From Frankia sp. AiPs1 (GTDB taxonomy: Bacteria; Actinomycetota; Actinomycetes; Frankiales; Frankiaceae): a stretch of DNA of 46,997 nucleotides. The position numbers were made by a program, and so were the translations under genes. Shown in pieces: positions 1-46,997 of the stretch (position 1 is its first letter; each line of letters starts with the position of its first letter). The notes below the pieces were generated by a model. The model worked only from the letters and a program-made list of their open reading frames with translations. It did not search any database and was not told where the DNA came from. The stretch lies in the NCBI RefSeq assembly GCF_023716945.1, contig NZ_JAMQQF010000006.1, positions 1 through 46,997 on the forward strand, given 5' to 3'.

Positions 1-633
1 CCGCAGGGCTGCCCGTTCGCGTCGCCGGTCGAGCGCGGCGACGGCCTGGGCGATCGAGGGCAGCTCCGCGGCGTCCCCGGCCCCGGCCCCGGCCGGCAGC
101 GTTGCGGCAGGTCGGGCCGCTGAGCTGCCGGTGGGCCGGTCGACGCCGTCGCGGCCGAGGACATTCGGGAGATCGGCGAGGTCGTCGGCGGTGAGGTCGA
201 TGCCCCGCGGCCGGAACCAGTCGCCGGTCGGCGTGTACGAGGCGAAGCCGCCCAACGCAGGCTCCTCGCCGGACACGGAGACCTCGCCGGGTGCCGGGAC
301 CTCGCCGGGTGCCGGGATCTGACCGAAGTCGGGGCTCGTGCCGGAGGAGGACACCTGACCGAGGGTCGGCGTGTCAGCGAGAGCGGCCGAGCCACCGCCG
401 GCGGCAGGGTTCCGGCCGTTGCCGCCGTTGCCGCCCTTGCCGCTACCGCCGTCACGCACGGGACCGACCGCGCTGCCGGATCCGGCGGAAGGGCTCCCCG
501 ATGCCGGGGGCACCGCCAGCAGTCCGGACAAGGGCACGTGGTTCCAGACGCGGGGCGGGGCCGATGCCGACGGGCCCACCCCCGGCGGCCGTCCCACCGG
601 GCGCAACGGCAACTCCTGATCGCTCCTACGCAC
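1..633 (-). CDS. Unrecognised protein, 3' end cut by window edge
   Basis: The minus strand is open from the left edge to beyond position 660, and G or C fills nearly every third codon position, as expected of a real gene here. All three forward frames are stopped in this stretch. The best start seen is a GTG at 633-631, but the Shine-Dalgarno is weak and the start is uncertain. The visible 211 residues begin with a Pro/Gly/Ser-rich low-complexity stretch that includes a GKGGNGGNGRNP run and the tandem PAPGEV PAPGEV (18-bp DNA repeat at 281-317). A better conserved-looking segment follows, with FASYTPTGDWFRPRG and DLTADDLADLPNVLGRD. No signal peptide or membrane segment is visible in this part. 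It is divergent from the conservon genes, with only 14 bp between starts. I do not recognise the family. In most conservons a sensor kinase gene stands here, and this gene does not look like one. Confidence 0.6.
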   Translation of the reverse strand, partial: MRRSDQELPLRPVGRPPGVGPSASAPPRVWNHVPLSGLLAVPPASGSPSAGSGSAVGPVRDGGSGKGGNGGNGRNPAAGGGSAALADTPTLGQVSSSGTSPDFGQIPAPGEVPAPGEVSVSGEEPALGGFASYTPTGDWFRPRGIDLTADDLADLPNVLGRDGVDRPTGSSAARPAATLPAGAGAGDAAELPSIAQAVAALDRRRERAALR

Positions 634-647
634 GGCCGGAGAAAAGC

Positions 648-1067
648 ATGAACACGAGAACCCGTGACCTCGACTGGCTGCTGGAGAACCTGTTGGAGCG
701 GACTCCGGGAACCCGACACGCCCTGGTGCTCTCCAAGGACGGGCTCAAGCTCTGCCGCAGTTCCGGGCTCAGCGTTGATCAGGCGGACCAGCTCGCCGCC
801 ATCGCCTCCGGGATCCAGAGTCTCTCGCACGGCGCGTCGGTGGAGTTCGGGGATGGCAGCGGCGGCGTGCGGCAGTCCATGACCGAGTTCCACGGCGGGC
901 TGCTGTTCATCATCGAGGCCGGCCAGGGCGCTCACCTCGCCGTCGTGGCGACCGATGACGCCGACGCCGGCGTCATCGGGCACAACATGAACGAGCTGGT
1001 CGAGCAGATCGGCGACTACCTCAGCGCCCCGCCCCGCGAGGCCGCCCCCGGGTTCGCGGCCTCGTGA
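648..1067 (+). CDS. cvnB: Roadblock/LC7 domain protein (conservon CvnB type)
   Basis: This 139-aa protein has the Roadblock/LC7 fold: an N-terminal helix (DLDWLLENLLERTPGTRHAL), the strand-turn ALVLSKDGLKL, and a C-terminal helix after VVATDDADAGVIGHNMNELVEQ. In Streptomyces conservons the CvnB protein works with the MglA-like GTPase CvnD, probably as a GTPase-activating or scaffold partner downstream of a membrane sensor kinase. The ATG at 648 has GGAGAAAAG just upstream and fits the family length. An open extension further upstream is unlikely, being Arg-rich and unlike any homologue. Its TGA overlaps the GTG of the next gene, so the two are probably translationally coupled. No CvnA-type kinase is adjacent upstream. 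Confidence 0.93.
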   Translation: MNTRTRDLDWLLENLLERTPGTRHALVLSKDGLKLCRSSGLSVDQADQLAAIASGIQSLSHGASVEFGDGSGGVRQSMTEFHGGLLFIIEAGQGAHLAVVATDDADAGVIGHNMNELVEQIGDYLSAPPREAAPGFAAS

Positions 1068-1423
1068 TCCGCGAGGCCATTGACGGAGAGAACCCCGACC
1101 GGCTCTACACCGTCACCGGCGGGCGCAGCCGCGCCGACGAGAACGCCTTCGACCTCGTCACGTTGATCGTCAGTGAGAGCGACCCGGCGCCGGGCATGCA
1201 GTCCGAGCACGCCGCGATCCTGCGGATGTGCCGAACGCCGGTCGCCGTCGTGGAGCTCGCCGCCGAGCTGAAGCTGCCGGTGAGCGTGGTGAAGATCCTG
1301 CTCTGCGACCTGCTGGACACCGGTCGGATCGCGGCGCGACATCCCTCGGCCTCCGTCGTCAGGACGCCGTTGCCCCATCCCGAGATCCTGAAGCAGGTGC
1401 TCGTTGGACTCAAGAAGCTCTGA
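1064..1423 (+). CDS. cvnC: DUF742 protein (conservon CvnC type)
   Basis: This 119-aa protein has the DUF742 pattern: an N-terminal RLYTVTGGRSRADE, then FDLVTLIV, then a winged-helix-like middle (EHAAILRMCRTPVAVVELAAELKLPVSVVKILLCDLLDTGRI) ending HPEILKQVLVGLKKL. DUF742 proteins sit between the Roadblock and GTPase genes of conservons, and in Streptomyces they associate with both. The start is a GTG that overlaps the upstream TGA by four bases (GTGA). The gene end overlaps the next start by about 20 nt. Assignment is by sequence pattern plus gene order. Confidence 0.93.
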   Translation: MIREAIDGENPDRLYTVTGGRSRADENAFDLVTLIVSESDPAPGMQSEHAAILRMCRTPVAVVELAAELKLPVSVVKILLCDLLDTGRIAARHPSASVVRTPLPHPEILKQVLVGLKKL

Positions 1424-2030
1424 GGTCACCGACCAGGCCCCGCCACGCTCCCGCGCCCCGCTGGCAAACACGGTCAACGACGCGCTGAAGATCGTGATCG
1501 TCGGCGGATTCGGGGTTGGTAAGACGACGATGGTCCGCGCGGTGAGCGAGATCCGTCCGCTGAGCACCGAGGAGACGATGACCGGCGCCGGCATCGGCAT
1601 CGACGACACGGGCAGCGTGCGGGAGAAGTCCACCACCACCGTTGCGTTCGACTTCGGCCGGATCAGCCTGAACGAGCGGATGGTGCTCTACCTGTTCGGC
1701 GCCCCCGGGCAGGAGCGCTTCTGGTTCCTGTGGGACCGGCTGTTCGCGGGCACGCTCGGCGCGGTGGTCCTCGTCGACACCCGCCGGGTCGCGGACTCCT
1801 GGTACGCGATCGACCGGCTGGAACACCACGGGATGCCCTTCATCGTCGCGCGCAACAACTTCGGCGAACCGGAGCACACGCTGCCGCAGTTGCGCGAGGC
1901 GTTGTCGCTGTCCGACGACGTCCCGCTCGTCGACTGCGACGCCCGGCACCGCGCGTCGAGCAAGTCGGTGCTGATCGCACTTGTCAACCACCTGTACGCC
2001 CTGTCCACCGCCCGGGAGACCTCGCCGTGA
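1404..2030 (+). CDS. cvnD: MglA-like small GTPase (conservon CvnD type)
   Basis: This is a 208-aa GTP-binding protein of the conservon class. The P-loop GGFGVGKTT lies at about residues 35-43. A Thr-rich switch I (STTTVAFDFGRI) and a G3-like FGAPGQERFWFLWD follow, with Ala-Pro where Ras-type GTPases have Asp. The usual NKxD motif is replaced by ARNNF, and a G5-like VDCDAR is present. These deviations are usual in this family. The start is a TTG at 1404 inside the end of the DUF742 gene. This is the only start that keeps the short leader before the P-loop, and no better ATG/GTG exists. The TGA overlaps the GTG of the P450 gene. It probably switches between GTP and GDP forms under control of the Roadblock and DUF742 partners. 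Confidence 0.92.
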   Translation: MDSRSSEVTDQAPPRSRAPLANTVNDALKIVIVGGFGVGKTTMVRAVSEIRPLSTEETMTGAGIGIDDTGSVREKSTTTVAFDFGRISLNERMVLYLFGAPGQERFWFLWDRLFAGTLGAVVLVDTRRVADSWYAIDRLEHHGMPFIVARNNFGEPEHTLPQLREALSLSDDVPLVDCDARHRASSKSVLIALVNHLYALSTARETSP

Positions 2031-3307
2031 CACATCCGCACCACGACCACGTCGACGGCTGGGGGCCGGCCGTGGCGGACCACCCGGCGCCGGCCCCGGG
2101 CTTCCCGGACCATCCGGGGGCGGTCCGGCTGTACGGCCCGCGCTTCCAGCACAACCCGGCGCAGATGTACCGGGAGATGCGCCGCGTCCACGGCCCCGTC
2201 GCGCCGATCCTGCTCGAGGGTGACATCCCCGCCTGGCTGGTCCTCGGCTACCGGGAGCTGCACTACGTGACGAGCAACCCGGAGCTGTACGGCCGCGACC
2301 CGCGCCGTTGGAACGCCTGGGACCGGATCCCGCCGGACTGGCCGCTGCTCCCCGTCGTCGGCTACCAGCCGTACACGATGCACCTGGAGGGCGTCGAGTT
2401 CGAGCGCCGCTCCGCGATCATGAACGACGTGCTCAGCGACGTGGACCTGTTCGAGCTGCGGGCGCTGTGCGAACGGACCTGCGACGAGCTGATCGACGGT
2501 TTCGCCGGGCGCGGCGAGGCGGACCTCATCACCGAGTACGCCCAGTCGATGCCGATGCTGCTGACCGGCCGCATGATCGGCATTCCCGAGGCCGGCCTGC
2601 CCGAGCTGCTCGCGTCGATGAACGCGGCCACGGACGGCTCCGGCCCGGAGGCGGTCGCCGGCCACGCCCGGTACGTCGCCATCATCAACGCGCTGCTGGC
2701 CGACCGGCGGGCCCGCCCCCGGGCCGACCTCCCGTCCGCGCTGCTCGCCCATCCCGGGAAGCTGACCGACGAGGAGGCGTCCTGGGACCTGCTGCTGATC
2801 GTCGGGATCGGCCAGCAGCCGATCACCGACTGGATCGGTAACACGCTGCGGCTGATGCTCACCGACAGCCGCTTCGCCGTCACCCTTTCCGGTGGCCGGC
2901 GCAGCGTCGCGCAGGCGCTCAACGAGGTGCTGTGGGAGGACACCCCGCTGCAGAACATGTCCGGCCGCTGGGCGATCCGCAGCACCCAGCTCGCCGGCCA
3001 GCACATCCAGGCCGGTGACATGCTCGTGCTGAGCTGCGCCGCGGCGAACGGCGACCCGCAGGTGCGGCCGGACTCCTTCGACGGCCCCGGCGGCAACCAC
3101 GCCCACATGTCGTTCGGCCACGGCGAGCACCGCTGCCCGTATCCCGCGCAGGAGATCGCCGAGACGATCGTGCGGGGCGCCGTCGAGGTGCTGCTCGACC
3201 GGCTGCCCGACGCCGTCCTCGCCGTCTCCCCCGACGCACTGGTCTGGCGTCCGTCACCCTGGCTGCGCGGCCTGTCCGCCCTGCCGGTGCACTTCTCGCC
3301 GGCCTGA
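2027..3307 (+). CDS. Cytochrome P450, CYP157-like (conservon CvnE type), ExxR motif absent
   Basis: This 426-aa protein ends with the haem-binding loop FGHGEHRCP, Cys370 being the fifth haem ligand. The K-helix position that carries the near-universal ExxR reads E300-V-L-W303, so the Arg is missing. The I-helix reads GIGQQPITDW (about 261-269) and lacks the usual acid-Thr pair used for oxygen activation. Both features match the CYP157 family of Streptomyces conservons, where loss of ExxR is established. The GTG start overlaps the GTPase stop by four bases (GTGA), so expression is coupled to the signalling genes. Known CYP157 members have no clear substrate, and a sensing or structural role is as likely as monooxygenation. 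Redox partner genes are not nearby. Confidence 0.92.
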   Translation: MTHPHHDHVDGWGPAVADHPAPAPGFPDHPGAVRLYGPRFQHNPAQMYREMRRVHGPVAPILLEGDIPAWLVLGYRELHYVTSNPELYGRDPRRWNAWDRIPPDWPLLPVVGYQPYTMHLEGVEFERRSAIMNDVLSDVDLFELRALCERTCDELIDGFAGRGEADLITEYAQSMPMLLTGRMIGIPEAGLPELLASMNAATDGSGPEAVAGHARYVAIINALLADRRARPRADLPSALLAHPGKLTDEEASWDLLLIVGIGQQPITDWIGNTLRLMLTDSRFAVTLSGGRRSVAQALNEVLWEDTPLQNMSGRWAIRSTQLAGQHIQAGDMLVLSCAAANGDPQVRPDSFDGPGGNHAHMSFGHGEHRCPYPAQEIAETIVRGAVEVLLDRLPDAVLAVSPDALVWRPSPWLRGLSALPVHFSPA

Positions 3308-3395
3308 CCCACCGGGCGACGGGCCGCCGACCTGCCGTAGAGCCGCCGTAGAGCCGCTGGACGGTCGCCGGAGGGTCATCGGAGAGCCGACGAGC

Positions 3396-4244
3396 TCAGA
3401 CCTCGCCGGAGCGGGGGGCCAGCGCCCAGGCGAGGGCAAGGTCGGCGACCTCCTCCCAGCCGGGCACGCTGGCCGTCAGGTGCGGGCGGCCCGGGAACTC
3501 GTGGTACGCCGTGATCGCCCCCGACTTACGCTGGCGGGTGTACGTCTCCCGGCTCACCGATGCCGGGACGGTGTGGTCGGCGCCGTTGCCGAGGACCAGC
3601 AGCGGCGCCCGGTCGGTCTTCCCGAAGTCGACCTTGCTCGGCGCCTTCGGGTTGACGTTCGCGAACGCGGCCTGCCACAGCGGCCGGCCCGGGGTGGGCA
3701 CCTGCAGGCGCGCGAACAGCTCGTCGGACTCGGCCCGGCTGACCGTGTTCGCGAACGCGTAGAACCACTGGTCCGCGGTCAGCCCGACCACCCGGCCGCG
3801 AGTCGCCGGCTTCGTCAGCACCGGCGCCGACGAGCGCAGGGTGGCCAGCGGCAGCCGCAGCACGCCCTTCACCGGCGCGGGCGAGATCGCCACCCCGGCC
3901 GCCCCGAGCCCACGGTCGAGCAGAAGCTGGACGATCAGCCCGCCGAACGAGTGCCCGACGAGGATCGGCGCCTCCGGCAGGGCCGCGACGATCTTCGCGT
4001 AGCTGTCCGTCACCTCGGTCACGCCGACGTGGTTGTCGGCGGTCGGCGCGTCCCGCAACGCCTCGAGGTCACGGTCCATCCCCGGCCACTCCGGGGCGAG
4101 ACCGGAGTGCCCCCGGGCGGCGAACCGGTCGATCCACGGCTGCCAGCTCGCCGACGTCAGCCACAGCCCGTGAATGAAGACGATCGTGTGCCCCGCACTC
4201 GCGACGTTCGGTTCGGATTCGGCGGCCGGGCTGATGTCGCTCAC
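3396..4244 (-). CDS. Alpha/beta hydrolase
   Basis: This is a 282-aa alpha/beta-hydrolase-fold enzyme. The oxyanion-hole motif FIHGLW lies at about residues 23-28 and the nucleophile elbow GHSFGG at 97-102, with Ser99 as the probable nucleophile. A late Asp in LGNGADHTVP and a His in GRPHLT complete a plausible triad. There is no signal peptide, so it is probably cytoplasmic. The substrate cannot be read from sequence, and relatives include lipases, haloperoxidase-like enzymes and esterases. The ATG at 4244 gives an N-terminus that reaches the first strand after a short Ser/Glu-rich tail. It is convergent with the P450 gene. The 88 bp between them carry a partial CGTAGAGCCGC repeat and no clear hairpin. 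Confidence 0.9.
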   Translation of the reverse strand: MSDISPAAESEPNVASAGHTIVFIHGLWLTSASWQPWIDRFAARGHSGLAPEWPGMDRDLEALRDAPTADNHVGVTEVTDSYAKIVAALPEAPILVGHSFGGLIVQLLLDRGLGAAGVAISPAPVKGVLRLPLATLRSSAPVLTKPATRGRVVGLTADQWFYAFANTVSRAESDELFARLQVPTPGRPLWQAAFANVNPKAPSKVDFGKTDRAPLLVLGNGADHTVPASVSRETYTRQRKSGAITAYHEFPGRPHLTASVPGWEEVADLALAWALAPRSGEV

Positions 4245-4476
4245 GTGGGCTCCTCGACGCTCGCGGATGCTCGTCCCCCGGCCCGCCTCGGTAGCGTGAC
4301 ACGTCCGGAATCCGGAAGGTGAGGTCGGAGATCGCCATCATCGACGGAAGCGCCGGTCCGGCGCACTGTGACCCGCGTCGCACTATGACCCGCGTCACAC
4401 TGTGACCACCACCCGGCTCGCATCCCGCGGCCGAAGGCTTCGAGGACCACCCCAACCCGGGTAGGATCGCCCCGCG

Positions 4477-4549
4477 GGGCCGTTAGCTCAATTGGCAGAG
4501 CAGCCGGCTTTTAACCGGCGGGTTCAGGGTTCGAGTCCCTGACGGCCCA
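4477..4549 (+). tRNA. tRNA-Lys (anticodon UUU)
   Basis: A full cloverleaf can be drawn. The acceptor GGGCCGT pairs with ACGGCCC, the D-arm is GCTC/GAGC, and the anticodon stem GCCGG/CCGGC encloses the loop CTTTTAA with anticodon TTT. The T-arm is CAGGG/CCCTG around TTCGAGT, and the discriminator base is A. The 3' CCA is not encoded exactly, since CCCA follows. The gene stands alone between the alpha/beta hydrolase and a broken XRE gene. A second, decayed copy of its T-arm sequence lies about 110 bp downstream. Confidence 0.97.
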
Positions 4550-4611
4550 CCCACTTTCTGGTCATGCTTCTGACCTGGGTGAATACGGTTCGCGATCGAT
4601 CGCTTTAAGAT

Positions 4612-4670
4612 CCAGCACCATGGAACAGTGCTGGTCAGGGCCTTGACATCTGGTTCGAGCCCTGACCGGA
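4612..4670. repeat. Twin hairpins with a decayed copy of the tRNA-Lys T-arm
   Basis: CCAGCAC at 4612-4618 pairs with GTGCTGG at 4628-4634. GGTCAGGG at 4633-4640 pairs with CCCTGACC at 4660-4667, so the two stems share two bases and are mutually exclusive. The loop and 3' arm of the second stem read GGTTCGAGCCCTGACCGG. Compared with GGTTCGAGTCCCTGACGG in the adjacent tRNA, this differs by one missing T and one added C. It may be a relic of a tRNA 3' end left by past integration, or a degenerate tRNA duplicate. It could also act as a structured 3' trailer of the tRNA transcript. Confidence 0.5.
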
Positions 4671-4747
4671 CAACCATGTTGCAGCCATGCGAACCGCCTC
4701 CGCCTGGCCGAGACGCTGGGGGCGGGCGACGCTACTGGTCGTCGGTG

Positions 4748-5026
4748 TTAGGTCAGGCGGTACTCCCGATCGCCGAAATCGGCGACGATGCGAAGCTTGC
4801 CACCGAGGGCACCAACATAGGCACGCAGGGTGGAGAGGGTGACGCTGTCGAGTTCGCCCCGTTCGAGGGCGGAGACGCGCGGCTGGGAGACTCCCATCGC
4901 GGCGGCGAGGTCGGACTGGGTGCGGTCCTGCTCGGCACGGACCTGGGTGAGGTGCCACGCCCGGATGTGATCTTCGGTAACCCCACGTTATTACCGTTGC
5001 GCCGGGACCCCAACCCCATCGGTCAT
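4748..5026 (-). pseudogene. XRE-family HTH protein with two tandem in-frame stops
   Basis: The minus strand encodes RGVTEDHIRAWHLTQVRAEQ, then a classic HTH (TQSDLAAAMGVSQPRVSALE), then LDSVTLSTLRAYVGALGGKL and RIVADFGDREYRL. This is the XRE antitoxin-like type often paired with RelE/HigB toxins. The 79-codon frame (4987-4748) has no ATG or GTG before the HTH. In the same frame just upstream lies ATG at 5026 behind AGAGGA, encoding MTDGVGVPAQR, followed by TAA TAA at 4993-4988 and then the HTH part. The gene therefore looks intact except for two consecutive stops after codon 11. It is either a recently inactivated gene or one that starts internally. Local initiation at the ATG of MGVSQ would lose the first HTH helix. 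No toxin gene is adjacent. Confidence 0.7.
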
Positions 5027-5093
5027 TCCTCTGACCGGGTGAAAAGGACACCCGCGGTCGCCACCGGCGGCCGCCGGATCAGTACGACCAACG

Positions 5094-5783
5094 TTACCCG
5101 GCCGCGCGATTCTCGGAGACGGCCTCGCGCAGCGGGGCGCCAGCGACATCGTGGGCGGCGACGTCAGGAAGGGCGGACCCGCCCAGCGGTTCGCCATGCC
5201 ACTGAACGAGGTTCCAGCCGGCCGAGGGGTCGCCTTCGAGCGTGACCATTCCGGTGTTCGCGAGCCACCGACCCTCGACGGACCCGATGTCGCCGACCCG
5301 TATGCCGACCCAGGTTCGGATCGCGGCACCGTGACTGACGAGCACGAGAGCGTCGTTCCTGCGGTGTGTGGCCGCGATGTTCGCGATCGCGGTGTCATAG
5401 CCGGCGACGAACATGTGACCGTTCGGCCCACCCGGCATCACACGGTCCAGATCGCCGTGGATCCAGGCGGCGGTGACGTCGAAGTAGGCCGCGATGGCTG
5501 TCTTGTCGCTGCGCAGCTCGAGCTCGCCCGCGGCGATCTCCTCGATGCCTTCCACAACTCCGACTCCCAGCCCCCGTGATTCGGCGAGGGGCGCCGCGGT
5601 GAGCTGGGTGCGAACGAGGACCGAGGCGTAGATCGCCGAGATCGTCTCACCGCGGAGTGCGTCGGGCAGCGCGCCGGCCTGCGCGTGGCCCAGGGCGGTC
5701 AGCTCGGCTCCCGGCCGCCCCGTGTCGAGGGCGCCGACGATGTTGGAGGGGGTTTGGCCATGTCGGAGCAGCATCAGGCGCAT
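5094..5783 (-). CDS. Histidine phosphatase family protein (phosphoglycerate mutase-like)
   Basis: This 229-aa protein opens with MRLMLLRHGQTPSN. The LRHG motif (His8 is the phospho-acceptor) is at the extreme N-terminus, as usual for this superfamily. The acid/base and second His region includes GIEEIAAGELE and the late LVSHGAAIRTW. It probably hydrolyses a small phosphate ester in the cytoplasm. Branch-level assignment (mutase, cobalamin-pathway phosphatase or broad phosphatase) is not possible by eye. The frame remains open far upstream on the minus strand, but the family N-terminus and lack of conservation fix the start at 5783. The 270 bp to the divergent gene at 6056 contain no gene I can support. 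Confidence 0.92.
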   Translation of the reverse strand: MRLMLLRHGQTPSNIVGALDTGRPGAELTALGHAQAGALPDALRGETISAIYASVLVRTQLTAAPLAESRGLGVGVVEGIEEIAAGELELRSDKTAIAAYFDVTAAWIHGDLDRVMPGGPNGHMFVAGYDTAIANIAATHRRNDALVLVSHGAAIRTWVGIRVGDIGSVEGRWLANTGMVTLEGDPSAGWNLVQWHGEPLGGSALPDVAAHDVAGAPLREAVSENRAAG

Positions 5784-6055
5784 CGCGACCGAGTCTAGCG
5801 TTGGCGCCGTGGCAGAGCTGTTTCCCCTGCATGCGCTCGTCGACGAGCTACCCCGCGGGACGCCGACACCGCCGGCCGGTCCTGGCCCAGGGCTCACGTG
5901 GTCGCGGATGCCGACCCACCCGGCCGGACATTCACCCCACGTTGGATAGGTCCGCCGGTCATTGCTCCACGGCCCGTCGTGGCGTAACCACGTCGACGTA
6001 GGCGTGAACCAGGAGGAACGTCGCGGCCGCGAGGCGAGACCGGGGAGGTTCCAGG

Positions 6056-6964
6056 GTGCCGGAGCATGTGCCGGAGCGTGGCGTCGCAGCTCAGCCGGGT
6101 GTGGTGCCCGGGATTCGCCGGGCCGCGGGCACCATGTTCGCTGCTTTGTACGGCGAGTTGGTTCCGCATGCCTGGCGCGATCCCGGGTCGGAGCTGGACG
6201 CCTACTCGCTTTTCTACCATCGGTCGATCGCCATGGGTTGGCTTGACGACACCTCGGCCGGGGGCGGCATCGAGGACCGCATGCGGCGCGCACCGGGGCT
6301 GTGGGGCATGAACGACGCCGGGTGGAGTCACCCCCTCGCTGCCGCCGGAGCGGGGCTGATCTCGTGGTTCCAGGTCGGGGCGAGCGCGGTGGCCGACGAC
6401 CGGCCGCTGCCGGTGCAGCCGTTCCTGCGGTGCGCCGTGGACGCGACAGCGCGGGCCGGCACGCCGCACCTGTCCACGGTGCAGGTTCTCCTGCCGGTGC
6501 AGGGTCTCGACCCCGCGTCGCGCCCGCCGTACGCGCCCGTGCCGGCGATCCAGACGGTCCCCTGGTTCACCGAGTGCGATCCGGCTGCACGAACGTCGGT
6601 GAAGGTCAACATCAACAGTGGCCGGGATCCGGTGATCGGTGCTGTCGCCCAGCGCCTCGTCGACCACCTTGGCCGCCTGGATCAGCACGCGTTCGCCTGC
6701 GGATCCCACGAGGTCGCAGGCCAGGACGCCGTCGTCCCTCCGCCGCTCCACGACCGCTCCTGGAACGGCCCTTGCCTGCACGGCGTGGCGCTACGTGGCG
6801 AGCTGGCAGAATGGTCGTGCGACGCGGTCGGGTGGCTGGCCGAAGCTGTCGCCGACTGCACCGCCCGCCTTGGCATCCGCCTGCCTCTGCTACTCACCGT
6901 CACCCGTTCCCGCGATGGGATGATCACGACGCCCGCGCCGGAGGCTTCTCGCTACAGCAGGTGA
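6056..6964 (+). CDS. Unrecognised 302-aa protein
   Basis: The codon use is typical of the neighbours and the reading frame is long. The GTG start is preceded by GGGGAGG with good spacing. The protein has soluble character, with no signal peptide or membrane helix. Notable segments are AAGTMFAALYGELVPHAW near residue 25, SLFYHRSIAMGWLDD, TVQVLLPVQGLDP, VKVNINSGRDPVIGAVAQRLVDHLGRLDQHAF, and ELAEWSCDAVGWLAEAVADCTARLG. The later segments look like regular alpha/beta structure. I do not recognise a family. It is divergent from the histidine phosphatase gene and is followed by the RpiR-type regulator after 170 bp. The competing frame on the opposite strand has poor third-position GC and no family resemblance. 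Confidence 0.75.
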   Translation: MPEHVPERGVAAQPGVVPGIRRAAGTMFAALYGELVPHAWRDPGSELDAYSLFYHRSIAMGWLDDTSAGGGIEDRMRRAPGLWGMNDAGWSHPLAAAGAGLISWFQVGASAVADDRPLPVQPFLRCAVDATARAGTPHLSTVQVLLPVQGLDPASRPPYAPVPAIQTVPWFTECDPAARTSVKVNINSGRDPVIGAVAQRLVDHLGRLDQHAFACGSHEVAGQDAVVPPPLHDRSWNGPCLHGVALRGELAEWSCDAVGWLAEAVADCTARLGIRLPLLLTVTRSRDGMITTPAPEASRYSR

Positions 6965-7032
6965 TGGAAGGCGCGGTCACTGTGCACGCGCCAGCAGCGA
7001 CCCGGGTCGAACGCCCCAGGATTCCGGCACCA

Positions 7033-7073
7033 TGAAATGTATTTTCGACCCGTCGATCCAGGTGAAACGTTCA
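7033..7073. promoter_or_regulatory. Palindromic sites upstream of the RpiR-type regulator
   Basis: TGAAATGTATTTTCG at 7033-7047 is an imperfect inverted repeat (TGAAA...TTTTC). TGAAACGTTCA at 7063-7073 is a perfect TGAA-N3-TTCA palindrome. A half-site TGAAATTC lies at 7123-7130, just before the start codon. MurR/RpiR-family regulators such as NagR-like proteins often bind TGAAAT-type palindromes. These are therefore good candidates for autoregulatory operators of the gene starting at 7137. The stretch is also locally AT-rich, as expected of a promoter. Confidence 0.45.
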
Positions 7074-7136
7074 TCCGTGCTTCATCTGGGCACGATCGGG
7101 TGTTCCAGGGCGGGGCCTAACGTGAAATTCGTGACC

Positions 7137-8057
7137 ATGACCCCGCAGAACGTCACCCAACCCGGACCCGCGGGCGTCGCGCCCGGCTCGCCCGGCTCGC
7201 ATGGCTCGCATGGCTCCCTCGGCCCGATCATGGAGCACGTCCGCGCCAATTCCGCGTCGCTGTCGGCGGCCGAGCAGCGGGTCGCCCGAGCCATCCTGTC
7301 CGACCCGGTCGGGGTCGTGCATCTGTCGGTCAGCGACCTGGCCCAGATCGCCGGCAGCTCCCCGGCGACGGTGGTGCGGTTCTGCCAGGCGCTGGGTCTG
7401 CGGGGCTTCCAGGAGCTGAAGCTGGCGCTGGCCCGCGAGTCGATCCCGGCCGAGCGACAGCTGCTCGACGAGATCGAGCCGGGCGACGGTCCGGCCGAGG
7501 TGACCACCAAGGTCCTCTCCGGCGCGGCCAATGCCCTGCAGTCAGCCGCCCAGTCGGTCAACGCCGAGGCGATGGGGCAGGTCGCCGAACTGCTCGGAGA
7601 CGCCCGTCGCATCGTCTTCGCCGCCGTCGGTACCTCGGCCTCGCTCGCCGCCGACGTCGCCTACCGCTTCACCACCATCGGACTCGACGCCTCCTTCGCC
7701 GCCGACGTGCACGTCCAGCACGTCACGGCTCGGATGCTCACCGCCGAGGATCTGTGCTTCGCGATCAGCCACACCGGCTCGACCGTCGAGACCCTGGCCA
7801 CCGTCCGAGCCGCCGCCGCTGCGGGCGCCGCGACCGTGGCGCTGACCAGCTTCGCCACCTCGCCACTCACCGAGCTCGTCGATCACGTGCTGGTGGCCGG
7901 GAGTCGCGAAACCGCCTATCGCATCGAGGCGATGACCAGCCGCATCGTCCACCTGACCATCCTCGACGCGCTGTTCGTGCTGCTGGCCCTGCGCCAGCCC
8001 AACGCCCAGCTCGCCCTCGCCGAGACCGCCGACATCCTCATCGAACACCGCCTGTAA
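7137..8057 (+). CDS. MurR/RpiR-family transcriptional regulator (HTH + SIS domain)
   Basis: This is a 306-aa regulator. After a Gly/Ser/His-rich tail of about 25 residues comes the HTH_6 domain: IMEHVRANSASLSAAEQRVA, then DLAQIAGSSPATVVRFCQAL, the recognition helix region. The C-terminal SIS domain contains IVFAAVGTSASLAADVAYRF and the signature CFAISHTGSTVETLATV, which in this family binds sugar phosphates or amino-sugar phosphates. The ATG at 7137 (or the GTG six bases earlier) is preferred. The frame continues upstream to 7032, but that part covers the palindromes. It stands first before the ABC/phosphatase operon and presumably controls it. A SIS ligand-binding domain fits a phosphorylated inducer. 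Confidence 0.92.
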   Translation: MTPQNVTQPGPAGVAPGSPGSHGSHGSLGPIMEHVRANSASLSAAEQRVARAILSDPVGVVHLSVSDLAQIAGSSPATVVRFCQALGLRGFQELKLALARESIPAERQLLDEIEPGDGPAEVTTKVLSGAANALQSAAQSVNAEAMGQVAELLGDARRIVFAAVGTSASLAADVAYRFTTIGLDASFAADVHVQHVTARMLTAEDLCFAISHTGSTVETLATVRAAAAAGAATVALTSFATSPLTELVDHVLVAGSRETAYRIEAMTSRIVHLTILDALFVLLALRQPNAQLALAETADILIEHRL

Positions 8058-8140
8058 CACCACCTGTAACACCGCCCGTACACCGCGTGTGACCCCCGCT
8101 GCACCCAACCATTTCCGCCGACCGCCGTGGCCCGAACGGC

Positions 8141-8174
8141 CATGCCGTGCTGCCCGAAACATGCCGTGCTGCCC
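8141..8174 (+). repeat. 15-bp direct repeat before the operon start
   Basis: CATGCCGTGCTGCCC occurs twice, at 8141-8155 and 8160-8174, at 19-bp spacing. It lies between the regulator gene and the first enzyme gene (start 8198). The rest of the 140-bp gap contains a loose CTGTAACACC repeat just after the regulator stop and the ribosome binding site GAAAGGGAG. Spacing of about two helical turns would suit a protein-binding site, but a chance duplication is possible. Confidence 0.5.
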
Positions 8175-8197
8175 ACGAGCAGCGAAAGGGAGAAGCG

Positions 8198-10396
8198 ATG
8201 CAGGGAAAAGTGCTCGGCGCGCGGGGGGAGCCCGTCCCCAACGTGATGATCAGCGACGGACAGACGATCACGCGCACCGGCTTTGACGGCACGTTCAGCC
8301 TGACCCCCACCGGGCCGTTCGTGTTCCTCACCCGCCCGGCCGGCTTCACCGCGGCCCCGTGGTTCGTCCCGGCCACCGCCACCGACGTCACCTTCACCCT
8401 CGTCCCGGGCGAGACCGCCGACAGCGGCGTCTACCGGTTCGTGCACGTCTCTGACCTGCACGTCTCGGTCGACAACGGCACGAAGTTCTACCCGCCGGGT
8501 GCGGAGATCGGTTCACAGGACGCGCTGAGCCTGTTCCTGCGCGGGCTGCCCGAGCGGGCGGCCGAGGTGCAGTCGGTGATCGCCACCGGTGACCTCACCG
8601 ACCTGGGCAGCGACGCCGAGTTCGACGCGCTGCGCCGGGCGGTCGACACCTCGACCCTGCCGGTGCACGTGCTACCCGGAAACCACGACCACATGGCCGG
8701 CGGCGACGAAGTCGGCTTCGTCGTCAGTCGAAACAACTACGCGATCAACACCGGTGAGCCGAGCGGCTACGAACGCAACCTCGGTCCCCGCTGGTTCTCC
8801 TTCGACCTGCCGGGCCTGCACGTGGTGGCGCTCGACTGGCACACCCACGAACTCGGCCTCGACGACGCGGCCCAGGATGCCTGGCTGCGGGCCGACCTCG
8901 AGGAGATCGGGCCGACCACCCCGTGGATCCTGCTCAGCCACGACCAGCCCTGGACCTCCATTCTCGACGGGCTGCCCAGCGACCCGGTGGCCACCTTCTC
9001 CGGGCACCGGCACACGTCCCGGGTGGTTCGCATCGGCAGGACGATTCATGTCAACACGCCGACGCCGCTGTTCGCCGGGCTGGACTACTCGCCCCCGTCG
9101 TACCGGATCGTGCGCTGGGACGGCGAGCAGCTCGGCCTGGAGACACGGGCCATCGCCCGCACCGGCCTGGAGCGGGCCACCTTCGCGATGCCGGCGGCGA
9201 TCCACCGCGGCACCGCCGGGGGTAACGCGGCCGAGGGCGGCGCCGGCGGGGGCGACGCCAGCGAGGGGGATGCCAGCGAGGGGGATGCGGTCGTGCGCTG
9301 GCGCCACCAGCTCTCCGGAGCCGGTCACCGGGCGCCGGTCCGCGTCGAGGGCGATCGGGTCATCGCCGGCGTCAAGCGCGAGGACCTCCCCTCGGGCGCG
9401 GTCGAGGTGCTGTCACTGCGCGACGGATCCCAGCTGTGGCAGGCCGAGCTACGGGCCTCGACCAAGGGCACGCCGGTGACCCACCACGGTCACGTCATCG
9501 CCGTCGAGGTGAGCGGCGACGTCGTCAGCCTGGACGCCGAGACCGGCACCGAGCGCTGGCGGGTTCCGTCACCGGACCCGCTGCGGCTGTTCGCCTGGGC
9601 CGATCCGGTGGTCGCCGACGGCATCCTCATCGTCGGCGACCTGTCCCACGTGCGCGCCCTGGACGCCGACACCGGTGAGCTGCGCTGGGAGCGCACCGAC
9701 CTGTGCGCGTACCAGACGCTGGTCTCGCACTCCAACCCGCTCGTGCTCGGCGACACCCTCATCCTCGCCAACTTTCCGGCACCGATCGGCATCGCCGGCC
9801 TCGACCTGCACACCGGCGAGGTCACCTGGCAGCTCGGCGGCAACCTCACCGATCTCATCGGCAGCCTCTGGCCCATCGGCACCCCGCTCTACGACCAGGC
9901 CAGCGACACGTTGTGCGTGCCGACCCCGTCGGGGTTGTCGGCCATCGACGCCCGCGACGGGGCGGGCCGCTGGCAGCTCACCACCGAGCTGCCGTTCAGC
10001 CCGGCCACCCCGGCCTCGGTCCCCGACGGCATCGCGGCCGTCTTCGCCGGCACCGACGTCGTCCTGCTCGACCGGGTCGACGGCTCGATCCGATGGCGCA
10101 CGCCGATGGAGTCGGCCGCCGAGCTCGCGATGGCCAGCTACACCCGCACCCCGCAGGTGCTGTTCGCCGGACCGGTACCCGTCCCGGCCGAGGACGGCTC
10201 CGACGGCTCGGTGCGGCTGTTGGTCTCCGGCCTCGACGGGCACATCTACGCCCTCGACGCCGCGTCGGGCAAGCGGCTGGCCGAGGTGAACGTCGGCGCC
10301 CCGGTCGCGGCGCCGGTGGCCGTCACCGACGAGCTGATCATCGCCATCGCGGTCGACGGGGTGGTCACCGCCATCGAACGAAACGCGCTGCTGTGA
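8198..10396 (+). CDS. Metallophosphoesterase fused to a PQQ-type beta-propeller
   Basis: This 732-aa protein has three parts. Residues 1-75 form a small beta domain like the MetalloPhosN/carboxypeptidase-regulatory fold (VPNVMISDGQTITRTGFDG). Residues 80-290 are a calcineurin-type phosphoesterase with all metal-site motifs visible: DLH at 86-88, GDLTD at 131-135, GNHDH at 161-165, the SHD at 247-249 and GHRH at 269-272. A repeat linker (NAAEGGAGGGDASEGDASEG, about 345-365) leads to a C-terminal WD/PQQ-like propeller. Its blades have repeated motifs such as DAETGTERWRV, DADTGELRWER and DLHTGEVTWQL. Propeller blades of this kind can be purely structural and do not imply the PQQ cofactor. No signal peptide or membrane helix is seen, so a cytoplasmic phosphate mono- or diesterase is likely. 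The ATG at 8198 is backed by GAAAGGGAG. The stop overlaps the permease start. Confidence 0.93.
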   Translation: MQGKVLGARGEPVPNVMISDGQTITRTGFDGTFSLTPTGPFVFLTRPAGFTAAPWFVPATATDVTFTLVPGETADSGVYRFVHVSDLHVSVDNGTKFYPPGAEIGSQDALSLFLRGLPERAAEVQSVIATGDLTDLGSDAEFDALRRAVDTSTLPVHVLPGNHDHMAGGDEVGFVVSRNNYAINTGEPSGYERNLGPRWFSFDLPGLHVVALDWHTHELGLDDAAQDAWLRADLEEIGPTTPWILLSHDQPWTSILDGLPSDPVATFSGHRHTSRVVRIGRTIHVNTPTPLFAGLDYSPPSYRIVRWDGEQLGLETRAIARTGLERATFAMPAAIHRGTAGGNAAEGGAGGGDASEGDASEGDAVVRWRHQLSGAGHRAPVRVEGDRVIAGVKREDLPSGAVEVLSLRDGSQLWQAELRASTKGTPVTHHGHVIAVEVSGDVVSLDAETGTERWRVPSPDPLRLFAWADPVVADGILIVGDLSHVRALDADTGELRWERTDLCAYQTLVSHSNPLVLGDTLILANFPAPIGIAGLDLHTGEVTWQLGGNLTDLIGSLWPIGTPLYDQASDTLCVPTPSGLSAIDARDGAGRWQLTTELPFSPATPASVPDGIAAVFAGTDVVLLDRVDGSIRWRTPMESAAELAMASYTRTPQVLFAGPVPVPAEDGSDGSVRLLVSGLDGHIYALDAASGKRLAEVNVGAPVAAPVAVTDELIIAIAVDGVVTAIERNALL

Positions 10397-11319
10397 CGAC
10401 CGTCCTCGACAAGCCGGTGCCATCGCCGGCCGCGGCCGACACACTCATCGACCCCAACCGCACCCGCGCGACGCCCTACGTCTTCATCGCCCCGGCGATG
10501 AGCGGCATCGGGCTGTTCGTCCTGCTGCCGGCCCTGCTCTCCTTCATCGGCAGCTTCTTCGCCATCCCGCTCGCCCCCGGCGCGAACTGGAAGTGGGTGG
10601 GCTTCGACAACTACACGTCCGTGTTCGGCGACCCGGCCGCGCACCGGGCGATCGAGAACACCCTGCTGTACTGCGTGATGACGATCATCCCGAGCCTGGT
10701 TCTCGGACTGCTGCTCGCGCTGCTGGCCGAGAGCCTGCGACACGGTCGGACCCTGGTGCGGACCGCGCTGTTCCTGCCGATGACGGCCAACCTGGTCGCG
10801 ATGGCCGTGGTCTTCAAGTGGATCTTCGCCCTGCAGGGCGGGTTCGCCAACCAGGCGCTCGCCTGGATCGGTGTTGCGCCGATCAACTGGCTCAACGACA
10901 CCCGGTACTCGCTGATCTCGGTGGCCCTCGTCGGGGTCTGGCGCGGTGTCTCGCTGACCATGCTGCTGTTCCTCGCCGGGCTCACCACCATCCCCGGGGC
11001 GATCCACGAGGCAGCGGCGGCCGAGGGTATCCGCGGCTGGGCCAAGCTGCGCACGCTGATCCTACCGATGATCAAGCCGACGATCGTCTTCGCCACGGTG
11101 CTCTCGATCCTCACCTCCATCCAGGCCTTCGACCAGATCAACGTGATGACCCAGGGCGGTCCCCAGGAGTCCTCGGAGACCGTCCTCACCTACACCTGGA
11201 AGGTCGGTTTCTCGTACTTCCAGCTCGGTAAGGCGTCGGCCCTGTCGTTCGTGCTGATCGCGGTGCTCATCGGCATCGGGCTGATCCGCCGCCGCGCGTT
11301 CTCGGCGGAGCAGCGATGA
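10393..11319 (+). CDS. ABC transporter permease, MalF/UgpA type
   Basis: This 308-aa membrane protein has about six helices. It begins after a soluble N-terminal tail, with TPYVFIAPAMSGIGLFVLLPALLSFIGSF as the first span. The cytoplasmic EAA loop reads EAAAAEGIRGWAKLRTLILP and contacts the ATPase. C-terminal features such as FDQINVMTQGGPQ are typical of carbohydrate-uptake permeases of the CUT1 group. The GTG start overlaps the upstream TGA (GTGA). An open upstream extension in this frame lies inside the phosphoesterase gene and is not real. It pairs with the following permease to form the channel. Confidence 0.95.
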   Translation: MTTVLDKPVPSPAAADTLIDPNRTRATPYVFIAPAMSGIGLFVLLPALLSFIGSFFAIPLAPGANWKWVGFDNYTSVFGDPAAHRAIENTLLYCVMTIIPSLVLGLLLALLAESLRHGRTLVRTALFLPMTANLVAMAVVFKWIFALQGGFANQALAWIGVAPINWLNDTRYSLISVALVGVWRGVSLTMLLFLAGLTTIPGAIHEAAAAEGIRGWAKLRTLILPMIKPTIVFATVLSILTSIQAFDQINVMTQGGPQESSETVLTYTWKVGFSYFQLGKASALSFVLIAVLIGIGLIRRRAFSAEQR

Positions 11320-12146
11320 CCACCACTGCGCTCCCAGCGCGGCTGATCAGATGGCTGCTGGTACTCATCGCCGTCGTGATCTCGCTGTTCCCCTTCTACT
11401 GGATGCTGCGGACCGCACTCGCTCCGCAGAGCCAGCAGCTGGCCGACGGGCTGGGCTTCTGGCCCTCGCACCTGGACTTCGGCAACTTCGCCCGCGCCTG
11501 GGACAAGGCCAACCTCGGTCAGGCACTGCTCAACGGGCTCATCATCACCGGCGCGATCCTGCTACTACAGCTGATCACGTGCGTGCCGGCGGCCTACGCC
11601 TTCGCCAAGATCCGGTTCAGGGGCAGCGGCGTCCTGTTCGGGGTCGTGCTGGCCTGCCTGCTCATCCCGACCCAGGCCACCATGGTGCCCACGTTCATCG
11701 GCATCAACATCTTCGGGCTGGGTGACACCCGGATCGGGCTCGTGCTGCCGTTCTACAGCAGCGCGTTCGGCATCTTCCTGCTCCGCCAGCAGATGCTCGC
11801 CATCCCCGACGCGCTGCTCGACGCGGCCAGGACCGACGGGCTCGGCCCGTGGCGCACCCTGCTGCGGGTCGTCGTGCCGATGTCCATGCCCTCGATCGCC
11901 GCCTTCGCGATCTTCTCGGTGTTCACCCACTGGAACGACTACCTCTGGCCGCTGCTGGTGGCCCGCAGCCCCGACCTGGCCACTCCCCCACTGCGGCTCG
12001 CGGTGTTCCAGCAGGCCGACATCGGCTTCGACTACTCGGCCCTGGCCGCCGGCGCGGCCATCGTCACCGCACCCATCCTGATCCTCTTTCTGTTCGCCCA
12101 GCGCCGCTTCGTCCAGGGCATGGCCGGCGGCGAAATCGCCGGCTGA
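11316..12146 (+). CDS. ABC transporter permease, MalG/UgpE type
   Basis: This 276-aa partner permease has a first helix WLLVLIAVVISLFPFYWML, then LITCVPAAYAFAKI, and the EAA loop DAARTDGLGPWRTLLRVVVP. Six spans are expected. The ATG overlaps the upstream TGA (ATGA), so translation is coupled to the first permease. MalG-type proteins form the heterodimeric pore with MalF-type partners in carbohydrate or glycerol-phosphate uptake. After its stop there is a 135-bp gap to the binding-protein gene, containing a CCCGTTCGCC repeat and the binding-protein ribosome site. Confidence 0.95.
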   Translation: MTTTALPARLIRWLLVLIAVVISLFPFYWMLRTALAPQSQQLADGLGFWPSHLDFGNFARAWDKANLGQALLNGLIITGAILLLQLITCVPAAYAFAKIRFRGSGVLFGVVLACLLIPTQATMVPTFIGINIFGLGDTRIGLVLPFYSSAFGIFLLRQQMLAIPDALLDAARTDGLGPWRTLLRVVVPMSMPSIAAFAIFSVFTHWNDYLWPLLVARSPDLATPPLRLAVFQQADIGFDYSALAAGAAIVTAPILILFLFAQRRFVQGMAGGEIAG

Positions 12147-12281
12147 CCGTTCCTGACCCGGCGACCCGATTCGCTGATTCGTCCCAAGCGGCCCACGACT
12201 TCGCGTTCACCTCCGTCACGCCCGTTCGCCCCCGTTCGCCCCCCACGGCAATCCTCGCCGAACCCAAGGAGTAGGTCTGCC

Positions 12282-13610
12282 ATGTCCACTCGTCGTTCTC
12301 TGCTCGGCACCGCGGCACTGGCCGCGGCCACCGCGCTGGCTCTCGCCGCCTGCGGCAGCGGCTCCGGCTCAACTGCCGGTGCCGGCGGCCCGGCGCTGAC
12401 CGGCACCGTGGCCAAGGCCGCCGACCTGGCCACCTGCAAGCCCGACGGTGTCACCCTCAAGCTCAACTTCGGCCCGCAGTCCGCGCCCGCGGTCAAACTC
12501 GCCGTCACCGCGATGGAAAAGAAGTACCCGGGCCTGAAGTTCGACGCCAAAGCCTCGGCGACCGCTTCGTACAACGATCTGACCAAGCAGGTCGTCTCCG
12601 ACGCCGCCGTGGGCAAGCCCGACGACCTGATCAACACCGGGCTGTCCCAGCTGACCTTCTGGGTCGACAGCTACCACCCCGCCGAGATCGACCAGAGCAC
12701 GCTGCCCGCCGGCTACCAGAAGCAGTTCCTGGCTGCCGGCACCGCCAACGGCAAGGTCTACATCGCGCCGTTCCAGATCTCGGCCCCGGTGCTGCTGGTC
12801 AACCAGACGGCCCTGAAGAACGCCGGCATCGACCCCAGCACGCCGATCACCAGCTACGCCGAACTGATCAAGGCCGCCCAGACGCTGACCGCCAAGACCG
12901 GCAAGCCCTCGATCAACATCTCCACCGACGGGCTGCCCGACTGGTTCAGCCAGGGCTTCGTGCAGGCCGCCGGCGGAAAATTCGTCAACGCCGATGGGAG
13001 CGCCGGGTTCGGCGACGCCACCGGGGTCAAGGCGCTGAGCATCTGGAGCACCCTGGCCAAGGACAAGGTGCTGCTCAACGTCGGCGGCACCGACGCGATG
13101 GCCCAGTTCATGGCCGGCAACCTGCCGTTCATGGCCTACACGACCTCGATCGTGGCCACCATCGGAAAGGGCGTCGGCTCGAAGTTCCAGTGGATGCCCG
13201 TCGACCTGCCGACCCTCAACGGCACCGACGCCGGCCCCCTGCCCGCCGGCGGCAACGGCTGGCTCGTGCTGTCCCAGGACCCGTGCAAGGCCGCCTACGC
13301 CAACGCGATGATCTCCCTGATGCTCAGCAAGGACATCTCCCTGGCCGCCAGCGGCACCGGCTACAGCTACATCCCGGTGAACTCCGACGCCGCGACCGAG
13401 CTGCTGGCCGGGTCGACCGCGACCCCGCAGCTGAAGTACGCCTGGTCCTACGACAAGCCGCTGTCGGTCTGGGGCGGGTTCAAGGGCAGCGCGACGAAGC
13501 AGATCTTCGACACGCTGACCACCACGACCCAGCAGCTGTCCACCGGTGCCGATCCGCAGGCGGCGGTGGCCTCGGCGGTCAGCCAGGTCAACAAGCTCGT
13601 CGGGAAGTGA
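12282..13610 (+). CDS. ABC transporter substrate-binding lipoprotein (sugar/UgpB type)
   Basis: This 442-aa protein has a lipoprotein signal MSTRRSLLGTAALAAATALA ending in the lipobox LAAC, with Cys24 as the predicted lipidation site. The rest has the bilobal family-1 binding-protein fold, for example VKLAVTAMEKKYPGLKFDAK near the start and the hinge-like FQISAPVLLVNQTALKNAGI. It would sit on the outer face of the membrane and hand substrate to the two permeases. The ATG at 12282 has AAGGAG upstream. This is the only operon gene with a longer leader (135 bp). A separate promoter or processing site is plausible, which would allow higher expression of the binding protein. Confidence 0.95.
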   Translation: MSTRRSLLGTAALAAATALALAACGSGSGSTAGAGGPALTGTVAKAADLATCKPDGVTLKLNFGPQSAPAVKLAVTAMEKKYPGLKFDAKASATASYNDLTKQVVSDAAVGKPDDLINTGLSQLTFWVDSYHPAEIDQSTLPAGYQKQFLAAGTANGKVYIAPFQISAPVLLVNQTALKNAGIDPSTPITSYAELIKAAQTLTAKTGKPSINISTDGLPDWFSQGFVQAAGGKFVNADGSAGFGDATGVKALSIWSTLAKDKVLLNVGGTDAMAQFMAGNLPFMAYTTSIVATIGKGVGSKFQWMPVDLPTLNGTDAGPLPAGGNGWLVLSQDPCKAAYANAMISLMLSKDISLAASGTGYSYIPVNSDAATELLAGSTATPQLKYAWSYDKPLSVWGGFKGSATKQIFDTLTTTTQQLSTGADPQAAVASAVSQVNKLVGK

Positions 13611-13616
13611 CGACCG

Positions 13617-14720
13617 ATGCCCACCGTGGAACTGCGCGGAGTCGAGAAGAACTTCGGCACGGTCAAGGCCCTGGACGCGATCGACCTGTCGATCGCCGAC
13701 GGTGAGCAGGTGGCGATCCTCGGCCCGTCCGGGTCGGGCAAGTCCACCCTGCTGCGGGTCATCGCCGGGCTCGAGACGCATGACTCCGGGACGCTGACCG
13801 TGGACGGCGTGGACCAGCGCGCCGTCCCGGCCCACCGCCGCGACATGGCGATCGTGTTCCAGCACTTCGCCCTCTACCCGCACCTGTCCTCGCTGGGCAA
13901 CATCACCCTCGGCCTGCGGCACGGCCTCAAGCTGTCCAAGCAGGAGGCGCGGGCGCGGGCCCACGACGTGGCCACCCGCATGCAGGTCGAGCACCTGCTG
14001 GACCGCAAGCCGCGGGAGATGTCCGGCGGCCAGCGTCAGCGCATCGCGCTGGCCCGGGCGCTGGCTCGCAGGTCGGGCATCGTGCTGCTCGACGAACCAC
14101 TGTCCGGCCTGGACGCCCAGCTGCACGCCGCGCTGCGCGTCGAGATCGCCGAGCTGTTGCGCTCGGTGCACGCCACCGGGGTCAATGTCACCCACGACCA
14201 GGTCGACGCCATGGCCATGGCCGACCGGGTCGCCATCGTCAACCACGGCAAGGTCGAGCAGCTGGGCACCCCGGACGAGCTGTACGCGGTGCCGGCCACC
14301 GTGTTCGTCGCGTCGTTCGTCGGCAGCCCGCCCATGAACCTGGCCCCGGTGGGCGAGGATGGCTCGTCGGTGTTCGGCGCGCGGCGGCTGCGGGTGGACG
14401 GGCCGGTCATCCTCGGCGTGCGACCCGAACGTCTGCGCTTCACCGCAGGGGACGTCGACCTCGACTGGCACGCCCGCGGACGCGTCGCCCTGATCGAGCC
14501 GAACGGGGCCGACCGGGTGGTGCACGTCGAACTCGACACTCCCGGACCCCGCCGCACCTTCGCCGTGCGCTGCCGCTCCGGCGAGCAGCCCCCGCTCCAC
14601 GCCGCCGTCGACCTGAGCTGCTCGCCGGACGACGTGCACGTCTTTGCCGGCGAGCAGGGCCGACGCAGGGGCACCGTCGCCGAACTCGGCGGCGAACCGG
14701 CCATGGCGGGAGCCCAGTGA
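13617..14720 (+). CDS. ABC transporter ATPase, UgpC/MalK type
   Basis: This 367-aa nucleotide-binding subunit has Walker A GPSGSGKST at 36-44, a Q-loop VFQHFALYPH near 80-89, the signature MSGGQRQR at 135-142, Walker B IVLLDEP at 155-161, and a switch His in VTHDQ (His193). A C-terminal TOBE/OB-like domain contains GVRPERLRF. In Streptomyces many CUT1 transporters share one distant ATPase (MsiK), whereas this system carries its own. The gene follows the binding-protein stop by six bases. Its stop overlaps the HAD gene start (GTGA). Confidence 0.96.
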   Translation: MPTVELRGVEKNFGTVKALDAIDLSIADGEQVAILGPSGSGKSTLLRVIAGLETHDSGTLTVDGVDQRAVPAHRRDMAIVFQHFALYPHLSSLGNITLGLRHGLKLSKQEARARAHDVATRMQVEHLLDRKPREMSGGQRQRIALARALARRSGIVLLDEPLSGLDAQLHAALRVEIAELLRSVHATGVNVTHDQVDAMAMADRVAIVNHGKVEQLGTPDELYAVPATVFVASFVGSPPMNLAPVGEDGSSVFGARRLRVDGPVILGVRPERLRFTAGDVDLDWHARGRVALIEPNGADRVVHVELDTPGPRRTFAVRCRSGEQPPLHAAVDLSCSPDDVHVFAGEQGRRRGTVAELGGEPAMAGAQ

Positions 14721-15430
14721 GCCACGACCACCCCCGCCACGGCGACCACCCCCACGACGGCGACCACCCGAGGAACCCGTACACCGGCGCGGGCATCGAG
14801 GCCACCATGGGTGACCTACTGGTGCTCTTCGACTGGAACGGCACGATCGTGGCCGACGCGGCCCGAGCCCGGGCCGCCACCAACACGGTGCTGACCGAAC
14901 GCGGGCTGGCGGCGATATCGGCCGAGGAGTTCCGCCGCGAGTTCCGCCTCCCCCTCGGGGTCATGTTCACCACGCTGGGCGTGCCGGCCGGCGAGGCGCC
15001 GAGCGCCGAGCGGCAGTGGAACCACCTCATGGCTGCCAGCACCTCCCCAGCCCGAGCCGGGGCCGGACCACTCCTGGAGACGCTGCGCGCCCGCGGAGCG
15101 CGGGTCGGCGTCGTCTCCGCCGCCGCGGCGGAGACCGTCTGGATCGACCTCAAGCACCTGCACCTCGACGACCTGCTGCACACCGTCGACGCCGGAACCG
15201 TCGACAAGCTCGCCACCCTCGCCTCGCGACGCGCCGAGCGGACCCGAGCCGTCTACGTCGGCGACACCGAATACGACATGGTCTGCGCGGTGGATGCCGG
15301 CTACACCGCCATCGGAGTCTCCGGCGGCTACTGCCAACCCGAACGGCTGTTCGCTGCCGGCGCCGAGATCGTCATCGACCAGCTCAGCGAGCTGATCCCC
15401 CTGCTGGAAATAGAGACCTTCCATGACTGA
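14717..15430 (+). CDS. HAD-superfamily hydrolase with His-rich N-terminal tail
   Basis: This is a 237-aa HAD phosphatase. Motif I is VLFDWNGTIV, the common DxN variant found in phosphoglycolate-phosphatase-like members. Motif II lies in VGVVSAAAAET and motif IV in VYVGDTEYDM. From the GTG start at 14717 the protein has a His/Asp-rich tail (HDHPRHGDHPHDGDHP) arising from a short DNA repeat at 14732-14770, which could bind metal. A second possible start, ATG at 14807, would give a tail-free 207-aa enzyme. The GTGA overlap with the ATPase favours the first. It likely dephosphorylates the imported compound or a downstream intermediate. Its stop lies inside the start of the next gene. Confidence 0.9.
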   Translation: MSHDHPRHGDHPHDGDHPRNPYTGAGIEATMGDLLVLFDWNGTIVADAARARAATNTVLTERGLAAISAEEFRREFRLPLGVMFTTLGVPAGEAPSAERQWNHLMAASTSPARAGAGPLLETLRARGARVGVVSAAAAETVWIDLKHLHLDDLLHTVDAGTVDKLATLASRRAERTRAVYVGDTEYDMVCAVDAGYTAIGVSGGYCQPERLFAAGAEIVIDQLSELIPLLEIETFHD

Positions 15431-16490
15431 CACACCGTCCACGGCCCACGTGCCGTCCACAGCCGAGACGCCGTCCACGGCCGAGACGCCGTCCACGGCC
15501 GAGACGCCGTCCACAGGCGAGGCTTCGTCCACAGCCGAGGCGTCGTCCCTCCCGCCCGGGCTGCGTCTCGACATCCAGGATGGTCCCAACCCGTGGACCG
15601 GGCTCGGCCTGCCCACCTCCGCCCACCGGTTCAGCTTCGTGCTGATCTCCGACCGCACCGGTGGCGCTCGGCCCGGCGTCTTCGAACGTGGCCTGGCCGT
15701 GACCGACCTGCTGGCGCCCAGCTTCGCCATTCAGCTCGGCGACATGATCGAGGGCTATACCAACGACCAGGCCGAACTGGACACGCAATGGGACCAGATC
15801 GACGCCATGTTCGCCGGGCTGACCACCAACGTGTTCCACGTGCCCGGCAACCATGACGTCTCCTCCGACTTCCAGTTGCAGACCTGGCGCCGCCGCTACG
15901 GCCGCACCTACTTCCACTTCCGCTATCAGGACGCCTTGTTCCTGCAGCTCGACACGCAGGACACCCCCGACGTGATCCCCGCCGAGGCGCTCGAAGGCCT
16001 CGAGCGTTTCGCCCAGGCGCAGAGCACCGATCCGATCGGGCTGCGAAAGAGCGTCGAGAACGCCCTGGACTGGGACGGCACCCAGCCCGCCAAGCTCGGT
16101 GCGGACCAACTCGCCTACGTCGAGGACGTGTTGCGGGAGAACGCCGACGTCCAGTGGACATTCCTGTCCATGCACATGCCGCTGTGGCAGGGCGACCACC
16201 CGGCCTGGCGGCGCATCCGAGCCGCGCTCGCCGACCGCCCATACCACGCTTTCGCCGGACACGTTCACAACTACAGACACGAACACATCGACGGCAACTC
16301 CCACGTCCGCCTCGGACCCACCGGCGGACTCTGGGTCCTCGGCGGCCCCGAAGGCAACTTCGACCACGTGACCCAGGTCACCGTCACCGACCACGGCCCG
16401 ATCCTCGTCAACGTCCTGCTCGAAGGCGTCCGCGACGTCGACGGCCAACCCGTGCTCCCCCTCGCCACCCGCACCGTGCCGATCATGTAG
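15423..16490 (+). CDS. Metallophosphoesterase with repeat-rich N-terminal tail
   Basis: This 355-aa calcineurin-type phosphoesterase is the last gene of the operon. Residues 1-42 are a PSTAET-type tandem repeat (18-bp DNA unit, 15431-15549). The catalytic domain follows: FVLISDRTGG at 73-81, QLGDMIEG at 104-111, GNHD at 142-145, a later HMPLW and GHVHNY. The first motif is D-R-T where D-x-H is usual, so one metal ligand is missing. This variant may still work as a monoesterase. There is no signal peptide. The ATG overlaps the upstream HAD stop by eight bases, so it is coupled. A terminator hairpin follows 12 bp after its stop. Confidence 0.92.
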   Translation: MTDTPSTAHVPSTAETPSTAETPSTAETPSTGEASSTAEASSLPPGLRLDIQDGPNPWTGLGLPTSAHRFSFVLISDRTGGARPGVFERGLAVTDLLAPSFAIQLGDMIEGYTNDQAELDTQWDQIDAMFAGLTTNVFHVPGNHDVSSDFQLQTWRRRYGRTYFHFRYQDALFLQLDTQDTPDVIPAEALEGLERFAQAQSTDPIGLRKSVENALDWDGTQPAKLGADQLAYVEDVLRENADVQWTFLSMHMPLWQGDHPAWRRIRAALADRPYHAFAGHVHNYRHEHIDGNSHVRLGPTGGLWVLGGPEGNFDHVTQVTVTDHGPILVNVLLEGVRDVDGQPVLPLATRTVPIM

Positions 16491-16502
16491 CGCACGTCGA
16501 GA

Positions 16503-16542
16503 GGGGAGGCCGACGGGCCCGCCCGGGCCCGCCCGCCTCCCC
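16503..16542. terminator. Hairpin terminator between convergent genes
   Basis: GGGGAGGC at 16503-16510 pairs with GCCTCCCC at 16535-16542, and the intervening GGGCCCGCCCGGGCCC can fold into an inner stem. GTTGTTCT follows on the plus strand. The position, 12 bp after the phosphoesterase stop and 58 bp before the stress-protein stop on the other strand, suits a bidirectional terminator. Confidence 0.8.
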
Positions 16543-16599
16543 GTTGTTCTGCCCGCAGCACCGGGCGACGCCGTTGCTGCCCGCGCTGACCGGCCCGGA

Positions 16600-17088
16600 T
16601 CAGTCGCGCTGGTGGACGACCAGCACAGCGCCGGGGGCGTGGGCGACGACGGAGGTGGCCACGCTGCCGAGCAGGTGGCCGGCCAGCCGGGAGTGCCGAT
16701 GGGCGCCGAGAACGATGAGCTCCGCCTGGCGCTCGGCGGCGGTGGCGATGATGCCCTTCCAGGTCGGTGCCGCCTGGACGGTGGCGCTCTGGGCGCGGAA
16801 TCCGGCGGCGTCCGCAAGGTGGGCACCGTGCGCGGCGATGTCGGCCGCGGCCTTCTCGACCTCGGCGGCACTGTTCGCGTCGAAATGCTGCGAGCCGACC
16901 GGGGTGAATCCGACATCGGCCGGCTGCCAGGCGCACAGGACGAGCGCCTCGCGTCCGGGCGGAAGCTGCGTTGCGGCGTACTGGATGGCGTAGCCGGCAA
17001 TGTCACTGCCGTCGTAGGCGAACAGCACCGGGCCGGTGCGGCCGGCTTGGGCACCGGGCTGCACGGCGTCCGGGTGGGGTGAGGTCAT
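16600..17088 (-). CDS. Universal stress protein (UspA domain)
   Basis: This is a 162-aa single-domain UspA protein. The N-terminal strand GPVLFAYDGSDIAGYAIQYA includes the conserved Asp. The C-terminal nucleotide-binding signature LGAHRHSRLAGHLLGSVATS fits the G-2x-G-9x-G-S pattern, so it is of the ATP-binding type. The ATG at 17088 is chosen because it lies one base after the stop of the MFS gene, and an upstream extension would run into that gene. The pair is therefore an operon in the order exporter then stress protein. USPs of this type bind ATP and modulate stress responses, and a direct link to the exporter is only inferred from position. Confidence 0.93.
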   Translation of the reverse strand: MTSPHPDAVQPGAQAGRTGPVLFAYDGSDIAGYAIQYAATQLPPGREALVLCAWQPADVGFTPVGSQHFDANSAAEVEKAAADIAAHGAHLADAAGFRAQSATVQAAPTWKGIIATAAERQAELIVLGAHRHSRLAGHLLGSVATSVVAHAPGAVLVVHQRD

Positions 17089-17089
17089 G

Positions 17090-18589
17090 TCAGTCGACGC
17101 TTTCCGGGACGGGGAGGGCGAGGTCCAGATCATCCAGGTCGGTTCGGCGGACTCTGGCCAGCAGCGGGGGAGAGTACCAGGCCGGACGCAGGGCACCCAG
17201 GAACGTGTCGACGTCGGGGGCCTGCGGGCGGGCACCGCTCAGGGCGTAGATCGCGATGCCGATGGCGCCGCCGACGAGGGCCAGGCCAAGGCCGATCCAC
17301 AGGGCGATGTTCGTTCCCTCGTTGAGGTCGCCGGTCACCGTGGCCGCGAAATGGGCGAAGATCGGCGCGATCATGAAGGCGGCGACCGCACGGAGCAGTT
17401 CGACCAGGGCGAACACGCGCTGAAGGTTGGCGGACGGCAGGGAGAAACCGGCCACGAACAACGCCGGCGCGACCGTGGCGCCGAGAGCGAGCCCGGTCAG
17501 TGCCGAGCCGACCAGCGCCAGCGGCTGGCTCGCCGGCATCGCGAACCAGAAGACCAGGATTCCGGCGGCGAGCAGGACCATGCCCACGAGCGGCATGTAG
17601 TGCACGGCACGCCGGGTGATGACGAAGCCGAACGCGATCGCGGCGATCACCGCGCCGCCGAGTTCGGGCAGGTAGAGCAGCCCGACGCGCACCGGGCCGT
17701 ATTTCTCCGCGAGCACCGCGGCGGTCAGTCCCGTCGCGGACACCGACGCCGCCGCGGCGAACAGCGCGATCACCACGCCCGCGACCGGAATCGAGCTGGT
17801 GAGCATCTCCCGGACCATCAGCAGCGGCTGCGAGGCCCGGTACTGGTAAACGACGAGGACGACGATCAGTGCCAGCCCGCCGAGCAGCGGTGCGATCACC
17901 TCGACGTCCAGGATGCTGTGGCTGGTCAGTTCGGACGCGCCCAGGAAGGCCGCCAGGCTGCCGACCGCGGACAGCGCGATCGCCGGCAGGTCGCGCGGGG
18001 CATCGGGGTTCGCCGGCGGTGCGTCCTCGAAGGTGAGCACGACCAGCAGCAGCGCCAGCACCGAGACCCCGGTGACGACCCAGAACAGCGGTCGCCAGGC
18101 GTTGGCGTCAGCCTGCAGACCACCGATGAACGGGCCGAGCGCGACCGCGCCGAAGATACCCATATTCATGATCATGACGGTGGTGCGCAGCTTCTCGCGC
18201 GGGTAGCCGATCGCCAGCGCAGGGGCCGCAGCGATCAGCAGCATGCTGGTGGCGAGGCCCTGCAACAGGTGGCCGACGATGAACATGGCCGCGTCCTGTG
18301 CCGCCGCCGTCAGCACTGATCCGACGACGAGCACAACCGCGTAGACGAGCAGCATCCGCCTTTGCGGCAGGTGCAGACCCAGCTGGACGGCGAGCACCGT
18401 CCCCAGCGCGTAGGCCGCGTTACCCAGGCCCGAGCTGATGCTCATCGTCTGCGCGCTCATGTGCAGTTGCTTGGCGACGATCGGCGCCAACGGCTCCAGC
18501 GCGGCCGACAGAGCCAGGTAGGGAATAAGTGCGAATATCACCATGGCTGCGGACGCCGCGTATCTGCCAGCAAGAGGACCTTGACGCAT
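17090..18589 (-). CDS. MFS transporter, 14-helix drug exporter type
   Basis: This is a 499-aa membrane protein with about 12-14 hydrophobic spans (for example LAGRYAASAAMVIFALIPYL, MLLVYAVVLVVGSVLTAAAQ and the last IALWIGLGLALVGGAIGIAI). The overall layout matches the EmrB/QacA drug:proton antiporter branch. The substrate cannot be predicted. The ATG at 18589 is preferred for its AGAAGG at a spacing of six. Upstream in-frame ATGs at 18622 and 18721 lack good ribosome sites. The C-terminal 50 residues are soluble and acidic. Its stop is one base before the stress-protein start. Confidence 0.9.
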   Translation of the reverse strand: MRQGPLAGRYAASAAMVIFALIPYLALSAALEPLAPIVAKQLHMSAQTMSISSGLGNAAYALGTVLAVQLGLHLPQRRMLLVYAVVLVVGSVLTAAAQDAAMFIVGHLLQGLATSMLLIAAAPALAIGYPREKLRTTVMIMNMGIFGAVALGPFIGGLQADANAWRPLFWVVTGVSVLALLLVVLTFEDAPPANPDAPRDLPAIALSAVGSLAAFLGASELTSHSILDVEVIAPLLGGLALIVVLVVYQYRASQPLLMVREMLTSSIPVAGVVIALFAAAASVSATGLTAAVLAEKYGPVRVGLLYLPELGGAVIAAIAFGFVITRRAVHYMPLVGMVLLAAGILVFWFAMPASQPLALVGSALTGLALGATVAPALFVAGFSLPSANLQRVFALVELLRAVAAFMIAPIFAHFAATVTGDLNEGTNIALWIGLGLALVGGAIGIAIYALSGARPQAPDVDTFLGALRPAWYSPPLLARVRRTDLDDLDLALPVPESVD

Positions 18590-19410
18590 CAATACCTTCT
18601 GATTTAGACGTGCGGAATCCATGGGAGGGATCGGGGTGGGACTGCGGACTTTCTCCCGATCCTTCTCTCGTCCCCGGCCGAACGAACAGAGGGGTGGGCA
18701 GACTGTGAGAATCGTTACCATTGACTAAATACCGGCTTCGCCAGGAATACCTGAAGCGCCGCCGGCATTCGCCGCTCGCTTCCGGCCCGGCCTCGGCTTC
18801 GGTCCTCGCTCCGGACGGTCGGGGTTTCGGTCCATGGTCCGGCTCGGGCCTCAGCGCTGGACCCGGCTGCGACCTCGGCCTTTGCTCGGCTGGGTCGGCC
18901 CTCGGCGGGACGGGGGCCGTCCGACTGGGCGGTTGGCGGGCGGGGTGGGTGCCGTGTGCGTCCGCCAACGCGGTGGCGGCGGACCGAGCGGTCCCGGCCG
19001 GACGGGCCGTTGCCGCCCGGAGTGGAGTCCACGCCCGCGGTATACGGAGCCGCCGAAGCCGCCGAAGCCGCCGGACCGGGCCGCGGGCCGGCGCCGGCGG
19101 TGCAGCAGCCACCCGGCCGCTGCCGGCGGATCCGACCAGCCGGATTTCTGGCGACGCCGACGCCGACGCCGACGGCGACGGCGACGGCGACGGCGACGGG
19201 AAATCCGAGTCGTCGAAGTCGACGCCCGCGGGGCCCTTCGGCTACCGAAATCCCGTCAACAAATTCCTACGAAAACGCTACGCAACTACCCGCCGAATCC
19301 GCGGATGCGTCAACTACTCAACACCGGAGAGCCTAACCGTTCGCCGACTCGGATTATATATTTTTGATTGATCTCGATGAGACTGCCGAATGCCTTCCTG
19401 GCGGCAGTGA
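18590..19410. other. Gene-poor interval with simple-sequence repeats
   Basis: No convincing gene is visible in about 820 bp. Several open frames exist on both strands but they translate to Arg/Ser/Gly/Pro-rich low complexity without family resemblance. 18750-19120 is rich in loose CCTCGGC and GCCGAAGCC repeats. 19200-19370 is markedly more AT-rich than the rest of the window (TTATATATTTTTGATTG near 19354-19370), which could mark a promoter or foreign DNA. The region just upstream of 18622 should contain the exporter promoter. Confidence 0.5.
19153..19200 (+). repeat. Hexanucleotide tandem repeat (GACGSC) x8
   Basis: There are eight contiguous hexamers: three GACGCC, four GACGGC and a final GACGGG. 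It lies in the gene-poor interval, directly before the AT-rich segment, and a slippage origin is likely. Confidence 0.9.
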
Positions 19411-19923
19411 GACCGATCGAGAACAGCACGCCCCAACCTTTTCCCGGTCCTGACGGCGCGTACCGGTCTGGGCCGATCACAACTGTCCGTCACGATCGCT
19501 CGTCTCGTCTCCCGCGGCCTGGTGGCTCTGGCCGAACGGGCACGGCGAGGCAGGAACGCTGTCTACCGTCTCCTGTTCGCCGAGAAAGAGCGTCCGGACA
19601 GCCGGACCCAGAACGCGCCGACTGGTACCGATCATGACGCGCAGAGCGTCCGGTCTGCCGGGACCCTCCCTGGTGGTTCTCCCCGGAAAAACCCTGTCGC
19701 GCGAGCGCGCCAGGCAGCATCGAAGATCAGAAGGACAGGGCCCACGATCCTGCCCCCGTCGAACGCGCCGACGAATCGGCTACGCCCTGCACCACGGCCT
19801 GACCTGTCGGCCTTGCCGGAACCACCGGCGTGGGCCGTTTTGGCCGCCAGGGAGCAACTGGGCCGGTTCGCGTCCCCGTTGTCTGTGGCCGCCGTGGCTC
19901 GGACGATCGCAGGTGCGGCATGA
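19411..19923 (+). pseudogene. HTH-domain gene relic without a start codon
   Basis: The frame is open for 171 codons with good third-position GC. It encodes FPVLTARTGLGRSQLSVTIA, then LVSRGLVALAERARRGRNAV and YRLLF, a winged-HTH/MarR-like pattern. A disordered middle follows, and the end reads PPAWAVLAAREQLGRFASPL. There is no usable start: the frame is closed by TGA at 19408-19410 and the HTH begins within a few codons. The overlapping frame from ATG 19377 (MRLPNAFLAAVRPIENSTPQ, then PFP) could supply the missing N-terminus if one frameshift near 19435 is allowed. The stop overlaps the ATG of the next gene (ATGA), which suggests the two were once a coupled pair. Confidence 0.5.
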
Positions 19924-20303
19924 GGCTCACCCCCACGCAGCGCACCGCGGTCATGGTCCGGCTCTGCCATGAACTCGGCGAGGGGCGCCCGGCCACCCGC
20001 GAGCAGATCATCAGGGACCTGTACGGCGCCCCGATCGTGGCCAACAACGGCGTCACCCCGACCGACGTCGCCGTCACCCTGGCGTCGCCCGCGGCGCCCG
20101 TGTTCGCCGGCCCGACCGTGCCTGACCACTAGGACGTCATCGTCGATCAGGAACCTGATTCCGTCGTCAGCTTCGCTGAAGCTGCTGCCAGGCTCGGCCT
20201 GTCCGTGGGCACCGTGCGCCGCCACTGCGCCCCCTCGTCCCGCAAGCTCCTACGCGTCGGCACCGGGGTGAGCCTGGCATCCGTAGACGCCCTGGCAGGC
20301 TGA
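19920..20303 (+). pseudogene. Small two-part protein gene interrupted by an amber codon
   Basis: From the ATG at 19920, which overlaps the previous TGA, the frame encodes 70 residues (MRLTPTQRTAVMVRLCHELG ... FAGPTVPDH). TAG follows at 20130-20132, and then a further 56 codons in the same frame end at TGA 20301. The downstream part reads DVIVDQEPDSVVSFAEAAAR, LGLSVGTVRRHC and LLRVGTGVSLASVDALAG. This looks like an excisionase/MerR-type small HTH and keeps coding-like third positions. A single base change would restore one 127-aa protein. It is probably a recently inactivated gene. Readthrough or an internal start are less likely alternatives. Confidence 0.6.
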
Positions 20304-20315
20304 TCGGACGGTCGG

Positions 20316-20365
20316 ACGACGTCCACCAGGACAATGCGTTCGGGCCTGGTCCTGGTGGGCGTCGT
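20316..20365. terminator. Long hairpin between convergent genes
   Basis: ACGACGTCCACCAGGAC at 20316-20332 pairs with GTCCTGGTGGGCGTCGT at 20349-20365 over 17 bp, with one T-G wobble and a 16-nt loop. It sits between the stops of the plus-strand gene (20303) and the minus-strand gene (20372), so it should act as a terminator in both directions. Confidence 0.8.
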
Positions 20366-20371
20366 TGCAGG

Positions 20372-20644
20372 TCAGACGGACTCCTCGTTTGCCGTCTCCC
20401 TCATCCTGCGTGCGGGGAGCCGCGCGACAACGTCCGCCAGAACGTCACCGGGGCTTCGGGAGCCCCCGTTGGCCGTGTCGACCGACCCGCCCGGGTAGAA
20501 CAGGCGGACCCGCGCGGCGCTCGGTATGGCGTCATGCAGCCGGCGGGCGATCTTCACGGGGTCATATTCCGGCTCGCTGTCGTCCACGATCACATGAGCG
20601 CTCGCACGGTCGGGATTCGCGAAGTCGATGATGACCATCGTCAT
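20372..20644 (-). CDS. Small unrecognised protein, 90 aa
   Basis: The protein begins MTMVIIDFANPDRASAHVIV and contains EPEYDPVKIARRLHDAIPSA and ARVRLFYPGGSVDT, a compact alpha/beta pattern with no signal peptide or membrane span. The ATG at 20644 overlaps the TGA of the upstream frame (ATGA), which is good support for the start. I do not recognise the family. It is coupled to the frameshifted gene upstream and lies in a cluster of small genes beside the XRE/Nudix pair, so a shared accessory function is possible. Confidence 0.75.
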   Translation of the reverse strand: MTMVIIDFANPDRASAHVIVDDSEPEYDPVKIARRLHDAIPSAARVRLFYPGGSVDTANGGSRSPGDVLADVVARLPARRMRETANEESV

Positions 20645-20957
20645 GTTGCCTCCCCGTCCCCCGAAGCATCGCTCTCCGGCGGGTCGGGTGCCCCCTGAAA
20701 GATCAGCATCGCGGCGCCGACGTGCGTGACTGTTTCGACCAGTGGGACATCACCAGGTAGGTAGGGGCCAGGGCCGATGTCAGCGCCGACGCGGTGACTC
20801 CCTGGTCGATGACCGCCGTGTGCCTGCCGCTGATCCGGGAGTAGTGAACCGAGATCCCCGGCATGGCCGGGAGCTGTACCGGATAGGTCGGATCTGGGGG
20901 CGCCGCATCGTCCGCGGTCTCGGCCGCGTCCGCCTGGCGGGTCCGCTGCTTGGTCAC
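20641..20957 (-). pseudogene. Small protein gene with an apparent -1 frameshift
   Basis: From the GTG at 20957 the frame encodes MTKQRTRQADAAETADDAAP ... GISVHYSRISGRHTAVIDQG, VTASALTSALAPTYLVMSHW SKQ, and then a short nonsense tail stopping at 20703. The overlapping frame continues sensibly as VTHVGAAMLIFQGAPDPPES DASGDGEAT and ends at 20641, overlapping the next start (ATGA). Joining the two at the codons for SKQ/VTH near 20728, by a -1 shift, gives a 105-aa protein. Either the gene is mutated, or the base call is wrong, or the shift is programmed. The site (TCG AAA CAG) is not a canonical slippery heptamer. The function is unknown. Confidence 0.55.
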
Positions 20958-21157
20958 GGTCGCATACCTTCGTCCCCCTGGTCAGCCATTCCGTCTGCCC
21001 TCCCGGTGCACGTTGAGGGCACCGGGCACGCCCGCCTGTAGCTGAAGCGCGCCCGGTGCCAGCAGGCGCCCCGCCCGGGGGTCGATGCTGGGGATAGCTG
21101 CCCGGACGGAACGCCACACGAGCGTCACGCAGCACGCCGGACACGGCTACCGCCCGC

Positions 21158-21964
21158 ATGGGACGGTCGGGGACGTCCTACGCCTACAGCGTCCCCAAGT
21201 GTCCCATCGGAGTCGGCATACGAAATGAGCGCCTCTATTCGGCGTTAATAACGAAGCATTGGAAGCACGCCGACTTCGCCGATGCCTTGGGGGTAGATCA
21301 GAAGACCGTGGAGCGGTGGATCTCGAAGGGGCGCACGCCGCATCGCAGGACCGCGATAGAAGCCGCAGCGCTACTGAAGGAGAACCCCGCCTATCTCTGG
21401 CCAGACCTTGGCAACCGGCCCGATCAGGACGGGAACCGTGGCGAGGTAGTTACGGTCTACACCGAGCGAAGCGCGGTCCCGAAGTCACTATGGCTGTCGC
21501 TTTTGGATCAGGCTAAAGAGAGTGTCAATATTCTCGTCTACGCTGGCCTTCACCTTCCCGAAGCTAATCCGAACTGGGTTCGGGAGCTACGCCGAAAGTG
21601 CGAGGATTCGGTTTCGATGCGAATTGCCTTCGGGGATCCGAATTCCGAACAGGTGAAAATCCGGGGAGGCGAGGAAGGTGTCGGGGCCGGGATGGCGGCC
21701 CGGATCAGATACGCCCTGGCGTGGTACCAACCGCTGTTCGGCTGCGAGAACCTGGAAATCGGGTTCCACTCCACAGTCCTGTACAACTCGATCTTGCGGT
21801 TCGATGACGAGATGCTCGTCAACCCACACGTGCTGGGGATGCCTGCGTTCCGCGCCCCTGTGCTGCACCTACGCAGGATCCCGGGTGGGCCGCTGTTCGA
21901 GACGTACGCCGAGTGCTTCGAGAACGTGTGGAAGACCTGTCGCCCCTACGAAGAGGGAGAGTAG
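21158..21964 (+). CDS. XRE-family regulator with PLD-like C-terminal domain
   Basis: This 268-aa protein has an N-terminal HTH (ALITKHWKHADFADALGVDQ, then KTVERWISKGRTPHRRTAIE). The larger C-terminal domain has ILVYAGLHLPEANPNWVREL, RIAFGDPNSEQVKIRGGEEG, FHSTVLYNSILRFDDEMLVN and HLRRIPGGPLFETY. This domain resembles a degenerate phospholipase-D/HKD-like fold common in actinobacterial XRE proteins, and the lysine of an active HKD motif is not obvious. Relatives typically start near GVGIRNERL, but here that point has ATC, so the ATG at 21158 is used, adding 17 residues. Its stop is two bases before the Nudix GTG. It is probably a regulator or sensor working with the Nudix enzyme. Confidence 0.85.
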   Translation: MGRSGTSYAYSVPKCPIGVGIRNERLYSALITKHWKHADFADALGVDQKTVERWISKGRTPHRRTAIEAAALLKENPAYLWPDLGNRPDQDGNRGEVVTVYTERSAVPKSLWLSLLDQAKESVNILVYAGLHLPEANPNWVRELRRKCEDSVSMRIAFGDPNSEQVKIRGGEEGVGAGMAARIRYALAWYQPLFGCENLEIGFHSTVLYNSILRFDDEMLVNPHVLGMPAFRAPVLHLRRIPGGPLFETYAECFENVWKTCRPYEEGE

Positions 21965-21966
21965 AC

Positions 21967-22434
21967 GTGCCTCGCAAGGACTACCTCAACGACCCGAGCG
22001 CACCCGCCGCAAACAGCATCGTTCCCGCGGTAAGCGCCATCGTGACAGACGACCGGGGGGCTCTACTCCTTATTCATCGGACCGACAATAAGTACTGGTC
22101 GATTCCGGGGGGAGGCATCGAGCCTGGCGAGACCGTGCGGCAGGCAACCGCCCGCGAGGTCAAGGAGGAGACGGGTATCGACATCGAGGTAATCGGCATC
22201 GTCGGCATCTTCTCCGACCCCGGGCATGTGGCGGCCTACGACGACGGCGAGGTTCGCCAGGAGTTCTCTATCTGCTTCACCACCCGCATCCTAGGAGGCG
22301 AGATAGCTACGAGCTCGGAGTCATCGGAAGTCCGCTTCGTGGCGCCCCAGGAAATAGGCGAATATCGAATTCACGAGTCCCTACGGGTGCGCATCGATCA
22401 GTACCTAGCCGGGGGCGAGCCTTATATCAGCTAG
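21967..22434 (+). CDS. Nudix hydrolase
   Basis: This is a 155-aa Nudix protein. The Nudix box GGGIEPGETVRQATAREVKE ETG at about residues 47-69 matches GX5EX7REUXEEXGU in full, including the metal-binding Glu pair. It would hydrolyse a nucleoside diphosphate linked to another group. The GTG start is placed two bases after the XRE stop with GAGGGAGAG upstream, inside the XRE gene. The same gene pair (XRE with PLD-like domain, then Nudix) is recognised in other actinomycetes. The substrate is unknown. Confidence 0.92.
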   Translation: MPRKDYLNDPSAPAANSIVPAVSAIVTDDRGALLLIHRTDNKYWSIPGGGIEPGETVRQATAREVKEETGIDIEVIGIVGIFSDPGHVAAYDDGEVRQEFSICFTTRILGGEIATSSESSEVRFVAPQEIGEYRIHESLRVRIDQYLAGGEPYIS

Positions 22435-22726
22435 GCAATATGCGCTCGGCCCGGACTTCACTCTGTGGGACGGCACCGCACGCCGCATCGCCGCCAGCCT
22501 CACCGCCTGAGCCGACGGCATCGTCACTGCATCCCTCAGGCCACCTACCCGACCCGTTCCCAGCCGCCCAGGTCGCCCAGCTCCAAGCCGCCATCGCCGC
22601 CGCCCAACACCACCTCGACACCCAGCCAGGCCGAGACGCCCGCACCGCCGCCCTGTTCGCGATGGCCACACCCAGACACCCGAGCAGCAGTTCCATTCCG
22701 GCGGCGATGCGTTCGACTCGGTGGTC
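22435..22726. other. Interval with possible gene fragments
   Basis: No intact gene is seen. Directly after the Nudix stop, 24 codons (22439-22510) read YALGPDFTLWDGTARRIAAS LTA and then a stop, which looks like the C-terminal end of a lost protein. Further on, the plus strand could encode DPFPAAQVAQLQAAIAAAQH HLDTQP, again without a start. Both are compatible with debris from insertion or deletion events beside the XRE/Nudix pair. Confidence 0.3.
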
Positions 22727-23203
22727 TCAGCGCCGGGTCGGGTCGGCCGCGCCGGCTGACGGGTCGGCCGCTCGTAGGCGGGTGACGAGCTCGCGCAGGA
22801 GCGCGCGGGCGTGGGTCACGTCAGTGAGCGGGATGTCGACGAGCAGTTCGCGGTGGTCCTCGGCGGCGCGGGCGGCCATCCGGCTCAGGGCGTCGTGGCC
22901 GTGGTCGGTGAGCTGGAGCAGGCCGGCGGTCCGGTGGTCCGGGTTGGCGATGACGTGGGCGAGTCCGTCGTCGACGAGTTCGTTGGCCGTGCGTTGCACG
23001 GCCTGGCGGCTTAGGCCGAGTCGCCGGGCGGCGGCGGGCACGGTGAGCGGGGGCCCGGAAAGCACGCCGAGTAGCTGCCATTGGGCCTGGGTCCGCCCCT
23101 CGGCGGAGGCGACGCGCTGCCCCCAGCGCCGTAGCGCGCCGGCGGTCTCGTAGACGTCCGCGATCAGCAGGGCAAGTTCGTCCGCCACGGCCACCTCCAC
23201 CAT
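22727..23203 (-). CDS. MarR-family transcriptional regulator
   Basis: This is a 158-aa winged-helix regulator. The DNA-binding region reads TVPAAARRLGLSRQAVQRTA NELVDDGL, then the wing HVIANPDHRTAGLLQLTDHG. Flanking helices form the usual dimerisation domain (VADELALLIADVYETAGALR). The ATG at 23203 is preferred over further upstream in-frame codons because it lies just after a palindromic operator and matches family length. It is divergent from a DUF1398 gene fragment with two CAACATRTTG-type sites between them, so autoregulation and former control of that gene are likely. Confidence 0.92.
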   Translation of the reverse strand: MVEVAVADELALLIADVYETAGALRRWGQRVASAEGRTQAQWQLLGVLSGPPLTVPAAARRLGLSRQAVQRTANELVDDGLAHVIANPDHRTAGLLQLTDHGHDALSRMAARAAEDHRELLVDIPLTDVTHARALLRELVTRLRAADPSAGAADPTRR

Positions 23204-23208
23204 CTTGA

Positions 23209-23255
23209 CAACATGTTGCCGTGTGCCGCATTCTACCCATAACGACAACATATTG
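23209..23255. promoter_or_regulatory. Two MarR-type palindromic operators
   Basis: CAACATGTTG at 23209-23218 is a perfect 10-bp palindrome. CAACATATTG at 23246-23255 differs at one position. Both are preceded by GA and are 37 bp apart centre to centre. They lie between the MarR start and the divergent DUF1398-like fragment. The spacing and symmetry fit dimer binding by the adjacent regulator, as for other MarR proteins that overlap their own promoter. Confidence 0.65.
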
Positions 23256-23332
23256 CTGATTCGATAATGTGCTGCACGGTAGGGCCTGTGACGCGCGAGG
23301 AAGAGTGCGAGGAAAGAAGAAAGGAAGGACGG

Positions 23333-23446
23333 ATGACGAAGGACGTCACGCGGATGCTGGCCGAGGCGCAGCGTCTGGCCGCGCGAGTGCGGCCGGACGT
23401 CGGCGGGTTCCCGTACCTGGCGGAGGTGCTGCGCACCGCCGGCTGA
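23333..23446 (+). pseudogene. Truncated DUF1398-family gene, N-terminal 37 codons
   Basis: An ATG behind GAAGGAAGG encodes MTKDVTRMLAEAQRLAARVR PDVGGFPYLAEVLRTAG and then TGA. This matches my recollection of the N-terminus of DUF1398 proteins, which run to about 140 residues with a conserved VRPKVGGFPYLAEVLRRAG start. The following DNA is a GGCGGCGTGG-rich low-complexity stretch with no continuation in any frame. The gene was therefore cut by a deletion or replacement. The promoter side, including the MarR operators, is intact. As a 37-aa peptide it is unlikely to keep its original role. Confidence 0.6.
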
Positions 23447-23637
23447 CGATGTCGGCGCGGTCGAGGGCGGCGGCGTGGGCGGAGCAGGCGGCGTGGGCGG
23501 CGTGGGCGGCGATGCCACCCCCGGCGGCCCCCATCGATCGTCCGGCCGAGGGGTGCTGCCGCCGGTACGGGCGGGAGCCGATGCCCGTTCGCGCAGCTCA
23601 GGGTGACCGGGAGCATGCCGGGGATCGCGCGGAAGAG

Positions 23638-23655
23638 GTTCGCGGCACCGCGAAC
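23638..23655. promoter_or_regulatory. 18-bp palindrome before the methyltransferase gene
   Basis: GTTCGCGGCACCGCGAAC has two 8-bp perfect arms around CA. It lies 39 bp upstream of the chosen ATG at 23694 and is a candidate operator. No dedicated regulator is obvious, though the MarR gene is close by. An alternative is a small RNA hairpin in the leader. Confidence 0.4.
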
Positions 23656-23693
23656 GGGACAGGCCCCTAGTGATGAGGAAGGAGCACTGCCTG

Positions 23694-24635
23694 ATGCAGC
23701 CGTCCCCGACCAACGACCGTCGATCGTCCGGCCGAGAGGTACCGCCGCCGGTGGACCCGGCCGCCGCTGGGCCCCGGGTACTCGCCGTCATCGACGGCCC
23801 GGACACAGCCGACTACACGGACGCGGCCGACTATGTGGCGCACACTGCGACGCTGCGGGGAGTCATCCGGCAGCGGCTGGTCACCCGCGCGCTGATCGAG
23901 CATCTGCCACCCGCGCCAGCGCGGCTGCTGGACATCGGCGGCGGAAACGGCGTGCAGGCGTTGGAATTCGCCCGGCGGGGATACCACGTGACCGTCTGCG
24001 AGCCCGACCCGCGGATGTTGGCCGAGACGCGACGCGGGCTGGCCGACGCCCCCGAGTCGGTCCGGCGGCGCGTCGAGCTGATCCAGGGGGACGGCCGGGA
24101 CGCCGTCCACCTGGTGGGGACCGGCTGGGACGCCACCTTCTGCCACGGCGTCATCATGTTCGTCCCCGAGCCGGCGCCCCTGTTGACCGTCCTCGTCGAG
24201 CTCACCCGGCCCGGTGGAATCATCTCCGTGGTCGGCAAGAACGGCCCGGCCCTCGCGCTGCGTGCAGGACTGCAGGGCCGCTGGCAGGACACCACAGCAC
24301 TGCTCGGCGAGCCCAGCTCCGCCGAAACGACCGAAACCGCCGGAGCCGCCGGAGCGAGCGGGCAGCCGGCGGTGCAACTGCCACCCGGCGACGATCCGGC
24401 GAACGTCGCCGCGATCCTCACCGCCGCCGGGACACAGCCGCTCGCCTGGTACGGGATCAGAACCTTCACCGATCATCTCGGCGACAGCCCGCCGGGGCCG
24501 GACGTGGACGCCGTCGTCAACGCCGAGTGGGCAGCCGGGGCCCGGGACCCCTACCGCGGGATCGCCCGCCTCATCCATCACGTTCATCGCCGGACGGGGA
24601 TAGCCCGGCGGCGACTCGCATCAGACCGGCGGTGA
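23694..24635 (+). CDS. SAM-dependent methyltransferase
   Basis: This 313-aa class I methyltransferase has motif I LLDIGGGNGVQALEFARRGY near residue 80, followed by VTVCEPDPRML (acidic end of strand 2) and ELIQGDGRDAVH. The later CHGVIMFVPEPAPLL and LTRPGGIISVVGKNG match the UbiE/methyltransferase-11/25 pattern. A Thr/Ala-rich insert (SSAETTETAGAAGASGQP) lies near residue 215. The ATG at 23694 is taken for AGGAAGGAG at a nine-base spacing. Alternatives at 23670 and 23673 add a few residues. The substrate is unknown. The gene is convergent with the FAD-TPR gene, with only eight bases between the stops. Confidence 0.9.
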   Translation: MQPSPTNDRRSSGREVPPPVDPAAAGPRVLAVIDGPDTADYTDAADYVAHTATLRGVIRQRLVTRALIEHLPPAPARLLDIGGGNGVQALEFARRGYHVTVCEPDPRMLAETRRGLADAPESVRRRVELIQGDGRDAVHLVGTGWDATFCHGVIMFVPEPAPLLTVLVELTRPGGIISVVGKNGPALALRAGLQGRWQDTTALLGEPSSAETTETAGAAGASGQPAVQLPPGDDPANVAAILTAAGTQPLAWYGIRTFTDHLGDSPPGPDVDAVVNAEWAAGARDPYRGIARLIHHVHRRTGIARRRLASDRR

Positions 24636-24643
24636 GGTACCGG

Positions 24644-27322
24644 TCAGTCGCCCGGTGAGGAGCGCCCGGTCTGGTGGCTGGTGAGGAGTTGTGCGCGGCG
24701 GTGGACGTCGCGGGGGGAGCAGCGGCGGTCGAGGCGAGTCTGCAGAAGTGACTGGGCGACGTCGCGCCGGTTGGCCTGGATGGCACAGTAGATCGTGGTG
24801 TCCTCGACGATCTCACGCTGGGCGGCGCTGCCCCCGAGCCGCTCGACGCCGGGCAACGCGATCAGCGCGTCGGTCGCCCGATCGGGATCACCGTGCAGAA
24901 GGTGCATCAGGGCGTCAGCCAGCGGCGCGACCGTGTCGGTGAACACCTCGCTGCTCCGGGCGGCCGCGGACCGGCGCAGTTGCGCGAGTCGGCGGCAGTC
25001 CCCCACGGCGGCGAGGGCGATGGCCGAGTGGAGCCCGACGAAGGGCGTCGGCGGATCGACGAGCAACGCGCCGGGTACGGTCTCCAACACCGGTCCGAGT
25101 TCCACCGACGTCCAGGCGCCGGCCGCGAAGCCGCGCCACAGCAGCGACGCCGAGTCGATCAGGGCCCGGACGCCGGAGACGGCCGGCGGCGAGAGCTGGG
25201 CCGAGAAGCGTGCCCGGGTCGCGTTGTCGTCACCGAGTGCGAGTTCGTGCAGGGCCGCATGCCAGGAGAAGTGCGCCCGATACGACGAATCCGACCCGCA
25301 GGTCGAGATCCAGGCGTCCAACCAGGCCAGCCCCGCCTCGTGGTCGCCGGTCTCGTAGTGGACGTGGGTCTTCGCGTGGACGGCGTGACCGGCGGTCGGT
25401 TCGACGGCCAGCGCCAGCGCGGCGAGTTCGGCCGCCTCGTCCCACCGCTCCTGCTCCTGGCGGGTGAAGGCGAGCAGCCCCCGGTACCACCAGTCGTCGC
25501 GGTAGACGGCGGCGAGTCCTTCGACCAGGGCCCAGGCCTCGGCCGGCAGCTCCGTCGCGCCGTTGAACGCGATCGTCGGCACGGCGATGCTGACGGCCAG
25601 GGCGTCTTCCGGGTATGCCTGGATGTAGCTGAGCAGTGCCGCGGCCGAACCGGCTCCCCCCGGCTCGCGGATGCGGTCGGCGACGACCTCGATGAAGCGC
25701 CGTTCACGCTCGTCGGCCCGGCCGGCGTGGCGTTGCGCCTCCCGCAGGGCCGTTTCCACGTCGACATCGGCGCCCCACTCGGCGCCGAGCAGCGCCAGCA
25801 CCGCCTGTCCGAGGGCGAACTGGGGGTCGGCCGCGACCGCTTCGGCCACCAGCGATTCGGCGCCGGACCGGACCCGCAGGATCCGTCCGAGCCCGGCGAC
25901 GTAGCGACCGGCCGCCGCCGGGCTGGCGGTGAGGGGCAGGCCGTAGGGGTCGCGCACCCGCCGAACGACCCGTGGCCCGGGCAGGGCGGTCACGATGGCG
26001 CGGGCGAGCGCGGCGGCCTGGCCGCGGATCTCGGGAATCGCCGTGCTCTCCCACAGCTCCCCGCGCCGCAGCGGTCCGATGGCCCAGATGGCCGGCCGGG
26101 GACCGTCGGCCGCGACCAGCCGCCCGGACGCCTCGGTGGCGAAGCCCAGGTCCAGGCCGTCCGGGGTCGCCAGGCCGGTGGCGAGCAGGTTCATGACGAG
26201 GGGATCGTGGCTGGTCCGCACGCCGGCGCCCGCACCGGTGCAGTTGACCACGGCCGCGGCGAGTACCCGCGAGCCGTCGCTGAGCGAGACCTCGACGCCG
26301 GCCGCGGTGTCGGCAGCGTCGACGACCCGCGCGGCGTGCACGACCAGCGATCCCTCGGCGCGGCGTTGCTCCAGCCAGGCGTGGATGGCGGGGTCGACCC
26401 GGTGTCGTGCCCGGTCCCAGCGCCGCATCGTCGTGGCGACGAAGCTCGCCCGGCCAGCCGCGTCCAGGCGTGACCACAGCTCGGCCGTCACCGGGCGCAT
26501 CGCGTCCACGGCCCGCCGCCAGTCACCATCGGCCGCCCGGATGTGATCGAAGACAAGCCGACGCGCCTGGCCGAGGCTCACCGGTCCGTCGGGCAGCTCC
26601 GGGGCGGCGAACGGCGGCGCCGGCTCCAGCGCGTGGGGCAACGGAAGCAGCCCATGACGCGAGGTCACATGCAGGCGCACGCCGGCCCGGCTCCAGCGCT
26701 GGGCCATGTCGGCCATGGTCAGGCCCGAGCCGACGAGCAGCACGTCGCTGCCGGCCGGGACGTGCGGCGGGGCATCCGCCCGCCACGGATCACCGACGAA
26801 CCGGGGCGACCGGGCCAGCGCCGGCGGAGCCCACGACGTCGGCGCAGCGCCGTGTCCGAGCGCGAGGACGACGCCGTCGACCGAATGGCTGGTCCCGTCG
26901 TCGAGCGTGAGGCGCAGCCGCCGGCCGTGCCGGCGGACGTCCGTCGCTCGGGCGCACACCCGCTCGTAGCGCACCCCGCTCGCGGCGCGCAGCGTCTCCT
27001 CCAGCGTGTGGCGGAGGTAGTCGGCAAAGAACTGGCGGGGCGCGAAACCCCCGGCCGGAAAGTCGACCGCGACGTGCCGACGAAGCCAGCGCAGGAAGTG
27101 CTGCGGGTCATCGTCGAACGCGCTCATCTTCGCGGCCGGGACGTTGAGCCGGTGCCGCGGATCTCGCGTCAGATACGCCAGCCCCTCGCCGACGTCGTCT
27201 GGTTCGACGAGCAGTATCGTGAAGCTTCGGCCGGTAACCGCCACGGACCTTGCTAGCTGGGCGGTGGCGAGGCAACCGCTTGCCCCCCCACCCACCACCG
27301 CGACGACCACCGGCGCACTCAT
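24644..27322 (-). CDS. FAD/NAD(P)-binding protein fused to TTC38-like helical repeats
   Basis: This 892-aa protein has two clearly different halves. Residues 1-450 form a FAD/NAD(P)-binding oxidoreductase-like module of the NAD_binding_9 type: VVAVVGGGASGCLATAQLAR at the start, HRLNVPAAKMSAF, a second dinucleotide site LLVGSGLTMADMAQRW near 195-210, and the late AIWAIGPLRRGELWESTAIP. Residues 480-870 resemble tetratricopeptide protein 38. They include YPEDALAVSIAVP, LLAFTRQEQERWDEAAELAA, EPTAGHAVHAKTHVHYETGD and AHFSWHAALHELALGD, which are helical pairs with the TTC38 HAxxHVxYETG signature. The ATG at 27322 is chosen because it gives the glycine-rich loop at residue 8. It also overlaps the stop of a leader ORF that has the strong ribosome site. 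Frames further upstream are open but low quality. I have not seen this fusion described. Confidence 0.88.
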   Translation of the reverse strand: MSAPVVVAVVGGGASGCLATAQLARSVAVTGRSFTILLVEPDDVGEGLAYLTRDPRHRLNVPAAKMSAFDDDPQHFLRWLRRHVAVDFPAGGFAPRQFFADYLRHTLEETLRAASGVRYERVCARATDVRRHGRRLRLTLDDGTSHSVDGVVLALGHGAAPTSWAPPALARSPRFVGDPWRADAPPHVPAGSDVLLVGSGLTMADMAQRWSRAGVRLHVTSRHGLLPLPHALEPAPPFAAPELPDGPVSLGQARRLVFDHIRAADGDWRRAVDAMRPVTAELWSRLDAAGRASFVATTMRRWDRARHRVDPAIHAWLEQRRAEGSLVVHAARVVDAADTAAGVEVSLSDGSRVLAAAVVNCTGAGAGVRTSHDPLVMNLLATGLATPDGLDLGFATEASGRLVAADGPRPAIWAIGPLRRGELWESTAIPEIRGQAAALARAIVTALPGPRVVRRVRDPYGLPLTASPAAAGRYVAGLGRILRVRSGAESLVAEAVAADPQFALGQAVLALLGAEWGADVDVETALREAQRHAGRADERERRFIEVVADRIREPGGAGSAAALLSYIQAYPEDALAVSIAVPTIAFNGATELPAEAWALVEGLAAVYRDDWWYRGLLAFTRQEQERWDEAAELAALALAVEPTAGHAVHAKTHVHYETGDHEAGLAWLDAWISTCGSDSSYRAHFSWHAALHELALGDDNATRARFSAQLSPPAVSGVRALIDSASLLWRGFAAGAWTSVELGPVLETVPGALLVDPPTPFVGLHSAIALAAVGDCRRLAQLRRSAAARSSEVFTDTVAPLADALMHLLHGDPDRATDALIALPGVERLGGSAAQREIVEDTTIYCAIQANRRDVAQSLLQTRLDRRCSPRDVHRRAQLLTSHQTGRSSPGD

Positions 27323-27360
27323 CGGGACCGTCGACAGTATGTGTGCGGACACCTGGGCAT
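27319..27360 (-). CDS. 13-aa leader peptide ORF coupled to the FAD-TTC38 gene
   Basis: On the minus strand GGAAGGAG stands five bases before ATG (27360-27358). It opens a 13-codon frame, MPRCPHTYCRRSR, whose TGA (27321-27319) overlaps the ATG of the large gene as ATGA. No comparable ribosome site serves the large gene alone, so its translation should depend on the short one. The peptide has two cysteines (positions 4 and 9) and a basic end. Short coupled ORFs rich in Cys are known in actinobacteria as cysteine-responsive attenuators of downstream genes. The alternative reading is that the large protein starts earlier, at ATG 27382, and that this ORF is accidental. Confidence 0.55.
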   Translation of the reverse strand: MPRCPHTYCRRSR

Positions 27361-27710
27361 AGAGATCTCCTTCCCGGGCCATACAGATCGCTGCCAGGTT
27401 AAGCACAGGCGGGGCAGGTCGTGGCCCAGATCGACAGATCGTTACTTTCGCAGTGCGACCACGCCCGTTCTCGGGCACCCGACTGACCCTCGGTACTGAC
27501 CTGTCGGCGTACGGTAGCGAGACGATCGGTGGCGCCCCTGTCGCGAGGGCCTCGCGGCGCCAGCGGCGCAGGCGGGGCCCCAGCGCCTTTCCAGCCAGGC
27601 GGGTGCGTCCCCGGTTACCGCCCTCGGCCGACAGCACCCCGCCACTTATAGCGATCACAGGAGGTCGGCGACCAGACACGACCTCGGCTGACTGTGCAGA
27701 ACCCCTTTTC

Positions 27711-27740
27711 GGTCGGGCGGTGCCGAAGCGCCGCCCGACC
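27711..27740. terminator. Perfect 10-bp hairpin after the secreted-protein gene
   Basis: GGTCGGGCGG at 27711-27720 pairs exactly with CCGCCCGACC at 27731-27740 around a 10-nt loop. It lies 26 bp beyond the stop of the minus-strand gene ending at 27767. There is no U-tract, as is common for actinomycete terminators. The rest of 27361-27766 holds no gene I can support. It contains GATCTGT-type repeats near 27385 and 27425-27440, in the likely promoter region of the FAD-TTC38 gene. Confidence 0.7.
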
Positions 27741-27766
27741 TTGTCAGAGGCCCTTCCCGAATGGTC

Positions 27767-28378
27767 TCAGGCCAGGTTGGCCCGGTTGCAGACCGACCTC
27801 GCGACCACCGCGTGCTCGATGCCCCCGGGCAGGCTGAGCGCCAACGCATCGACCGTCAGCGTGCCGTCCGCCGCGATGGTCTGCTGGTTGATGGCCAACG
27901 CGCCCAGGTTGCCGGGCAGCACGATCGTGGTGCCCGGGGCCGGGTTCGGCTGGATCGTAATCGGCACTCCGAACAGCAGGATCGTCCCGTTCCTGATGTC
28001 GGCGGTCCCGCTCACCGTCCCGGTGAACGGGTTGTAGAAGCAGCTCGACGTGACGGTGCCGGCGGTCACGGCCGCCACCGGCCCCAGGGCCGCGGCGAGG
28101 CCGCTGACCGCCACGCTGGCGCTGGTCGGAGTCGCCGCGGTGCTCACGGCGCCGCTGTTGAGCAGCGGGAGGAGACTGAGACCCACCACGCTGTTCGGCG
28201 AGGTGCCCGGGAAGGCGCTGGCGGGGAACGGGCCGCCGGGGATGAGCCCGGTCGCCTGGAAGCCGATTGCCTTGTTCGGCGCCGCCGCGGAGGCGGGTGA
28301 CGCGGCCGCGAGTGCCACCCCGCCGACGACGGCGAGTATGCCGAGACACCGAGCCGTGCGTTGTGCCCACATTTTCAT
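27767..28378 (-). CDS. Secreted choice-of-anchor-type protein
   Basis: This 203-aa protein has a Sec signal peptide: MKMWAQRTAR, a hydrophobic core LGILAVVGGVALAAASPA, and cleavage after SASPASA-A at about residue 32. The mature part is rich in Val, Thr and Gly and appears all-beta (VSGLAAALGPVAAVTAGTVT, SCFYNPFTGTVSGTADIRNG, TILLFGVPITIQPNPAPG). It ends HAVVARSVCNRANLA, with two cysteines that may bridge. This layout resembles the choice-of-anchor P-like proteins found on actinomycete surfaces. No membrane anchor is visible at the C-terminus, so it is probably released or wall-associated. It is a single gene with its own terminator. Confidence 0.75.
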   Translation of the reverse strand: MKMWAQRTARCLGILAVVGGVALAAASPASAAAPNKAIGFQATGLIPGGPFPASAFPGTSPNSVVGLSLLPLLNSGAVSTAATPTSASVAVSGLAAALGPVAAVTAGTVTSSCFYNPFTGTVSGTADIRNGTILLFGVPITIQPNPAPGTTIVLPGNLGALAINQQTIAADGTLTVDALALSLPGGIEHAVVARSVCNRANLA

Positions 28379-28767
28379 GAATGCTCACTTCGATGCGTGT
28401 CGGGAACGGTCCTCACGACATCGCCGGGCTGCCGGGCACCGTTGTCCGGGTCGCTCTCCCAGCACTGCCATGACTTTAATTCCCGGGCCGAAGGTAACGT
28501 GCGCTACGTCAAAACATCGTCCTCCTACCAGGAGTGGAGGTTCACCGCCGAAGACACCACCGACTTTTTACCGACGCATACACGTCGTCTCGGTAACGAA
28601 GCCAGATCGCGCGAACATCGAGGCGTCTCGTCCCGCGTCCGCGCGACGGCGGGACACGCACCGTTCCACCGCGGCCGAGACCCACACGAATCATTCCCGG
28701 CCGCGTTGGAGGTGGACTGCGAGGCGTCCGGCGCGACGTGACCAGCTCGTTCGAAGAGGTGATCACC
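28379..28767. other. Intergenic region, promoter of the secreted protein gene
   Basis: The interval of about 390 bp lies between the start of the secreted protein gene and the stop of the SDR gene. No open frame has family resemblance or convincing codon use. It has a slightly lower GC content with AT-rich patches near 28478 and 28560-28580, which are promoter candidates for the minus-strand gene. Confidence 0.4.
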
Positions 28768-29703
28768 TCAGGCGAAGTAGTGGCCTTCCTTGAGGTCGGC
28801 GATCAGGCCCGGCCGGGTCGGCTGCCAGCCGAGCAGGTCACGGGTGATCTGCGCGGAGGCGGGACCGTCGAATCCCCAGAAGCCGCCGAGGAAGCCGACG
28901 TAGTCCCCGATCTGGTCGGGGGTGACGCCGACCGCGGGAATGTTGAGATGGGCGGCGAGGACCTCGGCGACCTCGCGGATGGGGACGCCCTCGTCGCCGA
29001 CCGCGTGCAGCGCCGTACCGGGCGGCGCCGCCTCGAGCGCGAGGCGGAACAGGCGTGCGGCGTCGTCGCGGTGGACGGCAGGCCAGCGGTTGGTTCCGTC
29101 GCCGACGTAGGCCGCGGCGCCCTTCTGGCGCGCGAAGCCGATCGCGGCCGGGATAAAACCGTTGTCGCCGTCGCCGTGCGTGGCCGGTGGCAGCCGCACG
29201 GCCGAGGAGCGAACCCCGCGGGCGGCGAGCGCGAGTGCATAGTTGATGTTGTCGATCCGCCCGTTCGCCCCGCTGATCGGAACCTCGGGATCGGAGTCCT
29301 GCGCGGCCCGGCCGTCGTGTTCGGTGGCGACGACTCCCGACGGGAGGCCGAGCACGCCGAGGATGCCGGCGGCGATCACGAACGGCTTGTCGGTGCCGGC
29401 GAGGGCCTCGCCGAAGGTCTCGATCGCCGCGCGGTCGGCGTCGGTGGCGCCGGCGAAGTCGCCGGCGAAGGCGATGTCGTGCTTGAACGCGAGGTGGATG
29501 ACGCCGTCGGCGGCCGCGGCGGCGGCACGCAGGACGTCGAGGTCGTCGAGCGATCCGGCACGGACCTCGGCCCCCGCCGCCCGCAGCGCAACGGCCGCGG
29601 CGTCGGAGCGGGCCAGGCCGGTGACCGCGTGACCGGCGGCGATCAGGTCGGGGACGAGTCCACGGCCGACCCAGCCCGACGCTCCGGTGACGAACACATG
29701 CAT
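28768..29703 (-). CDS. SDR-family oxidoreductase (extended/atypical)
   Basis: This 311-aa NAD(P)-dependent protein begins MHVFVTGASGWVGRGLVPDL, the GxxGxxG Rossmann loop at the very N-terminus. It is followed by DGVIHLAFKHDIAF and ALALAARGVRSSAVRLPPAT HG, the pattern of extended SDRs. The usual YxxxK catalytic pair reads Y-A-L-A-L (NINYALALA), so the active Lys appears absent, and the protein may be a reductase with altered chemistry or a redox sensor. The ATG at 29703 has GGAGGTTTCCC upstream. It is divergent from a TetR gene with an inverted repeat between them and is its likely target. Confidence 0.92.
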   Translation of the reverse strand: MHVFVTGASGWVGRGLVPDLIAAGHAVTGLARSDAAAVALRAAGAEVRAGSLDDLDVLRAAAAAADGVIHLAFKHDIAFAGDFAGATDADRAAIETFGEALAGTDKPFVIAAGILGVLGLPSGVVATEHDGRAAQDSDPEVPISGANGRIDNINYALALAARGVRSSAVRLPPATHGDGDNGFIPAAIGFARQKGAAAYVGDGTNRWPAVHRDDAARLFRLALEAAPPGTALHAVGDEGVPIREVAEVLAAHLNIPAVGVTPDQIGDYVGFLGGFWGFDGPASAQITRDLLGWQPTRPGLIADLKEGHYFA

Positions 29704-29784
29704 GGGAAACCTCCACGGTGGGGGCTGCGCGGGAGCGCAGCCCCGGCGGGCGCCCGCGATGCCCGTTGCCATTGATAGTACGAT

Positions 29785-29801
29785 CGTTCTAGAAAAGAAC
29801 G
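29785..29801. promoter_or_regulatory. Inverted repeat CGTTCT-N5-AGAACG, probable TetR operator
   Basis: CGTTCT (29785-29790) and AGAACG (29796-29801) are perfect arms around AGAAA. The site sits in the 147-bp gap between the divergent SDR and TetR genes, in an AT-rich patch that should contain both promoters. A related half-site CTAGAAACG follows at 29813-29821. Binding by the adjacent TetR would repress both genes. Confidence 0.65.
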
Positions 29802-29850
29802 TATGCGGTCATGCTAGAAACGTCAAACCGTGTTGACCAGGGAGGCGGCC

Positions 29851-30444
29851 ATGGCGGGACGACCGGTCAACCATCAGCGCCGGGCCGAGCTGCTGGACGC
29901 GGCGGTCGAGTACGCGGCCGAGTACGGGTTCTCCGAGCTGACGTGGCGGCCCGTCGCCGCCGCACTCGGGGTGTCGCCCACGACGTTGGTGCATCACTTC
30001 GGCACCAAGGAGCAGATGCTCGAGGCCATCCTCGGACGCCTGCGGGAGCGCATGTTCGTGGCCACCCGCGACCTGGCCGGCGAGCAGCCCGACCTGGCGA
30101 CGCAGGCCCGGGCGACCTGGGCACGGGCCTGCGACCCACGACACGAAGCGGAGTTCAGGCTGTTCTTCGCGGTGTACGGACGCGCGCTGCAGGCTCCGCA
30201 GCAGTTCGCGGCGTTCCTCGAGCACGTCGTCGCCTACTGGATGAACTCCCTGGTCGACGCCCAGGGACCGGACACCGACCCGGCGACCGCGACGCGCACG
30301 GCCACCCTTGTGATCGCGACCATCCGCGGGCTGCTGCTCGACCTGCTCGCCACCGGCGACCGGGACCGGGTCCAGGACGCGGCCGAAAGCTTCCTCGCCA
30401 CCCTCGAACACAGCACCCAGCCGTCGGCCGCACGGCCCCGGTGA
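29851..30444 (+). CDS. TetR-family transcriptional regulator
   Basis: This is a 197-aa regulator. The N-terminal HTH reads RAELLDAAVEYAAEYGFSEL, TWRPVAAALGVSPTTLVHHF, then GTKEQMLEAIL, a standard TetR_N pattern with the YHF-like motif as VHHF. The C-terminal ligand domain is all-helical with the TetR_C layout. The ATG at 29851 (AGGGAGG upstream) is preferred over the GTG at 29830. It is divergent from the SDR gene, which it probably represses in the absence of a small-molecule ligand. It is convergent with the next gene. Confidence 0.93.
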   Translation: MAGRPVNHQRRAELLDAAVEYAAEYGFSELTWRPVAAALGVSPTTLVHHFGTKEQMLEAILGRLRERMFVATRDLAGEQPDLATQARATWARACDPRHEAEFRLFFAVYGRALQAPQQFAAFLEHVVAYWMNSLVDAQGPDTDPATATRTATLVIATIRGLLLDLLATGDRDRVQDAAESFLATLEHSTQPSAARPR

Positions 30445-30466
30445 GCCGGCGGCGGACCGCCTCACG

Positions 30467-31321
30467 TCATGGGCGTGCCGGTAGCTCCTTGGGGAAGTCC
30501 TCGAGGCCGAGCACGCGCAGCAGCTCCAGCCGCTCGCGGGCCTCGGTATCCGCCGGGGTGAGTACCAACAGTTTCTGCCCCTGGTCAGGGGTGACCAGGG
30601 TCTCGCAGTCCATCAGCAGGCGGCCCACCCGCGAGTGAATCATGGTCTTGCGGTCGGCCCGCCTTACCGCCACCTCGTGCTCGGCCCAGAGCCGGCAGAA
30701 GTCGCCACTCACGGCCTGCAACCGCTCCACGAGTCCCGTGACCGTCGGGTCGCGGGACCGCCGGCCGGCGACCGCGCGCAGGTCGGCGACAATCTGACGA
30801 GCCCGGTGGTCCTGATCTTCCGCCGGGCAGACGGCCCGGGCGGCGGGGTCGGTGAACCACCGATACGCGATGTAGCGCCGGTCGCCGGCGAAGCCGGTGT
30901 GATCGCCCTGCAGCAGGACAGCCGCCCGGTTCTGGGCGAGCACCTCCCCCAAGTCGGACAGCACCAGGGCCGCGGTGTCACCGAGCAGGTCAAGCATGCG
31001 CACCAGGCCGGCGCGAGCCAGCCGGGCCACCGCGTCGGCGGCCGGGGGCTGGTGGCCGGCCAGGTGGAACAGGTGGTCGCGTTCGTCGTCGGAGAGGCGA
31101 AGAGCCCGGGCCAGCGCGCCGAGCAGCTGGGTCGAGGGTTGACTGCTACGGCCCTGCTCCAGTCGTACGACGTAGTCGACCGACATGCCGGCGAGCATGG
31201 CCACCTCCTCCCGGCGCAGGCCGGTGGTGCGGCGGCGGCGGCCGTCGGCGATCCCGACCTCGGCCGGGCGAATCGACTCTCGGCGGCGGCGCAGGAAGTC
31301 GGCGAGCTCGGCACGCTGCAT
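30467..31321 (-). CDS. XRE/MmyB-type transcriptional regulator
   Basis: This is a 284-aa regulator. The N-terminal HTH starts LADFLRRRRESIRPAEVGIA and continues RRTTGLRREEVAMLAGMSVD YVVRLEQGR. The GLRREEVA and YxRLEQGR strings are diagnostic of MmyB-like proteins. The C-terminal part (RMLDLLGDTAALVLSDLGEV, then AEHEVAVRRADRKTMIHSRV G) is the MmyB-like ligand-binding domain, PAS-like and known to bind fatty acids in some members. The ATG at 31321 gives the standard N-terminus. It is divergent from an aldo/keto reductase gene across 143 bp and is its likely regulator, as this gene pair is common in actinomycetes. Confidence 0.94.
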   Translation of the reverse strand: MQRAELADFLRRRRESIRPAEVGIADGRRRRTTGLRREEVAMLAGMSVDYVVRLEQGRSSQPSTQLLGALARALRLSDDERDHLFHLAGHQPPAADAVARLARAGLVRMLDLLGDTAALVLSDLGEVLAQNRAAVLLQGDHTGFAGDRRYIAYRWFTDPAARAVCPAEDQDHRARQIVADLRAVAGRRSRDPTVTGLVERLQAVSGDFCRLWAEHEVAVRRADRKTMIHSRVGRLLMDCETLVTPDQGQKLLVLTPADTEARERLELLRVLGLEDFPKELPARP

Positions 31322-31464
31322 GGCTTCATGCTCCCCGGGGCCGGCAAGCCGATCCAGGGAGCGGCTCTCCCACGATGAACACTCCGCTCCCGCGCGTCCC
31401 GGTGCAGGCGCAGGGTGGGTGGCGACACCGACGGGCAAGCGACACCGACGAGGAGGAGAACGCG

Positions 31465-32460
31465 ATGCAGACACGAACCCTGGGTAGCACCGGCCCGACC
31501 GTTTCCGCGCTGGGCCTGGGTGCGATGGGCATGTCGGGCGCTTACGGCGCGGCCGACCGCGCGGAGAGCATCGCCACCGTGCACGCCGCGCTCGCGGCCG
31601 GCGTCACGCTGATCGACACCGCGGATTTCTACGCCATGGGCCACAACGAGCTGCTGCTCAGCGAAGCGCTGCGCAGCCGGGACCGGGACAGTTACGTGCT
31701 GAGCGTCAAGTTCGGCGCGCTGCGGGGGCCGGGCCCCGAGTTCCACGGGAACGACGGCCGTCCCGAGGCGGTGCGCAACTTCGTGGCCTACTCGCTGACC
31801 CGGCTGGGCACCGATCACCTCGACATCTACCGTCCCTCCCGGCTGGACCCGGCGGTCCCGATCGAGGACACGGTGGGCGCGATCAAGGAGCTGATCGACG
31901 CCGGGTACGTGCGGCACGTCGGCCTCTCGGAGGTCGACGCCGAGACGATCCGCCGGGCGCACGCCGTGCACCCGATCGCCGACCTGCAGATCGAGTACTC
32001 GCTGATCTCCCGCGCGGTCGAAGCGGAGGTCCTGCCCACGCTGCGGGAACTCGGCATCGGCCTGACCGCGTACGGGGTGCTCGGCCGCGGACTCATCTCC
32101 GGGCACTGGTCCGCCGGCCGCACCGCCGGCCCTGGCGACTTCCGCGCCTTCAGCCCCCGGTTCTCGGCCGGGAACGTGGAGCACAACCTGGCCTACGTGG
32201 AGGCGCTGCGCCGGGTCGCCGAGGCGAAGGGGTGCACCGTCGCCCAGCTCGCCATCGCCTGGGTGGCCGCGCAGGGCGAGGACATCGTGCCGCTGGTCGG
32301 CGCCCGCACCCGCGAGCGGCTGGCCGAGGCGCTGCCCGCCACGGAGCTCGCCCTCACCGCGGACGACCTCGCCGAGATCGAGAAGGCGGTACCGGCGGGC
32401 GCGGCGCGCGGCGACCGCTACCCGTCCGCGTTCATGTCCGGCCTCGGCGTGGGGAACTGA
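31465..32460 (+). CDS. Aldo/keto reductase
   Basis: This 331-aa AKR starts MQTRTLGSTGPTVSALGLGA MGMSG and contains the catalytic region LIDTADFYAMGHNELLLSEA L (Asp and Tyr) and LSVKFGALRG (Lys). The position of the catalytic His lies in YRPSRLDP, a variant typical of this YajO/AKR13-like branch. The C-terminal LVGARTRERLAEALPA binds the NADPH phosphate side. The start ATG at 31465 has AGGAGGAG. It is a soluble NADPH-dependent carbonyl reductase of unknown substrate, probably controlled by the divergent MmyB-type regulator. Confidence 0.95.
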   Translation: MQTRTLGSTGPTVSALGLGAMGMSGAYGAADRAESIATVHAALAAGVTLIDTADFYAMGHNELLLSEALRSRDRDSYVLSVKFGALRGPGPEFHGNDGRPEAVRNFVAYSLTRLGTDHLDIYRPSRLDPAVPIEDTVGAIKELIDAGYVRHVGLSEVDAETIRRAHAVHPIADLQIEYSLISRAVEAEVLPTLRELGIGLTAYGVLGRGLISGHWSAGRTAGPGDFRAFSPRFSAGNVEHNLAYVEALRRVAEAKGCTVAQLAIAWVAAQGEDIVPLVGARTRERLAEALPATELALTADDLAEIEKAVPAGAARGDRYPSAFMSGLGVGN

Positions 32461-32472
32461 CGCCGGCGACGG

Positions 32473-33231
32473 TCACAACAGGTGACGGCCCCCGTCGACG
32501 TTGAGCGTCTGGCCGGTGATGAAGGCGGCGTCGTCGGAGGCAAGGAAGAAGATCGGTCCGACCAGGTCCTCGGGAGTTTCGTCGCGGTGGAACGCCCGCG
32601 CATTGCGCTGCTCCGCCAGCAGGGCCTCGGGAAGCACCGCGGCGGCCGCTGGGGTGACAGTAAGTCCCGGGGTAATCAGATTGACCGTGATGCCGTATCC
32701 GCCGAGTTCGCGGGCCAGGACACGGGTCAGGCCCAGGACCCCTCCCTTGGACGCCACGTAGTGGGACTGCATGGGGGTACCGCTGAAAACCGAGCCGGAC
32801 CCGACGTTCACGATGCGACCGTGGCCGCTCGCCTTCAGGAGGGGGACGAAGGCCCGGATCATGAGAAAGGTGCCGGTGAGGTTGACGTCGATGACCTGAC
32901 GCCACTCGTCGGTGCTCATCTCCTCGAAGGCGGTCTGCGGAAAGTGGCCGGCATTGTTGATCAGAACGTCGACCGTGCCGAGGTTCTGTTGCACGGCCTG
33001 GACCAGCGCGGCGACGCTCTCCTCGCTGGCGATGTCCGTGGCGACGGCATGCAGCGACGGGTGCTGCCCGCCGGGCGCGCCCGAGTCCCACCGGGCACGC
33101 CAGGTGTCGAGCGCCTCCTGCGAGAGATCGGCCGCGACGACCGTGTCGCCGTGGGCCAGGAAACGGTCGACGATCTCGGAACCGATGCCGCCGGAGGCGC
33201 CGGTGACCACGACGGTGCGTGCTGTGCTCAT
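32473..33231 (-). CDS. SDR-family oxidoreductase (classical)
   Basis: This 252-aa classical SDR has TGASGGIG cofactor loop near residues 11-18, INNAG, the catalytic NVGSGS serine and HYVASKGG (Tyr-x-x-x-Lys). The C-terminal FLASDDAAFITGQTLNVDGG is a hallmark of the FabG-like class. The ATG at 33231 has GAGAGGAG upstream. The stop is 12 bp from the AKR stop on the other strand, so the genes are convergent. A small inverted repeat lies 43 bp upstream of the start. Substrate unknown. Confidence 0.95.
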   Translation of the reverse strand: MSTARTVVVTGASGGIGSEIVDRFLAHGDTVVAADLSQEALDTWRARWDSGAPGGQHPSLHAVATDIASEESVAALVQAVQQNLGTVDVLINNAGHFPQTAFEEMSTDEWRQVIDVNLTGTFLMIRAFVPLLKASGHGRIVNVGSGSVFSGTPMQSHYVASKGGVLGLTRVLARELGGYGITVNLITPGLTVTPAAAAVLPEALLAEQRNARAFHRDETPEDLVGPIFFLASDDAAFITGQTLNVDGGRHLL

Positions 33232-33273
33232 GACCACTCCTCTCAAGCTGGATCGTGCCCAAATCGGCCATTT

Positions 33274-33289
33274 TATCATTTGGCTGATA
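33274..33289. promoter_or_regulatory. TATCA-N6-TGATA inverted repeat upstream of the SDR gene
   Basis: TATCA at 33274-33278 and TGATA at 33285-33289 are perfect arms in an AT-rich patch. It is 43-58 bp before the SDR start and a plausible operator or promoter element. The 472 bp that follow to 33762 have no supportable gene. Confidence 0.4.
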
Positions 33290-33762
33290 CTTGTCCCACG
33301 CCGCTAGCTGGCATGGTCACGAATGAGCACAGCGCGTGCCAGCGGGTCGACCGGGCGCTGCGGGAGTTCCCACCAACCCACGCCCAGCTCGGACCGAAAC
33401 ACTCCTGGACACCACCGATCACGCACAGATATGAGAGTCGGTCCGCGGCAGTCCCGGCCACAGGGCGGCCGGCAGATGCAGGAGGTTCCTGACCGTCAAG
33501 CGGCTTGGCCTCACTCTTACCGTCAACAAGCTCCTGCAATTGCCGACGCAACCAAGACGGGCACCAGCCCGACGGTGGGCGCGGCGCGGATGTCGTCGTC
33601 GATCCGTCCGGACGCGCCGCGCTCGCCGCCCGTCACGGCCGGACGTTGCGGCCCGACGAGCCGCTGTCCGCCGCCCTGGCTCGGGCCGATGCTCGCCGCC
33701 TCCGGCTGGCGACTGGACAGCCAGGACGACCCACCGCACCGCTTCCTGGCCCGCGCGACCCG
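33290..33762. other. Interval without an identifiable gene
   Basis: Open frames are present on both strands but none has a plausible start, ribosome site and family resemblance together. A plus-strand stretch around 33580-33720 reads DVVVDPSGRAALAARHGRTL RPDEPLSAALARADARRLRL in one frame with good third-position GC, which may be debris of a former gene. It shows no recognisable domain. Confidence 0.3.
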
Positions 33763-34449
33763 TCAGGTTGTCGGGGCGGCGCCGCGGCGGGCGTTGTAGA
33801 CGACGACGTCGTCCCGGCGGCCGTAGTCGGCGAAGACCTTCAGGGCCTGGTCGCGCAGGATGTCGGTACGCACCGTGATGCCACGGCGGGCGAACTGCTC
33901 CTGCCAGTCGTCGCGCATCGGTCCCTCGTCGAAGCCGGTGAGCTGTTCGACCTCGTCGCCTACGCCGGCGATGGTGAGCAGTTGGACGCCGGACCACATG
34001 ACGGCGCCATAGCACATGACGCAGGGACGCCAGTTGACGACGAGCTCGACCGGCGTGCCGACGGCGCTGAGGTCCCAGCGTCCGAGCCGGGCCTGGGCAA
34101 AGGAGAGGGCGACGACCTCGGCGTGCATCGCGGACAGCCCGGAGGCCAGGACGAGGTTGACGCCCGCGGCGTAGATCTCGCCGGTGTCGGGGTCGGCGAC
34201 GACGGCGGCGAACGGGCCGCCGCAGCCCTCCCGATGGTTGCGGGCCGCGAGCCGGTGCACGAGGTCCATCCGCTGCTCGACGTCGGGGAGCACGGTGCCG
34301 ACGGCGTCGACCTCGTCGTCCACCCAGGCCGGCAGGGTGACGCCGAGGGCGGCGACGGGACGGGAGGCGTCGAGACAAGGGGCGTCGAGGCGGGAGGCGT
34401 CGAGACGGGGGGCGAGAGGCGTCGCCGGGTCGGTGGGGCTGGCGCTCAT
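33763..34449 (-). CDS. Nucleoside/nucleobase deaminase (CDA fold)
   Basis: This 228-aa zinc deaminase has MHAEVVAL (zinc-binding His and catalytic Glu) and PCVMCYGAVMW (the PCxxC zinc ligands), the signature of the guanine/cytosine/tRNA-adenosine deaminase superfamily. The preceding RNHREGCGGPFAAVVADPDT GEI is typical of guanine-deaminase-like bacterial enzymes. The first 30 residues are a repeat tail (RLDASRLDAPCLDASR, from a 15-bp tandem repeat at 34357-34410). The ATG at 34449 lies 23 bp after the Rieske gene stop on the same strand, so the two form an operon. The substrate is likely a purine-like base, not fixed by sequence. Confidence 0.9.
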   Translation of the reverse strand: MSASPTDPATPLAPRLDASRLDAPCLDASRPVAALGVTLPAWVDDEVDAVGTVLPDVEQRMDLVHRLAARNHREGCGGPFAAVVADPDTGEIYAAGVNLVLASGLSAMHAEVVALSFAQARLGRWDLSAVGTPVELVVNWRPCVMCYGAVMWSGVQLLTIAGVGDEVEQLTGFDEGPMRDDWQEQFARRGITVRTDILRDQALKVFADYGRRDDVVVYNARRGAAPTT

Positions 34450-34472
34450 GGCGGATGTGGCCCTTCTCGGAT

Positions 34473-35831
34473 TCAGGCGGTGAAGAAGTGGCTCAGGCCC
34501 ATCGCCCGCAGGCCGCGCCGGTAGGCGACCGAGCTGCGATCGGCGGGGATGTTGACCTCGATGCGCGGATCGAGCGGGAGGTTCTCGGGGCGCTGGGCCT
34601 CGACGATGGCCCGGTCCTCCTCGAAGATCCGCAGGTTGAAGTCGTGGATTTCCTGGTCGGGCTGGTCGGTGTTGAAGTTCTTCGCGATCGGCGCGAACAT
34701 CCGGGTCTGGCGGGCCGAGACCGGTGCCGCCGCATTCATGATCGAGAGTCGGCCGCCGTCGGGGAAGTGCACGACGAGCGTGGCGGTGAACGGCAGATGG
34801 GCGTCGAAGCGCCGGAGCCATCGGAAGCCGGGCTCGCCGCGTTGGGCGCCGTGGGGATAGTTGCCGACGGTGCTCCAGTAGTCGGCGGTGAAGCCGTGGG
34901 GGGTCGGGGTCGGGGTGTAGTCGGGGACCTCGGTGTTGTTCGGGTCGGCGAAGGTGGCGGCGTGGACGAAGGCGAAGTGCGCGACGTCGAGGAAACCCTC
35001 CACCTGGCGGCCGGCGAACGCGGCGACGTCGAACCCGGGACAGGTCACCCGTTGGAACCCGGGGTCGTCCCAGTGCGGCATCCGTGGAATCGGCGACGCG
35101 AGCGACCCGTCGAAGCCGAGTTCGGCGACGTGGTCGGCGCCGGGGTCGGGGTCGACGTCGGGGGCGGAGTCGACGTCGGGGGCGGGGTCGACGTCGGGGG
35201 CGGCGCGGGTGCCGCGGTCTGGGCGTAGGCAGGTCCAGACCAGCCCGTAGCGTTCGGTCGCGGGATAGGCGGTCAGGGCCATCCGGGTGGGGATCTTCGC
35301 CGTCGGGTGCGCAGGTATCGCGACGCAGGCGCCCGCCGCACCGAACCGCAGGCCGTGATATGCGCAGGCGACGGTCTCGCCGTCCCCCGTCCCCATGCTC
35401 AGCGGGACCCCGCGGTGGGGGCAGAGGTCGCGGGCGACGACCACCTCGCCGCCCGCGCGGTAGATGACGAGCCGCTCGTCGAGCAGCCGGGCCGCAACCG
35501 GTTGGTCGCGGACCTCACGCGACAGTGCGACCGGGTACCAGTGTCGGGCCAGGATGGCCCAGTCATCCGGGTCGAAGGAACAGTCGGGCGGAACCGTCGC
35601 CAGCACGGCAGGGTGGTCGACCACAGGGCGCCTCGGCAGGGTGGGACCGTCCGCCTCGAGGCGGACGGAGAACGGCGGGGGATCGGCGGGCTGTCGTCCG
35701 ACGCCCTGCAGCGCCGACCCGGCCGGGGCCGCGTCGCCGTCCGGCGGACCGGAGTCGCCGGCGGACCGGAGTCGCCGGGGGGCCGGGGCGTGGACGTCGT
35801 CGGCGTCAGGCGCCGTGCGCGATCCGCCCAC
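34473..35831 (-). CDS. Rieske non-haem iron oxygenase, alpha-subunit-like
   Basis: The Rieske motif is CPHRG followed 18 residues later by CAYHGLRF. The mononuclear iron site contains FLDVAHFAFVHAATFAD (Asp and two His). The end NIPADRSSVAYRRGLRAMGL resembles the vanillate demethylase/phthalate-type group, which uses a separate reductase. An 18-bp tandem repeat (35147-35202) expands PAPDVDSAPDVDPDP between the Rieske and catalytic parts, an unusual place for an insertion. The GTG at 35831 gives 452 aa with about 70 unconserved N-terminal residues. An internal GTG at 35624 would match the family better. No ferredoxin or reductase gene is adjacent. The operon partner is the deaminase downstream. 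Confidence 0.88.
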   Translation of the reverse strand: MGGSRTAPDADDVHAPAPRRLRSAGDSGPPDGDAAPAGSALQGVGRQPADPPPFSVRLEADGPTLPRRPVVDHPAVLATVPPDCSFDPDDWAILARHWYPVALSREVRDQPVAARLLDERLVIYRAGGEVVVARDLCPHRGVPLSMGTGDGETVACAYHGLRFGAAGACVAIPAHPTAKIPTRMALTAYPATERYGLVWTCLRPDRGTRAAPDVDPAPDVDSAPDVDPDPGADHVAELGFDGSLASPIPRMPHWDDPGFQRVTCPGFDVAAFAGRQVEGFLDVAHFAFVHAATFADPNNTEVPDYTPTPTPHGFTADYWSTVGNYPHGAQRGEPGFRWLRRFDAHLPFTATLVVHFPDGGRLSIMNAAAPVSARQTRMFAPIAKNFNTDQPDQEIHDFNLRIFEEDRAIVEAQRPENLPLDPRIEVNIPADRSSVAYRRGLRAMGLSHFFTA

Positions 35832-36041
35832 GGGTCCAGGCGTGCCGATGGACGTGGCGACGCACGTCGACCTGACGGTCCTTCACCATCCGACACACCT
35901 CCTTCCCTCCGTGGGCCCCTCGACTGTCCGCCACCGTCGTTACGGGTCGGTGGCGCTCGTCGAACATCCGCGTGTCGACCGTCCGGCGATCACGCCCGCC
36001 GCCATGCCGTGGCCGCGGTGAGTACTCGTACCCTCGTGGCC

Positions 36042-36632
36042 ATGGTTACCGGAGAGGCGTGGCCGCCCGCCAGGCGGGTCAGGGACGACGGCACCTGGCG
36101 CATCGGAACTGACGCCGAGGTCGGGTGGATCACCGCCGGCACGACCCCGGGCCTGACCATCACCGCGGCCATCCCGCCGGTCTTCGACGCCTACGCCACG
36201 GTCATGCTGCCGGCCAGCGAGGACAAGCAGAAGAAGCATGAACAGGCCATGTTGACGCTTCTTCGTGAGCACTCGGCAGACCAGCCATGGTGGCTCGGAT
36301 ACCTCGACACCGGCGCGGACGACATCGTGTTCCCCGACGCGCCGATGGTGAACCTGTATTCCGGTTGGCGATACGTGCTGGTGGAGGCGGGGCCGGCGCA
36401 GGCCGCCGCCTGGCGTCGGAGCGGCCCCTGGTCTTTCTGGAAGGGCGTGCTGCCCAACCTGATGTTCCCAGCTGATCGCTCGTGGCTGCTCTCGACACTG
36501 TGGGACGACGTCTGGAGCTGCCTCGGCGGGTCCGCCGGGCTCGTGCGCGGATTCCTGGGCCACCCGGACCTCCAGACGAGGCAGGTAGTCCTCGGCCAGG
36601 ACGCCACCCCGCCGGGCCAGGTGGCGCTTTGA
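36042..36632 (+). CDS. Unrecognised 196-aa protein
   Basis: The protein begins MVTGEAWPPARRVRDDGTWR IG and includes TTPGLTITAAIPPVFDAYAT VMLP, HEQAMLTLLREHSADQPWWL GYLDTG, YSGWRYVLVEAGPAQAAAWR and WSFWKGVLPNLMFPADRSWL LSTLWDDVWSCLGGS. It is rich in tryptophan and appears soluble, with a compact alpha/beta character. I do not recognise a family. A GTG at 36018 would add eight residues, and the long open frame further upstream overlaps the Rieske gene on the other strand and is not real. It is divergent from the Rieske gene and stands alone. Confidence 0.75.
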   Translation: MVTGEAWPPARRVRDDGTWRIGTDAEVGWITAGTTPGLTITAAIPPVFDAYATVMLPASEDKQKKHEQAMLTLLREHSADQPWWLGYLDTGADDIVFPDAPMVNLYSGWRYVLVEAGPAQAAAWRRSGPWSFWKGVLPNLMFPADRSWLLSTLWDDVWSCLGGSAGLVRGFLGHPDLQTRQVVLGQDATPPGQVAL

Positions 36633-36805
36633 CGATCCGCTCGGAGTACCCGAGCAAGGGCCGTTGCTATCATTGCACGCCGCTCGTTCTTGGCACTCGC
36701 ATCACCGACGTGGGTTGATGGTGTTCGAGGTGCCACGGTTGTTGCGGACGGCCGCGATCCGTCGCGACGCATCCTGATCCCGTGTGTTCCCGAGGAGTGA
36801 GCGGC

Positions 36806-38020
36806 ATGCCGGAAAACAACAATGAGGACGGGTTGGGCGGCGCGGAGCCCGATCCGTTTGCCGACCTGGTGCTCGACGAGAATTTCGTCCAGGCCGCGAC
36901 CAGATACGAGCCCCCGGCCAGGACCAGAGCCGCCCTTGCCCGCTTCGGCTCCGCCGCCGACGCCACGCCGCGGCGGAAGGTCCACCCTCGGCGCGCGGCG
37001 CGGTCGGGGCGCAGCCGGACGTCGCGGCCGTCGCCGACCACCGACTCGGGGCCGCGGTCGCGAGCCGGCATCGTCGTCGCGCTGATCGGCATTCCCCTGC
37101 TCGTCTGGACCGCCTACACCATGCTCAGGTCGACGGGCGACGCCCCGCGCACGGCCCTCCCGGCAGTCGATCCAGGCGGATCCGCCGCTGCCGGCGGCGC
37201 GGACGAGTCCGGTTCCGGCGAGGGGCGGGAGCCGGAGCTTCTCCGCTGGGACTGGAAGCCGCAACGGTGCTACAGCTGGAACCAGCCCGACCCCCGGACC
37301 CGGGTTGACGAGGTACCGTGTAACGGGTGGCATCTGTTCGAGGCCGTGGGCGACCTGGACATCAGCCCGGCCTATCCGGCCGGCCAGCGGTATCCGTCCG
37401 AAGCGGAGTGGGTGGCGATCGCGCAGTACCACTGCGGCCCACTCATCACCCCGTACCTCGGTTACTCCCTCGATCCGTTCGGCCGATTCGGCGCCGGCAC
37501 CATCCACCCGCGGCACACCGAATGGGAGACCGGCACCCGGCGCATCGTCTGCGGCCTCATCGCCCGCTCGCAACACGCCGACCCACTCCGGCTGGCCGAG
37601 TTCGAAGGGCCGGTGCGCGGCGCCGATCAGGCGGTCACCTATCCCGCCGGCGCCTGTTTCCGGGGCGGCAGCGACGGCAAGGACGAGGAAGTGCCATGCA
37701 CGGAGCCGCACCTCGCGCAAAGCGTCGGGGCGGTCATGTTGGCGAATACTCCCGACGGAGCGCCGCCGTCGGAGGAACGGTTCAACGAGCTGGCGGCCGG
37801 CGCCTGCGCGCCCCTGCTGGCGCCCTATCTGAAGCAGCCGCAATTCGGCGGCGCGGTCGGGCAGGGCGGCTGGCACCTGATTCCCGCCGAGAGCTGGCGT
37901 GCCGGCACGCACACCACGACCTGCACTATCCGTTTCACCGACGCGGCGGGCAACCCGACCGACGTGATCGGCACCTTCACGCCCGGCGCGGGCACCGGCT
38001 CGTTCACCGCCGCCACCTGA
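36806..38020 (+). CDS. Membrane-anchored protein with two septum-formation-type repeats
   Basis: This 404-aa protein has an acidic then Arg-rich cytoplasmic N-terminus (1-87), one membrane helix (AGIVVALIGIPLLVWTAYT, about 87-105) and a long extracellular part. Two related segments follow. Each has a VPC-x(2-3)-H motif then ...VG (VPCNGWHLFEAVG near 171-183 and VPCTEPHLAQSVG near 300), with paired cysteines later (YHCGP, ACAPLLAPYL). This is the pattern of the actinobacterial Septum_form domain, in which disulphides are likely. The ATG at 36806 has GAGGAGTGA upstream. The role is probably at the cell envelope and is inferred from the domain only. Confidence 0.85.
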   Translation: MPENNNEDGLGGAEPDPFADLVLDENFVQAATRYEPPARTRAALARFGSAADATPRRKVHPRRAARSGRSRTSRPSPTTDSGPRSRAGIVVALIGIPLLVWTAYTMLRSTGDAPRTALPAVDPGGSAAAGGADESGSGEGREPELLRWDWKPQRCYSWNQPDPRTRVDEVPCNGWHLFEAVGDLDISPAYPAGQRYPSEAEWVAIAQYHCGPLITPYLGYSLDPFGRFGAGTIHPRHTEWETGTRRIVCGLIARSQHADPLRLAEFEGPVRGADQAVTYPAGACFRGGSDGKDEEVPCTEPHLAQSVGAVMLANTPDGAPPSEERFNELAAGACAPLLAPYLKQPQFGGAVGQGGWHLIPAESWRAGTHTTTCTIRFTDAAGNPTDVIGTFTPGAGTGSFTAAT

Positions 38021-38027
38021 GACGTCG

Positions 38028-38096
38028 TTGACGGACGGGCAGTGGGCGGTGATCGAACCGTTGTCGCCCGTGCGGGACCCGCGCCGCGGTGGTGCG
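38028..38096 (+). mobile_element. IS5-type transposase N-terminal relic
   Basis: From TTG at 38028 the plus strand reads LTDGQWAVIEPLSPVRDPRR GG. This matches the conserved start of IS5-family transposases (LTDxQWAxIEPLLPxxxxRG). The similarity then stops and the frame loses meaning. No inverted terminal repeats or target duplication are seen, so only a scar of about 70 bp remains. It lies eight bases after the stop of the septum-type gene. Confidence 0.5.
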
Positions 38097-38254
38097 GCGT
38101 TCCGGGCCGGCCGGGGCGGACGCGGCGCCCGAATACAGTGCAGGCGGGGGCGGTCACAGGCGAGCGCGGTCACAGCCGGGGCGGTCGGAACCTGACAAGC
38201 GCACTCGGTCCCGCCCGCGATGGGTATGGGTGCGGCACGACGGGGAGCGGGGCC

Positions 38255-39124
38255 ATGCGACTGCAGGTGGGATGCGCGATGTGGACGCACAAGTCGTGGC
38301 AGGGGCGTTTCGTCGCGCACCCGCTGCCGCCGCAGGAACGCCTGCGGCACTATGCCGGCTGGTGCAACGCGGTCGAAGGGAACACCACCTTCTATGCGAC
38401 TCCGGCCCGGGACACCGTGGCCTCGTGGGCGCAGCAGACCGACGCCGACTTCCGCTTCGTGCTCAAGCTGCCGAAGGTCATCACGCACGAACGCCGGCTC
38501 ACCGACGTGGACGAGGCCCTGCACACCTTCCTGGCGGCGATCGAGCCACTCGGCCCGCGGGCCCATGCGGTCTGGATACAGCTACCGGGATCGTTCGCGC
38601 CCGCCGACGTCCCCGCGCTCGCCCGTTTTCTGGGCCGGCTCCCCCGGTCCCACCGCTACGCCGTCGAGGTTCGCCACCCCGCGTTCTTCGACGACCCCCG
38701 GGCGACGCGCATGCTCGAGGCGGCCCTCGCCGTCGCGGCCGCCGAGTGGATTCCCTTCGACACCACCGCCTTCTTCCGGAGCCCGCCGACCAGCGACGCC
38801 GAACGGGACGCCTGGACCAAGAAGCCGCGCATGCCGCTGCGATCGGTCGCGCTGACCGACCGGCCGATCGTCCGTTACCTCGGCCGCGACGACGGCGCAC
38901 GGACGATCGAAGGCTGGCAGCGTTGGCTCGACGTCATCGTCGACTGGCTGCGCGAGGGCCGTTCCCCCACCGTCTTCATCCACACCCCGAACAACGCCGA
39001 TGCCCCGGAACTCGCCCGCCGCTTCCACGACGAGGTACGGGCCCGCGTGCCCGCGCTGGCGCCCCTGCCGCAGCCGATACCGATGCCGATGCCGATGCCG
39101 ACCGAGCCCGCGACCCTCTTCTGA
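38255..39124 (+). CDS. DUF72 family protein
   Basis: This is a 289-aa DUF72 protein, a TIM-barrel-like fold. Typical segments are the starting VGCAMWTHKSWQGRFVA, LRHYAGWCNAVEGNTTFYAT, ADFRFVLKLPKVITHERRL, WIQLPGSFAPADVPALARFL, YAVEVRHPAFFDD and VFIHTPNNADAPELARRFHD. The biochemical function of the family is not firmly known. The ATG at 38255 has GGGGAGCGGGG upstream. The C-terminus ends in PMPMPMP, from a hexamer repeat at 39074-39103. The 234 bp upstream contain the IS5 relic and otherwise nothing recognisable. Confidence 0.93.
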   Translation: MRLQVGCAMWTHKSWQGRFVAHPLPPQERLRHYAGWCNAVEGNTTFYATPARDTVASWAQQTDADFRFVLKLPKVITHERRLTDVDEALHTFLAAIEPLGPRAHAVWIQLPGSFAPADVPALARFLGRLPRSHRYAVEVRHPAFFDDPRATRMLEAALAVAAAEWIPFDTTAFFRSPPTSDAERDAWTKKPRMPLRSVALTDRPIVRYLGRDDGARTIEGWQRWLDVIVDWLREGRSPTVFIHTPNNADAPELARRFHDEVRARVPALAPLPQPIPMPMPMPTEPATLF

Positions 39125-39293
39125 AGCGAGTCACCTGCACGGTTCGCATGACGCCTTTGTGACCCGGCCACGAAATACCGAGGCCGGACTGCTGCCAACA
39201 GGCCTCGACATTCGCTTTTTTGGCGGACGTGGCTCGATTCTCCGTGCAAGGATGCAGATATCGGATCTACCGACCATCATGGGGGCTGTTCAC

Positions 39294-39707
39294 ATGAGCG
39301 GAGTCACGAACCTGACCGTACTCGTCGATGACGAGCCGGCACCAAATGGCTGGACCAAGATCGGCAAGGATCTCAACGCCGGCGCGGGGGGCGCCTACCT
39401 CTATTTCGCCTACGAGCGGGCTTCCGGCGCGCCCATCACAAACATCATCTTCCTGCTGAGCAAGGACGAGCCGGCGCCGCCGAGCTACCACCGCATCGAT
39501 GTCGACCTGAACAAGGGTGCGGGCGGCGCCTACATCTACGCCGCCTTCACGCACGAAGCCCACCTGGGCAGCCCGATCGAGGATCTGGACGTCATTCTCG
39601 GCGACAACAGCGGGATCCAGCCGCAGGCGCCATGGCGACGCATCGACGTCGACCTGAACAAGGGCGCCGGCGGCAAATACGTCTACCTGGTGTACCGGAA
39701 CGCCTGA
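39294..39707 (+). CDS. Small protein of three MABP-like repeats
   Basis: This 137-aa protein is built of three repeats of about 45 residues. Each has a short beta strand and the motif DLN-x-GAGG-xY-x-Y (IGKDLNAGAGGAYLYFAYE, then VDLNKGAGGAYIYAAFT, then VDLNKGAGGKYVYLVYRN). Between them are NIIFLLSKDEPAPPSYHRID and DLDVILGDNSGIQPQAPWRR. This matches the MABP beta-prism-like fold of eukaryotic MVB12 and bacterial MACPF-linked proteins, which bind membranes in known cases. There is no signal peptide. The ATG at 39294 is preferred over one at 39252 because it gives a full first repeat. It stands alone as one gene and is a rare family in actinomycetes. Confidence 0.8.
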   Translation: MSGVTNLTVLVDDEPAPNGWTKIGKDLNAGAGGAYLYFAYERASGAPITNIIFLLSKDEPAPPSYHRIDVDLNKGAGGAYIYAAFTHEAHLGSPIEDLDVILGDNSGIQPQAPWRRIDVDLNKGAGGKYVYLVYRNA

Positions 39708-39825
39708 GTATTTCCCGCCGAGCACTGTTTTTCGCCGAGCACTGCGCGAAAGTCCGCAGGCCGCTCGAGGCGGACACGCGGCCCGCCGTCCCGGCCCGGG
39801 CGTGGCCGCGCACGTGCGTGCGACG

Positions 39826-39860
39826 CCCCTCCCAGCTTGTGGGAAACGAGCCGGGAGGGG
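39826..39860. terminator. Hairpin between convergent genes
   Basis: CCCCTCCC (39826-39833) pairs with GGGAGGGG (39853-39860), and an inner GCT/AGC adds three pairs around TGTGGGAAACG. It lies 118 bp after the MABP gene stop and 12 bp before the acyl-CoA dehydrogenase stop on the other strand. The direct repeat CGCCGAGCACTG occurs twice near 39717-39745. Confidence 0.75.
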
Positions 39861-39872
39861 TCTGCGCGGGCC

Positions 39873-41021
39873 TCAGAGACCGAGACTGCGTCCGATGATC
39901 TCTTTCATGATCTCATTGGTGCCGGCCCAGATCTTCGTGACCCGGCCGTCTATCCAGGCCTGCGCGGCGCGGTATTCGGTCATGTAACCGTAGCCGCCGT
40001 GAAGCTGCACGCAGGCGTCCAGGACGTCGTTCTGGACCTCGGAGGACCACCATTTCGCCTTCGCCGCGTCGACGGCGGACAGTTGTCCGCGGCTGTGGGC
40101 CGCGACGCACGAGTCGACGAACGCCTGAGTGACATCGATCTTCGTGACGAGCTCCGCCAGCAGGAACTTGTTATGCTGAAAGCTGCCGATGGCGGCCCCG
40201 AAGGCCTTGCGCTCGGCGACGTACGCGAGCGTTTCGCCGAGGATCTGGGTGGCGTGGGCGATGCTGGCGACGGCGACGCTGATGCGTTCCTGCGGCAGCC
40301 GCTCCATCATGAGCGGGAACCCGCGGTTGACCTCGCCGATCACCGCGTCTCCAGACACCTTCATATCGGCGAAGAAGAGCTCAGCCGTGTCGGATTCCGG
40401 CTGGCCGACCTTCTGGAGTTTGCGGCCCCGGGAGAACCCCGGGGTGTCCGCCGTGACACCGAACAGCGTGATGCCGCGGGCGGCCTTGACGCCGGGATCG
40501 GTCCGCGCGGCCAGCACCACGAAATCGGCCGAGTAGCCGTTGGTGATGAAGGTCTTCGACCCATTGATGATCCAGTCCGAGCCGTCCGAGACCGCGGTTG
40601 TCCGCAACGCGGCCAGGTCGGAGCCGGCCGCCGGCTCCGACATCCCGATCGCGGCGACCGTCTCGCCCGAGCAGAACGCGGGCAGCCAGCGCTTCTTCTG
40701 CTCCCGCGTGGTCAGGTCCGCCACATACGGCGCGACGATGTCGGTGTGGACGCTGAAGGACGACGCGATTCCGGCGCTGACCTTGGACAGCTCCTCGACC
40801 CAGACGGCGTTGAACCGGTAGTCGTGGACGCCGCTGCCGCCGAACTCCTCGGCGATGCCGAAACCGAGGAAGCCCGCGCGCCCCGCCTCGTGCCACGCCT
40901 CCCGGGCGATGACCCGGTCGGCGATGAACCGGCTGTAGCCGGGACTGACGAACCGCTCGACGAACGCGCGCACCGACTCCCGGAACAGCTCATGATCATC
41001 TTCGTAGAGCGCGCGTTCCAC
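39873..41021 (-). CDS. Acyl-CoA dehydrogenase
   Basis: This 382-aa flavoenzyme has N-terminal helices (EDDHELFRESVRAFVERFVS), the FAD-binding IGMSEPAAGSDLAALRTTAV and WIINGSKTFITNGY, and the C-terminal LHGGYGYMTEYRAAQAWIDG RV. The Glu in the LPQERI motif of the middle helix matches the catalytic base of long-chain/isovaleryl-type members. The late IWAGTNEIM has Ala where medium-chain enzymes have Glu, in agreement. Substrate is a medium to long or branched acyl-CoA. The ATG at 41021 starts at the conserved first helix. An AT-rich stretch around 41112-41132 (TGCTAGCTAACTGAGTAA) is its probable promoter. Confidence 0.96.
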   Translation of the reverse strand: MERALYEDDHELFRESVRAFVERFVSPGYSRFIADRVIAREAWHEAGRAGFLGFGIAEEFGGSGVHDYRFNAVWVEELSKVSAGIASSFSVHTDIVAPYVADLTTREQKKRWLPAFCSGETVAAIGMSEPAAGSDLAALRTTAVSDGSDWIINGSKTFITNGYSADFVVLAARTDPGVKAARGITLFGVTADTPGFSRGRKLQKVGQPESDTAELFFADMKVSGDAVIGEVNRGFPLMMERLPQERISVAVASIAHATQILGETLAYVAERKAFGAAIGSFQHNKFLLAELVTKIDVTQAFVDSCVAAHSRGQLSAVDAAKAKWWSSEVQNDVLDACVQLHGGYGYMTEYRAAQAWIDGRVTKIWAGTNEIMKEIIGRSLGL

Positions 41022-41190
41022 GTCGACCTCCTCACCGGTCCGGGCGCCGCCGGCCGCGGGCCCGCGCCGACGCGACGCCCCGGAAACTGAAGGCGATCTC
41101 CGTCCACGACAATGCTAGCTAACTGAGTAATACACCATCACTCCGCCGGCCGCAGGAGACCGCCAGGCAACCGCGCGCTGGTACCCCGCA

Positions 41191-42039
41191 CTAGCGCTTT
41201 CGCGCGAGTCCGCCGTAGATGTGGACGTGCGTGTCGTCGGGAGCGGGCTGCGCCGGATCCGGGTGCCAGTGGTGGACGAGCACGACCCCGGGGTCAAGCA
41301 GTTCCAGGCCGTCGGAGAACCGTTCCACCCGCGCCTTGTCCCGGGCGACGGCGGGGATGCCCGCCGCGTTGTAGGCGGCGACTCCCACGTTGACCTCGTC
41401 GGGGGCGCTGTCCGCCGTGGTCGTGGACAGGGCCAGCAGGCTGCCGGCGGGCAGCGGAGCCAGGATTCGGTCGATGATCTCCTGGGCGACCCGGTCGTCG
41501 ACGATGAAGTGCAGGATCGCCAGCAGACTCACCGCGACCGGCTCGCGCAGATCGAACAGCGCGCGCATCGGCTCGGACGTCAGGATGGCGTCCGGATCGG
41601 TGAGGTCCGCGTCGAGATAGTCGGTGCGGCCCTCGGGCGTGCTGGTCAGCAGCGCGCGGGCGTGGACCAGAACGATCGGGTCGTTGTCGACATAGAGGAC
41701 CCGCGCGTCCGGCCGCACCTGCTGGGCCGCCTCGTGCAGGTTCGGTGAGGTCGGCAGGCCGGTCCCGATGTCCAGAAACTGACGAATGCCGTGCTCGGCG
41801 GCGAGATGACGGGCCAGCCTGGCCATGAAGGCCCGGTTTGCCCGCATGGATGTGGGCAGATTCGGCCAGTCCTGGGAAATTGCTCCGGAGGCTGCCCGAT
41901 CAGCCGGATAATTATCCTTACCACCGAGCAGGTAATCGTAGATTCGGGCCGAGTGAGCCACATCCGTGCGCAGGTCGGCCGCCTTCCCGCCCGGAGTCCC
42001 CACCGACGTCTCCGTGCCGCCGCCGCGATCGTTCATCAT
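41191..42039 (-). CDS. SAM-dependent methyltransferase, DUF574 type
   Basis: This 282-aa protein is typical of the actinobacterial DUF574/Methyltransf_19 family. It shows DVAHSARIYDYLLGGKDNYP ADRAA near the N-terminus, the SAM loop QFLDIGTGLPTSPNLHEAAQ, and VLYVDNDPIVLVHARALLTS. It ends VVLVHHWHPDP. These proteins are abundant in Streptomyces and Frankia and their methyl acceptor is unknown. The start is taken at ATG 42039 with GGGTGGGGGA upstream, and a second ATG follows immediately. It is divergent from the DEAD-box helicase gene across 236 bp. Confidence 0.94.
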   Translation of the reverse strand: MMNDRGGGTETSVGTPGGKAADLRTDVAHSARIYDYLLGGKDNYPADRAASGAISQDWPNLPTSMRANRAFMARLARHLAAEHGIRQFLDIGTGLPTSPNLHEAAQQVRPDARVLYVDNDPIVLVHARALLTSTPEGRTDYLDADLTDPDAILTSEPMRALFDLREPVAVSLLAILHFIVDDRVAQEIIDRILAPLPAGSLLALSTTTADSAPDEVNVGVAAYNAAGIPAVARDKARVERFSDGLELLDPGVVLVHHWHPDPAQPAPDDTHVHIYGGLARKR

Positions 42040-42275
42040 TCCCCCACCCTGGCCTGACCGTCGTGTCGCTATCAGACCGTTTCCATCCGGATTCTTACAG
42101 TAGTGCGACCCTCGCCGGCATCGGGGCCGGATGCGGCGGTCACCCCGGGCCGGGGCCGCTGGTCGGGCGTTCCCCCGGCCGGCCCGCCGCACCGGCACGC
42201 GGCAAGCGACTACCTTCGGAGCAGACCTGCCGGCACCAGCGCGGATGCCCGGATCACACACGTCGCGACTGGGGG

Positions 42276-44195
42276 ATGCGCATGAGCTCGACCATCGATC
42301 CGGATCCGGATCCGGACCCGACAAGGGACGCGGGTCAGGCCGGGACCGCCGGCCTGGCCCAGGACGCCGCCCCGGCACGAGACGCCGCCCCGACCCCGGC
42401 ACGAGACGTTGACCCGGCAGGAGACGTCAGCACGGCACGAGACGTTGACCCGGCACGAGACGTTGACCCGGCAGGAGACATCGAGCCGGCAGGAGACATC
42501 GAGCCGGCAGGAGACATCGAGCCGGCCGACGACGTCGCCGGCTTTGCCGAGCTGGCGCTGCGGCCCGAGCTGCTGCGCAGCCTCGCTGCCCTCGGGTACG
42601 AGGAGCCGACGCCGATCCAGCGGGAGGCCGTTCCGCTCCTGCTCGCCGGCCGCGACCTGCTCGGTCAGGCGGCGACCGGCACCGGGAAGACGGCGGCGTT
42701 CGCGCTGCCCCTGCTGCACCGCCTGACGGATGACCGCGCCAGCGACCGTGGCCCGCAGGCCCTCGTGCTCGTCCCGACGCGGGAACTCGCCGTCCAGGTG
42801 TCCGAGGCGATCCACCGGTACGGTCGCGATCTCGGCGCCCGGGTCCTGCCGGTGTACGGCGGGGCTCCGATCGGCCGGCAGGTACGCGCGTTGGTGCAGG
42901 GGATCGACGTGGTGGTCGCCACCCCCGGCCGCGCGCTCGATCACATGGGTCGCGGGACGCTCCGGCTCGACGGCCTGCACACCGTCGTCCTCGACGAGGC
43001 CGACGAGATGCTCGACATGGGCTTCGCCGAGGACATCGACGCGATCCTGGAGCAGGCGCCGCAGAACCGCCAGACGGTGCTGTTCTCGGCGACGTTAGCG
43101 CCGCGGATGGACCAGATCGCCCGGCGCCACCTGCGCGATCCGGTCCGCATCCAGATCGGCCGCGCGGCGCCGGAGCCGGGCGCGGCGCCGCTGGTCCGGC
43201 AGGTCTCCTACGTGGTCCCGCGGGCGTACAAGACGGCGGCGCTCGGCCGCATCCTCGACGTCGAGTCGCCCCGGTCGGCGATCGTGTTCTGCCGCACCCG
43301 GGAGGAGGTCGACCAGCTCGCCGACTCGCTCAACGGGCGCGGCTACCGGGCGGAATCGTTGCACGGCGGGATGAGCCAGGAGCAGCGGGAGCGGGTGATG
43401 GAACGGCTGCGCACCGCGACGGCCGACCTGCTGGTCGCGACCGACGTCGCCGCCCGTGGTCTGGACTTCGAGCAGCTCACCCATGTGGTGAACTACAGCG
43501 TCCCGTCCGCGCCCGACTCCTACGTCCACCGGATCGGCCGGGTCGGGCGGGCCGGCCGCGAGGGGGTGGCCATCACCCTGGCGGAGCCGCGCGAGCACCG
43601 GATGCTCAAGACGATCGAGCGGGTCACCCGGCAGCGGATCGCCGTCGAGAAGGTGCCCACCGTCGCCGATCTGCACGCCCGGCGGCTGGAACTGACCCGT
43701 GCCGCGTTGCAGGAAAGCCTGCTCGAGGACGACCTGGAACGGTTCCGCGTCGTCGTCGAGACGCTCACCGACGAGTTCGACCCGATGGAGATCGCGCTCG
43801 CCGCGGTCAAGCTCGCCCACGACGCCAGCTTCGTGCCGGACGGCGAGGACGACATCCCCGACCTGCCGCCGGCGACCGACGCACGCGGCGAACGGGCCGG
43901 CCGCGACGGCGCCGGACGCCGGGAGCGGCGACCCCGCTCGGCGAGCGGTGGCATGGCCCGGTTGTTCATCGGCGCGGGCCGCGGCGCCGGCGTCCGGCCG
44001 CAGGACCTCGTCGGCGCGATCACCGGGGAGACCCGGTTGTCGGGCCGCGACATCGGCGCCATCGAGATCGCGCAGCGGTTCTCGCTCGTCGAGGTGCCCG
44101 ACGGCGCGGCCGACGAGGTGATCGCATCGCTGCGGGGAAGCACCATCAAGGGTCGCCGGGTCGCCGTCCGCCGCGAACGCCAGGACAGTCACTAG
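42276..44195 (+). CDS. deaD: DEAD-box RNA helicase, DeaD/CsdA-like with DbpA domain
   Basis: This 639-aa helicase has a repeat-rich acidic N-terminus of about 85 residues (ARDVDPAGD and AGDIEP units from an 18-bp tandem repeat, 42366-42530). The core helicase follows: EEPTPIQ Q-motif near 109-115, AATGTGKT near 132-139, PTRELA, TPGR, DEAD at 240-243, SAT near 271, the second RecA domain with ATDVAARGLDFEQ and HRIGRVGRAG. The C-terminus from MARLFIGAGRGAGVRPQDLV to the end is a DbpA RNA-binding domain that guides such helicases to structured RNA. It is likely a ribosome biogenesis or cold-shock helicase. The ATG at 42276 (or 42282) lies after GGGGG. Confidence 0.95.
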   Translation: MRMSSTIDPDPDPDPTRDAGQAGTAGLAQDAAPARDAAPTPARDVDPAGDVSTARDVDPARDVDPAGDIEPAGDIEPAGDIEPADDVAGFAELALRPELLRSLAALGYEEPTPIQREAVPLLLAGRDLLGQAATGTGKTAAFALPLLHRLTDDRASDRGPQALVLVPTRELAVQVSEAIHRYGRDLGARVLPVYGGAPIGRQVRALVQGIDVVVATPGRALDHMGRGTLRLDGLHTVVLDEADEMLDMGFAEDIDAILEQAPQNRQTVLFSATLAPRMDQIARRHLRDPVRIQIGRAAPEPGAAPLVRQVSYVVPRAYKTAALGRILDVESPRSAIVFCRTREEVDQLADSLNGRGYRAESLHGGMSQEQRERVMERLRTATADLLVATDVAARGLDFEQLTHVVNYSVPSAPDSYVHRIGRVGRAGREGVAITLAEPREHRMLKTIERVTRQRIAVEKVPTVADLHARRLELTRAALQESLLEDDLERFRVVVETLTDEFDPMEIALAAVKLAHDASFVPDGEDDIPDLPPATDARGERAGRDGAGRRERRPRSASGGMARLFIGAGRGAGVRPQDLVGAITGETRLSGRDIGAIEIAQRFSLVEVPDGAADEVIASLRGSTIKGRRVAVRRERQDSH

Positions 44196-44245
44196 CGCCC
44201 GCGGCGGGCGAGCCCGGCCGGGGGGCCGGCCGGGGGGCCGGCCGC
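44196..44245. terminator. GC-rich repeat hairpin between convergent genes
   Basis: The 12-bp unit GGCCGGGGGGCC occurs twice in tandem at 44216-44239, and is followed by a further GGCC. Each unit can pair with itself or its neighbour. The stretch fills the 50-bp gap between the helicase stop and the thiolase stop and is probably a bidirectional terminator. Confidence 0.6.
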
Positions 44246-45376
44246 CTACGCGCCGGTGAGCAGCATCGCGCCGCTGAAGGGGCCGACGGCGTTGGCCCAC
44301 AGCGCGACCTCGGCGTCGGCGACCTGGCGTTCGCCCGACTGGCCGCCGCGCAGTTGCCGGGTCGCCTCGATGCAGAAGTTCGCGCCGTGGCGGCGGCCCA
44401 CGTTGCACGCGCCGCCGTCGGTGTTCGTGGGCAGCGCGCCGGTCAGGCTCGTCCCGCCGCTGCTGACGAACGGACCGGCCTGCCCCGGCTCGCACACCCC
44501 CAGTGCCTCCAGCCACTGCAGGGTGATGACGCTGAAGCCGTCGTAGAGCTGGGCGCAGTCGAGGTCGGCGGCGGTCAGGTCGGTGTGGGACCACAGCTGC
44601 TGCAGGCAGTGCACCGGCGACGTCCGGACCATGTCGGGCAGCAGCTCGAAGGTCATGTCGTGGTTCGCCGAGAGCCCGGTCGCCTCGACGAACACCGGCT
44701 TCTGGCGCAGGTCGCGGGCCCGTTCCTCGGTGGTGAAGATGACGGCCGCGCCCGAGTCGCAGGGGTAGTCGCAGTCGAGCAGCCGCAGCGGCTTGCTGAT
44801 GTACGGCGCGGCGAGGTAATCCTCGACCGTCATCGGTTCCCGCATCAGCGCCTCGGGATTCTTCGCGGCGTAGCCGCGCTGGGTGACGGCGAAGTTCGCG
44901 AAATCCTCCTCGGTCGCGTCGGACTCGTGCAGGTAGCGGTTGGTCAGCAGACCGGCCCACTGCGCCGGCATCAGGTCGCCGAACGGATGCTGGAACTGCG
45001 CGTCGAAGGCCATGCCGGTGCCGCCGGCCCACAGGTTGGCCCGGCTCGGCTGCTGCAGGATCACCCGCATGGCCACGACCGTGTCGGCCTGGCCGCTGGC
45101 GACCGCGTGGGCGGCGTGGATGGCCGGGCTGATGAAGGCCGGCGAGATGCCGACGTCGAGGTGCCAGCGCAGCGGCGAGAAACCGAGCATGTGCGCGAAG
45201 TCGATCGGGTTGCCGCCCCAGGTGGTCAGCCCGTCGATGTCGGCCGACTCGAGACCGGCGTCCGCGAGGGCCGCTCGGGCCGCCTGGGCGGCGTGGTGAC
45301 GTTCACTCAGCCCGGTGCGTCGCCCGGCGTCGGAGTAGCCGACACCGACGATGGCGACCCGGCGCCCGCCCCTCAC
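44246..45376 (-). CDS. Thiolase-fold (SCP-x/Ltp2-like) protein
   Basis: This is a 376-aa thiolase-superfamily protein of the lipid-transfer/SCP-x branch. Typical parts are GVGYSDAGRRTGLSERHHAA, LADAGLESADIDGLTTWGG, ISPAIHAAHAVASGQADTVV AM, YDGFSVITLQWLEALGVCEP GQ and DGGACNVGRRHGANFCIEAT RQLRG. The classical nucleophilic Cys and the HPxGATG motif of thiolytic enzymes are not evident. This fits the retro-aldolase subgroup (Ltp2-type), which acts with a DUF35 partner in sterol side-chain breakdown. The GTG start at 45376 overlaps the stop of the DUF35 gene (GTGA), so the two are co-translated and probably form a complex. Confidence 0.92.
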   Translation of the reverse strand: MRGGRRVAIVGVGYSDAGRRTGLSERHHAAQAARAALADAGLESADIDGLTTWGGNPIDFAHMLGFSPLRWHLDVGISPAFISPAIHAAHAVASGQADTVVAMRVILQQPSRANLWAGGTGMAFDAQFQHPFGDLMPAQWAGLLTNRYLHESDATEEDFANFAVTQRGYAAKNPEALMREPMTVEDYLAAPYISKPLRLLDCDYPCDSGAAVIFTTEERARDLRQKPVFVEATGLSANHDMTFELLPDMVRTSPVHCLQQLWSHTDLTAADLDCAQLYDGFSVITLQWLEALGVCEPGQAGPFVSSGGTSLTGALPTNTDGGACNVGRRHGANFCIEATRQLRGGQSGERQVADAEVALWANAVGPFSGAMLLTGA

Positions 45377-45816
45377 GCGAGGCTCCCCGCGGGCACGAAC
45401 ACCGGGATCGTGAGGTCCGGCGAGAGATCCTCGAAGGTGACCTCGACCGCCATCCCGAACCGGACGTCGGGCTCGGCGATCCCCACCAGGTTGGACAGGA
45501 TCCGCAGGTCGGCCTGCTCGGCCAGCTCGATCGACGCGAGCAGGTAGGGGACCCGGTCGGCGAAGAACGGATGGAACACCCGGCGCGTCTCGGTGTAGCT
45601 GTACACCGAACCCCGCCCGGACACCGGCTCGAACGCCAGGCGGAAGGAGCCGCAGCGCCGGCAGACCGGCCGCGGGAGGTGGATGAACAGACCGCAGTCC
45701 TGACAGCGCTGAAGCTCCAGCCTGCGTTCCCGCGCCGCGGCCCAGAACGGCGCGCTCAGCGCGTCGATCACCATTTCAGGGGGCGCGGGCCTCGCTAAAT
45801 CTGCCTGCTGCGTCAT
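45373..45816 (-). CDS. DUF35/OB-fold zinc-ribbon protein, thiolase partner
   Basis: This 147-aa protein has an N-terminal helix region (PFWAAARERRLELQRC), a rubredoxin-like zinc ribbon (C38-x2-C41 and C52-x2-C55, CQDCGLFIHLPRPVCRRCGS) and a C-terminal OB fold (SVYSYTETRRVFHPFFADRV PYLLASIEL). DUF35 proteins of this design bind thiolase-like partners and activate them, as in ChsH2 with Ltp2. The ATG at 45816 fits the family length, although the frame remains open for 55 codons further upstream. The stop overlaps the thiolase start. The 247 bp upstream (45817-46063) contain no gene I can support. Confidence 0.94.
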   Translation of the reverse strand: MTQQADLARPAPPEMVIDALSAPFWAAARERRLELQRCQDCGLFIHLPRPVCRRCGSFRLAFEPVSGRGSVYSYTETRRVFHPFFADRVPYLLASIELAEQADLRILSNLVGIAEPDVRFGMAVEVTFEDLSPDLTIPVFVPAGSLA

Positions 45817-46063
45817 GCCGGCTTCGTCCTCTCGGGCTGGAACAGCCCATCCTCGGCGCCGGGGGCGGCTCGGCCTGGGACCAGGAGACCACGGCAGCAA
45901 CCACCCCGTCCGCGCGCCGAAGACCGCCCTCGCCGATCGTGACCGGCAACGGCGTCGTCCGGCACTTGCTCCCACCAGCACCGTAGTTCGGCCCGTCGGC
46001 CCCGAGCAAGGAGCGCGGCGCGGCGCGAACCCGCCGACGCCCCGGCGTCAGACCGCGAGCTGC

Positions 46064-46411
46064 TCAGGCCTTGGTCGGGGCCTGAAGGCTCCAGGTGCGT
46101 CCGTCGGGGTCACGGACGATCATTTCGCGGGTGCCGTAGTGGGTCTCCTCGAACTCGGTGACCACCTCGACGGCGGGGTCGAGGCGGAACGCGTCCGGGT
46201 CGGCCACCGTCAGCACGGGTTGGATCGTGGGCGCCTCGTCGGCGGGAACCTCGCGGAGGAACACGTAGGGACCGTCGTCGCCGCCACGCAGCAGCCCCGA
46301 GCCGTGATCGGTCTCGAACTCCAGGGTGAAACCGAGGGACTGGAAGAACCTGGCCGCCCGACCCCAGTTGTGGGTCTCCACGACCATGCCCTCGATGCCC
46401 TCGGTCGCCAT
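46064..46411 (-). CDS. VOC-family protein (glyoxalase fold)
   Basis: This 115-aa protein has the vicinal-oxygen-chelate fold. It shows MVVETHNWGRAARFFQSLGF TLEFETDHGSG, LRGGDDGPYVFLREVPA and REMIVRDPDGRTWSLQAP. The metal-site His early in the chain (THNW) and the final DPDGRTW agree with the family. The chemistry (isomerase, dioxygenase or resistance protein) cannot be told apart. The ATG at 46411 follows the RHH gene stop by one base. Its ribosome site GGAAGGGGAT lies inside that gene, so the two form a tight operon. Confidence 0.92.
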   Translation of the reverse strand: MATEGIEGMVVETHNWGRAARFFQSLGFTLEFETDHGSGLLRGGDDGPYVFLREVPADEAPTIQPVLTVADPDAFRLDPAVEVVTEFEETHYGTREMIVRDPDGRTWSLQAPTKA

Positions 46412-46412
46412 G

Positions 46413-46631
46413 TCAGATCCCCTTCCCGGACGCCTGCCCGCGCTGGTCGCGGAGGTCGTGAACGTCGCGGAGGTCGTGGGCGTCGTGGGCGTCGAGGTAG
46501 GTCCGCAGCGCGTCGGCGACCAGGGCCGACAGGGACAGCTCCGACTCGATGGCGTGGTGCTTCACCCGCTTGATCAGCCCGATCGGCAGGTACACATTGA
46601 ACTGCTTGACGTCCTCGTCCCCCACCGGCAC
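46413..46631 (-). CDS. Ribbon-helix-helix DNA-binding protein (CopG-like)
   Basis: This 72-aa protein has [39 protein letters not shown], a beta strand and two helices typical of CopG/Arc repressors. The C-terminal tail is a DNA-repeat product ([14 protein letters not shown], from a unit of about 18 bp at 46446-46492). The GTG at 46631 is used. RHH proteins are often autoregulators or antitoxins. Here the downstream partner is a VOC protein, not a toxin, so an autoregulated two-gene unit is more likely. It could be the regulator of the VOC gene. Confidence 0.88.
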
Positions 46632-46699
46632 GACGCTAGCATCCTAGCCGGCTCGGCGCTCGGCGTACGTCCACCTGCGCCTCCCACCCCGGGCGGTGC

Positions 46700-46737
46700 G
46701 CGGGCGGTCGTGCCGTGCGAAGCGCACGACCGCCCGC
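46700..46737. terminator. Perfect 14-bp hairpin
   Basis: GCGGGCGGTCGTGC (46700-46713) pairs exactly with GCACGACCGCCCGC (46724-46737) around a 10-nt loop. It lies downstream of the minus-strand gene that ends at 46797 and upstream of the RHH gene start, so it probably terminates the TetR-like transcript and insulates the RHH-VOC operon. Confidence 0.85.
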
Positions 46738-46796
46738 GGGTCCGGAGCGGACAGAACGCACCGCAATCGCACCCCGCCGTGGCACGCGAGTCTGGA

Positions 46797-46997
46797 TCAC
46801 CGCTCGGCCACGTGGTACCTGCCGGCGATCCCGGTGGCGAGCAGCTCCAGGCCCAGCCGGAAACCCCGCTCGTCGACTCCGAGCACGCCGTCGATGTCGG
46901 CCAGCCGGCTGAGCTGGGGGTACTCGTCGGCCGGAAGCCGCCTGCCGGAGGCCGACGCCACGGCCGACGTGCCGGCCCCGCCGGCCGCCGCGGGGGC
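46797..46997 (-). CDS. TetR-like regulator, C-terminal end (cut by window edge)
   Basis: The minus strand is open from the right edge to TGA at 46799-46797, giving the last 66 residues. It ends EYPQLSRLADIDGVLGVDER, GFRLGLELLATGIAGRYHVA ER. This is the usual closing helix pattern of a TetR_C ligand domain (a hydrophobic helix FxxGLxLLxxGI before the stop). The upstream part, with a low-complexity Ala/Gly stretch, and the DNA-binding domain lie outside the window. The terminator hairpin follows 59 bp after the stop. Confidence 0.6.
   Translation of the reverse strand, partial: APAAAGGAGTSAVASASGRRLPADEYPQLSRLADIDGVLGVDERGFRLGLELLATGIAGRYHVAER

Follow-up and report, generated by a model that had tools for sequence, protein, structure and literature searches.

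The gene at positions 24644..27322 on the minus strand of the window (the whole 46,997-nucleotide stretch of Frankia sp. AiPs1 DNA that was analysed) encodes an 892-aa protein in which a flavin monooxygenase-like half and a TTC38-like helical half are joined, and the fusion of the two halves in one conserved gene is confirmed. From residue conservation and predicted structures, we read the protein as a flavin monooxygenase that may carry a second catalytic site in the TTC38-like half of the same polypeptide, and we put the probability of this reading at about 0.45.

A conserved fusion gene

The sequence-only reading had described a single 892-aa frame without stating its strand. ORF analysis, relatives and predicted structure bear this frame out and place it on the minus strand, with its stop codon at 24644-24646, while the plus strand across the same interval is interrupted by stops (an overlapping ORF of 526 aa is present there). 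Because the genome is GC-rich, a long ORF is weak evidence for a gene, and it is conservation that marks this one as real. Comparison of the window with four Frankia relatives gives dN/dS values of 0.17-0.22 for both halves, and against the more distant Jatrophihabitans they are 0.37 for the flavin half and 0.22 for the helical half; both halves are under purifying selection. An AlphaFold2 model of the whole 892-aa protein has a mean pLDDT of 90.8 and a pTM of 0.62.

The frame extends upstream of 27322 and would encode 1011 aa if counted from a GTG. The likely start codon is the ATG at 27322, which is overlapped, as ATGA, by the stop codon of a 13-codon leader ORF (MPRCPHTYCRRSR; 27319..27360, minus strand) that begins at 27360 behind a strong Shine-Dalgarno sequence. 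This layout is common to the window and to each of 11 Frankia and Parafrankia loci examined, and a Jatrophihabitans MAG has a variant of it. The leader ORF contains two Cys codons. We considered a conserved cysteine-sensing leader peptide and rejected it: the layout is kept, and the codon differences do not support conservation of the peptide (31 silent and 149 changing in its own frame, compared with 80/124 and 28/153 in the other two frames).

The extent of the fusion was assessed in a set of named loci consisting of the best 80 of 264 relatives by similarity to the window protein in a contig scan, so that the proportion of fusions cannot be carried over to more distant relatives. The sequence-only reading had proposed a search for the domain pair in other genomes, and it is found in a single frame in 69 of these 80 loci, with the junction (residues 449-457; 25952..25978, minus strand) open in frame in the window and uninterrupted in the 69; the remainder are one split copy, one cut copy and nine single helical genes. 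The single-frame fusions occur in Frankia, Parafrankia, Jatrophihabitans, Kribbella, Mumia, Nocardioides, Marmoricola, Aeromicrobium, Streptomyces, Amycolatopsis, Kibdelosporangium, Kineosporia and unassigned MAGs. The cut copy (L118) is truncated by a contig end, and one of the single helical genes (L179) starts 159 bases from a contig end.

It is extremely improbable that the fusion is an artefact in which sequencing or assembly merged two adjacent genes. A draft copy from Parafrankia soli (L114:6026-8339), split over frames as a pseudogene or through draft error, is what might be cited for it; the 69 loci from many genera speak against it, as do the intact fusions in two single-contig assemblies (G003 and G006) and the lack of side-by-side separate halves in the stretches and genomes covered. 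The case in which the sequence-only reading would have had to be abandoned, namely halves that are separate in all relatives and a junction produced by a sequencing error, is likewise excluded by the 69 fused loci.

Across 57 other genomes searched, the gene is nearly full length in 13, at 85-95 % identity. It is accessory rather than universal, since 8 of 12 same-genus genomes have it nearly full length and 4 have no match. Within the window genome itself the only other match is 31 % identical to part of the flavin half, and there is no further close copy. A wider survey of 393 genomes of the class, with two candidates scored per genome so that all counts are floors, gave 100 genomes matching either half and 34 with a match spanning both (14 in the window's family, its own genome included, and 20 outside it), and all 34 spanning matches are single ORFs.

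Quick trees were built for each half, and their counts of state changes do not distinguish gain from loss. The tree of the helical half places 35 fused rows and the cut copy L118 in one clade with a support of 91, whose sister is a clade of 18 single helical proteins; one fused row (L056) lies on a long branch outside the fused clade and may represent a second fusion or a long-branch effect. The tree of the FAD half has single FAD proteins within the fused set, with 7 state changes of which at least 5 are forced by starred branches. The nesting of single flavoproteins in the fused set suggests repeated loss of the helical half, and one fusion followed by such losses seems the simplest reading of these sequences.

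The two halves and their invariant residues

The flavin monooxygenase-like half (residues 1-448; 25979..27322, minus strand) matches the Pfam model NAD_binding_9 (PF13454) over residues 8-157 with an E value of 1.4e-41 and resembles the class B N-hydroxylases in its predicted fold. Both glycine-rich loops on which the sequence-only reading had based a flavin/dinucleotide-binding half are present. The first, GGGASG (residues 11-16), lies within a putative FAD site at residues 5-30 (27233..27310, minus strand), and its G11 and G13 are invariant across 28 aligned FAD halves; the second, VGSGLTMAD (197-205), lies within a putative NAD(P)H site at residues 193-223 (26654..26746, minus strand), and its G198, G200, L201 and D205 are invariant in the same alignment. 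Between the dinucleotide domains the model's secondary structure gives a helical insert at residues 225-325 (26348..26650, minus strand), in the place of the substrate domain of the N-hydroxylase FzmM, in which R276, W283, W302, R306 and H307 are conserved across the 28. The half thus has the N-terminal GxGxxG, the second Rossmann domain and, in the predicted structure, the overall fold with a helical insert that characterize class B N-hydroxylating monooxygenases. From its sequence and model it would be expected to bind FAD and NAD(P)H and to activate oxygen, and analogy to the nearest structures points to a small nitrogen-containing substrate. The flavin half is also found alone in several lineages.

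The TTC38-like half (residues 458-885; 24668..25951, minus strand) is predicted to be a TPR superhelix. Modeled alone with AlphaFold2 it reaches a pLDDT of 92.6 and a pTM of 0.90, and Foldseek and VIA-align match it to solved helical-repeat and TPR proteins with the same superhelical fold; neither program returned a solved structure that explains its histidine site. No Pfam TPR model scored above its curated cut-off (the best was TPR_19, with 10.5 bits against 25), and none matched the helical half alone at an E value of 0.01. The HAVHAKTHVHYETGD signature is present at residues 646-660. An HxxxH motif (H649 and H653, followed by E657; residues 649-657; 25352..25378, minus strand) lies on one helix, 645-658, and an HxxWH motif (H684, W687 and H688, followed by H692; residues 684-692; 25247..25273, minus strand) lies on helix 682-696, which in the model is the first helix of the next pair.

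These motifs were followed in a 56-row alignment, which omits matches under 330 aligned residues (L016, L021 and L071) and identical copies, and in a hand-picked set of 21 rows from four phyla. H649, H653, H684, W687 and H688 are invariant in 56/56 and in 21/21 rows, and E657 and H692 are not universal in the 21-row set. A total of 15 positions are invariant in all 21 rows, including these five together with R730, S832 and Q835, and R539 and D573 likewise belong to the invariant set of the helical half. Judging from helix positions in the model, most of the invariant residues would line a concave groove. The set of His, Arg, Gln and Ser residues is kept in stand-alone relatives that have no flavin half, which suggests that the helical half has a separate active or ligand-binding site. 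The label "TTC38-like" is a plausible one, based on the name of a known family and on similarity to other TPR-type proteins of bacteria.

Separate halves, gene neighborhoods and sulfate activation

The sequence-only reading had also proposed a search for the two halves as neighboring genes, and here the result went the other way: the other half was absent from all 40 single-half stretches (about 6 to 16.5 kb each), and no separate pair within 20 kb was found among 197 genomes of the Nocardioidaceae (the family of genome G205, assigned by its match to Nocardioides solisilvae). Within these 197 genomes the fusion is present in 49, and the 148 without it comprise 20 with both separate genes, 15 with the helical gene only, 12 with the FAD gene only and 101 with neither, giving an odds ratio of 11.2 for co-occurrence of the separate genes (Fisher p 6e-8). 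Left out of these counts are two short helical fragments, in G449 and G470, and two additional FAD-gene pieces; counting G449 as a genome with the helical gene only gives an odds ratio of 10.4 with a p of 1.2e-7. Among the 49 fused genomes, a separate helical gene is present as well in 5 and a separate FAD gene in 1. The fused gene and the pair of separate genes look like alternative states. We give the co-occurrence moderate weight because the genomes are related, 17 of the 20 with both genes fall in one genus (g44), and pairing outside that genus is weak (both genes in 3 genomes, the helical gene alone in 12 and the FAD gene alone in 8).

An all-against-all comparison of the 80 named loci, in which the top 26 ORF clusters were inspected without annotation, gave no conserved operon around the fused gene, with no ORF cluster in more than 15 non-Frankia loci. 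The SDR, Nudix and secreted-protein genes that neighbor it in the window occur in none of 145 other loci, its methyltransferase neighbor in 1 of the 145 (L106) and its MarR neighbor in one other locus (L103). Just 5' of the start codon of fused genes in Nocardioides loci (L132, L145, L152 and L172 among them) we noticed by eye a recurring inverted repeat close to TAGTCNAGTNANTNACTNGACTA, which looks like a repressor operator.

The stand-alone TTC38-like genes have varied contexts. Among ten annotated plasmid neighborhoods, an MFS gene adjoins the TTC38-like gene in three, a count made in these ten only and without control for the frequency of transporters near any gene, and five of the ten contain nothing interpretable. 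In Paraburkholderia (L190) and Sinorhizobium (L099) the next gene encodes an MFS protein, and on a Roseomonas gilardii plasmid (L100:5836-8544) the TTC38-like domain is itself fused to an MFS transporter. The Mesorhizobium loti gene (L186:456-7858), also one of the ten, is flanked by a glutamine-synthetase-like gene and a gamma-glutamyl hydrolase gene; P450, 2Fe-2S and permease genes lie upstream, and the whole is apparently an amine pathway. Of nine stretches with distant actinobacterial TTC38-like genes, shared neighbors were found only in three related ones (L073, L075 and L182), which have one downstream frame in common besides the gene and its antisense frames.

A minority of loci connect the flavin half to sulfate activation. 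In Kibdelosporangium aridum (L142:6801-9887) a single 1028-aa frame runs from the FAD half through the TTC38-like half to an APS kinase (PF01583, E 1.5e-66), and in one Streptomyces (L223:6073-8157) the FAD half is fused straight to an APS kinase (E 1.4e-54); between this second fusion and the end of the contig lies the apparent beginning of a putative cysD-like gene. In S. coelicoflavus and Streptomyces SYP-A7193, whose regions are near-copies of one another, the FAD gene lies 3' of a cysC-cysD-GTPase group and of sulfonate-type ABC genes; S. albireticuli and S. eurocidicus have APS-kinase and sulfurylase-like genes directly upstream, in tandem on the same strand. Sulfate-activation genes are at a distance and on the opposite strand in L097 and L151. 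On two Streptomyces plasmids (L101 and L193) a stand-alone FAD gene directly follows cysC-cysD-GTPase-sulfonate ABC genes, with a condensation-domain gene and sugar genes nearby, possibly as part of a natural-product cluster. We keep the sulfate link outside the main claim because it is rare: in an even sample of Streptomyces, cysC or cysD is nearby in 1 of 31 places with this family (L223 itself; three of the 31 stretches are shorter than 8.5 kb), and the 393 genomes of the class, with two candidates scored in each, yielded no other APS-kinase fusion.

A candidate second catalytic site and comparison with known systems

In the two-site reading, NAD(P)H would reduce FAD bound to the class B-like N-terminal half, oxygen would be activated on that flavin, and oxygenation of a small, probably nitrogenous substrate would take place in a pocket formed with the helical insert. 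The TTC38-like superhelix would provide a second, separate catalytic site, of a metal or acid-base type, acting on the substrate or the product of the flavin half, and the fusion would keep the two successive steps together.

The helical half might instead be a non-catalytic surface that binds a partner protein, or else a substrate that is a peptide or is carrier-bound, and presents it to the flavin half, an explanation that we regard as possible and somewhat doubtful. It is close to the sequence-only reading, which had taken the helical half for a substrate- or partner-binding surface of a flavoenzyme; this holds in part, and a mere surface is disfavored by the half's own invariant His/Arg/Gln/Ser set and, from the flavin side, by a flavin half that has its own insert (about residues 225-325) and occurs alone. 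One invariant set of four His with Trp, Arg, Asp, Ser and Gln is kept in 21 proteins from four phyla, including stand-alone proteins with varied neighbors and the MFS fusion, and such a fixed set across contexts suggests a fixed small ligand or reaction rather than assorted partners. We consider it unlikely that the flavin half is a reductase or oxidase feeding electrons to a metal on the TTC38-like histidines, with the metal doing the chemistry. This electron-donor role would fit HxxxH and HxxWH motifs that, on the first helices of neighboring pairs, could hold a metal, a two-Rossmann core that is common to many pyridine-nucleotide reductases, and the distant Mesorhizobium TTC38-like gene near a P450 and a 2Fe-2S protein.

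If the helical half is catalytic, a TPR fold would be in use as an enzyme. TTC38-like proteins occur in at least four bacterial phyla. There is a realistic possibility that the members of the helical family are unrecognized enzymes. A broader and tentative proposal, on which we would not insist, gives TTC38-like proteins, human TTC38 possibly among them, an enzymatic rather than a passive repeat-protein role, through a histidine-rich site in a TPR groove. In actinobacteria they may then carry out the second step of a flavin monooxygenase with two steps, joined in rare lineages by a third, PAPS-making module (APS kinase), and the pathway may make or break an oxidized, sulfated small metabolite. 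The conserved fusion to a recognizable flavin monooxygenase, together with the invariant set, offers a concrete entry to TTC38-like biochemistry, for which we found no paper in the open-access literature.

Human TTC38 and StaR of Streptomyces toyocaensis share one family (CDD cd05804), and TTC38-like proteins occur in animals and plants as well. We take this TTC38/StaR family to be, plausibly, that of the bacterial helical-half proteins, and the motif named in the sequence-only reading would fit it; Pfam and NCBIfam gave no TTC38- or StaR-named model for the proteins scanned. StaR was reportedly once guessed to be a flavoprotein hydroxylase, and to our knowledge neither it nor human TTC38 has a flavin domain. 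The open-access literature yielded no paper joining TTC38 with bacteria and flavin, and none joining tetratricopeptide with N-hydroxylating monooxygenase. A missense variant and rare damaging variants of human TTC38 are reported as associated with the level of the metabolite X-22162 (PMC5780481, PMC7878905), a link that would become testable if the helical half is catalytic.

For the flavin half, the closest system is the FzmM/CreE aspartate N-hydroxylase (PDB 8cp2, 8cp5) of the class B N-hydroxylating monooxygenases, with 21 % identity over aligned residues. Published work on FzmM describes Trp51 as packing on the flavin and residues 264-447 as the substrate domain (PMC10404684). Here Tyr50 aligns with Trp51, so that the FzmM/CreE tryptophan is absent, and the helical insert, at about 100 residues, is smaller than the FzmM domain. 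Enzymes of the FzmM/CreE type bind aspartate through an arginine cluster; the profile alignment leaves out most of the FzmM substrate domain, and the residues conserved here include R276, R306 and H307. FzmM (601 residues) also lacks the C-terminal TTC38-like superhelix that the fusion protein has. Bacterial stand-alone TTC38-like proteins, at 26-51 % identity to the helical half, share the same invariant His/Trp/Arg/Ser/Gln set but have no flavin half. The same fusion, in single ORFs, is found in the Streptomyces proteins WP_327257990.1 and WP_329417872.1; fused proteins are thus already in RefSeq under a generic name, "FAD/NAD(P)-binding protein", which describes the flavin half alone.
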